Made by a program: the position numbers and the translations under genes
Assembly: GCA_964059195.1 (NCBI GenBank)
Contig: CAXKWD010000009.1
Coordinates: 43,743,160-43,807,159, forward strand
From: Ectobius pallidus
Taxonomy: Eukaryota > Arthropoda > Insecta > Blattodea > Ectobiidae
Reading direction: 5' to 3'
Length of the DNA stretch: 64,000 nucleotides
The notes under the pieces: model-generated
The model's database searches: none
What the model saw: the letters and a program-made list of their open reading frames with translations, nothing else
Told to the model about the DNA's origin: nothing
In this document: positions 1 through 64,000 of the stretch, one piece after another
Numbering within the stretch: the first letter of the stretch is position 1
Layout of the letters: each line of letters begins with the position of its first letter

Positions 1-1178
1 GCCAAACATAGCTAAGGAAAGCTGTTTTGTAAAATTTCGCGCTTATCCCTAGTTAAGAAAGAAAAGTCCCTAATCATGAAACTCCAATTAAACTGCCCTA
101 TTGCATAATATTAATATTATTACACTATAATATTATAGGGTGGTCAGGTAGGCGATTTTAAAGGAAGGAAACGGAAAGGCATTTCCCCAAAATATTTTTG
201 TAACGTAAGCTCATGGCTTTTGAACTTCTGGTAAGTAGCTGTGGCGCTTGTTTCCATAACAAGAAAGATTTAGCTGGAGACTGTCTTCTTGTACTGCTCA
301 AGTGACGTTTTCTCCCTGGGGAAGCACTTTCAGCTACCAACAAATATCCATCTTCCAGGCTGACTGGGCTCTGGAAACTTTATTCCATGGAGAGGTTAGC
401 AAGAAACTAAATTGAGGGTAAAACATAAATGGTTTCCTCAGCTGTACAGTGGCGTTTCGTTGATTATTTCAACTAAAATAATTACCTGATACCCTTATGG
501 GCCAGTTCGTAACGTCCTCACCTCCGATCAGTTTCAAATCTTCGAAGATGATAGATTTTCGAGGTGACGATACCTTTAGTGCGGGTCTTTCGGGAGGTAT
601 TTTAAACCAGCTGGTTTCCAAGATTAGGCACGTTGAAAGCCTCAAGCCAAATCCCTCAAAACAAAATTAGTCATGTTTCTTGAAAGTAATACAATTCGCT
701 ATGAATTGGCGCATGAGGTGATAAGCATTGTAACATCATCCTTGCACGAAATTAGTAGACACCTGAATAGGATCATTAGATCATGCCAATGAAAGACTGC
801 GTGAATTCTGAATAAAAGGATAACTAGACTGCTCGCAAAAGTGAAAGGCATATGGACAATAGCCATCAGAGGAGCAAACACTGTTACAGGTTTAGTATTG
901 TGCATTTAAGATTACACCGAGACATGTCATTGGCTGCCTTTCTCCATAACTTCACTCGTATATCCCTTTAACTATTGCGGCCGGTATAGTAGCCTATCTT
1001 CTGCAGCTGAAGCTGAAGAAATTATTATCAGAGATACGAGTCAGTGGTTTGCACTTTGTTGAATGCTTTCTATGTTGACTGTGAGCATAATAAAATAAGA
1101 TGGAATTATTTTGATTTACGAATGCCTAGGCCTTTCGATGCGTTGAAGCATTTTAAATAATTCTAATTATATATTATA
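1..1178. other. No gene recognised; AT-rich DNA
   Basis: I see no coding region, RNA gene or recognisable element end here. The open frames are short and unlike any family I know. One TAGCCTA heptamer lies near 990 and a TAGGCCTT near 1127. Confidence 0.5.
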
Positions 1179-1911
1179 CTAGCACGGCCTGCGGCTTCGC
1201 TCACGATTGATAATTCAATCGCTATATTTTTAAAATAACTTATTTAAGAGCAAAATAATCGAAGCATTATATTTATTAATAGTTTCACGGGAATCAGTCA
1301 TAATCTAAACAATTAATCATTAAACAGCTAAATATTCATTCACGAACACGATTATAAAGCGCCGCCTAGGAAAAAAGACTTCAGATTTGAGTTTCCTGGT
1401 TTAAAAAACCGCTTAGTGATTTTCGTCCAAATCGATTAATGCTTTCCCAACTAGGCCAACATACATTATCCCCATTCTGTCCACCTAAGTAAAATATTTC
1501 AGATCTCTGGGCACCGTAACCTTATAAACAAATTAATCAAGCAGAATGGTTTAAGGAAATCAAAGCAATCGACAAATTGAGGTTGTAATAATCGATTTCA
1601 GCGAAGCTCTTCTATTCCGGTTACTGTGGAAGTAGAGTAAACCCATCTGCTTATTTTACAATTGAAATAAATTAGCAAAAACTAGCCGCTTCGATAGCCC
1701 AAAAAATAAGTTTTTCGCTCATAACTTGCGAATGAAAGCAAAAATTAAAAATCCGGCTTCAAGCTGCAATCGGACACCCTTCAGCCGAATCTGTGTTCAA
1801 ATGTCAGGTCAGTGCGTTCCATAGATTTTGCTGGAGATTGCACTCAGGCAGACAGAGAGACAGTCAAAAAACTAACAAACAGACACACGAACACATTCTC
1901 ATTTTAATAGA
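1179..1911 (-). mobile_element. Non-autonomous Helitron (copy 1)
   Basis: Read on the minus strand, the element opens with TCTATTAAAATGAGAATG preceded by A. It closes with a GC-rich hairpin segment (AGCCGCAGGCCGTG) followed by CTAG and then T. That is the Helitron pattern: 5' TC, a 3' hairpin a few bases before CTRR, insertion between A and T, and no target duplication. Length is 733 bp and no Rep/helicase frame is present, so it would need a helper. The subterminal part near 1830-1880 is rich in GACAGACAGA-like repeats, as in other insect Helitrons. Boundaries are read directly; the family name is inferred from the termini. Confidence 0.72.
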
Positions 1912-3956
1912 TAATAATTATAATTAAATAAAATTTTTAATTAATAATGTCCCTACATGTGTACAAAGCAGGTTTCCCTAAGTATAGAACACCGCATCAA
2001 AAGTCGAAGACAATCATAAAAAAATAAAATAAAAAAAATAAAAAATAAATTATTCATCTAATTCGACGATCTCTAAAGCATATATTTAAACACCCTGCGA
2101 GCAAAGCACACAAGTACAGTATTACGTTTGAACACAGTTTTAGGAAATTTCATCTCATATGATTCTGCAAAAAACTTGTAGAAGAGCCTATAGATTTTTT
2201 TCAAAATTATGTCCCTTTATTCGCATTATATTCTAAGATGGGTATTCATTGAAATGTAAATTGCCATTGGTAATAATGAAACAAAGTGTTAATATATGAA
2301 TAAGCTAAATATTAGTTTCCTTAGATTTTAATATGTGAAATTTTTTGCCGTAACTCAAGTGCAAAATAAACGAAGAAAACGCATATTGAACATTAAATAA
2401 TGAACAAAAAAGATATTGTAATAGTATTATTTATACTAGACATCACCGGTTGTACTTTTATCGAAAAAAAGACAAAGTCACTGAACAAGAGACTCCTATA
2501 GGCAAAATAAAAATATCCTACGAACCAATGGAACGGAACGCCGGATATATCAAGAAACAGCTGAATCAAAGGGGAAAACTTATTTATTTGTGCTTTTAAA
2601 AGATATGCTAGTCGATAAAATATGTCCGAGAATGTACTCTAGATTTAGGCTATTACGATTGTTATAATTAGAATCCCGGATGTAAGCGTGCATAACTTAA
2701 GAGGTTAATTTTTCCTCACACCTTAAAAAAAGTTATAAATCGAACCGGAAGGTGTTTTTAAAACACAGTGACTAAAATTACGTCAAAGGCAATATCGCTT
2801 CAAGAACATTAATAGGCCTATAGTCGTATTTTATAAAATTCTTAAATCTGGAAAAAAAATATGCATTCTAGATTTTACTCATTCGATAATTTTAGTACAT
2901 TAAGTGGACGTTAATAAACAGATGTAATATTACGTAATGAAGATTTAATCAAGCACGTATAAGCTGCCGAATAGAAGGCTGTTCATTTTCTAGATCTCCC
3001 CTTTAAAACAAGGGTTGTTGCTCTCAGGAAGTTTCTTCTGGAGGGTGTCTTGGTGTAACAATATACTGTTTCCCCCAAGAATAAACTTCCTAAGTATAAC
3101 ATGTCTTACGTTTTAAAGAGAAAATGTCAACCTCTCGTGTATTAAACTTCATATTTTAAAGAAGTGTAAGTATGAAGTTAGCCAAGTTTCAAGCTATACT
3201 CTCGCGTGTTGTACGATGTGTTACATTTTCGTGCTACAACTTATAATTATTAATCTGATGCAGCTTATAGCAGCTACTTTTTATACCTTATATTTTAGAC
3301 TTCAACTATACGAAGTCAAAACCACTAAATACTAACGACTGTGCATCTGAAGCAGTAATTTTATATAATCACTTGCCACTCATATATTGTTTTATTATAA
3401 TTATAGGCCTACTTTGTATCGATAAGGAATATTCACTGAACTATTACAACAGATGTCGATGGTCACTTTAGTATTTAGTATCCCAGATAGTGTGACTTGA
3501 GGCTTTCCCGTTTGACTTCTGGGAAAAGTGAGACGATTGCCGAAAGCTCGGAATAAATCCTCCTACTCACCCAGTCTGAAGCCAGGAAAACTATAATATA
3601 TTCCAAAAGTCCGTTTATTGACCTATACTAGGATAGTTATCGTGCTTTATCGGATTTTCATACGGGAGAGATTAGCAGTTAGGTTAGTGTGCATATTACT
3701 AATGGACCCATGCTTCAAAAGAGTACAGGGTAATTGTACAGAACAAGCTTTTTTCTACATGCTGGTCTTATCCTTAAGACATGTTACGAAACTCCAGGGA
3801 TTGATGGTGATGATGCTGACATTTCTTTTACCAAGTTGGAGTTTTAATAATAAATTGTTCAAGGGTTTACCAATGTTTTGGTTTATAGATAAGTGACCCG
3901 TTGCCCCGATAAACTTCACCCGGGACGCGAAGTCATTAAGTATCCGCACTGATTAT
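1912..3956. other. No gene recognised
   Basis: AT-rich sequence without a supportable gene. It carries TAGGCTA (2646) and TAGGCCTA (2813, 3404). The frame at 3618-3896 has no recognisable motif, and I do not treat it as coding. Confidence 0.45.
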
Positions 3957-4805
3957 TTAATCTTTTATAGGTTGGCTGTACCGCTTTTTGCCAACAATGA
4001 GCAAGTGCGTATCATGATTCAGACAAACCGAAGAGTGACTGTCGATGAAGTGGCAAGCCATATGCAAATTAGCCATGGTTCTGCATATGACGTTATTCAT
4101 AACACGCTTGGCTTTCATAAAGTCTGTGCAAGGTAGGTCCCAAAACAGCTCCCTGATCAGCACAATCACAATCGTGTGTCCATCTGCCAACGTTTACTGG
4201 ACCACCATGCAAATGAAGGTGAAGCTTTTTTGAAACGAATAGTCACTGGGCACGAAACGTGGATCCATCACTTTGAGCATGAAAGCAAACGCCAAAGCAT
4301 GGAATGGAAACACCCTGTATCTCCAGTCAAAAAGAAATTCAAGAGTCAACCCTCCGCAGGGAAAGTGATGCTCACACTTTTCTGGAACTCACAAGTGCCA
4401 ACCAATACTGCAACATTACTTGGAGAAGGGCTCAGCAATAAACAGTGCACGTTACAGTGAGATGTTGAGCAACGAGCTGAAGTCTACAATTCGAACCAAA
4501 CGTCGAGGTCTATTGTCGAAAGGAGTTGTTTTGTTGCATGACAATGCCCGTCCACATACTGCCGCTCAAACTATTGCGAAACTGAGTTTTGAGGTGCTAG
4601 AAAATCCTGCATATAGTCCTGATCTCGCCCCATCAGATTTCCATCTTTTTGGCCCACTTAAAGATGCCTTAAGGGGCCGTCGATTCAACACTGATCAAGA
4701 ACGGGAGGAAGCTTGCTACTCAGCCAGAAAATATTTTTTCTGAAGGCATCAGGAAGCTTGTGCAACGTTGGAATAAATGCATTGCGAAACAAGGGGACTA
4801 AGTGG
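3957..4805 (+). pseudogene. Mariner transposase remnant
   Basis: A decayed mariner-family transposase. In order: the second helix-turn-helix (VTVDEVASHMQISHGSAYDV, about 4033-4095), the linker (VCAR then a stop where the family has Trp, then VPKQL), the first catalytic block near 4242 (VTGHETWIHH), the second (LLHDNARPHTAAQT, about 4536) and the third (YSPDLAPSDFHLF), then the tail (RKLVQRWNKCIAKQGDY) ending near 4800. The first catalytic Asp, normally in TGDETW, is His. The spacing between the second and third Asp is 31 residues instead of the mariner 34. Frames shift near 4400 and near 4720. The first helix-turn-helix is missing. No terminal inverted repeats were identified. The copy is certainly inactive. 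Confidence 0.9.
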
Positions 4806-6888
4806 ATAAATGAGGCAATTGAAAGTTTTGTATTGTTGTTTCAACAAATTTTTAAAAAGAGTGCGGATACGTACTGGTTTACCCTCGAAAAATATGCTGG
4901 TTGTAAAAATGCAGCTCATAGTATAGCAACAATGATGACCTCAGATGTTCCTTACAAGAGCAAAGTTGCGGTAGGCTATAGCCTATCATCTTGATACGGT
5001 AAATCATATTTTGAGATCCGCCACTGCTGTGAGATAGGAGCGTGTCAAAGACAGTTTCTCACATCTCTTTCGATAAGGGCCCCGGCTAAAAGCGTGTCTT
5101 AGACGTCATATTCCAAGTACAAACCCTCTGTTCTGTCAGAAGTTTTGTTATAGGTTTCACCGAACTAAGTGAAGGAAACAGAGCTTATGTGATTGCGAAT
5201 TTCAGATATTCGATTCTTCAGAAGATACAATCGTTTTGATTTTCTATATACCATTGTGCCCCTTAAGTGCAGGGAGGGAAGAAAGAGAATACGGTTTATA
5301 TGAATTCTACCCTCGCTATGCAATATCTTTCTTCAGAGGGGGGATTACATTAAGAGAAATGAGGAGAAATGAGGAGAAAACTTAAAGTTTTAAAATCTTA
5401 CAGTTCACTGAATATCGAACACCTTTCAAATACTAAATAGGATCAACCCTATACGTAAGTACGTTATGGGATCATTTTAAACTACATAACATAGTATTTT
5501 TGACATTATTAATTTAATTTATTTGACCGAACGAAATCAGATCCTGCTATAACCCGAACGTTCGGCATATCTCTGTTCTTTTTAAATTTTGTTTAATTTT
5601 CTTCCAGTTTCTCATGAATGTTCCTTGAACCTGTTAGAAACGACATATGTGTAGGGATTTATTTTATTCCGTTTCAAGATGGTGGCCGGTTTAATGGTTC
5701 CGTTTTATATACAGGTAGTGTTCAGCTTGTTTAGACGATTTTAGCCAACTTTTTTTCTTAAAAATTCTCTGTACCGGTAGTTAGACATCCCTTGCACAAA
5801 CTTAGTCTTAAAGTATTACTTCATGGACAATATAGCTTTGTGTAAGAGTGAGACAATTTAATATGTATTCTTGCCATGCGGCCACTTATTCTATTTGATA
5901 ATGTGAAGCGAGAAATGGCATTATCCATGCTTAGAGTAGACCAAGTTGTTTGAGAATTCAAAAACCAGGTTTTGATTTTGTTGTACAGTATTAAGAAATT
6001 CATATATTATTATAATCTATACATTTTTGGTCATAGGGTAGTTATCATTATGAAAACAAAATTTGAAGCGCCGTGTAGCTTGCCGTTGTTTGAGCTACTC
6101 TATACTTATGAAGGAAATGTGTTGCAGGCAGAAACTTGGTTAGAAGTTGAACCAACTTTATATATTTTCATTAAGTTAGAGACTGGAAATTTAATGGGTT
6201 TCGTCGCATGAAATTGAGCCCGTGACAGTGGCAGGTAAACTCATGTGTTAACAAGGTTATGCTGCTTTTAATCAGCTTACCTTTACTTGAAGTTGCTAAT
6301 TTAACCGTGGAATTGCCTTCTTAAAAATGATGGGAAAAAGAGATCACGACACTAGTGGTAGACTTGAGCGAATATAATACAAAGCCCGCCCACAAGTCCC
6401 AGATAATGGCTTCTTCTCTAACATATTGCCTGTAATATACACCTGTAATTTTGATGTGACGATTAATTTCAAAATTGCACACCAGGATTTTCTAAAATAT
6501 TATGAAACATTACAGCCTTATAACTTAATAATGGTGTGTGTTCACTTCGTGCTTCATCTAGTTTCTCTGAAAGTGTATTTTTGCTTGGTCTCATTGTGGT
6601 TGATGTGCTAAGAAAAAAATTGCTAGTGCATTAAAATCAGGTATTTTATTATATATTCCATAAACGCAACACATGTATATTAAATTTAGAGAAATGTATA
6701 ATATATAGAAACATACACTTAAAGTATGAATTCCCACTATTTTCTTCACTTTCGCTAGTTCGTTAGGGCGTTTGTCAATGTTCCTTCCAGCATCAAAGCT
6801 TGATCTCTGTTGCCAGGTTTAATCAGATTCATTTTCTAGCCCAGACGACATTGCTCTGACTTCTCATGAAATATTTTATAATAGCATA
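4806..6888. other. No gene recognised
   Basis: Sequence after the mariner remnant, without a convincing gene or element. A TAGGCTA/TAGCCTA pair lies at 4972-4985 and TACCGGTA near 5772. The frames at 5972-6211 and 6426-6611 are AT-rich chance frames. Confidence 0.45.
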
Positions 6889-6892
6889 CACT

Positions 6893-7547
6893 TGCGATGG
6901 TACATGTGGTGGGTTTGTTCGGTGAGAGTACTTACTTCGTATCTCGGTAGCTGTCCATGTTGAACCACGCACCGCATTCCCATGACTATCTTACTCAGGA
7001 TAGATACACAAATCATCTCAGGGTATTATGATTATAGATACTTACAGATAACGAAATAATAACACTATAATCACTTTTACTCGTATATCGGTATTTATTC
7101 AAACTTGTGGCTATTGTGTGAGTTTATATTTCTGGAACTTGCGAATACCAAACACCACTTTCAGTTAGATTCACTTTCAGTACTTACGTGATACTATATC
7201 ACTCATAATCACAATTGCAAGAATACTCACTCGGCGTTACTAATTTGATGTGTTTTGCTTAATGTGTGAATATATGTGGAAATCGCGATAGGCGAAGGCA
7301 TCCGTCGCGAAATAATATTGCGGTCTCCTTCACCACGTCTCGAGCGAGAGGCGAATAGTAATGGAAAGAATCGTTCTAACTGCTTTTCTTCGCGGGACTG
7401 TGATGCTTGCCTTCTATTGGCTTACAGTTTTCTGACGTAGAACTTTCTTATTGGTTAAAGCTAACTCGCGCCTTGCCATATGAAATAATTACGTTAGCTT
7501 TTGAATAATTCGGTTTCTCTTACCGTTACCTTTGAATTTGCGCTGAT

Positions 7548-7589
<42 letters not shown>

Positions 7590-7704
7590 TTATAATGAAA
7601 TTCTAATATCGAAATACAATAATAGTAATTTAAGTACTCTTGTATAGATTTTAATTACTTATTCTTTTATGATAATTACAATTGGTGGAAGAGTTACAGC
7701 TTCA
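6893..7704 (-). repeat. 3' LTR of the gypsy-like element
   Basis: 812 bp, TG...CA. It matches the right LTR nearly base for base apart from scattered substitutions, one-base indels (for example GGTGGG against GGTGG) and a longer (AAT)n tract at 7549-7590. The similarity implies a fairly recent insertion. Confidence 0.93.
7549..7590. repeat. (AAT)n microsatellite inside the LTR
   Basis: About 14 AAT units. The homologous tract in the other LTR (13284-13316) is shorter, so it has changed length since insertion. Confidence 0.95.
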
Positions 7705-8065
7705 ATATGCCCCTGTGTAAATTGAATTATGTCCAAAAAGGTAAATAATTAAATTAAGTGGTGGTTGGCGATATTTATAAGTGTAACATAAATGTATGTA
7801 TCAAACATTACCATTTTAAATGAAAAAACTATTACCCTTTAAACATTTGAATATAAACAATTAAATCTTGCCTATAATTTGAATTGTAACTTCAATTTAA
7901 GTAAACCTAATATTTTAAGAATATTGAACAATTAATTAAACATTCACATTAAGTAAACATAATATTAAACATTTTGAAATCTGAAGTATTTTTCTGAAAA
8001 ATAAACATATTTATCTTTTTATCCTTTTATCAGTGATAGAGAAATTTTATCATTTTTGAAATATA

Positions 8066-8185
8066 TGTCGAGATTACACTCATCGTTCATATTTTATCCC
8101 TTTTTTCGGTTCTGTCGAGATTTACTCATCGTTCATGAACAACACTTATTTACGTCAAGAGCACTCATCGTCCGTACCAATATTT
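8066..8185. repeat. Three degenerate repeats of about 40-50 bp
   Basis: The phrase GTCGAGATT(T/A)ACTCATCGTTCAT recurs at about 8066, 8113 and, more diverged (GTCAAGAGCACTCATCGTCCG), at 8156. These sit in the non-coding 3' part of the LTR element. Confidence 0.6.
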
Positions 8186-8230
8186 ACTTTGTATGTTATT
8201 CTCTTTCTTGAATCACTGTATGTCACTTGA

Positions 8231-8231
<1 letters not shown>

Positions 8232-8279
<48 letters not shown>
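8232..8279. repeat. (ATT)n microsatellite
   Basis: About 16 uninterrupted ATT units within the non-coding internal region of the LTR element. Confidence 0.97.
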
Positions 8280-8280
<1 letters not shown>

Positions 8281-8872
8281 TTTTTTTAACACAAGACATA
8301 AACATAATAAGACACATAAGATACAAATAAATTTACAATTTTACACTTTGTTGCATTACATTTACAACATTACCCTTGGTTAATAATAACATATAGAAAA
8401 TATTACCCTTGTTACTTAATATTATCAACTATAAACAATATTTTATGTGCATTTCTCATCATTAATGCTCAATCCTCTATATATGTTATGTACATTCATC
8501 AAACTTTATCTATATATATTATCTATATGTAAATATTTATGTACATCATTTCGTCGTTCTCAGGGTTCGGTTTCGGATAATATTTGCATCCTTCAACAAT
8601 TCCATTTATTCAATTTCAGCTTATTTCTCTTTATCTTATTAACTCTTACGCTTAGAACAACTTATATATGATAATATGTACTAATTAAGTATTCTTATAA
8701 TCAATAATCCTTTCTATTCATTTTAACTTTATAATATATTTTCTTTTCTAGGCATAATACCTCTGCAGTATATTTCTTGAATCCTATATTTTATTGAAAT
8801 AACTTATTCCTCTTAGCGAAGCAATTTATCCTTTTTAAAAGTCCAACATAATGGGTTGATGTACTTTGAAAT

Positions 8873-9022
8873 CGAAATTTCAATTACTCCAGAATCTAAC
8901 ATTCGCTGTATAGTCATATCGGCTTCCTTTTTCAAAGCTATCGGAATTGGTCTACTTTTGTAAGTAAATTCATCTACTGGTCTAATATCGAATTGCTGTT
9001 CATAAATATCACAAAGTCCTAC
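8873..9022 (-). pseudogene. Start of reverse transcriptase, truncated
   Basis: The minus strand reads VGLCDIYEQQFDIRPVDEFT, then KSRPIPIALKKEADMTIQRM, then LDSGVIEIS. This is the characteristic entry into a Ty3/gypsy RT (basic residues, PIPIALKKE, IQRMLDSGVIEIS). The catalytic YxDD part would lie to the left, but the homology stops near 8873. This is the best evidence that a gypsy-type pol was once present. Confidence 0.8.
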
Positions 9023-9111
9023 GTTTTCGAAAATACTTCTTTGTTCTTAATCAGTACTGAAAATAACTTATCTCGTTGATCATTATCCAAATTATACGCC
9101 AGTTCTACTTT

Positions 9112-9522
9112 TTATTTCAGAATAATCATAGTTGGGTCCGCGCTAGGGTCGGCTTCTTTTACTTCACTTACTGAGACATAACCTACTTCAGCTTGCCCTA
9201 CACTAACATTTGCATCAATTCTATTCTCATTATTCTCATATCTGTCTGCGCAGTCTTCACAACTTAATGTCATACACTTAAATATCTCGTCACTATCTTT
9301 CATCTCATCGTCGCAAGGGCCTATCTTCTTAATCATCATATAATTAGCCTGAATATTCTCTACAATAAACGTCTCATAAGGTATATCGTTTTCCCCTAAC
9401 TCGCTAGTCGCGTCTTTCCTACTTAGATCGTTGTCGAATGGGATACTTATTTTCTGATCTGGCAAGTTCAGTACAATGTTATTTTCTTCAAAACTTATCA
9501 CACTATTATACTCCGTGAACAC
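9112..9522 (-). pseudogene. Pol linker region of the LTR element
   Basis: A 136-residue acidic open frame between protease and RT. It begins MFTEYNSVISFEENNIVLNL, resembling the second half of a retroviral-type protease followed by the protease-RT linker. It contains a Cys-rich stretch (KCMTLSCEDCADRY). It is in a different reading frame from the protease piece at 9564-9815, so a frameshift lies near 9540. Probable function only by position. Confidence 0.55.
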
Positions 9523-9563
9523 ATCTACTCCGATGATTACGCCAGTTACTAATTTTGGGAGTA

Positions 9564-9815
9564 CTAAAAAAATATTTCAAAATTTATGTTTCCAATAGTG
9601 ACAGTTAGCATACTTTGAAATTTTACTGATTGCTTGGCTCTCTTTATCGCTACCGTACATGCTAGTCCACAAATAGGTATAGAATTTAATTTCACTTTAT
9701 TTTGAATAAGTCTGTTATATAAAGATTCACTAATCACGCTGTTAGAACACTCTGTATCTACTAATGCTGTTGTTTCAAAATCGCCTATTCTTATTCTTAT
9801 TCTTGGAGGATCCAT
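9564..9815 (-). pseudogene. Aspartic protease domain of the LTR element
   Basis: The 83-residue frame has the retropepsin active-site context FETTALVDTECSNSVISE, where the catalytic motif is normally D-T/S-G. Here the Gly is Glu, a one-base G-to-A type change, so the enzyme would be dead. The piece follows the gag C-terminus and precedes the linker and RT, as expected for gypsy-type elements. Downstream the frame breaks near 9564. Confidence 0.75.
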
Positions 9816-9989
9816 TATAACTTCATTTCTCTTCGCATTATTTTTCTCCCTATATACTTTGTTACTTGAAAAATCGTCATGTGCTTGAATACTGCATATG
9901 GGTTCTAATTGTTTACTTGAATTTGTTGAAATTATGCCAATACCATCCGAACCCTCGAGATATCGGCTTTCTAGTTTAACGGTTGTACA

Positions 9990-10496
9990 TTAATTTGATT
10001 TTTCCTGTACATGAGCTTCTTCTACAATAACATCATCTGAATTATCTACATTTCTTGTACTATTGAAAGATGTAGCTCTTGGATTTAATGTATTCTGTGG
10101 ACCTTCCACACTTTTTACCCGCCATTTTCCATTAATTATTACCTGTCCTGGCCTAACTTGGTTGTTATTATCATTTCTACTATAACTACGGTTATGATAT
10201 CTCTTGCGGTAACCTCGATTCCTCATCCAAGGTACATTTTGCCATGAGTTTGGATTATTTCCATTATTACCATTCTGTCTGTTGAAGGTCACGTAGTTTA
10301 TTTGATTCCTATTATCGTTATTCCTATTGAATGACCTATTACCTTGCCCATTCTGAAAATATGCTCCATTATTTCTATTTCGTTTGGGCATAGGGCCTCT
10401 ATAAGTATTCCTAGTTTCGTAATTCCTATTACAATCATTTTGATGGGCTTCTGCCCCTATCCCAGAATTTATAAATCTGTTTGTAGACTGATACAT
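9990..10496 (-). pseudogene. Gag C-terminal Asn/Arg-rich nucleic-acid-binding tail
   Basis: 168 residues dominated by Asn, Arg, Gly and Tyr (NRNNGAYFQNGQGNRSFNR, RGYRKRYHNRSYSRNDN). There is no CCHC zinc knuckle; the basic tail probably replaces it for RNA binding, as in some insect gypsy-type Gags. It is separated from the main Gag by a stop at about 10548 (reading LLAAF then stop), so it was probably one continuous protein. Function inferred from composition and position. Confidence 0.65.
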
Positions 10497-10547
10497 TCTG
10501 TCATTCGAATTTTCATACCCATACCTATTTCTATAAGTGTTACATTG

Positions 10548-11700
10548 CTAGAATGCTGCCAATAATTCCAGCATCTCTGCGAACGTTCTGGGCTTTGCAA
10601 CAATTAAATTTAACCTGACATTTTCGGGAAAATGGTTCGTAACGGCTTCCAGTAATTCAAATTCATTTAAGGGCGGGTCTATCTGTCTTCCTAATTCAGC
10701 CATCTCAAGAAAATAGTCAATCATCGTCTGTCCTGATTCAGGTTCATAAATACCGTTTGCTAATTGCATCCTAATATTGCTTCTCTTTGTCAAACTCCAA
10801 TATCTAGTTATGAAATTTCTTTTGAATTCATCAAAGGTCGTGTTTTCATTCGTTGTTAGGTTTATCCAATTCAACGCTCTACCTTGTAACGCTTTTCTGA
10901 CAATCATCAAATGCATATTTGGAGGAATAGATCTTAATCTGAAATAATCATGAAGTTCAATAAGAAAATTTTGCGGATTAGTATTTACGTTTTCATCAAA
11001 CACGGGTAGTATAATTTCATTCATCAGGTAGCTAGGAAAATTTGTACTTAAGTTGCTATTTCCTGTTGAAAAAGGTATATTGACATCTTGCAACTGGGAA
11101 CCATTATGGCTGCTAACTCTTTCATTACATCGCGGAGATCTACTTGGACCTGGCAAACAATTCTCTTCCATGACACTTACATCATTATTTACATGCAAAT
11201 CAACAGGTAAATTCATTCTATTTTCCAATAAACAAATCCTATTTGTCAACATCTCTTCATCTTTGTGAACTTTTCTTGCTAACACAGTTAATTCATATTG
11301 TGCTTCCCCAACTTGGATTTCTATGTCTTTCTGCTTAACTTTTAGCAACTGATTCTTGTTTTCTAAATCATTCTTAACATTGTCGTTAATCTTGGCAAAG
11401 CCTACTAATGTTTCCTCAAAAGTACTAATTTGCATATTCATTAAAGTAAGATTATTTTCAAACTCTGTGACATTTGAAACTACAGATTTTATTTCGTCAT
11501 TGACAGTTGCAATATTATTTTGCATAGTTTGAAGATTGGTACTGACATTATTAATGACTTCCTTTACTTCAGTCACCTCATTATTAACAGTTGTCTGTAT
11601 ATTCTCCAATGCTACTGTGACGTCATTGTTTACTTGAGTTTTAAATTCACCCAACCGTTCCTGAATCTCATTAGCTACTTCTAACTTAAGATCATCCCTA
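10548..11700 (-). pseudogene. Gag capsid-like region of the LTR element
   Basis: The open frame gives at least 368 residues. The N-terminal third is a coiled coil (TTVNNEVTEVKEVINNVSTN and following). The C-terminal part carries a retrotransposon-gag capsid fold signature: ALQGRALNWINL, FDEFKRNFITRYW, GIYEPESGQTMIDYFLEMA, then a run ending MLELLAAF. Upstream, the same frame continues without Met to about 11700, where it is offset from the N-terminal piece at 11735-12238, so one frameshift lies near 11700-11735. The product would assemble the particle and package the RNA. Defective here. Confidence 0.8.
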
Positions 11701-11734
11701 AGTTTCGCTAAGTTTTCATCTACTTTAGTTAATT

Positions 11735-12238
11735 TTAACTTATGTTTTCATTAATCTCAGCAATCTGCAAGTTAACAACTATTTTGGCACAATTGACATC
11801 AGTTTTTACATTATTGATTTCATTACTAACTTTGTCAACATCATTACTGACTTTGTTAACATCATTACTGACTTTGTTAACATCACTACTAACTTTATCA
11901 ATCTCATTACTGACTTTATTAACATCACCACTAACTTTTTCAACATCATTACTGACTTTGTTAACATCACTCTTAACATCATTGACATCAGTATTAACTT
12001 TGCTTACATCACTACTAACTTTGTCAATTGTATTACTTAATTGATTAAACATTTGTTGCATGAATGTTTTTATAGAGTTTTCAAGCAATTCCTCTGACGA
12101 CTCGCTACTTTCCCGCCTTTTTACATGGTCACTTTCAGTAGCAGCGTCTAACTCTACTTGCATTTCGATATCTGTTTCGTTCAAATTTACTAACTTTGAA
12201 CTACTTTCTGTACTAATATCATTTACAATACACTCCAT
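11735..12238 (-). pseudogene. Gag N-terminal coiled-coil segment
   Basis: 167 residues starting MECIVNDISTESSSKL. An acidic head is followed by about ten near-perfect heptads of the form V-S-N-D-V-N-K (residues about 75-155), a strong predicted coiled coil. The frame stops at 11735, and the same coiled-coil style continues in another frame, so a small indel split Gag. The repeats are tandem 21-bp units at DNA level. Met at 12238 is the first in frame after the leader. Confidence 0.75.
11806..12030 (-). repeat. 21-bp tandem repeat array encoding heptads
   Basis: About ten imperfect 21-bp units encode VSNDVNK-like heptads in the Gag coiled coil. On the plus strand the unit reads about ACATCATTACTGACTTTGTT. 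Slippage of the array can change coiled-coil length without losing frame. Confidence 0.85.
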
Positions 12239-12609
12239 CTCAACGTTACTTAGTAAATCTTGTTTTGTTGCATAACTTCGCTTTCTTCTTGCGACATCTC
12301 GACGTCACGATTCCTAAGTTTCATTGGAATTAACAAAATTTGACTTCTTACTTGGTTTGTAGATTTTGTCGACAATCACTTTCCTGGTTGTATGTTGATT
12401 GTTGTCGGCTGCTGGCTTCTTCCGCTTGCTGCTGCACATCTGTCTTTCCTGCTTGTACGGTGAATAACTTGTAGCGCGTGATGCCTCGCCTACTAACTAT
12501 TACAATTCCACAATGATATCTTATAATCACACTAAATGTTCTCTGCTTTACAATGTCTATATTCGTTCTTATTCGCAGATTATAGCCACACAGTTTATTG
12601 TTCTAATTT

Positions 12610-12626
12610 CTCCACGTTGGGCGCCA
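12610..12626 (-). promoter_or_regulatory. tRNA primer-binding site
   Basis: On the minus strand TGGCGCCCAACGTGGAG lies five bases past the 5' LTR edge. It starts TGG, as complement to a tRNA CCA end. It sets the direction of reverse transcription. The tRNA identity was not determined. Confidence 0.8.
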
Positions 12627-12631
12627 TAAAT

Positions 12632-13282
12632 TGCGATGGTACAAGTGGTGGTTTGTTCGGTGAGAGTACTTACTTCGTATCTCGGAGCTGTCCATGTTGA
12701 CCCACGTACCACATTCCCATGACTATCTTACTCAGGGTAGATACACAAATCATCTCAGGGTATTATGATTATAGATACTTACAGATAACGAAATAATAAC
12801 ACTATAATCACTTTTACTCGTATATCGGTATTTATTCAAACTTGTGGCTATTGTGTGAGTTTATATTTCTGGAACTTGCTAATACCAAACACCACTTTCA
12901 GTTAGATTCACTTTCAGTACTTACGTGATACTATATCACTCATAATCACAATTGCAAGAATACTCACTCGGCGTTACTAATTTGATGTGTTTTGCTTAAT
13001 GTGTGAATATATGTGGAAATCGCGATAGGCGAAGGCATCCGTCGCGAAATAATATTGCGGTCTCCTTCACCACGTCTCGAGCGAGAGGCGAATAGTAACG
13101 GAAAGAATCGTTCTAACTGCTTTTCTTCGCGGGACTGTGATGCTTGCCTTCTATTGGCTTACAGTTTTCTGACGTAGAACTTTCTTATTGGTTAAAGTTA
13201 ACTTGCGCCTTGCCATATGAAATAATTACGTTAGCTTTTGAATAATTCGGTTTCTCTTACCGTTACCTTTGAATTTGCACTG

Positions 13283-13316
<34 letters not shown>

Positions 13317-13431
13317 TTCTAATGAAATTCTAATATCGAAATATAATAATAATAATTTAAGTACTCTTGTATAGATCTTAATTACTTATTCTTTTATGAT
13401 AATTACAATTGAAGGAAGAGTTACAGCTTCA
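12632..13431 (-). repeat. 5' LTR of the gypsy-like element
   Basis: 800 bp, TG...CA, followed by the CACT duplicate at 13432-13435. It should hold the promoter of the element. It contains a shorter (AAT)n tract at 13284-13316 than its partner LTR. Confidence 0.93.
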
Positions 13432-13731
13432 CACTTATAGGTCAAATATTGAAATAATCATGAAAAAATAAACTGATCCAAACGCTGCAAGAACGTCAGA
13501 TACAATAAAGAACGAAGTACAGTTACTTCATTTTGCTAAAAACCGTGCAAAATACCTTTTATCCCGTACAAAGGACAGGAAATAAATAGCCTACACATTC
13601 ACTCCACTGAGCGTATCAAATACGTACAATTAAACAAAAAATCTATTCAACAAATACATTTCAAGTAGCAACTATCAATAATATGTATGAACCAAAACTA
13701 TAAGTGTGAAATAATGATAAGAGTACGGGTA

Positions 13732-14903
13732 CAGTAAAACCTCGTTAATCCGAACTTTGCTTAATCCGGACAAGCAAAGAACTTCAAACCAACTAACTAC
13801 TGTATCTCAACTTGAGGATTGGAGCAAAACATATCGTCATAATACGGGTATTGCGTATGTCTGCATTGTATGTTGGCTACAGTATTGTTTTAGTGATTTA
13901 CGATGTAAGGCCGTTATATAGAACTTATAGGCAAACTCGAAGTTAACAAAACGAGCACTAGCATGTTTTGTTATTCATGCGTGCCTGAAGTTCTTATAAC
14001 GGTCAAACATTTTACGACGTATTGTGCTATTTTGCACCATAAATTTCAAAATGAAAATAATTTTAGTTTGCTAATGCTTAGAATAGTATTCGAAATACTT
14101 TTCGGTAATTTCATGTATTGGAATTCAGGTTCTTTTGGCTGGCAACAATTTGTTTGGAACAAATAACATATGAAGAAAATGAACATAAATTTTACATGTA
14201 CCGAAATAAAATTATTGTAATATCTCTCTTCAAATTATACCGTTATAGAATAGCCAAATAAAGAACTAATCGGGATCCTTCCCTTTGATATGGAATTGCA
14301 TACTTTGATTGAATGAGGGAGAAATGTAGGTCGTACGTAATGTTTTCAGGGATACTATTATCTCTATACTGTATTGGCTTACTATTGTGGATTGTTAAAA
14401 ACCATCTAGTTTATGGACAAAATTTTTATTGCCGAAATAGATATTTATGATATTTTGAATATTGTAAATGATTAATGGGTAGGCCTACACGATAATACTA
14501 GTAGGAATAATAGTATTTGTAGTGGTTAAAATGAAGGAAATTTATAATTATTAATTTGTACGGAAGGGAAGTGAACGATAGTGACATCTGGTGATATGTT
14601 GTATAATCTGTATAACAGGCTAGCCCGTAATTTTTTTACCATAACAGGCTCGGCCTTTAAAATAAAACTTTACATAGACGAGAGAGTTCTGTTGAAAAAT
14701 ATTTACGATTAAAAATAGCATAAAAGATTTTACTATGATGCATGCCTATGCCCTTTAAATATGCCATAACAAACGTGTTTTGTTGCTACTATCGGAGTTG
14801 TAATGCACTTTCCACTGTTCTTTTAGGTTATTTCAGTTAATCCGGGCTTTCGTTAAACCGAACGATTATCTCCCAATTAGTCCGGATTGATGAGGCTTTA
14901 CTG
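13732..14903. mobile_element. Non-autonomous pogo/Tigger-like element
   Basis: The left end is TA then CAGTAAAACCTCGTTAATCC; the right end read on the opposite strand is CAGTAAAGCCTCATCAATCC. CAGTA(A/G)AACCTCGTTAATCCG is the known terminal repeat style of pogo/Tigger elements, which duplicate TA. Subterminal copies of the AATCCGGAC motif occur near 13769 and 14838. The left flank is TA; the right flank is CA, so the target duplication has decayed. At 1172 bp, and without a DDE transposase frame, it depends on a relative for movement. It contains a TAGGCCTA at about 14484. Confidence 0.78.
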
Positions 14904-14936
14904 CAATACTAATATTTTACTAAAACTGAATGTAAT

Positions 14937-14975
<39 letters not shown>

Positions 14976-16538
14976 GTAATAAAAATAATCCTTTTAATTT
15001 GCATGAGGAAATGTATATTTTATATCCTCTACTCAAACAGATAAGACTCCATTAGCGGGCATCTCAAATATGGTACCAGGATGCTGTCATGAACAGCAAT
15101 AAAATTATGAAAGCCATCCCACGCAGTCTCATTCAAGCGTTAAACCGTGAAACTTAAGACAATTAGTCGTATGTTTTGAGATATTATCAAGTAATTGGCG
15201 GGCCAAAATTGTGTCTTGTTCCTAAGGTTCATTAGAGGCCAGAGGGTATTCACCCAACATTAGAATGGTGACACCCAAGGCGGAACCACGGTTTTGTCAG
15301 CATCTCTGACTTGCAAAAACAGAATCTACCATCATAACAAAAAGTCCAAACAATTTAGATTTCATAGTTATTGGACGGAGAAAGAAAATGTTATTTTATT
15401 CTCAGATTGTGCCATCCGAATTTAAGGGGAAGGTTAAGGTGAAACTTAAACATTCAAAATTAATTATGGTAGAACCATTATTTTTCAATAATAAATATTA
15501 ATAATATTTAATAAAATTTATGAATTAATAATATCAATAATAAACTTTATGAATCTCAGATCAGATTGATATCTCTAAAAGTTTTCAATCTACATATTTT
15601 AATCTAGGCCTATTTGTATTTTTTGGTCCGGAAAGAAAATATATTAACCAAGATTAACATTTAATGGACTGTATTTTGTATTGGGCTTTACACGAGGCTC
15701 CGGGTAAAATCAGTAAAAACCTGCATTTTTATGCCTTATCTTTTAATAGCGTGTTCAGACGTTCACTGAAGACTTGTACCTAGGCCTATTTACAGAATTT
15801 CAGATTTTTCTTAAACGTTTGCCGCATTTAAAGTAGGCTAGAAAATTATTTGGCACTCATATTGAAGAAGTTCCACAAAACAGGTTTCCTTTCGTTAAAT
15901 AGTTTATCCTATGTTATACACACATTGCTTGAGTATATAGATATGATTTTGCTTCGTTTTTCCTTAAAAACAAACACAAGGATTATATTATACTTGCCTA
16001 GTACTGTATTTTAATTCGGTTGACATACGTGACAGGCTTTGAATAAAGTTCCCTTCACACTGACCATTATATTATCATAATATCTCTGCCAGAACTGTTA
16101 AACACAATTTTCTTTAATTTTACTCGTCTACTTGACTCTGTAGGTAAACGTACTTAGCCTGAGGCAAGCTGTGTGTTTCGCTAGTTTGAAAACTTTTGCT
16201 TCTTTAGAATTGACATTGCTCCAGCTTTCGAGACCCGAGCGAGTTAACTTGGTTTGTTCCGCCACACCATCAAAGTTTAAACACGAGTGTACTTCGGTTC
16301 TGGGCAAAGGTACAGCATGTGCCGTTCTCATCCGTCCTCTAAATTCTTCTTCTCCATTTCCTGCTCAAATACAACGTGAGAAAATCATTACTAGAGCTAA
16401 AGATTAATGCTATGAACTAGAAATAAATTTACGTTCATCTATAAGGCATGAGCATAGCTCCTATTTTGCATTAAGATAGGGTGGACGTAACTGTGTGTCA
16501 ATTACAAATTGCAATAATTTTTAATCTACTATAAAATA
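14904..16538. other. No gene recognised
   Basis: Contains an (AAT)n tract at 14937-14974 and three TAGGCCTA/TAGGCTA motifs (about 15605, 15781, 15835). The frames at 16128-16407 overlap on both strands and lack motifs, so I do not call them genes. Confidence 0.45.
14937..14974. repeat. (AAT)n microsatellite
   Basis: About 12 units of AAT. Confidence 0.95.
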
Positions 16539-17367
16539 CTAGCTTAAAAGACCCGGCGTCGCCCGGGTTTTGTATTTTGTAATTGGAAATTAGCTTATGA
16601 AGGATTTTCAATTTTAAATTCTAGGTCCTTATATAGGCATTTATAATTTGAAATAGGAAGAACGACTTATTACACTCAAACTATTCCCTCAGAAAACGCT
16701 TGATATAGTTTTTTATGGCTCATAGAGGATCTAGAATTTTGCATCCCATCGCTTGTACAGTGCACAGCAAGCCTGGTAGAGGTTTAAATAAGAAGAAACA
16801 GAAATTCCTATAACATAAAATTGTAATATCGAGGCGGGAAATTTCCCACTCTTATGTTACCATAAAGCATTATCACTTTCATACTCCACAAACCTGCGAT
16901 ATAATATAATAATATACAGATTACCATACCTCGTTTTGTTTTCTCTATGTCCAGGGTAGAGAAAGTTATGTGATTCCATTATTTTAGTGGATTTCATTCT
17001 GTAATATTTATTTATAACATGAATTATTTTGATAACTTCTCTTATTTGTCAAAAGTGCATTTCATTTGTTTTTTCCAAGCCCATCATATACCATTTGGCA
17101 ACAATATATTCTGTGATTTGGAATTGATAATTCTATGTAAAAAGGGATTAAGTATTTTCAAAAACATTTAATTTTTGGCATTTAGAATCAGAATTTTTCA
17201 AAATCCTTTCTTAGTGAGCACCTACATTATGAAACGAAGGTACTGTCAAAATTCCAAGTCTCTGCCTGTTATAGTTTAGGCTGTACGTTGATTCCTGTCA
17301 TTCAGACAATCAGTCAGTCAGTCATTCATTCAGTCAGTCAGGACAAAGCCTTTTATATATATAGAGA
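16539..17367 (-). mobile_element. Non-autonomous Helitron (copy 2)
   Basis: Minus-strand 5' end TCTCTATATATATAAAAGGC preceded by A; 3' end with the perfect hairpin CCCGGGCGACGCCGGG, spacer CTTTTAAG and CTAG before T. The same hairpin is found in copy 3 (34618-35977). The 5' subterminal part has CAGTCAGTCATT repeats. No coding frame; 829 bp. Confidence 0.82.
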
Positions 17368-18326
17368 TACTGGCCTTCTGTATATATTGAAGAAATTTTA
17401 AAACTCTAATATAGTATTTGAACTGGTGTTTCCGTGTAGACCCAACGCTACCCATTAACAAGATCGTATTCAATTGTGAAATTAATTGAAGGTGGCTTGC
17501 GTGGTTGCCGTTGCAACCGGGAAAAAAGCATCACTGATTTTTTTTTTTTTTCAATAAAACACATCAATTTATTTGTCGATCGCTTCGATTTTGAAAACCT
17601 GCTCTGCTTGACTGATGTATTCATTCATTCATTTAATTATTTATTTGTTTGTTTTAATTGATTCAATTCTTTATAATATTAGGCCTATGACATGCGGAGA
17701 TCTGTTTTTTATACATAGGTGTTACAGAAGGGGATCATGAATACTCACCTAAATGGGAAATTTGTTTCCCAGTCAGCTAATTTTAATCATGAAATGCATT
17801 TCGAAGTTTTTTATTACCAGTCGTTTTATTTGTTTATGCAAGAATCTGTGGTTCGTTTTAATCGTTTCATTTCGGATCTGCAGCATAGGATTCGTTTTAT
17901 TCGTTAAATTATTTATATTTATTACTTAAAACAAGAGAAGTAGGAATAAAATTACGTAATTTGTGCAATTTATGTAAAATCGAAAATCAATCTTAATAAA
18001 TATAATGACTTAATTATTTTTGTTAAATAAATTATTTATATAAAACATCTAGCACTTGAGTGAAGTTTCGACATGCGAGTAAATAAACAAATTAATTAAC
18101 AAATATAACACTTATTTGGGTACAAGATATTTCTGATAAATGTGGAGTCCAGTATTTTACAAATAGAAAATTTATGATTTATTTGGATTCATTTCGAGAG
18201 GCGATGTTAACAAAAAACAAAAATAATCTGCAGTAAACTTGGGCCCTAAAATTAATAACCTCCGCGTTATGATCACTTGTTTATTAGTAGCGTACCATAA
18301 ATGCGTACTGCATGACCAAAGTAAAC
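17368..18326. other. No gene recognised
   Basis: AT-rich, with a T12 tract near 17541 and TAGGCCTA at about 17682. The frame at 17719-17907 is a chance frame. Confidence 0.45.
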
Positions 18327-18360
18327 AAAATCAGGTAAACTGATATAACAAAGCGCCAGT
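18327..18360 (+). repeat. End of a dispersed repeat (AAAATCAGGTAAACTGATAT...)
   Basis: The first 33 bases match, with one difference, the 43-bp inverted repeat found at 38561-38603 and 40382-40424. It probably marks the end of a related element whose second end I could not find. Confidence 0.55.
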
Positions 18361-18445
18361 TGAAACTAATATGCCATATTTCAGAAACTATTGAGTTTTA
18401 GAGAATGGTTTCTTGAGAATGTTTGATAATAATATGTGAAGGAAT

Positions 18446-18624
18446 TTTTTTTTTTTTTAATTAAGGAATCGCGCACAATGTGGATTATCTTAACTAAGAC
18501 TTAACCTACTGACAAACACCCAGTCCTGAACCCGGGAAAGGGATTTTTCACTACTGAAAAATTCCCGACCCGGCCGGGAATCGAATCCGGGCCGCCGGCT
18601 ACCGACTCACCCACGGCGACGGAC
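18446..18624 (-). mobile_element. Complete tRNA-derived SINE with 14-bp target duplication
   Basis: On the minus strand the head reads GTCCGTCGCCGTGGGTGAGT, with an A box (GTGGGTGAGTCGGTAG) and a B box (GGATTCGATTCCCGG), the internal pol III promoter of tRNA origin. The tail is poly(A), seen as T12 at about 18446-18458 on the plus strand. The perfect repeat ATATGTGAAGGAAT lies on both sides (18432-18445 and 18625-18638). Length 179 bp. All key SINE features are seen directly. Confidence 0.93.
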
Positions 18625-18679
18625 ATATGTGAAGGAATGAGTGGGATAACTAGAATATTAACAGAACGAATTTACAACA

Positions 18680-18900
18680 AATTCATGTCAACAATAGGCC
18701 TATTCTTTTGTTTTTGTCAAAACATCTGAAGCCATAAAAAGACAGTGTCAACAAAATTCGAAGTTTATTTTGGAGAACTTAAACATTTGAAATTTTTGGA
18801 ACTTTACCGCCGGTTATAGGCTAAAAGCTATGAGTCTGAAAAAAATTCATGTATCTAGCTCATCTGGAAGTGAATAGACATGAATTTTAATAAGTGGAAG
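18680..18900 (+). repeat. Dispersed repeat related to 39660-39880
   Basis: Phrases such as GTCAAAACATCTGAAGC, AAGTTTATTTTGGAG and CTCATCTGGAAGTGA recur in reverse orientation at 39660-39880. A shorter related phrase is at 19500-19565. No coding content. Confidence 0.6.
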
Positions 18901-19090
18901 ATTAGACTTGTCGATGTGAATGACACCACGGCTATCCAGCCAGTTTTCCCGTAGGCCTATCTACTTATGGGGCAGCTAGAAACAGCAAATTTTGCACGTT
19001 TATGTCGTATGTGCCAATATTCCTGCCAAATTTTAGATTCTATCTGTCCTATAAGTCTGTCAAAAATCACATAATGGTAGGATACAATTT

Positions 19091-19353
19091 GGGGTACGCC
19101 ATAGCGTAGTGGTTGAGGCGCTACAAACCGGAAGGTAGTGGGTTCGATCCCCGATGAAGTCATTAGAGTTTTTCAATTGGCTTAATCCCCCTGGTGGCTC
19201 TATGGCTCTGGGGTCGACTCAGCCTCTAATAGAAATGAGTACCAGGAGCAATCCTGGGGTAAAGACGGCCGGTGCGCAAGGCTGACAACCCTACCACCTT
19301 CACGCACCGATTATCTAAAAATCTGGGAGCCTGTAATAGGGAACACTTTACTT
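19091..19353 (+). mobile_element. tRNA-derived SINE, family 1
   Basis: A box region GCGTAGTGGTTGAGGCGCT and B box GGGTTCGATCCCC, followed by a shared body (AATCCCCCTGGTGGC, GACTCAGCCTCTAATAGAAA, GGAGCAATCCTGGGGTAAAG) and the tail phrase GGGAACACTTTACTTTACG. Relatives occur at 50018-50330 (+), 54305-54653 (-) and 21431-21535 (-, 3' part only). Confidence 0.88.
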
Positions 19354-19719
19354 TACGATACGATTTGATACGACTTCACTTTTATCGTTTAGCTTCTATG
19401 AGCCTCCAGGATGGTCTACACAGACCTTTAAGTTACGTCCGCCATTTTGAATGTTTTTTAGGGTAGAAAAATAGGATCGTTTTGGAATATTTCCGTTGAT
19501 TACAAGCTATAAATTATAAGTGTGCCAAATTTCAAGTTTCTGGCTCATCTGAAAATGGGCAGATCAATTATGTCAATGAGTGAGTTAGCCACGCGGCTTT
19601 GTAGTATAATGGTGATTTGCTATATTTAAACCGTTAATAAGGGGCGTTACTCTGGTATCGGTCAGCCGTAGACGTTGTAAGTGAATACACTATGTTTCAT
19701 GAAAATCTGATAAAGCGTA

Positions 19720-20817
19720 GGATAAGGTGGAACAGTTTCGAACATGGTACAATTCTGATTGAACTAAGAATTTGATCTACTTTTGGGTTTCAAATGTTGG
19801 CCAATCTGTTTTTAATTATGTAGAATCCGTACAGATTGATTTGTTGACCTGTATCCGCAAGAATGATGTTTTAGGCTGTCTCATTCGGTCATAAATTAGT
19901 ATTCTTCAATCGAAGGTAAGAAGTCCATGCTTGAAAAATGGCACGTTTTAAAATTGCTTATAATTGCACGTTGTGTTACTGGGATATATTGTAGAGGACC
20001 AATTTTTAACTCATACCAAAAATAGCCTAGTCTTTAATGCGTAAGTCATTGGCACAACAAGCGTCATTCATGAGCGGAATTTGTAACTATTACAAAAACT
20101 AGCGCAAAGTACAAATACGAATACATTTTAGGAACAATTTTGAACAGTACTTATCCCGCGATCGCTCACTTGTCTTTCATGGAAAAGCTGTTTTGCCATC
20201 ATAGCCATCATAGCATTATTATTATTAACAGTGCTAGTCAAATAAAGGATGGCATTCATACGTCATGATCGACCACCTGCGTGGTCTAGTGGTTGCTGAC
20301 TACGGACCCTCCCCTACGGTATCTCCTCGGATTTTTCTGAGGTAGGGCGATCTGGAACGGGGTGCATTCAGCCAACTGAGGACCTAATTCATAAAGAAAT
20401 AGCGACTCCGGTTCAGTAAGCCATCAATAATTGCCGGAGGATTCGGCATGCTGTCCACATGCCCCAATCCTGTCTTCTCCCTTTTCACTTCATTATTACG
20501 CTTATATTATTGGTAAATAATAATGAATAAAATATTGTTTGGAAGAAAGCAGTTCGTTCCTTGAAAATGCCACTGTTCGAAACAGAACCCACTGGTGTTT
20601 AGAATTGTACCTACTGCGGTACATTTTCGAACGATATTCTAGAAATGAAAGATTGATTGCCAGGACCAATTTTACAGCTGTTTGACTTTCATATTTTTGT
20701 GAAAGGTCAACTACGTTTCCAACTTTGTGATTACAATAAAATTGAATTTGTCTTAGATTTATTGTGTTAAGAAAATAAGAATATTTGTTAAGTGTTCGAA
20801 AATGTACCAGCTTACCC
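19720..20817. mobile_element. TA-flanked MITE with 24-bp terminal inverted repeats
   Basis: Left end GGATAAGGTGGAACAGTTTC, right end (reverse complement) GGGTAAGCTGGTACATTTTC. The 24-bp repeats match at 20 of 24 positions and are flanked by TA on both sides (19718-19719 and 20818-20819). The interrupted family X repeat gives the empty site. Additional subterminal copies of GTACATTTTCGAAC lie near 20620. No transposase frame; it carries a SINE at 20272-20500. TA targeting points to the Tc1/mariner/pogo group. Confidence 0.78.
20272..20500 (+). mobile_element. tRNA-derived SINE-like element nested in the MITE
   Basis: The head GACCACCTGCGTGGTCTAGT plus GGTTGCTGACTACGGA resembles a tRNA A-box region. 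The B box is weak (candidate GGTGCATTCAGCC region). The body continues to about 20490. A SINE origin is likely but the second promoter box is degenerate. Confidence 0.55.
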
Positions 20818-21336
20818 TATTGTATTTTAGTTATTGAACGTACAGACACACGGAAGGACGAACCGACAGACATTTTTCCCGTCCATCATACAATCTTAGA
20901 AATACGATTTTGGCACATAAATAGATTTCAGTATTTTAGATATAATATTTAAAACATATAATAAGCATGGCTTCTAAAATTTATTATTTGTAGGAAAATT
21001 TTCTTCTAATAGGCTATAGGAGTACCGGTACTAATATTCCTTAGAATATTAATTGTAGTACCCATGTTTATGAAGCTATTTTTCGGGTTTTCATTATCAT
21101 AACCACTCTAAAAGTCCTGAATGCTTCTTATTGGCTCATAAATTGCTGACATTGAACATAAAACAAGTGCTCGTACCGCGGAAGATATTAATCTTCGGAC
21201 CCATGATTATATTTTTTCGAGTTTTTGCTTGCTTACATGTAAAAAGTTATTCAATGCTCTTTATTTACCTACGACCTCATTGAGAATATGATATTGATGA
21301 ACAATCGTGGAATGTATTAATTTCAAAAACCCATTT

Positions 21337-21363
21337 ATTAACTTTTTTTTTTTTTTTTTTTTT
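21337..21363. repeat. Poly(T) tract
   Basis: A run of more than 20 T; possibly the poly(A) tail of an unidentified minus-strand retroposon. Confidence 0.9.
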
Positions 21364-21430
21364 CATCTAACGAACAATATCATCTTTCAAATTGATGTCT
21401 CAGTCAGTGCCCATTTTTGACTTGCAGATA

Positions 21431-21535
21431 AAGTAAGGTAAAAGTAAAGTGTTCTCTGTACAGGCTGTGGACCCTTACAGCTCCAGGAATGTGAGGCTCC
21501 CAAGTTAGGTGCCTTACGCACCGGCCGCTTTTACC
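21431..21535 (-). mobile_element. 3' fragment of SINE family 1
   Basis: On the minus strand it reads CGGCCGGTGCGTAAGGCACC, then GGGAGCCTCACATTCC, then AGAGAACACTTTACTTTTAC, matching the 3' part of the copies at 19091 and 50018. The tRNA-like head is absent: a 5'-truncated copy. Confidence 0.75.
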
Positions 21536-21764
21536 TTTAGGTTCTACTCATATCTGAGGCAAGAACCATAGTGTAACCAGAAAGTTTAGGCCAATTGCAA
21601 GAACACAGTTACCTTAGTGGGGATCGATAGGCGACATTTCGGTTTGTAGCTCACTGATTGTACCAAATGCAGCACTGCGTGCCCCTGTAGGTAATGGGCC
21701 TAATGAGTGGAGATTTAATGATTCTGCAAGTTTTCTTTCTTTCTTTCTTTATCTTAGTTTTACC

Positions 21765-22270
21765 TCTCCCTTTTAGGATTTAAGCGACCCAAGCCGCCCA
21801 GGCCTTACAGGGATTATCTTTGGATCACATACATACTTTTTTGACAGGACAAGGACATGGAGAGCCTCCCTGGATGAGTGATCAGCCCAATGCCGGGGCC
21901 ACCACCGAGACAACACGAACACATGGGACGAGACACACCATTCACAGAAACACTCACGGCTAGATGATATCTGGGGACCACAAGGGCCTGAAGTTACCCG
22001 ACATTTGTCTCACAAGTGAGGAAAAACCCCAGAGAAAACCCCAACTATACCCGAGAAGGAAACCTGAAGTAAACAAAAACCAGTATGTCTCTCTCATTCT
22101 TAAGTCATACGAATAATGTGTTAGAGTGAGACAGATCTACTGGTTTTTGTTTACTTCAGGTTTCCTTCTTAGAACGGCCAGACTTTAGGTAACTTGTCCC
22201 GACCAGGATTCGAACTCGGGCCCGCTGCGTGAGAGGAGCGAACGCATCCCCTACGCCACAGCGGTGGACA
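21765..22270 (-). mobile_element. tRNA-derived SINE, family 2, with nested palindrome
   Basis: On the minus strand the head (GTCCACCGCTGTGGCGTAGG, A-box like) and the B box (GAGTTCGAATCCTGG) are followed by a body with TGTGAGACAAATGTCGGG, CCCCGGCATTGGGCTGATC and CTCCATGTCCTTGTCCTG. A relative lies at 48110-48518. A 112-bp palindromic insert interrupts it at 22056-22167. Confidence 0.82.
22056..22167. mobile_element. 112-bp palindromic MITE nested in a SINE
   Basis: The 30 bases at 22056-22085 are the exact reverse complement of 22138-22167 (arm starts AAGGAAACCTGAAGTAAACA). The inner 52 bases pair partly (TGTCTCTCTCA against GTGAGACAGA). It is not present in the related SINE at 48110-48518. 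Too small to encode anything; its class is unknown. Confidence 0.8.
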
Positions 22271-22362
22271 TTCTGCAAGTTGTGTAGGCCTATTTTTCTG
22301 GAATGAATGTGACTGGTAGTCGCGCAGTATAATAATAATCACCCTTTGTGGATCATACATAC

Positions 22363-22574
22363 AGTCTGATTTAAACAACCTGCGACTTGAGACAGATCAC
22401 TTAAAGTTGAAAACTGGGAGAATGGGCTGTATTACGTTGTATTACTTGTATTTGAGTGTCTGTCAGCTGTTGACCTGTACTCCAAATTGCAAACATTTCA
22501 CGTATCTTGAGCAGAGCCATAGAAAAATACATTTCCACCAACTGTTACAAGTCGCATGTTGTTTAAATCAGACT
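22363..22574. mobile_element. MITE, 212 bp, 26-bp terminal inverted repeats
   Basis: The 26 bases from 22364 (GTCTGATTTAAACAACCTGC...) match the reverse complement of 22548-22573 with one mismatch. Non-coding interior. No clear target duplication, so the superfamily is open. Confidence 0.78.
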
Positions 22575-22620
22575 TAGGCACTTAAATAAGATATACTAGG
22601 CGCAGATTATGTTAATAGTA

Positions 22621-22732
22621 TTTGCGATACAAGTGCCATAAGCAGTGCATACGGATCGAGGAAAGAGTTTGAAAAAAAGAGGCGAGGAGTTTTTTCAATT
22701 TCCGGGATCCGTTTTGCGCTTACGGCACGAGT
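22621..22732. repeat. Imperfect hairpin
   Basis: AAGTGCCATAAGCAGTGCAT plus ACGGATCGAGG on the left pairs, with mismatches, with CCGGGATCCGTTTTGCGCTT plus ACGGCACGA on the right. Probably a small foldback element. Confidence 0.55.
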
Positions 22733-22968
22733 ATTGCATGCTACTTTTTGCACGATGATTATTTATATAAATTTATTTATATTAATTGAGATATTAGCTG
22801 AGAATATTATGTATATACACTATTGAAGATGGATGTTATATTTCAGAAAGTGATTCGCATGTGTTTGTTGTTATGGGAACCAAATATTTGTCCTGTTAAA
22901 GTCGCCACAAACCGGGGGCCTTGGTTCCGGTCATCCATAAAGGCTTGTATTATGATGATTTTACTTAA

Positions 22969-23358
22969 AGGCTAGTTTACACGACGAAATTAGGTTTCGT
23001 AACTGAGTTTCGCAACTGTTTTTTACTTGAATGCGCAATTGCTAGATGTACTTGCGACAATGAGTTACGACACTACGCAGTTTCGGCTGATTCCAACTTT
23101 TCACGAAAGTAATAGTAATTTTGAGATTATACGCTTATTTAGCTTGTTCGCATTTCGTAAAATTAAATGGGGAAGTGAGGAAATTGTGAAATGTCTGTAT
23201 TCATACGTGTTTCAAACGTTTATATGGTCAACAACTTGAACTTCAGAAATAACATGAAATGTTAGGTTGCATTGGAAAGAAAATGTGTGCAATTAGTTTC
23301 ACGAAATCACTTTCATGAAAGTGGTTACGAAACCTAGTGTCATCGTGTAAACTAGCCT
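22969..23358. mobile_element. MITE, 390 bp, 35-bp terminal inverted repeats
   Basis: Ends AGGCTAGTTTACACGACGAA (left) and AGGCTAGTTTACACGATGAC (right, reverse complement). The 35-bp arms differ at three places. Flanks are TAA on both sides (or TTAA, if the last base is assigned to the flank). The ends start AGGC and the target is TAA/TTAA, so PIF/Harbinger or piggyBac-type mobilisation is possible. The frame at 23027-23239 has no motif. Confidence 0.8.
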
Positions 23359-23362
23359 TAAG

Positions 23363-24282
23363 GCACTTGTGCTTGTTGAAACTTTTATCGCACGGAGATT
23401 TCTTTTGTTTTCATAGCAACCAGATTATTGCGCGCGGGAATGTCAAGTTACGATCCATGGCAACAAATTCGTAAGTACCACTAATTAGTTACGTCTTCCA
23501 AGGGTTACTGCAATGGAACTAGGAAGATATTCTAGTTACTCAGCTTTCAAAACGTGTTCTAATGCTGAGTGTAAATAGAATGTTTTGTTTAAGTAGGGGC
23601 CACCTTGCTAGTTGATTAGTTAACACGATTGCTGTTCCGCCATAGACAGGATATAGTATATAAATATTCATTCTCGAGATTGATTTACTGGTATAGGCCT
23701 ACTGCAAAAACCACGTCTTAAGAATGATGTAATAGGTAACTGTCTATTAACGATAAACTCTACTCTATAAAAGTATAAAGTACTTTGACCTGACTAAAGA
23801 ACAATTATAAACACTTACTTGGCCAAAGTGTAATTTTTTACTTTCTCTGCCCGCACCATAAGTACAATAGATAGAGGAAGCATTGATAAACTTCATTATG
23901 AAGTGTAATAATTTTCAACTAGTACACGTTGTAATAATTTGAGAGTTGAGTTTCTACCTATGTACTAGAGTAAACACAGAACAACTCTGAACCTGAAGCG
24001 GAGCAGCCAGAATCACGTGACGAGTGATAAGCGAATGAGGTTGTTGCGGTGTTGTACAGTTGACGGACCGCGCTGCCTCACTAAAGATATGTACTTCACT
24101 TATTCCTTTGCGCGCTCAAGATCTATTACATATAGGTCTTTTCTGAAATCACCACTGGAAAGCTGTATTTATTTGGAAGCCGACTGTCCAAATCCCATAT
24201 CTCTACGACGCTCCGTTGAGGAGAAAACGCCCTATTTAAAAACAATTAAATACCTTAAAACAATGCTTGCTTGTTCCTCTTA
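23363..24282. other. No gene recognised; left flank of the Harbinger pair
   Basis: Contains TAGGCCTA at about 23696. Near 24214-24234 the phrase GAGGAGAAAACGCCCTATT resembles a decayed right end of the Harbinger-type element that starts at 24283. The frame at 24017-24283 has no recognisable motif. Confidence 0.4.
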
Positions 24283-24876
24283 GAGCCGTTTTCTCCAAAT
24301 CCGATTGAACTTGGTATAAGTCAAACCCGTTCAATTTGGGTATTGGGTTTAAACAGACTTTCATTTTCTCCAAACAATTTTGGCGGACGTTCAGTTTTAA
24401 CGAAATGCTCGCGGGTTCAAACGATCTAAGAGGAGTTGGACCATCTTGACAGTTTACAGGCATTGGATCTTGAGTGTATCTGGCCAATCAGGGACCAAGG
24501 ACACCGATGTTGTGTTTACTTATTTCAATATGTCTGCCGTTTGTGAAGAAGGAGATTGTGTTTTTATTTTGTTAAAGAGAACTGTGTGTGTTAAATGTGC
24601 TCCCTAGTGAAAATTGTAGTGTAATTATTGCGTAATAATAATAAATTATAATTTAAACATCTGAAGTGTTGTGTAGAGTAATTTCTTCAGTTGTTTTCTT
24701 GAATTCTTCTGGGAAGCTTTCTACTTTCGTTATGTTTTCCGAACAGCTTCCTTCTGATTTGTCGCGAATCCAAATTAAATTGAAATTAAATCGTATATAA
24801 GGTACCGGGTCTTGTAATGTTTACATTATGTCAAATATAGGCTACTATTTAATATGTTTCTATATATGTTTTAATA

Positions 24877-26403
24877 CAGGGTGTCCACGCTAGAGGGATC
24901 GAGAAGTAAATGCTCGCCAGTTAAAACGAGATAAGGATATTGCTGCATTCTGCATATGACAGGAAAGGGAAACTCTCCGAGATTGTGCAACAATGTTTTC
25001 AGACCCCTCCACGCGCATGCGCGTCAAGAGCTTTCGTCTATCAATATCGTCTATCAATAAGTGATAATGTCTAATGAACAGAATGTATTGGTAACATAAA
25101 CTTGTACTGTTACTTGATACAAACTGACCGAGTTTCAGATGATGTTCAATACAACTCGATATGTGCACCTTTTGTGGCTCTGCACACATCTAAACGGTAT
25201 TCAACTTCCCGCCAAGTGTTCTCTAGCATTTGTGGAGTCACAAGCGCTACTGCATTTGTGATGCGGCCCCTCAGTTCCTGCAAATTTCTTGGTCTGTCTC
25301 CTTGATAAACAACGTCCTTAACATATCCCCAGAAAAAAAATCCAAAGGGGTCAAATCGGGTGACCTGGGTGGCCAGGCAAGGGGTCCTCCTCTTCCGATC
25401 CACATATCGGGGAAACGTTCATCCAAGAAGTTACGCACATGTCGATGATAATGGGCCGGTGCTCCATCTTGCTGGAAAATCGATCCTGGGGGAAATTGGT
25501 CTATGGCGAAGTTCTGGAACATGTCAAGATACACATGTCCTGTGACTGTAGCCTCTAAGAAGAAGAATGGTCCAATGACAGAGTTCCTCGTCAGTCCACA
25601 CCAGACATTCACTTTAGGCGTGTCTCTCTCAAGTTCTTGAATAACATGGGGAGTCTCTGAACCCCATATCCGGCAGTTGTGCCTATTGATTTTGCCGCAT
25701 AAATGAAAGGTTGCTTCATCCGAGAAAACAATCTTGTCCAGATACGTGTTGTCATTTTCAATTCGAAGCAGCATTTCAGCTGCAAAATCTGCCCTAAGCT
25801 GACGATCATTTGGCTTTATGTGGTGATGAAGCTCGATCTTGTAGGCAGTCAAATGGAGTCGCTTGTGTAAGATCTTGTGAATCGTTGATCTCGGAATTTG
25901 AAGTTCGGAACTAGCTCTTCGGATAGACTTCCTTGGACTCCTTGCAAATGCCGTTCTCACACGTTCGATATTTACCTCATTCAGAGACACTTTTGCATGT
26001 TTGCCGGTTTGCGGTAGTAAAGAACCTGTTTCTCGGAGTGTTCTGTCCCATTGGAGAATCGCTTTATGACCAGGTGGATCCACATTCCACGTACGACGAA
26101 CACGGCGTTGCACCCGAGTAACCGATTTCTCTTCTGCTAGCCATAACACGCACTGAACTTTCTGTTGTGGTGTCCACATGTTTTCCACTGCGCGATCGAC
26201 TACTGAATGGCGCCTGGCTTTCTTTCAAGACGAAAGCTCTTGACGCGCATGCGCGTGGAGGGGTCTGAAAACATTGTTGCACACATTGTTGCACAATCTC
26301 GGAGAGTTTCCCTTTCCTATCATATGCAGAATGCAGCAATATCCTTATCTCGTTTTAACTGGCGAGCATTTACTTCTCGATCCCTCTAGCGTGGACACAC
26401 TGT
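24877..26403. mobile_element. Tc1/mariner-superfamily transposon (DD41D type), nearly intact
   Basis: 1527 bp with long terminal inverted repeats (24877-25039 and 26230-26403, starting CAGGGTGTCC / ACAGTGTGTCC). TA lies on both sides (24875-24876, 26404-26405). The homologous position in Harbinger copy B (about 31011-31020) has a single TA, an actual empty site. The right repeat has an 11-13-bp internal duplication (ACATTGTTGCAC). It carries one transposase gene on the minus strand. Confidence 0.93.
25146..26188 (-). pseudogene. Tc1-like transposase with one frameshift
   Basis: Cut-and-paste transposase acting on the surrounding inverted repeats. Start Met at 26188 (MENMWTPQQKVQCVLWLAEE). 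N-terminal helix-turn-helix of DUF4817 type (residues about 5-55), a second one (SIRRASSELQIPRSTIHKIL, about 85-110), then the DDE_3 catalytic domain: FSDEATFHL, FQQDGAPAHY and SPDLTPLDFF. Forty-one residues separate the second and third Asp, hence a DD41D class rather than Tc1 (DD34E) or mariner (DD34D). The frame breaks in a run of eight T (plus-strand A8 at 25333-25340), immediately after the third Asp block. The last 60-odd residues continue in the next frame to a stop at 25146 (DVVYQGDRPRNLQELRGRI visible). Joined, it would be about 347 residues. No other damage is visible, so the copy is young, or the missing base is a sequencing error. Confidence 0.92.
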
Positions 26404-28364
26404 TATAACAATGTTTGGGGAAAAAGGTATTTTATGCCGCGCACGAGTTTTCCACTCCCACTTATATAATATTGTTTAATATGATTTTTGGTGCAAGGGT
26501 TTTTTTTATTATGAAATATTATTTTGTTGTTTATAGTTGTGACATATTATGTTTGGTGCAAGGGACTTATTATTCAGTGGAAGGAAAAACTGTGCGCGGC
26601 ATGAAGTACCGTTTCGCCGAAATTTCTCGAATCTGTTCCTCCCTGAAAGTCTTACCGTGGATTTCAAGAAAACAACATTTAAATTGAATCTATTCGTTTT
26701 ACCTACAAAATAAAAACCTGTTTACCCTGGAATGATATTGATTTGGATTATACTAAATTTACTGATGGGGTGCCACTGATGGATTAGCCTACTTTGATTC
26801 TAGCAGCAGCTACCCTATTTATTGTTAGGTGTAATGGTATCTATAGCCTATGTCACCAAAAATTGTCAAACGAGATTTTGATAAAATTGAAGGTACCGGT
26901 AGGCCTATAGCCTAATCGGAACCTTAAAGGTCACATATTTAGAGGCAGCATGATTGTCCAGGTAGGATTTTAATTTATAATTCTATTTCCTCTATAATTC
27001 ATTTTAAAGTACCAGTGTTGGCACTGATATTGACGAGAGCTTGTGAATAAAATTAGCATTTTGTATTTTGCAAGTTGTGCCAATTCAAATTATTAGAATT
27101 AATTTAAAGGAAGGAATTGGCACATTTTATTTGTGGATGCTCTGATTACATATACCCGGTAGTGGTGGTAGTAGGCCTAGTGTTAATATGCCAATTTCCA
27201 ATTGAAATGAAAGTAACACTCCTTCCAGCTGGACCATCACCACCATGAAAGCCTGATGTATTATGGACACATCTCACAGATGTAATATGTAGGCCTAATG
27301 CTCAATGTTATGGCATCGAGTTGAGTCATTGGTCAGTGACTGGTCTTTTGTTTGGTTGTAGAGGCACTTTACCGAAATTCACATGGAATTATCTTCTCTC
27401 CTTAGGAATATCCATGGAACTTGTGCGTACTATACTTGTGGGGTTAATAGAGGACTCGCTTTGTATCCTACACAGGCACCTGTATTCCACTTAAATAGTA
27501 GGTTATTAATACTCCTCCAGCTGAGTTAAGCCGCTTAAATCAGTAAATCCTAATCGTATACTTATGTTATTTACTCGTATATTGTTAATATTGTAATACT
27601 GAGGCATACAGTACCCGTATTCAGGAACCCTGTGGTCAGTCATGAAATGAACTGATGTCATTTTGGATAACTAATAAAAATAAAAAACTCTGACACCGAC
27701 CTGGAAGATTTATATGATAGACAAGTATTTCCAATAAACAACAAGATGTCAAGCAGGTGATGTTATTTCCTTACGGTATTTCAATATATTTACTGAAATT
27801 ATTTTATTATACTTTCCATTGGGGCATAGCCTATAATTAATATGGCTTAATTTTTTGACAAGGGATTCTGTTTAAAAATTTTTAACTATACCCATTCCCA
27901 TCCCTTCGTCAAATTTGGTACATAATTTGACATTAGTATATAGCCTAATCTATTTCCTAGAATTTATTGAACATTTTTGAAGATGCAATTTTTTTACATT
28001 AAAAATTTTCACTTTGAAATTTGAAAAAACAAGTTTCATTAGAACTATTAGGCCTATGTGTTATAGTTGTATTTCAGATAAAGTTAGTATTTCTCTTAAT
28101 ATACATGAAAACTACCTCTCTACAAATTTTCATCCCAATCTGGGATGGTGAGGTTAAATTTTAATCAAAAGTGTTTTAATTTGACACAGAATGACCCTTT
28201 TAGAAGGTGTGAGTATAGTAACTAAAAATTCCTTGATTCCTACGTCTTTTGAAAGATTTAGGCTATGCCTTCAATCATTTGTTTTGAATACCTAATAATT
28301 TAATGTTGTTTGGAAGCTTATTGTACCCTATACAGTATCTGTATTGCAGAGTACCCTTCTGGAA

Positions 28365-28958
28365 TGCCGTCACGGTGGCTCATGCTTAGCGCGTGGGCCT
28401 GGCGTGCTAGCGGTCCCGAGTTCAAATCTCGGGGCTGGCGGGCGTGTCATTTGTGGTGGACAAAGCCGTGACCTTTGGGGGTTTTTCTCGGGGATCCTCC
28501 CGTTTCCCCCTTCATTCATTCCACCAACACTCTCCACTTCAGCTTCCTTTCCCCCCTCATTATCATCCCGTTCCCCTTTACTGGTTTTCGGGCCAGCTCC
28601 TGCTGCAGACTCTGCTGCGGGCCTCCCCCGTCCTGCCCCGCTGCTTGTGGTCAAGAGTTGCTGGTGGTGTACCGTGCCTTTGGGGCTCTCAGAGGGACCC
28701 TGGGTTAGTGGCGCATGTCTGGTTGTGCCGCGCCTATGGGGCTCTTGTACGAGGGACCCTGGGTACGGTGCACGTGGAGTGGTACCAGGTCCTTGTTGGA
28801 TGTAGGGGAGCTCCGTGGGGGCTTGTGGTGGAGTCTGTTGACTGGGGGGCCTTAGGGCATGCACATCATTCGTTTCCTAGGGGGTGTACAATGGGCCCGC
28901 CTATGTGGCCTCCGTACGCGAGCCCGTCAGGGCTCAGCCCCTGAACTATACCTATACC
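28365..28958 (+). mobile_element. GC-rich tRNA-headed SINE in Harbinger copy A
   Basis: Head CACGGTGGCTCATGCTTAGC with an A box (GCTTAGCGCGTGGGC) and a B box (GAGTTCAAATCTCGG). A GC-rich body of about 450 bp follows, and the tail is CTATACCTATACC, not poly(A). The 13-bp duplication TACCCTTCTGGAA flanks it (28352-28364 and 28959-28971) and occurs once at 32566-32578 in Harbinger copy B, the empty site. Several long frames inside, on both strands, are GC-content artefacts. Confidence 0.9.
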
Positions 28959-29983
28959 TACCCTTCTGGAAGAGTTACAGTGAAATATCTGGTCTAGGCT
29001 ATGTAAATCGTTCATGCTTCTGGTTGTTTGTCCATGAACACTGTAATTAGTTTTTAATCTGACATTTATTTATATTATCTCTTTCATATAACAGATTATA
29101 TATACCCCTGTATATACTTTTAATTTTTCAAAAAGCGGTTTACAAGATTATCTCTTTTTCTTTCTACATTATTCTCATTGCTCCTTTTTGTAATTTAAAT
29201 ATTATTTCCCCCTATGGGAAGAGTTGCCCCAGAATTTGACTCAATACTTCATCACAGAGTAAAACATGAAAAATATACCATACATAAGGCATCCTCTTGT
29301 AATATAGGCTATTCAAACCTTAAAGCAAAGTATGCTGAACTAAGCTTTGAAATTATTTCATTGTGTGTCTTCCAGCCTAGATTTTGGTCAATTTGCAATC
29401 CTAAAAACTTTATAAATCTAATTTCTTCTATGTCTTGTGTTTGGTAATTATTTAATTAATTATAAGACCCTCTGTAGCTACTCGGTGATAAATATCAACA
29501 ATTCTTCCATCCTGTGAGATCACATACCGTTATGTAATTTCTCATGGCATTAAGTTAAAAAAATTTCAACAGTACTACTGTAACACAAGGGTAATTAAAT
29601 GTAAAATAATTAATATTTTATCAAGTTAGTAGAGCTATTTTAGGTACCAGTTTTGTCAATGAAATTAATTACATTGTGAATATTTAGGAGAATTAGGCCT
29701 ACAAATGATACCTAGGTAAGGAAACTGGTTGTAGTGGTTTTATTTGGGTTTATTGTTTTTTAAGTTGTACTAGATTGGGGGTTTATACAGTAATAGTTGT
29801 TGGTTGGTCATCAAATTTTAATTATTCTATATTGGGGGTTTGCAAGCTCTAGCTCAAACTATTTCTTATGGGAATCCTCAGTTTGACATTCACAGTAATT
29901 TTTTTTTTTTACATCCATTTGGCTGGAGCAGTTATATTTGCCGTATATCCTATTTGTGAATTATGAAGAAGTTGTTCCCAATT

Positions 29984-30154
29984 TTAATAGTGATCTACCC
30001 TTGTAGGCTTACTGGTCTTGGTCGCCCTAACCTCATTTACGTCCATTGGGGTATAATCATCATCTATCTCATCAAAGATTTCAACACATCTATCATTCTG
30101 TTTCACCACTTGTGATTTCCAATTGTAAAATTTTAATTGAACAGTAATAGAAGG
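29984..30154 (-). pseudogene. Possible decayed exon of a Harbinger-encoded protein (copy A)
   Basis: A 56-codon open segment without start Met, ending in TAA, reading QLKFYNWKSQVVKQNDR then CVEIFDEIDDDYTPMDVNEV and more. The homologous segment in copy B (33587-33763) is also open, with several amino-acid changes and a 6-bp in-frame length difference. Acidic and Trp-containing; Harbinger elements usually encode a Myb/SANT-like protein next to the transposase, but I cannot show this is one. Confidence 0.35.
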
Positions 30155-30406
30155 TTAATTTCAATATAATTGCTATAAAAATTGCTAATATTATGAGATA
30201 ATGTCAAGGAATTTCCAACAAAATATCTATTTAAACCACAGAACAGCAGTTTAAACCCTCAACATTGAGGGTTTAGCTAGATCCCATGTTTAAACTCGAT
30301 GCAAGGTTTAAACTAGTGTGGGGAAAATCATTTTTACTTTAAACTCAGGATTAAACAAGTTTGAAGTAAATCCAGGTTTAAACTGACTTGGAGAAAACGG
30401 CCCTTA

Positions 30407-33400
30407 GAGCCGTTTTCTCCAAATCCGATTGAACTTGGGAGAAGTCAAACCCGTTCAATTTGGGTATTGGGTTTAAACAGACTTTCATTTTCTCCAAACA
30501 ATTTTGGCGGACGTTCTGTTTAAACGAAATGCTCGCGGGTTCAAACGATCTAAGAGGAGTTGGACCATCTTGACAGTTTACCGGCTTTGGAACTTGAGTG
30601 TAACTGGCCAATCAGGGACCAAGGACACCGATGTTGTGGTTACTTATTTCCAATATGTCTGCCGTTTGTGAAGAAGGAGATTGTGTTTTTATTTTGTTAA
30701 AGAGAACTGTGTGTGTAAAATGTGCTCCCTAGTGAAAATTGTAGTGTAATTATAGCGTAATAATAATAAATCATAATTTAAACATCTGAAGTGTTGTGTA
30801 GAGTAATTTCTTCAGTTGTTTTCTTGAAATATTTTGGGAAGCTTTCTACTTTCGTTATTATGTCTTCCGAACAGCTTCTGATTTGTCGCGAATCCATATT
30901 AAATTGAAATTAAATCGTATATAAGGTACCGGGGCTTGTAATGTTTACATTATGTCAAATATACTATTTAATATGTTTCTATATAACAGCCTATAATATG
31001 CCAAATGTTTTAATATAACAATGTTTGGGGAAAAGGTATTTTATGCCGCGCACGAGTTATCCACTCCCACTTATATAATATTGTTTAATATGATTTTTGG
31101 TGCAAGGGTCTTTTTTTATTATGAAATATTATTTTGTTGTTTATAGTTGTGATATATTATGTTTGGTGCAAGGGACTTATTATTCAGTGGAAGGAAAAAT
31201 TGTGCGCGGCATGAAGTACCGTTTCGCCGAAATTTCTCGAATCTGTTCCTCCCTGAAAGTCTTACCGTGGATTTCAAGAAAACAACATTTAAATTGAATC
31301 TATTCATTTTACCTACAAAATAAAAACCTGTTTACCCTGGAATGATATTGATTTGGATTATACGAAAGGGGAGCAGGGTGAGTCGGAAAGTATAAACTTG
31401 CCTTTTGAAGTACCAGTGTTGGCACTGATATTGACGAGAGCTTGTGAATAAAATTAGCATTTTGTATTTTGCAAGTTGTGCCAATTCAAATTATTAGAAT
31501 TAATTTAAAGGAAGGAATTGGCACATTTTATTTGTGGATGCTCTGATTACATATAGTGGTGGTAGTAGGCCTAGTGTTAACATGCCAATTTCCAATTGAA
31601 ATGAAATTAACACTCTTCCAGCTGGACCATCACCACCATGAAAGCCTGATGTATTATGGACACCTCTCACAGATGTAATATGTAACGCTCAATGTTATGG
31701 TATCGAGTTGAGTCATCGGTCAGTGACTGGTCTTTTGTTTGGTTGTAGAGGCACTTTACCGAAATTCACATGGAATTATCTTCTCTCCTTAGGAATATCC
31801 ATGGAACTTGTGCGTACTATACTTGTGGGGTTAATAAAGGACTCGCTTTGTATCCTACACAGGCACCTGTATTCCACTTAAATAGTAGGTTATTAATACT
31901 CCTCCAGCTGAGTTAAGCCAATTAAATCAGTAAATCCTAATTGTATACTTATGTTATTTACTCATATATTGTTAATATAGTAATACTGAGGCATACAGTA
32001 CCCGTATTCAGGAACCCTGTGGTCAGTCATGAAATGAATTGATGCCATTTTGGATAAATAATAAAAATTAAAAACTCTGACACCGACCTGGAAGATTTAT
32101 ATGATAGACAAGTATTTCCAATAAACAACAAGATGTCAAGCAGGTGATGTTATTTCCCTTACGGTATTTAAATTTATTTACTGAAATTATTTTATTATAC
32201 TTTCCATTGGGGCATATAATTAATATGGCTTGATTTTTTTTGACAAGGGATTCTGTTTAAAAAATGTTAACTATGAAACCATTCCCATACCTTCTTCAAA
32301 TTTGGTACATAATTTGACAGTATATAGCCTAATCCATTTCCTAGAATTTATTGAACATTTTTGAAGACGCAATTTATTTTTAAATTCAAAATTTTCACTT
32401 TGAAATTTGAAAAAAAAACAAGTTTCATTAGAACTATTAGGCCTATGTGTTATACCCTAGTTGTATTTCAGTAAAAGTTAGTATTTCTCTTAATATACAT
32501 GAAAACTACCTCTCTACAAATTTTCGAGGTTAAATTTTAATCAAAAGTGTGGTAGTAAGTAGGCCTACCCTTCTGGAAGAGTTACAGTGAAATAACTGGT
32601 CTATGTAAATCGTTCATGCTTCTGGTTGTTTGTCCATGAACACTGTAATTAGTTTTTAATCTGACATTTATTGATATTATCTCTATCATATAACAGATTA
32701 TATATATACCCCTGTAACTTATATACTTTTAAATTTTCAAAAAGCGGTTTACAAGATTCTCTTTTTTTCTTTCTACATTATTCTCATTGCTCCTTTTTGT
32801 AATTTAAATATTATTTCCCCCTATGGGAAGAGTTGCCCCAGATTATGACTCAATACTTCATCACAGAGTAAAACATGAAAAATATACCATACATAAGGCA
32901 TCTTGTAATATAGGATATTCAAACCTTAAAGCAAAGTATGCTGAACTAAGCTTTGAAATTATTTCATTGTGTCTCTTCCAGCCTAGATTTTGGTCAATTT
33001 GCAATCCTAAAAACTTTATAAATCCAATTTCTTCTATGTCTTGTGTTTGGTAATTATTTAATTAATTATAAGACCCTCTGTAGCTACTCGGTGATAAATA
33101 TCAACAATTCTTCCATTCTGTGAGACCACATAAGTTACCGGTAGGCCTATGTAATTTCTCATTGCATTAAGTCCAAAATTTAAGTAACAGTACTACTGTA
33201 ACACAAGGGTAATTAAATGTAAAATCATTAATATTTTATCAAGTTAGTAGAGCTATTTTAGGTACCAGTTTTGTCAGTGAAATTGTGAATATTTAGGAGA
33301 ATTAGGCCTACAAATGATACCTAGGTAAGGAAACTGGTTGTAGTGGTTTTATTTGGGTTTATTGTTTTTTAAGTTGTACTAGATTGGGGTTTATACAGTA

Positions 33401-34012
33401 ATAATTGTTGGTCATCAAATTCTAATTATTCTATATTGGGGGTTTGCAAGCTCTAGCCCAAATTATTTCTTATGGGAATCCTCAGTTTGACATTCACAGT
33501 AATTTTTTTTTTTACATCCATTTGGCTGGAGCAGTTATATTTGCTGTATAACCTAATTGTGAATTATGAAGAAGCTGTTCCCAATTTTAATAGTGATCTG
33601 CCCTTGTAGGCTTACTGTTCTTGGTCTTGGTTGCCCTAACCTCATTTAGGTCCATTGGGGTATAATCATCATCTATCTCATCAAAGATTTCAACATATCT
33701 ATCATTCTGTTTCACCACTTGTGATTTCCAATTGTAAAATTTGAATTGAACAGTAATAGAAGGTTAATTTAAATATAATTGCTATAAAAATTGCTAATAT
33801 TATGAGATATTGTCAAGGAATTTCCAACAAAATATCTATTTAAACCACAGAGCAGCAGTTTAAACCCTCAACATTGAGGGTTTAGCTAGATCCCATGTTT
33901 AAACTTGATGCAAGGCTTAAACTAGTGTGGGGAAAATCATTTTTACTTTAAACTCAGGATTAAACAAGTTTGAAGTAAATCCAGGTTTAAACTGACTTGG
34001 AGAAAACGGCCC
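30407..34012. mobile_element. Harbinger-type DNA element, copy B (non-autonomous)
   Basis: 3606 bp with the same ends as copy A, TTA on both sides (30404-30406 shared with A, and 34013-34015). Same orientation as A. It lacks the Tc1-like transposon and the SINE. It has a few extra short stretches, for example about 20 bp near 30985-31005 and TACCCTA at about 32453. No transposase frame. Confidence 0.8.
33587..33763 (-). pseudogene. Possible decayed exon of a Harbinger-encoded protein (copy B)
   Basis: 58 codons homologous to 29984-30154: YVEIFDEIDDDYTPMDLNEV then RATKTKNSKPTRADHY and stop. Frame kept in spite of a 6-bp difference. See the copy A entry for the limits. Confidence 0.35.
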
Positions 34013-34015
34013 TTA

Positions 34016-34617
34016 GTGAGTAGGCATGCATCTCCCTTCTCTATCTGTTAGACAGAGACAGCTGCACAGTGCTGAATAGTCAACGCCGCACGTTGCGTAA
34101 CATTCTATTGGCTTATCATATGTTCAGAGTTGATTTGTGTTTAGTATAGTAATTTATAAGACTGACAACGATGTTGTGTATTGAATACGAACAAACAAGG
34201 ATTACAATGCTATAGGTTATTTATATTAGTAATGTTATACTATAAAGGCAAACATACAAACATTCACCTAATAATACTTCTGTTTATGTAAAGATAAAAT
34301 GTTATTGTGCATTCACAGTGCTGTGACCTTGTTGCCTTATTTTCTAGCGTCAAATTATATTGTTTACAAATTGCAAAAATGAGTTTAAAAATTTGTGACA
34401 ATCAGCTTGAAGATATGTAAGCAAATATACAAGTAAAAATGCGTGAGTACATAACGTATTCATAACGTATTATGTTTTCATGTTTTCATAACGTATTATA
34501 ACTATGTTTTTGTCAACAGCCCTTTCATTAAAATCTCAAGTAACACAAATAATGTCTATCACTTATTTAAAAAAAAACTTTTGTGTGTCTCTGCAGCTCT
34601 CATTATTGAGTTTATCA
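34016..34617. other. No gene recognised; right flank of the Harbinger pair
   Basis: AT-rich. About 34060-34150 shows weak inverted similarity to the left flank at 23966-24090 (CAACTCTGAAC, TGATAAGC, GTTGAC, CACTAA in matching order). Confidence 0.4.
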
Positions 34618-35977
34618 TCTATATAAATAAAAATGAATTGCCAAAATGTATGTGGCCACATCACTTCAGAAAGGCTCGACCGATTTAGCTGCTTTTTTTT
34701 TCTTTCTTTCGTAATTGTCAGGACAAGGTTTGTATGAAAGAAAATTTTTGGAAAATTCACGGGAAAAGTCGGAAATGTGAAATGAGGAACAGTTTGAGAG
34801 TTCTGCAGTCACATGTTTTCATAACAAAATAGAAGTGTGACAAAAGAAGTGTGACATTGGCACAGTTAGAGAGTTCTGCTGTCATATATGTTTTCATAAC
34901 AAAAAAAAGTGTGAGTCTTGCAACCAAGCCAAATCGAAAGTGTGTATGTATGTGTGTGGGTTTGTATGTTCCCTATACAAATCTACATTTCTTGACCAAT
35001 TTGTACGAAATTTTGCACACTCATCCAGTTCAGCCCGGAGAGTAACGCAGTCTACATTAAAACTCAAACAAGCCACTCCTTCCCTTGAAAATTTATATAA
35101 TTTCAGAAAATATTATACTGAAAAAATGAAATGCAGTTCAATTATCATGACAACAGTGTATTGTTTACAGTGTTTACATAGGGCTTTGGGAACTATATAA
35201 TACTGGGCTTTAACAAATTCTGATGCTATCGATAGTCTATAATACATTTGTGAAAATAATTCTTGAAGAATGAAATCCACGAAAATAAAGCACAAAGTGA
35301 TGCACTCAAATAACTTTCTCTACCCTCGACATGGAAAATATCATTTTCTCACTCCACATTTTGATGTAGGATAAGCGGTAGTATTGCAGGGATAGCTTAC
35401 GGGTTTGCCAGTGAGTATGCTATATCAGAAGTCGGTAAAAAAATCCTATCCACTGATACGTTATTCATAGCTGTAGGCTTTGTATTAGTTGAGAAATAGG
35501 GATGTTTATCAGAGGCCCTAAGCATTTAAAAGAAGACAAAATGGGATGGGACATTTTCAGTATATTATGTCCCAGGTTTTTGGGAAGGAAAGTATGAAAG
35601 TGATATTGAATTTCTTTTTTATTTCAGCCCCGAAACGGTTGTGTGGTAATATGAGAGTGAGAAATAAAATTTTCTGTGAAGACAATACAATCTTATGTAA
35701 CCGGAATTTCTTTTTCTTCTTATTTCAACCCCTCCCAGGCATGGTGTGTAGAAGCAACGGAATGCAACATTCGACATCCTCTATGAGCCATAAAAAGCTA
35801 TACCTAGCGTTTTCTGAGGGAACAGTTTGAGTGTGATATGTCGTTCTTCCTCATTTCAAATTCTACGTACAGTACATATTATATAAGGACCTAGATTTTC
35901 AAAATCGAAAGTCCTCTATAAGTTAATTTCAAATTACAAAATACAAAACCCGGGCGACGCCGGGACTTTCAAGCTAG
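34618..35977 (+). mobile_element. Non-autonomous Helitron (copy 3)
   Basis: 5' end TCTATATAAATAAAAATGAA preceded by A. 3' end CCCGGGCGACGCCGGG hairpin, ACTTTCAAG, CTAG, followed by T. The hairpin is identical to that of copy 2. Internal phrase TGTTTTCATAACAAAA occurs twice (34813 and 34888), a local duplication. Part of the interior (about 34930-35400) matches copy 4 at 51213-51702. Length 1360 bp, no Rep/helicase frame. Confidence 0.85.
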
Positions 35978-37984
35978 TTTATGATAAAGAGAAGAAGGTA
36001 TGTAAGACAAAAGACGCGCATATACAAATTAAGGAAGTTACCACAACCTATTGTTGTTGAATTTTTGTTCCTCTCCGAAATTTGAAGGTGAGTTCTTAGC
36101 ATAAATACGCGTTTTAAGTTCTCCTCAATCCAAAAATGTTATTTTCAGAGATATCTCTGTGTGTATGTGTATGTCTATAAACAGCCTAGTTCCTGAACGA
36201 AAAGTCACATGAAAACAAATTTTTGTATTTGGGTTAAGTATCTTCTGTGGATGTGACACGGCTTTCTCTCACTTTTAATGACACAGGACATTAAGAAAAT
36301 TTCGTTATTCGCGATTTTCTCGACAAGGACTCTAACGATTTTTAGATTTTGTACATGAGGTGTTTACACAAAGAGATACAACTTCTATTTGAGACATTCT
36401 TTTTTTGAAAAAAATTATCTGAAGCATAGTTATAAGTCACCTACTGTTTGTAGAAACTCAGTCTTACCTGTGAACAATAAAGCCTTGCATCACGTTGAAA
36501 CAACTGTATACGCACTTTTATTTAAATTCCCTACATGAATTTCATATGTTCATTATATATTATACTATACGATATATTATGCATTAGGCTATAATACATT
36601 ATACTAAGAGCCAAAACTTTTAATTGGGTAGAGGTAGGCCTAATTATGTGTTTCACATTAGAGTTTTTCAGCAATAGATTGTAAATAAGCATTACATTAT
36701 ATTACATTATGTATTTACATAATAAGTTACAATTATGTAATATAAAAATTTACAGCTTTTAAATATGTTGTATTTAAAAAAAAAAATTCTGGAATATTCT
36801 CCAAACTGTACGCGGAATATCATTATGAAAGGTTGTGCATTTTAGAATTTAACTGTCTACAGATTTACGACGTTTACTATTTACAATTGCCACTTTGGAA
36901 TATTCTGTCAATTATTAATTGAACGTAATTAAGAGAGTTTGGCTTTAACTATAGCTATTTACATGTCTGCAATATTTAAAATAGGCCTATACAAATTTCT
37001 TTCTGGATGTATTCTGAAACCTATACATTGAACTGAACTCACGGAGTTTGTGCTTTTAAAATTAAACTTTTTCACTTTTATAATATTTTGTAATCGGAAC
37101 TTTTTAAACCCAAAGCCTCTAAAGGATTTTGGAAACCTGTTAAAATAAACGCGAAAATAAATTATTTCCATTAACAAACACAATGTTCCGAATGTTGTAT
37201 GCAGATTCCTAATAGGATAATTATGTAAAGTAAAGAGGTGTGGGTTACTTATTTATTTGCAGTTGAACGTTGAGCAAAACCCGAAGAGTAATAATATGTC
37301 AAGTTGCTATAGTATAAGACTTCATAGTTAATACTAGTTCCGCGTAGCCAAACCCTTGAGACTGGATGATTATTGCCATGGCATTACTCTTCGCATTGTA
37401 AGTCATTCGTCCATCAACACCCTGATTACTTTCACTTTAAAGGCATGCAAATGATTGTTAATGTTCCCGTTTGGATTAAATTTTGGTACAAATGGGAAAG
37501 CAGTATAGAAACGTGCTACGACGTTTAAAGAGTATAGTAATGTTCTTGGAATTCGTGGAATTTCTTTCCATCGAAAACAGATGGATGTGTTGCAGCCATA
37601 CATGGTGAAGTGTGAAGACAGATTCTCTAGTAAGATGGGGTGCTGTTTTATTGAGCTGCTTACCCTTCCTCAGTTTGTTTATTTACGTTAATGGCGATGC
37701 CAGTGTTTACCGAATTCCAAACATCTTCAGCCCTCTTGGAATGAATGTTAGCATTCATAGCTTGCATGACCTTTTCACGACCTTCCTCAACACAAGGGAT
37801 GGAGTTTCAAAGGGCTTTGATGTATGTGAAGATAACATTGTGTTGAAAAAGCAGATGTTCTGTAGGAAGCCTAAATTATGAGGAAAAAATACACAATTTT
37901 ATTATAGAACTCCGTTTGGTAAAGATGGATACCGAAATAGAAAACTGAAATATTGGTTCGTGTGTTGATGCTGGGTAATGTTAA

Positions 37985-37985
<1 letters not shown>
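35978..37985. other. No gene recognised
   Basis: Includes TAGGCTA (36589) and TAGGCCTA (36635, 36983). The open segment at 37612-37881 has a hydrophobic N-terminus but no ATG start and no known motif. Confidence 0.4.

Positions 37986-38072
<87 letters not shown>
37986..38072. repeat. (ATT)n microsatellite
   Basis: About 29 uninterrupted ATT units, the longest trinucleotide array in the window. Confidence 0.98.
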
Positions 38073-38073
<1 letters not shown>

Positions 38074-38083
38074 GTGCAAGTAT

Positions 38084-38430
38084 GGCATTTTATAAGATTG
38101 TGTGGGGGACGGAAAAATGTCCGTCCGTGTGACTGTACGCGCGATAACTCATATACGCTTTATCGGATTTATGTCAAACTTAGTGTACGCACTCATAACG
38201 TCCATGGGAAAAACCCTATTGATATTGGATCAAATCGGTTGACCGGTATCGGAGTAATGCCCAATTTAGTGCCTATTTTAATGGTAATATATCAGAAAGG
38301 TGCAATAACTCAAATACGCTTTATTGGAATTTCATTAAACTTGGTATACGCATGTATGACGTACATGGAAAGAAGCCTGTTGAATTTGGACCAAATCGGT
38401 TGACCAGTATCGAAATAACGAGTAATTAAC
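38084..38430 (+). repeat. Family X repeat, left inverted arm
   Basis: Reads GATTGTGTGGGGGACGGAAA, then ACGCGCGATAACTCATATAC, GCTTTATCGGATTT, GATCAAATCGGTTGACCGGT. A second, diverged unit of about 120 bp follows in tandem from about 38310. The reverse complement of this whole arm lies at 39040-39405. Confidence 0.8.
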
Positions 38431-38560
38431 AGTCACATCTATTATAATATAATTGTCGTTCTCCGACAATTCGAAGCATTTTGATTGGCTCACGGCCAAC
38501 CAATCAGCGGCCGAGCTCCCGTAACGAATGTCCTACTATAAACAATTCTGTAAATATAAA

Positions 38561-38603
38561 TAAAATCAGGTAAACTGATATAACAAAGTGCCAGAATGCT
38601 TTT
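38561..38603 (+). repeat. 43-bp inverted repeat, left
   Basis: Starts TAAAATCAGGTAAACTGATA. Exact reverse complement of 40382-40424. A near copy is at 18327-18360. The pair may be terminal inverted repeats of a 1.86-kb element. Confidence 0.85.
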
Positions 38604-38814
38604 GTTTAATCAGTTAAAATTGCAATTATGACATGCAAAAAATAAGATTTAAAAAAATTGATTTCAAAGTTAAGCAGGGCTTATGGAAGGACAAAGGTCT
38701 ATTTTTAAACACAATCACATTAAAATCATCCAGTATCAGCAGGACTGTAGTCTACAGAGTTGTGATATATTGACTATCGCACACTCGCAGAAAAATAAAA
38801 GAAGTGTCATATTG

Positions 38815-38888
38815 GTCGGCTTCGGGATTTGAATCAACGACCTCCAGAATGCGAGTCCAAGACGTTACCATCTCGGGCACCTCGCTCA
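38815..38888 (-). mobile_element. tRNA-like SINE head
   Basis: Minus strand GAGCGAGGTGCCCGAGATGG with TTGGACTCGCATTCTGG and GTTGATTCAAATCCCGAAGC: A and B box positions of a pol III promoter. No complete cloverleaf and no CCA context, so a SINE remnant is more likely than a tRNA gene. Confidence 0.55.
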
Positions 38889-39039
38889 GTTTAACGGTCT
38901 AGTTTGATAACCGTATGTAAAGGAATAGTGTTATTTGTCATAGCTAACTGTATTGCAACTTCCAAAGCCGTATATGGAGATTCTGAAACAACATGTTGTC
39001 GTGATAACTGATTTCCATTTGATAAATTGTTTCTAATAC

Positions 39040-39405
39040 ATTACCATAAAATAGGCACTAAATTGGGTATTACTCCGGTACCGGTCAACCGATATGGTCC
39101 AAAATAAATAGGCTTCTTGCAACGGACGTTATAAATGTTTATACCAAGATTCATGAAAATCTGATAAAGCGTATTTGAGTTGTAAAGCCTGATATATTAC
39201 CATAAAAATAGGCACTAAATTGGGCATTACTCCGGTACCGGTGAACCGATTTAGTTCAATATCAATAGGGTTCTTCCCATGGACGTTATAAATGCGTATA
39301 CCAAGTTTCATAAAAATCCGATAAAGCGTATTTGAGTTATCGCGCGTACAGGCACACGGATAGACAGACAGACATTTTTCTGTCCCCCCACACAATCTCA
39401 TAAAG
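39040..39405 (-). repeat. Family X repeat, right inverted arm
   Basis: Inverted partner of 38084-38430, including both tandem units (two copies of TTACTCCGGTACCGGT and of CTGATAAAGCGTATTTGAG-like text). It ends with a GACAGACAGACATTTTTCTG segment. Confidence 0.8.
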
Positions 39406-39659
39406 TACCAGTGCGAATTTACTTAATAAATAGCATGCTTTCATTTCCAGTTTAGTATAAGTATTAATTTTGTAATGGGTATAACACGCTAGAATATTTA
39501 GCATGGCCCAGAATATGTTAAACATAACGTAACAAATTGCCAATCGTAAATTGATATTAATCGCCCGCCTTGTTTGATTCATTTCTTCATAACGATGTTA
39601 GTGTCAGTAAATGTAAATAAAAGGTTTAAAACACAACTAGCCGTTGAATAATAGATCAT

Positions 39660-39880
39660 TCACTTAGGAACGTTGATGTTTACTCACTTCCAGATGAGGT
39701 AAAATCTTTAAATTTGCAAACTTAACAGCTTTTCTCCCATAACCGATAGGAATATTCCAAAAGTTCATATTTGCAATTTTTTCTCCTCCAAAATAAACTT
39801 GCAATCTTTTTAGTCCGTATTTTGCATAGTTTTAGATGTTTTGACAAAAATAAAGGAATAGGCTTATTGCATATTTTCCA
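39660..39880 (-). repeat. Dispersed repeat related to 18680-18900
   Basis: On the minus strand: CCTTTATTTTTGTCAAAACA, AAGTTTATTTTGGAGG, CTCATCTGGAAGTGAGTAAA. Non-coding. Confidence 0.6.
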
Positions 39881-40001
39881 CGAATTGTACCCGTGACATA
39901 CCAGTCGCTCTTAACAGCTGATAGAGTGCGAAGATGTTGCATCTATCCTCCGGCCTAAATAAAAGATTTGAATATTGATATAATATTGATATTGAATATA
40001 T

Positions 40002-40006
<5 letters not shown>

Positions 40007-40038
<32 letters not shown>
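40007..40038. repeat. (TA)n microsatellite
   Basis: About 16 TA units. Confidence 0.95.
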
Positions 40039-40045
<7 letters not shown>

Positions 40046-40381
40046 TTATATATAGAATATTGATATAATGTTTTGCATTCTATCGATGACTACCGTTATC
40101 TACATTATATTTTAATGTGAGTTTTGTATTATTTGTTCCTGTGCAGCAATATACCTAATGTAATTCCTGGCAGATAGATATCAGATTGATTTTTTATTCA
40201 TTCATAACCTATAAGCCTGCTTTAGACTTCAAACAAATATGTCAGTGAATCGTAGGCCTATTGCATCATTAATATTATTGCCAGCACATTTTGTTTTTGG
40301 AGTTTAACTCTGAGATCTATTAGAAAAAAATAACTTATTTTCTTTATGGGCTTATCATAATTGCAATTATCACTTATTAAA

Positions 40382-40424
40382 AAAAGCATTCTGGCACTTT
40401 GTTATATCAGTTTACCTGATTTTA
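40382..40424 (-). repeat. 43-bp inverted repeat, right
   Basis: Exact reverse complement of 38561-38603; ends CAGTTTACCTGATTTTA. Confidence 0.85.
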
Positions 40425-42704
40425 TTATTATTAATTTATTATTATTAAATCATTATTAAAATAATTTTGTATTTACATGAAAGGGTATGTGACAGACAGA
40501 CCTTTTATTGAACCTTGTTGATTAAATTCTGGGAAAGGCTGGCTATGTCGGACGACTGTCTCAGAACTTTCTTCGAGACGATTTCAGCCTAAAAATCAGA
40601 TAAACTTATAGGAATTTATGTTACTTTATAATGTAAACGTTAAAAAATTAAAAACATAATTGGTTGAACTATTTACGAGATGATCCTTTCCTCTCCAGGA
40701 AATGGTTAAAGTAATTGATAGTCATACCCATAACGTTGAGGCATTTGATTATCATTAACAGCCTTTTTAGCACTACAGCTTCTCTCCTGGACTCCTTTCC
40801 TGAGAACTAAGGTAGTGAAAGATCTTCAGAATCAGTCTGTTAAATAGTTTTTCTGGACTCCCAAGAGGAGATGGCATAACCATAAGACCCTCATACATAC
40901 TTTACTTCTATGGTGAGTGATAAGTATTTTTAAACTATACAAGTAGGCCTACAATACCACATCAAATAAATAAACGTTGTTTCAATTTTAAGTGAGAACA
41001 GATAATAGTATATATTGCAACGAGCCTATAATGACATTTACTATTATAGGCAAGATGCATATGACTGTTTTTGTTCGACCTTAATTACATGTTTAAGGTT
41101 TAGGATTTTAGATTAATATAAAAGAAATATTCTGATTGTGAGCAATCAGCTGTAAGGAATTTCTAATAGTCGTTGCTTTCTGCGAGAGATGGCTGCTGGT
41201 GGCGTACGTTCAAATCTAAGTTTTTTCTTTTCCGTTTTCTTAAACGAAGGGATATTTTACTTGATAAAGTGCACTCAATTTAGTTAATGTTAAAATTAAC
41301 TGTTAATTATGCAATGATATGCTACTCTCAAGTTTTCAAGATCGTTCCGTGTTCGATAATAATCACACCAATGTTATAATGAAAATCTGTTTCGAAATGC
41401 ATATCGTTATGATAACGTCACGTCACACGTAATAAGCATATTATAGTATGTATGAACAAAATTTTAGAAAGTGTTAAGTGTGCTTTCCATGTGATGGTTA
41501 TTTCCAATGATGGTGTTTCTAAATATATATTTTTAAAAAATCAGTATGCGGAGAGAAGTTAGGATCAACAAACAATACACAAATTTACGAGGTCTCAACT
41601 GCTGTCTTATTAGCGTGCTCAAAATAATAGTGGGTTGTAATAATGTTGGCGTGGTTGCAAATATTGTATGATATCATATCCAGCATAAATCTTCAAGTTC
41701 TCCAGCCTCCAATTTCTGGGTGGAAAATGTTAAGAATCCTATTAAAACTAGTTATTGCTTCTGTTTCACCTTCAAAAGATAATGACTTCATGTTATGTAA
41801 AACGGAAATTTTTAAGATTATAGCTTGTGTTCTAACATTTTAGAGTGGTAACTTGTATCTGGTGAGACATTTAACGCATCAACGCAGATATTATTATTCA
41901 TACTCCTTGTCCTTCACTATAGCCCACAGCTTAAATCCTTCAGAACGATGTACAGTCGGCTAATGATAAATGAAGACGAGGCATTTGTATAACTTCTCGA
42001 GAGTAGGCTTTATTTTCAAGAGAACGCGTATCAGTTAATTACTTGTAAGTCAACTTAGAGCGCCCTAAGATTATGGTGTAGATCTTGTATTCTACAATTT
42101 AGGACATTAACAAAGCGAAAACGTACAGTGTAATATGCCTAAATATACCTAAATATTTTATGATATCGGTATTGAAAATATTCTTTAAGAAATATAAAGA
42201 TATAGCGGAGTTTAGAACTCATCTTTTCCAGCATTATCTAAATCTTCAACGCGCTAACCATTTATTTACATTTTTGTAACTTTGGCGCATTTGATAGACA
42301 ATTACTACGGTACCTTTCCAAAAACTCATAAAAGGGAATCCATTTCATAGGGATACCATTCATTAATAATAACTTAGCCTACTATTAATTCAACATTATG
42401 TATTCTTTAATCATACCGCATTCATAAAATTCAATTTCAGTTGTTATTTCCGGCGAATACCTAGGTATAATCCTTGTTGATTACAAAAAGCAAGGCACGG
42501 ATATTTATGTAATTTTGTTATTTATTTTATGTATAGAATGTATAGAATGTCTACGAATTGAAATATGAGCATCGCGGTATTCAACTTCCAATTTACCCAT
42601 TTCAGTGTATAAGACTTACTACATATTTCATACAATATTACGAAAAAATAAATATTTGTCCATTATTATGCTCATTAAGAAATTACCTTTTCTTTCTTTT
42701 TATT
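40425..42704. other. No gene recognised
   Basis: AT-rich, no coding frame with motifs. TAGGCCTA at about 40946 and TAGCCTA at 42377. Confidence 0.45.
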
Positions 42705-42913
42705 AGATTAGAATTAGAATTATAAAAAGCCACTGAATCCTTTTCAGGCAAGGGCCTCCTACTATCGGTAGGGTTAGCTCAGTTTGTACACACGGGGTGA
42801 GCTATTTCCTGTGTGCATGCTCGGATTTTGAGCTTTTACTTTAACTGTTAGTTACTGTGTGTAGCTTGTGTTCCATTTTGAGTCACTTTCAGTTTCTAAA
42901 TGATGTCAACATT

Positions 42914-43102
42914 TTATTCTAAATCTAAAATTGTGATTTTCCACTCCCTCCTATCCCTTGCTACTCGTGACCATTGCGGTCCTATCACTTCTATGAAGTC
43001 CTGAGCCCATCTCCTTCTCGGTCTCCCTCTTCTTCTTTTCCCTCTTCTTGGGTCCCAGATCGTGGTGGCATAGGCCCATCTGTCTGCAGGTAGTCTGGCC
43101 AC
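42914..43102 (-). pseudogene. RTE LINE C-terminal segment
   Basis: Continues the protein after a stop at about 43111 where the family has Trp (reading ELKWR, stop, GGHVARLPADRWAYATTIWD). Includes the basic GKRRRGRPRRRWAQDF motif and the DRREW end. One nonsense change separates it from the RT segment. Confidence 0.88.
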
Positions 43103-43111
43103 ATGTCCTCC

Positions 43112-43722
43112 CTACCTCCATTTGAGCTCTCTTGCCTGTTTATGTGCCTCTTCGATACCACTTCTTAGCCTCAGTTCTTCGTTTCTTACTTTGTCTACTA
43201 GTTTAATGTCCAAGATTTTTCTCTCCATTCTGCGCTGGCATCTTTGTATCTTCAGTTCTTGTTGTTTAGTCATCGTCCAGGTTTGACTTCCATATGTTAG
43301 TGTCGGTATGATGCAGGTCTGTAGTGCTTCCAATCTTAGTTCTCTGTTAATGTATTTGTCTAGGAGTAAGAATTTGAGTCCCCAGAATTTCCCCCATGCT
43401 TGCCTTATTCTTCTCTGGATCTCATTGTCCCCATTTTCTGTCAGACTGACTGCTTGGCCTAGATATATGTACTCGCTACAGTAATGGATTGGTGTGCCAT
43501 CAATTATTATTGGTGTCTCTATGTGATTTGTCATTGCTTTGGTCTTTGTAGGGTTCATTTGTAGTCCCGCTATTGCGCTTTTAGTATTCAGTTCTGCTAG
43601 CATTTCCTGTAGCTCTGTGGCGGATTTTGCGAACAACACTATGTCATCAGCAAATCTTAAGTTTGATAGTAGCCTTCCGTTGATGTTTATCCCTTTCCTT
43701 TTTTCACTCCAGCTCAGTCCTC
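43112..43722 (-). pseudogene. RTE LINE RT palm/thumb segment
   Basis: Reads RGLSWSEKRKGININGRLLS, then FADDIVLFAK with the catalytic Asp pair, GLQMNPTKTKAM, YIYLGQAVSLTENGDNEIQR, ALQTCIIPTLTYGSQTW. It begins exactly where the retroposon insert ends, in frame with the 44148-44253 segment on the other side once the insert is ignored. Confidence 0.9.
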
Positions 43723-44096
43723 GCTGGGCGAGGTTTAGAGAGGGGTTTTCCCTCGCCTGTAAGGCAAATGCCGGCCTAGTTCCACCCCTCAAAATAACAA
43801 AGAAGCATGCAATAATTACAACAATCAACAGTACAAAACAACTCAACAATCTCACAAACACAAAACTCTAAACAATCAAGAACACTACTCACTCCGTAAC
43901 ACCGCACACACAAACACCTAGCTGATGAAAGCTTGAAAATGAATCAAGATACCAGCTTGGACACGTCACGATCCACCACATCCCTTCAGGATGGAACACA
44001 CTCACTATAGGGACATAATCACAAATGGTTGCCAGAATTTGGTTTGACCCGAGGTACTGGCTTCATTGCTTGGCACTCGGGGGGTAAGAGAGGGCA

Positions 44097-44143
<47 letters not shown>
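43723..44143 (+). mobile_element. SINE-like retroposon with 46-base poly(A)
   Basis: 421 bp inserted in the LINE RT frame; ends in A46 at 44098-44143 and is flanked by CCTC (43719-43722 and 44144-44147). Removing it restores the frame (AILRG then LSWSEK). It starts GCTGGGCGAGGTTTAGAGAG and has GGCAAATGCCGGCCTAGTTC near its start. No clear A/B boxes, so the class is uncertain. The very long pure tail implies a recent insertion. Confidence 0.82.
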
Positions 44144-44146
<3 letters not shown>

Positions 44147-44147
44147 C

Positions 44148-45468
44148 TTAAAATCGCCTCTAGTGTGCATGTGAAGAGCTTGGGCGAAATAGGATCTTCC
44201 TGTTTGACTCCTTTTTTAACTCTAAACGATTCTCCCTCGATTTCTGTCTTCACTATCGCTTTGCTGTTCCTTTATATTCCATATAAGATCCTTATGTACT
44301 TTGGGTTTATGCCTATATTTTCTAGTGCTTTCAGCATAAAGTTATGCTCTATTGAATCAAAAGCCTTTCTATAATCGATGAATGCAACATATAATCTTTG
44401 GTTAAACTCAAGTGTTTTTTCAATCACTTGGTTTATTGTGTGTATCTGGTCTATGGTGCTGTAGTTTGCGCGGAATCCTGCTTGTTCTGGTGGCTGGTTT
44501 TCATCCATTATTTTTGCTAGTCTGCTCGTGAGTATTTTTGTGAATAGTTTATATAGACTGGGTAGCAGGCTTATTGGTCTGAAGTTGTTTAGGTCGTCTC
44601 TGCTTCCTTTTTTGTGGATCAGTATTATCTCCCTCACTTGCCATTGTTCGGGTATTTCTTCGTTTTGGATAATTTTGTTAAAAAGTTCAGCTATTCCTGT
44701 TGTTAATGCATCTTTCCCCCATTTCAAGCACTTATTTATTATTCCGTCGGTTCCCTGTGTTTTATTATTCTTAAGTTGCATTATAGCGTTCTCGACTTCG
44801 CTTTTCATTATTGTAGGTACTTTTTCTTCTTCCGTTTGATAGCTGTGGTATTGTGTTGTTGTGTTGCTATCGTAACGGTCCTTATAGAATTGGGTTGCTG
44901 CTTTGTTTATTTCCTGTCTTGATCTCGTTGTGTCCCCTCTTGTGTCCTTTACTCCCAACATCCAGTGTCTATCACGCTCTAGTTCCTTCTTCACTCTTTT
45001 GATAGATTTTGAGTTCTCTAAGATGTTCCGTGTTCGGTTTAGTGTGTACTCTCTTAGCTCCTTTCGTATTTCTGTTTTGGTTTTTCTGTTCAGTTCTGCA
45101 TATTCTAACCTTTCTATTTCTATTTCTTGCATGTGTTTTTTCATTTGATCCCTTTCCTCGATCATTGCTATGGTGTTTGTAGATAGTTTGTGTTTGTTTT
45201 TTATTTTTCCCTCTTCTCTTGAGGCGAAATCTGCCGCTTGTAGTATGCAGTTTTGCAGTTTTGTGTACCGGTATGTTTCCTGTACTCCTTCTCCTTCCTC
45301 GTGTGGCAGTTGTATTTTTTCCCTGAGTGTGGTTTTGAATATGTCTTTATTTATCTTTTCGGCTTTTGTTTTGTTCAGTCTTATGCATCTCTTTGGTTTT
45401 GTTATCCTAAGTGTTGCCTTAACCATTCTATGATCCGTGTCTAGTTTAAGGCCATTTATTATTTGCAC
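44148..45468 (-). pseudogene. RTE LINE RT N-terminal and fingers segment
   Basis: From the end of the endonuclease (DTDHRMVKATLRI) through a coiled linker to RT: AIMQLKNNKTQGTDGIINKC, WQVREIILIHKKGSRDDLNN, FRPISLLPSLYKLFTKILTS, PPEQAGFRANYSTIDQIHTI, VAFIDYRKAFDSIEH. A stop (TAA) at about 44272 interrupts ILYGI-stop-RNSKAIVKTEIEG, then the frame runs to the insert at 44143. The first catalytic Asp (FIDYRKAFD) is kept. Confidence 0.9.
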
Positions 45469-45494
45469 ATCCTCTACTAATTCTCGGCTGTCAC

Positions 45495-45905
45495 TCAGTA
45501 TGAAGTCAATTTCATTTTAGTCTTCCCATCTGGCGATTTCCATGTCCATTTTGCTGTTTGGGGTTTTTGGAAGAATGTGTTTAGTATTGATAGGTTGTGC
45601 TCCTCCGCAAACTGGATAAGCCTGTTTCCTCTTTCATTTCTACTTCCCATGCCGTATGGACCCATCGAGTTTTCTTCTTCCTGTTTCTTCCCTACTTTGC
45701 TGTTAAAATCTCCGATTATGAATAGTCTTTGGGTCTTTTGCTGGTTTATTGTTCTTTCTAGCTCCTCGTAGAATTCTTCTAGCTCATCGTCTGTACTGGC
45801 CTCAGTGGGTGCGTAGATCTGTATTATCGTGATTTTTGTTTTATATATTTGTACTTTCAATACCGCTATTCTCTCGTTGATTCCTGTGAATTCTTGTATA
45901 TTTTC
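45495..45905 (-). pseudogene. RTE LINE AP endonuclease, C-terminal half
   Basis: ITIIQIYAPTEASTDDELEE, FIIGDFNSKVGKK (catalytic Asp/Asn), NLSILNTFFQKPQTAKWTWK SPDGK. The final block that should read N-E-I-D-F-I shifts frame through loss of one A near 45520. The frame extends to about 45905 (FTGINERIAVLKVQIYK) without its N-terminal third. Confidence 0.88.
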
Positions 45906-47859
45906 TTTTTATTACTTCCTATTTATTTTTCCCTTTAAAATAAAGTCAAGGCTTACATTTCATAGCTGTGGTTAGCTGAAGAGTTGCAACGGTTGAGAGC
46001 CTAACAACTGAAATTGTAAAACTTGTAGTTGTAAATGATGAAACATGCCTTCCCGGTATTATCTCGACTTCGACTTTTTGTCACGATCACAACAATTTCT
46101 CTATAAGTTACTATATTGTATATGCGCGGAAATAAAATTGGCATTTTCGATTAGAGATTGCAATATTACTAAATTAAGCAACTTGCATCTCTTTCATAAT
46201 GCGCAAGAATATCAAGAGCAATACTTATATTCATCAATACTTTTCAAATACATAGATTTTAAAAACATATTCAAAATATACTGGGGTTCTTATCGCCGTC
46301 CTTCGTTCTTTAACATAATTGAGCATCATGAATATGGTGACCATAATAATTATATTAAGCCAAAAACGGGACTTTCAAAGAGAAAGTCAGATTACTCCGC
46401 AGAAGAAATTACATTATTATTTTCATCATTATCATTATATTATTGTTATGATTATTATTATTAATAATAAGTAAGAACTAACACATTTTAAAATATTATT
46501 GATTGTATAAGCCTAATAATTAATACACATTAAAATCCCAGACGAGTGACGAGATGATGCACAAAAAATTGTCAAACATTTTTAATTTTACACAACAGTT
46601 GCACAACATCGTATTTTGCGCAGAATGATTGATCTTGGGTTGTACATTCCTGTGCAAACATAAAAATTAGTTTCCTGTAAACGAGCGCGGCTGCTGTAAT
46701 TGTTAAAAACGGAATCATTGACAGCAAAACGAAATAGTGTTCTTTAAATTTACTACAACAAAAACACGCTACAATTAAAAATCGAAACAACTAAATTCAG
46801 ACAAAAATATTATCTAAAACTATGCAACATTAAAGGACTACAGATATATCTTTAAGCACATGTTCTATTCTCAAACTAGTTTTTAGATTTTTATAATAAG
46901 GACAATTCCTCTACTTCTGGAGTACCGAGGGGACAGTCGGGGCATACCTAAAAAACGAGACTGTCCCGGTCATAACGGGACGGATGGTCACCCTAATTCA
47001 TGCATGGAATATTTCTTTTGAATATTAAAATTCAAAATATATATTTTTAGAACGGGCAGTAGATGAACAAAATGCAATAATGACAACTCTCTCCTTCTGC
47101 AATACGCGAGGCACACTGAATGTCTCTGCGCGTCCACTAGAGGTCATCAGCAGGTCACATCCAGCCGGCCGTATCTCCTCTCCCCAAATACAGTTAACTT
47201 GCTTTTTAATTGCTCCTTCAGACTTGATAATTAACGACCCTATCTTACATCATGTTACTACTAATTCCTTTCTTCTCATATTTTCTTCAATACGGTGCAA
47301 TCTACTACACAGACTTCATTGGTTACTACAAGCCATTCAACATTATGGTTGCTATTGATGTTGCTGGAAGGAGGAGTTGTCTTGTTGTTGTGGTATAACA
47401 AAGTGAATTAATCTTCATCTTGCACGAGTAGCAGTAATTGAATGGTCCATAATGACTGACTTCAAATTTCACTTGATTAAAACATTTACAATTACCCATG
47501 TTCTTATATTGCGGTACAAGTATTATCGAATCTTACAGTGTAGCAAGTTTTTACTGAAGTCGTCTGCTTTTCCTTTAATAACGTAAGGATATCATAACAG
47601 AATGTTTAGGACGCAGTACTTCTCTGAAATCTTGAAACAACACAATCCTATCTTTGGTTGATCAAATAATTGAGTAAAACTGAAGACGAACTGCAAAGAA
47701 AGCAGTTTATTCACTGCAGAAACTATGTGAGAATTATAATTTTAAATTTCGACAAATAAAACAAAAACAATGGTCGTGCCCAATGGCCTTTCGAAGTAAA
47801 TATACTATTAGAACCAAAATTGTAGTAAATGTTACCGTATTAGAGCAAGACGCCAGTTT

Positions 47860-47915
<56 letters not shown>

Positions 47916-48109
47916 CAAATTAATTAAGTTTAATACAAATTAAAAAATACAAATTGTTACAAAATTATATACATATATAAAATTATATACATATATATAT
48001 TTAGAAACGCATGTCAGCTATAAATATGAAAATAACTTTATTAATAAACTACCCATGTTCCAGCAGATACGTGGCACAATAAACAAAAATCTAAAAACTG
48101 AAGCCAGAC
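45906..48109. other. No assigned gene; one 139-codon ORF and a possible hAT-like MITE
   Basis: The ATG-started frame at 46045-46464 is the longest frame here not explained by an element, but it is AT-rich with no known motif. The end GGATGGTCACCCTA at about 46996 and the start TATGGTGACCATAA at about 46334 resemble weak terminal repeats of a TAGGGTGACCA-type MITE. The rest is unassigned. Confidence 0.35.
47860..47912. repeat. (GT)n(AT)n microsatellite
   Basis: Five GT units followed by about 21 AT units. Confidence 0.97.
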
Positions 48110-48518
48110 GTTTATGCGCCCCACGCCTCCCGGGGCTTATAGAACTGCAACCCATCGGGAGAGGAATTTCCCTTGGATTTTTTTTTTGTTTTTAACAAGA
48201 CAAGGACTTGGCGGGCCTCCCCGGATGAGTGATCAGCCCATTCCTAGGCCCACCTCTAAGACAACATGAACACATAGGACGAGACACTTCAGTCGCACAC
48301 ACTCATTCCGAACAAGGCGTGGATGAAGATGATAATGACGGCCTTATGACATCCGCATCCACGGACCACAAGGGCTAATGTTTCATGATATTCGTCTCAC
48401 AGGTGAGAAAATTTTCCGTAAAATCCCCCATGCAGGAAACTTATCCCTACCGGGAATTGAATTCGGGCCTTCTACACGAGGAAAGTGAACGCATCCCATG
48501 CGCCACAGCTGGAGCGTT
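48110..48518 (-). mobile_element. tRNA-derived SINE, family 2
   Basis: Head on the minus strand with TGTGGCGCATGGGATGCGTT and B-box-like GAATTCAATTCCCGG. The body shares TGTGAGACGAATATCATG, GGGCTGATCACTCATCCGGG and CCAAGTCCTTGTCTTG with 21765-22270. It lacks the palindromic MITE found there. Confidence 0.82.
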
Positions 48519-50017
48519 GGGCTATTACTATGACAGAGACAGTCGATATGTTCATGTAAGCCACGATTTTTTTCACGATCTTTCTGTCCCGAAATATTAT
48601 AAACCTTCTTCCTTTTCATGCATTAGATTTGCTAGCCTTTTGCATCTCCAAATTGGTTCATCCATGTCTTGTAGTTCTTCCTATGTTTCTCCATCCTTAT
48701 ACCTTAGAGCTCTTCTTGGTTATCTTTCTTCTGGCTTGCTGTGTACAATCATGTTCCAGCCATTTATTTCTAAACTAACTAGTTTTTCATTTATATTATA
48801 TATAATTATATGTAATTCCGGTCTTATTGTTTAATGTTTTATTCTATCTTTCTGTGACACTCCCATTATTGACCCCAGAAATATCATTTCAAAATTTCAA
48901 TATTTTACATTTGATATATAGGCCCTAATTGTATTCCACATCCTGATACGATAGCCTGCAGTAATCTCACCATCCAAACGATTAAGATAGACACTGCACT
49001 TTCAGATCACCCAGTCGGACCGGTTATGATAGAACACAGTCATTACGTAAAAATGTTTGCAAGGATAATTAACATTTTATACCCTTGAGCAATACAAACT
49101 GCATCATAAATTACATACACGTTAGGACATTAAACTCTTCATTTGGTAACCCGAAGGCTACTAGGAAATCGCTATTAACGCAGCTGTGCCACTTCTAATG
49201 AAGCACTGGATAAATGACAATGAGCAAGGCCAAATTTCTCGAACAGAAATCAAATTACAAGCTAGCTATGTAGGCGCATTGGAACGAAAGCTATCAGTCT
49301 CAGAGTCTGTCTCTATTACATCATCTTGGTTCGATACCAAGTAATAGACTAATAATTATCCATTCACTTTTCCTAAGCAAAACATCTTATTCGGTTTGTA
49401 CATAGATTATAAAAAAGTATGGCCATCATATTAATTTTGGAATTCGAATATACGGCTTTCGAGACCTGATAGTACGAAAAACAAAAACAAAAACACACCA
49501 TAGTATACAAAACCCGAATTGAACAAAGCTCTTACTCGGGATAGTTTAGTAGTAATGATGTAAATTTTAAGCATTTTAAAGATTAAATTTGAATTTGAAA
49601 AAAAGAAACAATATTATGTGTAAGCATGAAATACTTATCGAGATTGAAAGAAATTGTTTATAAACCAAAGCTACTATACAATAATTATGTTTACCTCTAT
49701 TTACAGTAATAAGTTTGTACAATGTTGAGTAAATTAAATTAATTTATATATATATATATATATGTATATATATAGTATAATATAATATTATTGTTTAGAA
49801 TCCTTTAAATTACTGATGAAGTACTTCAGAATTTATATGAGAACTTAAAGAGCTCTTAATACAGGCCTTAACATAGGTTTAATAGGTCTTCCATTTTTAA
49901 TAGGCTATAGGCCTACAAGAGCTGGTTAAACTAGAATTGGACAGCACTTATTTTTCGAGAAGTTTTTCTAAAAAATATATTCGAAATCAATCAATCTATG
50001 ACATAAAAACAGTATAC
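48519..50017. other. No gene recognised
   Basis: AT-rich; a short (TA)n tract at about 49745-49775; adjacent TAGGCTA and TAGGCCTA at 49907-49919. The frame at 48385-48834 begins inside the SINE and has no motif. Confidence 0.45.
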
Positions 50018-50330
50018 TATTCCGTGGCTCAGTTCATTGAGGCACTGCGCTAAAAACCGGTAGGTCGCTGGTTCGATCGCCGATGAGGTCATTAGGATTT
50101 TCTTGTTGACTTAATCCTTCAGGTGGCATAATGTCCCTGGGGTAACTCAGCCTCTAACAGAAAGGAGCACCAGCAGCAATCCTGGGGGTAAAGGCGATCG
50201 GTGCATAGGGCTGGCAACGTAACCACCTCCATGTTTCGAGTGTCTAAAAATCTGGTAGCCTCAACCTCCTGGGATCTTAAAGTCCTCCACGTTCTATATA
50301 GGGAACACTTTACTGTACTGTGTTGTTAAT
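50018..50330 (+). mobile_element. tRNA-derived SINE, family 1
   Basis: A box CGTGGCTCAGTTCATTGAGG, B box TGGTTCGATCGCC, then the family 1 body (CTTAATCCTTCAGGTGGC, ACTCAGCCTCTAACAGAAAG, GCAATCCTGGGGGTAAAG) and tail GGGAACACTTTACTGTACTG. Confidence 0.9.
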
Positions 50331-51212
50331 ATGGGGTAATATTTGGCAATGGAATTAAAAAATCACTAAAATTACTTTTAAAAAAGTGGCATTTATGAAG
50401 ATTATTCTATTCATACGCCGCGTGTTTTATATTGACCAATAACGTTTAGCGATTCCTCGGATTTAGACCAACCACGATCGTTTATCTTATAATTCCCTTT
50501 CTCGATCGCAAGGATGCAATTTTATCTGATAAAACGTCAGCTCGTTGCTGGACATGTAAGGCATCAACGTGAGGTAATTAATACGTCACATGATGCCATT
50601 CAACAGAATGAAAACGCATTATTTTATACAACATAACTTTTTTGGAAATTGAAATAATATAAATGTACATTGATTAAAAACACAATTTCGATTCGGTGCA
50701 AGCCAGTTCGTGTGCTTTTATTCTGTTCTGTTGTTTGCTTACCTGAATTAGGTTAACTATGTATTATATGCACCATTGATAGCATTGGTCACAACATGAC
50801 AACTCGAATCGATTCATGGATGGTTGACTCATATTATGCCGTGATATTGCAGCTGTTAGTTTCGTTTTTATATAACAAAGCACGAAAGCAATTGCTTTTG
50901 TGTAATCCGTTATATTTTTATTCATGTAATTGTCTTAATAAATCCAACCCGAGTTTACGAGTTACATCTGATGAATTCGCTCCTGCTGCGCAGTCGCGAA
51001 TCTATCGATAAACTCTTGAACTCTCGTGGGATTACCTATGAAAAGAAAACTCTCTATTGCTGCATTTCTGTAGCGTCATCTTAAAAACGTCTAATTGCTG
51101 TGAAAATGATAATGATTTTTTTTAACTAATGAGATTTCTTAAAGCATCAAATAGTGTAGATTAACCATGGTAATTTTTAACTTAACCATTTCAGTTCTGA
51201 ATTAATCTATTA
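50331..51212. other. No gene recognised
   Basis: No coding or repeat feature I can support; the frame at 50796-51011 lacks motifs. Confidence 0.45.
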
Positions 51213-51702
51213 CTAGCTGAAAAGGCCCGGCATCCTATTTTGTCTTCTTTTAGATGCTTAGGATTTTTTACAGATTTCTTTATAGCATATTCGTTGGCAC
51301 ACATTTCAAGCTGTCCTTGCAATACGACCTCTTATTCTACATCAAAATATGAAGTGAAAAATGATATTCTTCATGTCCAGGATATATTGTATTACATCGC
51401 TTCAGAATTTGGTCCAATATTATGTAGTTCCCAAAGCCCTATGTGAACACTGTAAAAAATACACTGTTGTCATGACAACTGAATTGGAATTAATTTCTTC
51501 AGTATAATATTCTAAGAAATTACATAAATTTTCAAAGGAAGGAGTGGTTTGTTTGAATTTTAATGTTGACCGCATTACTTCCCGGGCTTAACTAGGTATG
51601 TGTGCAAAATTTCGTACAAATTGGTCAAAAAATGTAGATTTGTATAGGGAACATACATACATACATATCCACATACCCACAAACACACATTCGATTTTAT
51701 AT
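51213..51702 (-). mobile_element. Truncated Helitron (copy 4)
   Basis: Minus-strand 3' end CTAG at 51216-51213 preceded by a damaged hairpin (GCCGGGCC). The interior (GTACAAATTTTCTTGACC-like text, CATAGGGCTTTGGGAACTAC, AAGAATATCATTTTTCACTT) matches copy 3 at 34930-35400. The 5' end near 51702 lacks a clean TC, so this boundary is approximate. Confidence 0.68.
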
Positions 51703-52494
51703 ATGGCCCATCGGTCCATGATGGAGTAAAAAAAAACCTTATTTGTATCGTATCCCTTCCCTATGTATATATAATTTACCATCAAATATTGCAAAATGTA
51801 TATATAAGCTTATATATTATGCTTTTTTGGAGATACAGATTGATTATTGATAAGCAATTTGTGTTCTGATTTGAAAATGGTTGACAAAATATAAGCACTT
51901 TGTAGCAAAACAGTTATTTATTTAACAATAGATATATGTTTGCAATATATGCAACAAGTGGTTTCATACTCTACAAATTTTTTTTGTAATTTTACTAGCT
52001 TTAAGTCATTTATTTTGATTATTATTTATTGTATGTATTTGTGTTTAATATTTTTTGTCTCCTTTTTATAAATTTGTCTTTTCTTTTTCTAGCTCTGTTT
52101 TACATTTTTCACCTCTTTTATAAGTGTGTCATTCTTTCTCATTTTGTTTTTTGTTTCTCCTCTTTCTCCACTCTGATGTTCTGAATCTACTCCCGAGCAC
52201 GAGCAGTCTGCTCATTCGGGTGTATTTCTAAATAAATATTTGGTTCTTTTCTTTCTTTTTCTTTTCTGTACTTTAATTTTGAAATTTGTAAATGTTTTTT
52301 GTTTATTTGTGTATTTTTGTATTTGTATTTGTACATAAGTTTGTAAATGTAATTTAAATAAATAAAAATGTTAAAAGTACTCACTAACAAGTGTTCCTAG
52401 GTGAAGATAAAAACTACAAGTATAAAAGTACTCAAAGAACTAAGAAAACAATCAAAACATAATTCGAGTTGTTTCGATTTTTCTTATCTTTTCT

Positions 52495-52583
52495 GATGGT
52501 TTATTATATGTTCTGATAGTTTTCGAGTCGCGACCCACCTGTAACCATTCCGCGACCCACTACCCACCGGTTGGGAACCGCTG
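52495..52583. mobile_element. hAT-like MITE right end
   Basis: Ends CACCGGTTGGGAACCGCTG; read in reverse, CAGCGGTTCCCAACC is a hAT-type terminus. Preceded by CGCGACCCAC repeats. No matching left end found. Confidence 0.5.
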
Positions 52584-52859
52584 TATTAGATTATACGTAA
52601 TCACCAAGTAAAATATCAATGGGCTCTGAGATTGAAATCAATGAGGAAAATTTTAATGAAATAACTTATTTCCGTAATGACAATTCTGATTTGTTAATAA
52701 AAGATCCTCATGTTTTGCATTAAAGCAGTACTCCATTAATTTTATTTCTCTGCTTTTATACAAATTTTAAGGTATCGAATTTATAAGTCAGTAGCAGTAG
52801 AAAGGTTAACAGATCTGCATGGCACTTAGACAAAAAATTAATAGAACGTAACTTTTATT

Positions 52860-52907
52860 GTGAATGCTCAATAGTGCGACCCGTTTCAGAAAGTTTGGGA
52901 ACTGCTG
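52860..52907. mobile_element. Second hAT-like right end
   Basis: GTGCGACCCGTTTCAGAAAG then TTTGGGAACTGCTG, a diverged version of the end at 52583 in the same orientation. Confidence 0.4.
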
Positions 52908-53957
52908 GTATTCAGTGTTAAGTAAAATACAGTAGTAGAAAATCAATATCATTGATGTCAGAACATGGCTGTTGACGCGTGAAAGACGACTGCCCTGATA
53001 GGATCACTTAATATTGCCTGTTATTACACTTCGGTAGCATATTGAATGGCTTTTAACATGGGAATAGTTGTTGCTAATGAGGAAGGTTTTACGCACAGAA
53101 TTCGGATGAGTGAAGTGGGTGTTATGGTGGGCGATGCTGTGGAACCGGTTCAACTGAACAGCTCGTTATGAAGGTGTGGGTCATATTGAATCATCCCGAG
53201 TAAAAGTTATTTATTTTTTGAAACTTGTTTAACGACGCAGTCAGCTGCTTACTTGAACTCAATGTCATTGGGCGGGTCTGTGATCTTTATGATATCAAGC
53301 GATGTCTCGGTACAATTCAAACTTGTTCTAATTTTAGTTGTAGTTTGACTTCCGAAGGACGAAAATGTTATATTAACAGATTATCTTTATTATTTTTTTG
53401 TATGGATGTTTACATTGAATAACACATATTAACAACTCAACCATATAGTGGTTTGATTCTGATCAGGAATTTATTTTATTTTATAGAATATAACATATTG
53501 TAAATCTCTTATATAAAATACAGTAACTTATGCCTACAACAACAAAAATTGTAAATATAGCAAAAATGTCTAACTTCGTAGCACGTATCTTATTATTTTC
53601 TTTATTGCAAAATTGGGAACAGTAATAGATCTAGTTCATCTTACTGATCTCAGTTGGCATCTTCTCCTCTATCTTGTAGATTTTTCTAATTTTTCCATTA
53701 CTATTATTGAAATCACAATAAATAAAATGATAAGATACTGGGAAATTAGGCATGTTTTCCCTATTATTAGGTAGTTGGTGAAGTAAAGTGATCCGTATTT
53801 TTATTTATTTTCATGCCAAGATACAACACAATTACAACTGTTTAATACGTGCCTTAAATTTAACATCACTTAAAGTTCTGATCGAATTAAGTAACTTCTT
53901 GTATATTTTAATTTATGTAAACTTAAAACTATGTAGTGTTTTAGTATATATATATAA

Positions 53958-53991
<34 letters not shown>

Positions 53992-54304
53992 AGAAATCCT
54001 TTATATCCTATTCATACTTAGTATTATAATTATGTAAATCACAATTTGAAATAAACATTGCTAAATTATTTTTAATAGGAGACATTGAAAGATTTAAACA
54101 TATGATAGCAGTATGACTCTAAAGTTCCATAAATAGCTCACTGCGTGATTTTTTTTGGTACCTTACAAATTAGCCTAATAGCTTTCTTTTGAGCTTCTTT
54201 TGAGCCCAGATAATTAATTGTACCGTGAGATGTGAATGTATAAACCCGAAATACAAGGAAAGTAGTATTTCAGTGGATACAGTAGAATTTAATTTCCTAG
54301 TATC
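52908..54304. other. No gene recognised
   Basis: AT-rich; microsatellite at 53945-53992; TAGCCTA at 54172. Confidence 0.45.
53945..53992. repeat. (TA)n(TG)n microsatellite
   Basis: Interrupted TA units followed by about 13 TG units. Confidence 0.96.
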
Positions 54305-54653
54305 AGGCCTTGGAGGCCCTTAGGGTTCTGGGAACCTGAGGCACCCAGGTTTTTAGACATTCGGAACCTACTGATGTTGGGTTTGTAGTGACAGTCCTAC
54401 TCAATTCTCCTCTAGGGGAAGGACTCTCAGCACATAGAGCAACATTTGGAGGTGATAAGTTTGTCAGCCTTACTTATCGGCCGCCCTGGCCCCAGGATTG
54501 CTCATGGCTCTATTTCTGGTAGAGGCTGAGTCAACCTCAGGGTCATAGTACCACCAGAGTAATTAGATCAGTTGAAAAATTAAATTAGGGAATCGAGCCC
54601 GCGACCTTCCGTTTTGTAGTGCATTGCATCAACCAACTGCGCCGCGTCGTAGC
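54305..54653 (-). mobile_element. tRNA-derived SINE, family 1
   Basis: Minus-strand head GAGCTACGACGCGGCGCAGT with B box GGGCTCGATTCCC, then ACTCAGCCTCTACCAGAAAT, GAGCAATCCTGGGGCCAG and the 3' phrase GTCTAAAAACCTGGGTGCC. More diverged than the copy at 50018. Confidence 0.82.
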
Positions 54654-55700
54654 TCATTTTGTTCCTGTATGCCCGCAAATTCTCGATATACCGGTAATTT
54701 AAAATTCTAATAAAAGTTAGCATCACAGTTGAACAGTAACGTTTCTACATTGTTAGCATCATGAGTTAGCATCTGTAGAGAATTATCTAGGGGTTTACAA
54801 GAAAATTTGATAAAAGGATGAGTAAGTTTTGCAGACCCGAGAGATCTCGGCTTCAGCTGAAAACTCCGACCGGGAAACATTTTCACTATAGAATATAGTG
54901 TAGTAGTTGTTTAGGGCTTTAAGCAATCAGACCACTTCAGTATTCGCATAATATCTAAACTTGAAGTCTCCTTCACGATAGTCTAATTCAAGATCAAATG
55001 GTAATTTAATTATACCTAACATAATAAGAATATAACTTTTATACAACTTGGTATAAAAGATAAAATTAACAAGTTTAGTGATATTATTTAAAAATTATGG
55101 TTGCCTTGAAGAACAATATTCATGAAAACAAAACGAAATTCCTTTAAAAATGTTCATCATAAATAAATTGCTGAAGCGCTTTGTTTTTCTATTACTTATG
55201 TTCATCCTCCTGACAGCAGGAGTAAATGTTGATTCTTCCCTGTTCCTGAAAAAGTCCTGATTTGAGCTTTAGAATAATATGTATTTCTTTAAAATCTTAA
55301 AATGGTATTTGAATGTCTAAATTTCTTACGAAATCCAAACATAGGCCTACGGTTCGTCATGATCAACTTTGGATGGGAAGTGAATAAAATACTTATTTTT
55401 ACACAATTCGCTTTATCAGATTATCTTTGGAGTATGTTCATAAGGTTTCCTACACTCTGGTCATTATGTACTCTATTATGTTCATAGGCGCAGCGAGAAT
55501 TTCACGCGAATGTGTGCCTAGTTAGTAATATAGAAAATTGAAAAGAAAGAAAAAACACAAAACTACAATAACACGAGGACGTATTTGAGTCTAAAATTTT
55601 AAAATTCAGATTAACAGAAATGAAATAAAAAAAAAAATATTTAAAATAAGATAGCTTTTTAACAACCAGGGTCACCAGCGACCACAATAATTAATACATT
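54654..55700. other. No gene recognised
   Basis: Unassigned AT-rich DNA with TAGGCCTA at about 55344. Confidence 0.45.
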
Positions 55701-55830
55701 AATACTGAATAGGCGATACAAAAAAGTGAAGTGTCTAAAATATATATGGTAACTTGAAATATAGTAAAAAGCAAAACATTAAATATAAAAAGAACTGGAA
55801 GTAATTTTGCAACTATTATCAAATTATGAA

Positions 55831-56031
55831 TTAAATTAACATTATATATCCTTCAACAATTATAAATATATTATATAACTCTACCGTGATATTTAACACA
55901 AGTCTTAGATGTAATAACCCTGGACACTCCAGAATAAGATGGGAGGAAGTTACATCCCCTTTACATTTCGGGCATGGTTCCTTAACAGATTTCTTTATAA
56001 GATAGCCATTGCTAAGGTTGAAAGTGGCCAA
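55831..56031 (-). pseudogene. C-terminal Cys/His segment of the LINE
   Basis: GYLIKKSVKEPCPKCKGDVT then SSHLILECPGLLHLR gives a CxxC...H...C pattern typical of the end of RNase H-bearing insect LINEs. Confidence 0.7.
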
Positions 56032-56199
56032 TCGCAGCCTGGTCAGCAGGACTTGTTGCCTTCTACGGAGGAGAGTATTCGGAATAGCTGGTTCAGTAAC
56101 TGATTTCCGGACGAGCTGCAGTTTTGAAGGAGTGGATTATCATGCTTCATCCCAGTGCTTCGTATAAAATATGATCAATGTTTTGGTGTCCCCTCATGT

Positions 56200-56592
56200 A
56201 CCATTTAACTAGTTTTCAATTTGTGGGACATTGTAGTAGATTTAGCTGCTGTATCTGCTTTTTCATTACCATAAATACTTTTATGTGATGCAAGCCATGC
56301 TAATGAGAATTGGGTGCCATTTTTAAAAGAAAACACAAACGTTCCCAAATAATTTGGATGGGTGAGTTCCTTGTAGATCTATTTTCAACAGCACCGAGAG
56401 CTGACTAGAATCTGAGTAGATAACAATTTGTGGGCAATTACATGGTGTTTGTGACGAGATCATAGGCTGTAACACTAATTTAGGCATAGTTGTTGGGCAA
56501 GGAATTCGTGTAATCTTCATATTAATAGAGGGAATAAAAGACCCCTGGAGGGAGGGGGTGGAGTCGTCTTGGTAGGATATTAGCTTTATCAA
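56200..56592 (-). pseudogene. RNase H domain of the LINE
   Basis: PQIVIYSDSSQLSVLLKIDL contains the catalytic-Asp context (YSDS). In another frame downstream follow LAWLASHKSIYGNEKADTAA, the conserved HxGxxGNExAD-like block with its Gly changed. Broken between the two. Confidence 0.75.
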
Positions 56593-56749
56593 TGTTTAAT
56601 TCTGAGTTATAATCCATAAGTCTTTCCCTTAATGGTTTTATACAATTTGGGTGAGAGTTATAAAGTTCTGATTTTTTGAACACCAAAGGCGTAATTGTTG
56701 ATGAGATTAGAAGGAGAACAACAGGGTGAAGAATAGTTTAAGCATAGTT

Positions 56750-57081
56750 GTTTTCGTCGCAGGTCAAGGGAAGAAGACCAGCTTCCACAAGTAGAGTGCT
56801 ACTTGGACTGGATCTGAAGGCTGCCAAACTTAGACGACTTGCAGTGTTGATAATTGGATCCAACGTTTGGAGAAGTCATTTGCTTGCCGAACTGTATATT
56901 ACTGCTGTATAATCCACTTTGGACTGATTAGAGCTCGGTAGACGTTTATTAGACATGTTGATTCGGCACCCCACTTATTGGATGATAACATTTTAATTAT
57001 GTTTAGTCTAGAAGCACAATCTGAGTTTAGTGAAGTAATGAGTTGTTTCCCAAGGTAAGCCTTGAACAAAGTGGCGGTCAC
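56750..57081 (-). pseudogene. RT thumb segment of the LINE
   Basis: TSLNSDCASRLNIIKMLSSN, KWGAESTCLINVYRALISPK, then LDPIINTASRLSLAAFRSSP: the pattern RLNLLK...WGAD...LYRALI...LDPIHN...GAFRTSP of insect I/Jockey RTs. Several frame changes. Confidence 0.78.
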
Positions 57082-57925
57082 CGCATTTTAGCACAGCTTA
57101 TGCAGATGATGTTCATAGGCTATGTTGGGCGATGTCATAAACACAATCGAGAGAAATGCAGAGAGTCTTTTCGACGCCTGCAAGAATGTTGGGTTGGAAA
57201 TTATTATAGAAAAAAACTAAGTACATGGTCATGAAACGTCAAAATAATGCTCTACAAATTATTAGAATAACCGGTAAATCGTTCGAACAAGTGAATAAAT
57301 TCAAATATCTGAGAGCAATAATTACAGATACAAATAATATTAAGGCCGAAGTTAAGTGAAGACTCAAATCAGGAAATGCCTGCTCTTATGCAGTTCAGAA
57401 ACTCTTATCTTCTCGTCTTCTGTCCAATAATCTAAAAATAAAAATTTATAAGACAATTATCCTGCTGGATATGGATGTGAGATATGTCGCTAACTCTACG
57501 GAAAGAGCATAATCTGAGAGAGTTCGAAAACAGGGTGCTTACGAAAATATTTGGGCCTAAGAGAGATGAAAATGGGGACTGGAGGAAGCTGCATAACGAC
57601 GAGCTTCATAAACTGTACTCTTCACCGGATATGCTAAGGGTAATTAAATAATGGAGGATGAAATGGCCTGAACATATTGCATGCATGGGGAAGGAAATAC
57701 ATATCTAAAGAATATTGACTGGGAGCCCCGAAGGAAAAAGATCAATGTTAGGATAGATTTAAGAGAGGTAGGATTTGCGAGGGATGGTTGGATAAGTTAG
57801 CAAAGAATAGGGTTGAATGGCGGGCTCAGGTAAGCGCGACAATCAACCTCGGGGTTCTATAAAATATATAGCATTCCTTTAGCTTACTCAGGAATTGTCT
57901 ATTGCCATTGAGTAAGTAAGTATGT
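57062..57925 (+). pseudogene. Second LINE fragment, opposite orientation
   Basis: Plus-strand remnant of a different non-LTR RT: QMMFIGYVG (degenerate ADD region), KSFEQVNKFKYLRAIITDTN, YAVQKLLSSRLLSNNLKIKI, RKEHNLREFENRVLTKIFGP, KRDENGDWRKLHNDELHKLY, RMKWPEHIACMG. The 3' part ends in GAGTAAGTAAGT at about 57910-57925. It is inserted between the palm and thumb of the minus-strand LINE. Frames shift several times. Confidence 0.78.
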
Positions 57926-57959
57926 GTAGTTTCCATTAGTGATTTTTATCGAACAATAT

Positions 57960-58400
57960 GCCTAGGATGTTGCAAGTAACTGATCTGTGCAACCTGTGGC
58001 CACTAATATTAAGGTTAAAGTCTATTTGGTGAAACTTTTTACTTCTAGAAAAAACAACACATTCAGATTTTCATTTGGATATTGTGAAGCCGGAAGTGTT
58101 TGCCCAGGAGTAGATTTTATCCAAAGAATTCTGAATAATATTAGCAGGAAGCTGAATTTTATTCCTACTACAGAGAAGAGTGATATCGTCCGCAAAGAGG
58201 GATGATTTTTCTGACTTCTCAATCAAACTGCTGACTTCATTAATAGAAATAAGAAATAGAAGCACACTTAATACTGGTTCTGAGGCAGACCATTCACCAT
58301 TTCCATAGGAGGAGATAGTTTATCTTGAATTCTCACTCTTAGATATGCAATGAACCTTGTTACTACCATTATTATATAAACCTTAGTACAGGCACTAAAG
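57960..58400 (-). pseudogene. RT palm segment of the LINE
   Basis: YLRVRIQDKLSPPMEMVNGL with PQ, then FLISINEVSSLIEK, KSSLFADDITLLCSRNK (catalytic Asp pair), SLDKIYSWANTSGFT, then KCVVFSRSKKFHQIDFNLN-like text. A stop occurs after the PQN-Q-Y block at about 58275. Confidence 0.82.
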
Positions 58401-59744
58401 CGTCATTCATAGTATTAAAAACATTCCTCCAATCTCTTCTTGCACCTACTTCAATTCATTACATCCCAACATTGAGATCGTCTTTCTCTCCCGGTTCCTT
58501 TATATTGCACAATCACGTGATGCTTCTATAAGATTGTAATACAGAAACGCTCAGCATAAAAGCACAAAAATCACCGTGCATTTATCAAGTAAATAAATAA
58601 TTAACAATCAATTCATTAATGAGATGTGTCCAAGCTGTTACACGATTTATGAGCTACGGAGGGTGTCAGGCTGTACCAGGGCACACCCGGCACACACCGT
58701 AGCGACGTCTATGATTATGTCCTTATAAACCTGATGGTCGTTTTCAGACTATTCAAATGATGCATCAAAATAACCAAATTCTATAGGCATATATATGTGT
58801 GTGTGTGTGATAATAACTGTGCAAAGCACAATACAATTACAATAAAGCGATTCGTGTATAATATCCGGGAGGAAGGAGAAGGTGTTGTTAAAATTATGAT
58901 ATATGAGTCATTAAACATGCTGTAGACATTGAATTGTAGTATGATTGCAGTATTTATTATTTATATTGTGCCAATGTTTTAACAAGTCATAGGTTTAAGG
59001 TTTCAGGAACAAGATTTTATGTTTATAATGCCTGCTGAAGAACTACACTTTTCTTCTTTGTGTTATGGCGTGTCCGTAATGTATCAAACACGTCGTATTC
59101 TAATCAGGTCATTAAATTAACTGCATGATTTTTCTACAGTTAAACTTACATATTATTGGCTTATCGCCAAATCTAGAACCATCCCGCCATTAATAATCTT
59201 ATAACACATTTGAATGTTTTGTAAGCTCAAGCTCTGAAGCAAGTGTCAGCCAATGCACAATATTAAAATGATAAGCATACATATTTCTGTACTGTTATTA
59301 TCAGATTAATATATTATTTTATTTTGATGTAGTTGATGCCTAGCCTTGAGTTTATAAAGGACACATGAGCAAACTTTTTAGAACCTCTTATTTTATTTTA
59401 TATCCATCCTGCAGTTAAATTTAGATTTATTTTTATTTGCGTATTCTAATTAAAAATTCCTAGCGATATCTCTTCAGACATTTTCAGAAACAACAACGCG
59501 GGCTATTCTAACAATTACTAGAATATACACTCGTCTGAAAACGATAGCAACTTGATATACCGTTATGATATATGCTTTTAAACGCAATGAGCTAATTGAA
59601 TAGCCTATGGTGCGCTGAGCCTCAGATCTGGTATCACACATATGGAAAGAAATTGGTGGCTCTAAAGGGTTGTTTTCGATCAACAGCTTTCCTTCGACAG
59701 AGTCAGCACTGCATTCCAAAGGAGAAATGCTGCCTGGGTTATGG

Positions 59745-59789
<45 letters not shown>

Positions 59790-62503
59790 TATGTATGGTT
59801 ATATGTAGTCTATATATACTTGGTTATAGGCTATGTATTATGCATATATATGTATATTCACCATGACTTTATCACACTATTATTGTAAAAATCGTGTATT
59901 TCATACTGAAAGCGTACCATGGTCCCGTGGTCTAAACCGCGAAAGCAATAAATTCATACCTATGTTGTTGCGGCTCAGGGACTGAGTCCTCATGGACTCG
60001 CGCACTTAGGCCGCATCAAACCTATGTTATATCTAGATATTTATTGCTTTTGATGTTTACTGCAGAAAATGCTGCTGAGCCTGCGAGTTTTGATGTTCTT
60101 GATAAATAATTTCACTTTCCTTATAATGAGTGTTTTTATGCGTACAAGTTGAAAAGTCTTTTAGTGCTACCGAATTCCCAAAGCCCAAGCATATGTCTTT
60201 TTTTTAATTTATAAACACACACTATATTCTACTAGGCCTACATATGTGCAACCTGAAGCAAGGCTAGTCTAATAAATCCTATTCCATCGCACTCTATTTA
60301 CTAGAAAATTCTCGAATTATACAGAATCAATCTAGAATTCACTTACAGGGAGTTATAACCGATATAAAAATTAATCTTTAATTGGGGTGCAGACTGCAGT
60401 ATATTAGCTACGGAAGCAGACAGGAATTTCTTTCGGGATAACAAATTATCATAATTTAAAGGGCAAAGATATTCATCAAGCAGTACCGAGACTGCCATGA
60501 ATCTGTGTCTGGTGTCTCGAAGCTGAAGGTCTGGTAATCAGGTCCAGAGCACAGAGTTTCACCTTGAACGTTAAAAATGTCTCCAAGGAAGATAAAACAA
60601 ATGTTTTACAAAAACAAACGTGGCTACCTTCCATTCTACTATCCAATATTATTATCACAGACTTATATGCAAATGCTTTTTTCTCAGCTTCAAGGTTGAA
60701 TCTGCAGTCACAAAAGCCATTTGTAATTCATGAAGCAGTGGTATCCTGTTTTGTCATCCTTGCTTTGTATACAGTTCTCGGCGTCACCCGTTACTTCATA
60801 ACGGATTTCACTCGACAATCAGAATTTTACGATCTGTTTATTGGAATAATTCAATGTTTACAGCATTCAGCACCTCGACGTTCTAGATAGTAAAGTAAAA
60901 TAAAAAGGTTGAATGCCTCAAGGTATGTTCCTGAACTTGCAGCCAATTGCTAGTCTGAGAAGATTGGACTGGAATTGACAATGTAATAAACAGAGCAACC
61001 CTATAGCATAATATGCATAAAGAGCATAACAGGAATGATTTTTGGGTCTAAGGGTCTGGATAAAATAAGTTTTAAAAGGCCAATAGAGCATAATCTTTAA
61101 AAATAAAGCATAAAAACACAGTATGTAATATAAAGCATAATTCTTGGAAGCTTAACTGCCTGTTAAAAATCTAACAATAGGTTCAATGCAACAATTAAAA
61201 ATATTTACAGTGACAATAAACATCTTGTACTTAAAGTTTGCCGGTTTTATCGTCAGTGCACAATCTGAACTAGAGTTCCTTATGTTCAGAGTTCATTAAT
61301 TTTGAAAAGAAGTCCATTGTGCAAATACATATATGGAAAGTTTTATACACAGATCTCGGAAACAGAGTGATTGACATGGTGGTCCTAGCAGCACGTGTAC
61401 TAATACCTCAAGCATTGCAGTGTATGGAAATTTCAAAGGAAATCATGAAAGAAATGATGGAAGCATTCACTTAAAACTTGCAATAAATCAATCTCAACAG
61501 TATGGTACAAAGACTGAGAATGACATAGATGACTAGATTTTCATTCTTTAGCATAATTTTCTTATTGCAATGTGTTTGTGTATAATTTAACATTATTTTT
61601 CAAAGACAAACTTACATTACTGTTAGAAAAAATCATCTAAGATACTACATCTAAGATACTAATTGTCAAAAAGATTAAGCATAATTAAAACTATAGAGCG
61701 TAATGTGGATTGTTCAAGTCAAATTTTAAAGCACATTTTACAATAAAATACAGAATTTCAACTTTATCCAGAGACACGAATACTGGCAGAGGCTCAGAAG
61801 CCTATGTGAAATAGATTTTTATAACGGTGTTTGTTTGTTGTGATCAGGAATGCTACTTAGGTATCGTGTGCCTGAATTTTGCCCTGCGAGTATCTTTTTA
61901 CATGCCTACATTACATGGAAAGTGAACGTAGTTGAATATTTTTATACTTTAATATAGCCATACAGCCAGGAATTTAATTTTCATTGCTACTGACGTATAA
62001 ATACATCACCTTCAAAACTGTATAAAAACAGAGATATAAGATTCAAACAGTAATGATTTACGTTAAAATAATAGGAATTTCTTCCACATGATACTCTGGT
62101 CAGTCACAGAAACCATTACTGTACTTCGATTAAACATTCCTCATCAATTTTAAACTTAAAGCCCACTAATGATTTCACTTGATGACTTGTTTAATGTTTA
62201 TCAGTGTATAAATTCATCTCTGATAGGATTAAATTTACACTTACAGCTTTGTTCTTTTTGCGCAATTCTACACAAATTCCCTACCAATTTCTCTTTTTTC
62301 TTAACGGCTTACTACAGAAAAAAAAAGTTCAAATGCTACGAAGTAGTCCATGCCGTGGACAAATAGGGTTATATCGTCTCGTTGACATCACAAAGTTTAA
62401 TAGGGCATGAAGGGTGTAAATATTCTAGATTCTACAACATATTCGTTACGAAAGTTTCATATATATAAATATACATATATATGTATATAAGAAATAAATG
62501 GTT
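58401..62503. other. No gene recognised
   Basis: About 4 kb without a supportable gene. It holds a (TA)n tract at 59745-59787, TAGGCTA/TAGGCCTA motifs (about 59602, 59825, 60233), and a cluster of AGCATAA words at 61005-61140. The frame at 60564-60890 has no ATG; its hydrophobic stretch alone is not evidence of a protein. Confidence 0.4.
59745..59787. repeat. (TA)n microsatellite
   Basis: About 21 TA units. Confidence 0.97.
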
Positions 62504-62508
62504 GTCTC

Positions 62509-62559
<51 letters not shown>
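62504..62559. repeat. (TC)n microsatellite
   Basis: About 27 TC units with one interruption (CCC) near 62518. Confidence 0.97.
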
Positions 62560-62561
<2 letters not shown>

Positions 62562-62909
62562 ATACTAATACTACTACTACTTCTACTTCATCACATTAGG
62601 TCAAGGTTTATATTTTAGCTTTTTTGTACTAACAATATTTCTTAAAACTGCTTAGTATTATTTCGTAATTTTCTGTTCAGGCTATGTGAGAGCGGATTGT
62701 ATGCCTAAAAGGAACTCTTTAGTTCTAAGCTTACAGTCCTTAAAATAAAATAAATTAAATTCAGTTTTTTTAACTGTTTATCTCATTTTAGCAGAAATTA
62801 TCATTTTGACGTAAAATCTACCATAATAAGTTATGCCTTGTGAACATGTCCTTCAGTTTAAACTTCTTGCCGAATTTTACCCTTATTACCTGAACCACCG
62901 CCTCTAATA

Positions 62910-63621
62910 CAGTGAGTCCCACGCAAGAGTTGGCCAATGACGCAGGTTTCTGCGTCGCGGCTGGCACAGCTCCATCTCCCGAGCGATCGGGTGAAATATC
63001 TACGCAAATAATGCCGCGGTCGGTGTAATGATTCAGGTTCTCACATTTACATCTAAAATTACAATGAAAATAACCACGTACCTCATCACAAGAGATGTTG
63101 GAAATGTTCTCCTCTTGTATCCACACAATACTGGCACCTTTTTAGGAAATTTTCTTTCACGCGCATAAGTTCAGCTTCCAAGAAATAGTTAATTTATTTT
63201 GTGATGTTGTCTTTAAGTTCTTCTTATGTATGGGAAATTGACCTATACACTTTATTTTTCAAGTTTTCCCATAAATAATATTTACATACTGTTAGAAGAA
63301 CTTGAAGACAATATCACATAGGCCTATCACAAGAGAAATGAACTCTGTCTCGGAGGCTGAACTTATGCGCGTGAAAGAAAATTTCCTAAAAAGGTGCCAA
63401 TATTGTGTGGATGCAAGAGGAAAACATTTTCAACATCTCTTGTGATGAGGTACGTGGCTATTTTCATTGTAATTTTAACTGTAAATGTGAGAATCTGAAT
63501 AATTACACCGACCGCGGCATTATTAGCGTAGATATTTCACCCGATCGCTCGGGAGTTGGAGCTGTGCCAGCCGCGACGCAGAAACCCGCGTCATTGGCCA
63601 ACTCTTGCGTGGGACTCACTG
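62910..63621. mobile_element. 712-bp palindromic TA-flanked MITE
   Basis: The two arms (62910 to about 63225 and about 63297 to 63621) are inverted copies over more than 300 bp, with few mismatches. Ends CAGTGAGTCCCACGCAAGAG and its complement; TA on both sides (62908-62909, 63622-63623). A loop of about 70 bp contains a smaller ATGGGAAA/TTTCCCAT inverted repeat. CAGT ends with TA duplication point to Tc1/mariner mobilisation. Matching open frames in both arms (62818-63126 minus, 63405-63647 plus) reflect the repeat, not two genes. TAGGCCTA occurs in the right arm at about 63319. Confidence 0.88.
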
Positions 63622-63623
63622 TA

Positions 63624-64000
63624 GAAGCCTCAGTGATGCCTCCTTAAAATGTAATGCATACTGATGTTGAGTATGCAAGGGACGAAAAACTGCCTTTCAT
63701 GACTACATGACACCGTAGATCCCTACATGATCTCATTCTATAAATAAAACTAGAAAAAAATGGTGCCAGTGTTTTTAGTTATTCCCGCCCTTCAATAAAA
63801 TACTCACTTTCGGAAACCGTCTGTGTGGTAATGTTTGCACATCTTCTGCATGTCTGGAGTTTTTAAAGTTGTCTTGTTTTTATGGGATCAGATATTTGTA
63901 AATTAAATGTGTAGGTTTTTAGTCTTCCATGTTGACTATAAACTAAACTCTGAATAAACTTATATAACAAAACCTGCCATCAAATTGCTTGACCGTGAAC
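63624..64000. other. No gene recognised
   Basis: Nothing supportable in the last 377 bases. Confidence 0.45.

What the first reader, a model, noticed from the sequence alone, without database searches (positions are those of the whole stretch)
24283..34012. TA-flanked 3-5-nt micro-insertions distinguish the two tandem Harbinger copies
Aligning copy A and copy B by eye shows clean small insertions that follow a TA and end in TA. In A: GGCTA after TA at about 24837 (B near 30960 reads AATATACTATT), GGCCTA at about 27293 (B near 31683), GCCTA at about 27827 (B near 32216), CCCGGTA at about 27153 (B near 31554), GGCTA at about 28994 (B near 32602). In B: CCCTA at about 32454 (A near 28064), ACTTA at about 32717 (A near 29111). 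Each gives TA-N3-5-TA opposite a single TA. That is the expected scar of a TA-duplicating (Tc1/mariner-type) transposon that inserted and later excised, leaving a few terminal bases and the second TA. GGC, GCC and GGCC scars fit one family with GGC...GCC ends; CCC fits the MITE type at 19720-20817, whose ends are GGG/CCC.
Basis: partly seen in the sequence, partly recalled or inferred. Interest (0 to 1): 0.85.

Follow-up and report, generated by a model that had tools for sequence, protein, structure and literature searches.

The report
Half a million TA-bounded micro-insertions
A cockroach genome carries hundreds of thousands of tiny TA-flanked inserts such as TAGGCCTA that look like scars left when mobile DNA jumped out, but the element that would have made the commonest kind was not found in the small part that could be read.

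Summary
All seven insertions lie at the stated places and are clean TA-N3..5-TA against a single TA. Of ten A/B indels of 5-7 nt, seven are clean TA-bounded, two belong to one compound TA-rich difference, one is not; chance gives 3-4%. Between other repeats of the sampled DNA, 11 of 38 indels of 5 nt and 6 of 24 of 6 nt are TA-bounded, against 3/51, 2/45, 1/24 and 1/28 at 3, 4, 7 and 8 nt. The 2.12-Gb cockroach assembly holds 520,230 TAGGCCTA against 14,707 of the reversed word. Forty copies of the same repeat carry TA-bounded inserts at ten sites, nine of them minority states. Cores (GGC, GCC, CAG, ACT, AGT, CCC and the palindromes GGCC, CCGG) are what short overhangs of Tc1/mariner-type elements leave after end joining. 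TA-flanked elements with CAG and CCG ends were seen. For GGC, the dominant class, none was found in 288 kb; the GGC- and GGG-tipped elements checked are hAT-like with 8-bp duplications. So footprints are the best reading, but the main maker is missing, and a non-transposon origin of the GGC class stays open.

The parts
24279..30407 (+). Copy A of the tandem repeat pair
   Evidence: self-BLAST; TTA at both ends and at the A/B junction
30403..34016 (+). Copy B of the tandem repeat pair
   Evidence: self-BLAST; relatives matching nearly all of B in the four 4-kb loci looked at
24838..24844 (.). TA-GGC-TA insertion in A
27153..27161 (.). TA-CCCGG-TA insertion in A, private to A among 40 copies
27290..27297 (.). 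TA-GGCC-TA insertion in A, shared with 6 other copies of 40 (one with a later point change)
27827..27833 (.). TA-GCC-TA insertion in A, shared with 6 other copies of 40 (one as TCC)
28995..29001 (.). TA-GGC-TA insertion in A
32453..32459 (.). TA-CCC-TA insertion in B; present (CCC or CCT) in 27 of 40 copies
32715..32721 (.). TA-ACT-TA insertion in B
33131..33149 (.). Chain TA-AGT-TA-CCGG-TA-GGCC-TA in B opposite TACCGTTA in A
26894..26914 (.). Chain TA-CCGG-TA-GGCC-TATA-GCC-TA in a part of A that B lacks
24877..26402 (-). CAGGGTGTCC...GGACACACTG element inserted at a TA of copy A (filled state, empty in B; one extra T on the right); 317-codon stop-to-stop frame 25271-26224 with a weak DDE_3 match (23.3 bits, Pfam cut-off 28.6)
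62908..63623 (.). TA-flanked element with perfect 20-nt inverted ends CAGTGAGTCCCACGCAAGAG, a CAG-type MITE
19718..20819 (.).

Best explanation
The insertions are excision footprints of several Tc1/mariner-superfamily elements (Tc1, mariner and pogo/Tigger kinds) that duplicate TA. Shown: the inserts are TA-bounded, have mostly 3-4-nt cores, are derived at most sites of the 40-copy set, recur at different TAs in copies of the same repeat, and are inherited by later copies. Inferred: the transposase cuts one strand at the TA and the other three bases inside the element, so each flank keeps a 3-nt 3' overhang. If the two overhangs pair along their full length with a middle mismatch, repair leaves the terminal triplet or its complement (GGC or GCC; CAG or CTG; ACT or AGT; CCG or CGG). 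If the overhang ends in a self-complementary dinucleotide (GC or CG), a shifted pairing is perfect and leaves a 4-nt palindrome (GGCC, CCGG), which would explain why GGCC is the commonest scar. A GGC-ended element, perhaps low in copy number but very mobile, would have made most of them.
For: A/B indels with the null. Independent repeats without A/B, each event counted once: 11/38 and 6/24 TA-bounded at 5 and 6 nt against 3/51, 2/45, 1/24, 1/28, 2/15 and 0/24 at 3, 4, 7, 8, 9 and 10 nt. Forty copies: of 11 distinct indel events of 5-7 nt, counting the TCC variant with its GCC site, 10 are TA-bounded, at ten sites (GGCC five, AGT two, GCC, CCC/CCT, CCCGG), on a tree of about 213 substitutions. 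Genome count 520,230 against 14,707. GGCC is enriched only with TA on both sides: 186 of 1018 strand-contexts, while TA on the left alone is at background, 76 of 832 against 10% for CCGG (my arithmetic). Palindromic 4-mer cores in 264 kb, sites against expectation: GGCC 93/4.3, CCGG 13/2.0, TCGA 8/3.3, GATC 5/3.2; CATG, AGCT, ACGT, GTAC, GCGC, CGCG, TGCA and CTAG near or below; of the AT-only ones TATA, ATAT and TTAA are raised and AATT is not. 3-nt cores raised: GGC/GCC 78 against 32, ACT/AGT 109 against 62, CCA/TGG 66 against 35, CAG/CTG 78 against 53, CCG/CGG 27 against 15.5. TA-flanked elements: CCG ends (L004:401-1065, L025:4325-5738), CAG ends (copy A; L010; L011; L014; window 62908; L070-L072). 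Transposase domains: first-look candidates DDE_1 1354 and DDE_3 6151, 150 of each scored, many with open frames. Papers, passages only: Tc1/mariner cleavage inside the element gives 3' overhangs and footprints, SB leaves CAG (PMC8151067); footprints 2-4 bp in general, ZB 0-3 (PMC7913693); Passer 0-4 bp (PMC9976928).
Against: No GGC-ended, TA-flanked element in 288 kb, though GGC-type scars number about 135 above expectation in 264 kb of it; CAG and CCG elements, with far fewer scars, were seen in the same sample. No empty site was seen for the CCG elements. No filled GGC site appeared among chained repeat pairs, although the 40-copy set was picked for full-length matches and would miss filled ones. 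That a core and its complement both occur is weak evidence, because any insert could land in either orientation. AT-rich triplets are raised too (TTT/AAA 325 against 228, AAT/ATT 219 against 171, TTA/TAA 217 against 177, TAC/GTA 74 against 52, GAA/TTC 84 against 61), so part of the 3-nt excess need not be scars. Of the 17 TA-bounded events at 5-6 nt, four (TTA, TTT, TGA, AGAT) fit no donor. At the rate implied by the 40 copies, intact TAGGCCTA should be 12-17 times denser than it is at steady state (my arithmetic), so the process is recent, these copies are favoured targets, or the set is unrepresentative. The overhang length is inferred; a 2-nt overhang GG would also give GGCC.
Confidence: 0.65

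Rival explanations
1. The GGC class (GGCC, GGC, GCC) is not transposon scars. A staggered break at TA leaves 3' TA ends; telomerase, whose insect repeat is TTAGG (recalled), adds G or GG to each end, and head-to-head joining gives TAGGCCTA, TAGGCTA or TAGCCTA. Other cores remain transposon scars.
For: TAGGCCTA is exactly a head-to-head TTAGG/CCTAA junction; no GGC donor was found; TAGGTACCTA (GGT+ACC) is 10 of the first 50 TAGGNNCCTA sites listed and 2 sites against about 0.05 in 264 kb; GGTCC 4 against 1.2.
Against: No graded series at the short end: G+C 112 against 105, GG+0 127 against 142, G+0 626 against 658; all 16 TAGGNNCCTA words together make 22,221 against 520,230 TAGGCCTA. T just before the TA is depleted, 0.15 against 0.34, although TTA should prime best.
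Confidence: 0.1
2. A different TA-specific nuclease or integrase puts in GGCC directly (a micro-insertion engine), with no mobile element behind it.
For: Scars vastly outnumber any donor seen; the flank shows an enzyme-like RTAY preference (purine before TA in 75%); the same GGCC insertion occurs at one TA in two copies that are apart on the tree, L037 and L064.
Against: The same genome has TA-bounded inserts of other classes whose likely donors are visible (CAG, CCG), so an ordinary mechanism is at hand; the GGC/GCC/GGCC set is what one 3-nt overhang would leave. Exchange between copies could also explain L037 and L064.
Confidence: 0.14
3. Polymerase slippage or tandem duplication in AT-rich DNA.
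For: Insertions between TAs can be written as duplications of TA plus filler; about 3-4% of random indels look TA-bounded; AT-rich triplets between TAs are raised too.
Against: Most cores are GC-rich, recur in sequence at unrelated sites, and only lengths 5-6 show the excess.
Confidence: 0.02
4. hAT-type footprints.
For: hAT-like elements with TAGGG or TAGGC tips are present (L009, L014, L018).
Against: They duplicate 8 bp (L014 GTCATTAC, L009 ATAATCAA, L018 CACTTAAT/CCCTTAAT); the scars show TA only.
Confidence: 0.02

Closest known systems
Tc1/mariner excision footprints (Sleeping Beauty CAG, ZB, Passer)
   Same: TA duplication and a short terminal core left between two TAs
   Different: Here the commonest core is a 4-nt palindrome, GGCC, at genome scale, and the donor for it is unseen
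pogo/Tigger and Tc1-type elements of this genome
   Same: TA-flanked, CAG or CCG ends, many open transposase frames
   Different: None of the few whose ends were read carries GGC ends
Stowaway-type MITE footprints in grasses (PMC1925063, search listing only)
   Same: Excision footprints of TA-duplicating MITEs seen by comparing copies (recalled)
   Different: Reported locus by locus; no genome-wide single-word excess that I know of (recalled)

Membership tests
Tc1/mariner-type excision footprint | Insertion lies between a duplicated TA | tested here: met
   null
Tc1/mariner-type excision footprint | Core of about 2-4 nt | tested here: met
   Excess only at indel lengths 5 and 6, i.e. cores of 3 and 4; CCCGG (5) in copy A is an exception
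Tc1/mariner-type excision footprint | Core and its reverse complement both occur | tested here: met
   GGC and GCC, ACT and AGT on the same strand of one repeat; weakly diagnostic, since inserts may land in either orientation
Tc1/mariner-type excision footprint | TA-flanked donor with the same terminal triplet: CAG and CCG classes | tested here: met
   empty site seen only for the CAG element of copy A
Tc1/mariner-type excision footprint | TA-flanked donor with the same terminal triplet: GGC class | tested here: inconclusive
   None in 288 kb, which leaves up to about 22,000 copies possible at 95% (my arithmetic)
Tc1/mariner-type excision footprint | Empty, filled and scar states at one site | tested here: inconclusive
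   Empty and scar at ten sites; empty and filled at one other site (CAG); all three at one site not seen
hAT footprint | 8-bp target duplication | tested here: not met
Telomerase addition | Graded additions along TTAGG | tested here: not met
   the small TAGGTACCTA excess is an exception
PIF/Harbinger (copies A and B) | 3-bp TWA duplication and a Harbinger transposase | not tested
   TTA is seen at the ends; no transposase search of A or B succeeded (one search failed) and no stop-to-stop frame of 120 codons or more lies in B

The most novel reading that the evidence does not exclude
One process, either a ghost transposon that hardly ever stays put or a TA-specific micro-insertion system that is no transposon at all, has written GGCC/GGC/GCC between duplicated TAs roughly a million times in one insect genome, so that about 18% of the GGCC tetranucleotides of the sampled DNA are such scars.
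Probability: 0.3. Interest if true: 0.85.

Novelty: new variant of a known kind. Interest (0 to 1): 0.66.

Why it matters
If these are footprints, cut-and-paste elements are a leading source of 5-6-bp indels in this genome: in the 40-copy set there are about 10-12 scar events per 213 substitutions. Scars would then record the activity of elements that leave few copies, which repeat annotation misses. If the GGC class has no donor, it is a new mutational mechanism. The spectrum (GGCC against GGC/GCC) also gives a natural test of how overhangs are rejoined. I saw no report of the TAGGCCTA excess among the listed titles and abstract beginnings of my searches (one search listed 40 of 182 papers, one search listed 10 of 49); subscription papers are mostly not held.

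Tried and rejected
GGC donor hunt: inverted-repeat scans at TA (the list was cut, so one search repeated it for GGC and CCG ends with looser ends), repeated words and repeat ends at TAGGC, long insertions in repeat pairs, and transposase families. The GGG family (L009, L014) and the GGC element L018:1111-1696 proved hAT-like. The TAGGCGTAACC element of L018 and L014 also has an 8-bp duplication in L018 (CATGTACT). The pogo/Tigger elements read end to end have CAG ends: L070 and L071 of one family, L072 of another. Pieces beside two DDE_3 transposases show 21-bp tandem repeats, not clear ends. The frame in the CAG element of copy A matches solved structures only weakly (Sleeping Beauty, E 0.3). 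A chain test (scars sharing a TA) gave 13 against 10.3 expected, so no clustering. The 40-copy tree has weakly supported nodes, so the second origin of the insert at site 164 is uncertain; the two origins at site 539 are better placed. The counts list several events twice a few bases apart; one search merges them and its numbers are the ones used. Literature searches for the word itself gave, in what was listed, mainly primers and unrelated sequences, including one primer of the German cockroach paper PMC7650587 (passages).

Not done because the genome search machine was busy: counts of TACCGGTA, of the CCG element, of the mariner family PF01359, and of a filled-site word in the repeat family.

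Full report
What was checked. The window lies at G000:C9:43743160-43807159 of a 2.12-Gb assembly in 410 contigs. A nuclear COX1 copy is 94% identical to cockroach COX1, best to Blaberidae, with other cockroaches at 92-93% among the 120 best listed of 7998, so the animal is a cockroach; the species is not established. Copies A (24279-30407) and B (30403-34016) share four segments with 2.65% mismatch. All seven insertions of the finding are there and clean. Of ten indels of 5-7 nt, seven are these, two form a compound TA-rich difference, one (TGTTCT) is not TA-bounded. Random indels of that size look TA-bounded in 3-4%.

Not a local effect. Aligning the repeats of the held DNA with each other gave 937 small indels by place, 863 after merging neighbours of equal length. 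Without A/B, TA-bounded were 11 of 38 at 5 nt and 6 of 24 at 6 nt, but 3/51, 2/45, 1/24, 1/28, 2/15 and 0/24 at 3, 4, 7, 8, 9 and 10 nt. Cores at 5-6 nt: GGCC four, GGC two, CAG two, and one each of GTC, GAC, GACC, GGT, AGT, TTA, TTT, TGA and AGAT.

Genome scale. In 200 kb of spaced samples TAGGCCTA occurs 65 times, 27 times the second-order expectation; the window has 28 against 0.58 in shuffles; the whole genome has 520,230 against 14,707 for the word read backwards. The reversed word holds a CpG and is only a rough control. Only the two-sided form is enriched: GGCC with TA on the left alone is at background. Of the palindromic 4-mers with G or C, GGCC and CCGG exceed expectation clearly, TCGA and GATC weakly.

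Derived and recurrent. Forty copies of a 1-kb part of the same repeat (39 places, B among them, plus copy A; 1106 first-look candidates exist, 40 were scored) carry TA-bounded inserts at ten TA sites: GGCC at five (in 15, 7, 1, 2 and 2 copies, one of the 7 with a later point change), AGT at two (5 and 2), GCC in 7 (one as TCC), CCC/CCT in 27, CCCGG in 1. Nine of ten are minority states and five are in one or two copies, so those are most simply insertions; CCC/CCT is a majority state and its polarity is open. The substitution tree has about 213 changes, so scars arise about once per 18-21 substitutions here. Site 539 was hit in two copies that lie apart on the tree.

Mechanism. Published work, seen as passages only, says that Tc1/mariner transposases cut the second strand a few bases inside the element and leave 3' overhangs and footprints (PMC8151067), 2-4 bp in general and 0-3 for ZB (PMC7913693), 0-4 bp for Passer (PMC9976928). 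A 3-nt overhang GGC gives GGC or GCC by full pairing with one mismatch, and GGCC by a shifted, perfect GC/GC pairing; CCG likewise gives CCG, CGG and CCGG. CAG and ACT cannot pair in the shifted way, and the palindromes that 2-nt ends would give (CATG 7 against 6.8; ACGT 1 against 3.8, sites) are not raised. This fits without being proof: the overhang length is inferred, and a 2-nt overhang GG would also give GGCC.

Donors. TA-flanked CAG elements are common: copy A 24877-26402 (empty in B, with one extra T on the right), window 62908-63623, L010, L011, L014, and pogo/Tigger elements L070-L072. CCG elements: L004, L025, without an empty site to compare. For GGC nothing was found in 288 kb; that allows up to about 22,000 copies in the genome (my arithmetic), and worn ends would escape the scans. 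GGC-type scars exceed expectation by about 89 (GGCC) plus 46 (GGC/GCC) sites in 264 kb. With the whole-genome count for GGCC that makes roughly 0.9-1.1 million, hence at least about 40 scars per possible donor. For CCG the figures are about 22 excess scars per 264 kb and two elements in 288 kb. This imbalance is the real puzzle.

Alternatives. Insect telomeres are TTAGG (recalled), and TAGGCCTA is a head-to-head junction of that repeat. Telomerase adding GG at both ends of a TA break would mimic GGCC, GGC and GCC. But G+C, GG and G alone are not raised, all TAGGNNCCTA words together are 22,221, and T before TA is depleted. TAGGTACCTA is over-frequent in a small way (10 of the first 50 listed) and unexplained. 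hAT scars do not fit the 40-copy alignment and slippage does not fit the GC-rich cores and the length peak, though AT-rich triplets between TAs are raised as well.

Footprints: likely. One GGC...GCC family: inferred, not found. CCC from the MITE at 19720-20817: not supported.

Verdict. A real, strong, genome-wide pattern; most likely footprints of known kinds of element, with an unseen dominant donor and a palindromic scar that overhang pairing would explain.

Noticed in passing
window 30400-30410: Copies A and B stand head to tail and share one TTA at the junction, as if the second element had inserted at the edge of the first or one had been duplicated.
   Followed up: partly
G000, 94 matches to COX1: Many nuclear copies of mitochondrial COX1, several nearly full length, four matches lying within about 53 kb of C5.
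   Followed up: no
G000, DDE_1 and DDE_3 matches: Groups of pogo/Tigger and Tc1-type transposases with equal scores and open frames of 360-540 codons, a sign of recent spread.
   Followed up: partly
L073, L075, L076: Pieces beside two DDE_3 transposases hold arrays of a 21-bp repeat, in inverted orientation on the two sides of one of them.
   Followed up: no
L009:542-1561, L014:3509-4357, L018:1111-1696: hAT-like elements whose tips begin TAGGG or TAGGC and could be mistaken for TA-duplicating elements; their duplications are 8 bp.
   Followed up: yes
genome-wide: TAGGTACCTA is 10 of the first 50 TAGGNNCCTA sites listed and TAGGCACCTA/TAGGTGCCTA are 26 of 50; the latter may be a repeat family.
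   Followed up: no
window 20818-20824: Right of the MITE at 19718-20819 the sequence reads TATTGTA, which may be a further TA-TTG-TA scar beside it.
   Followed up: no
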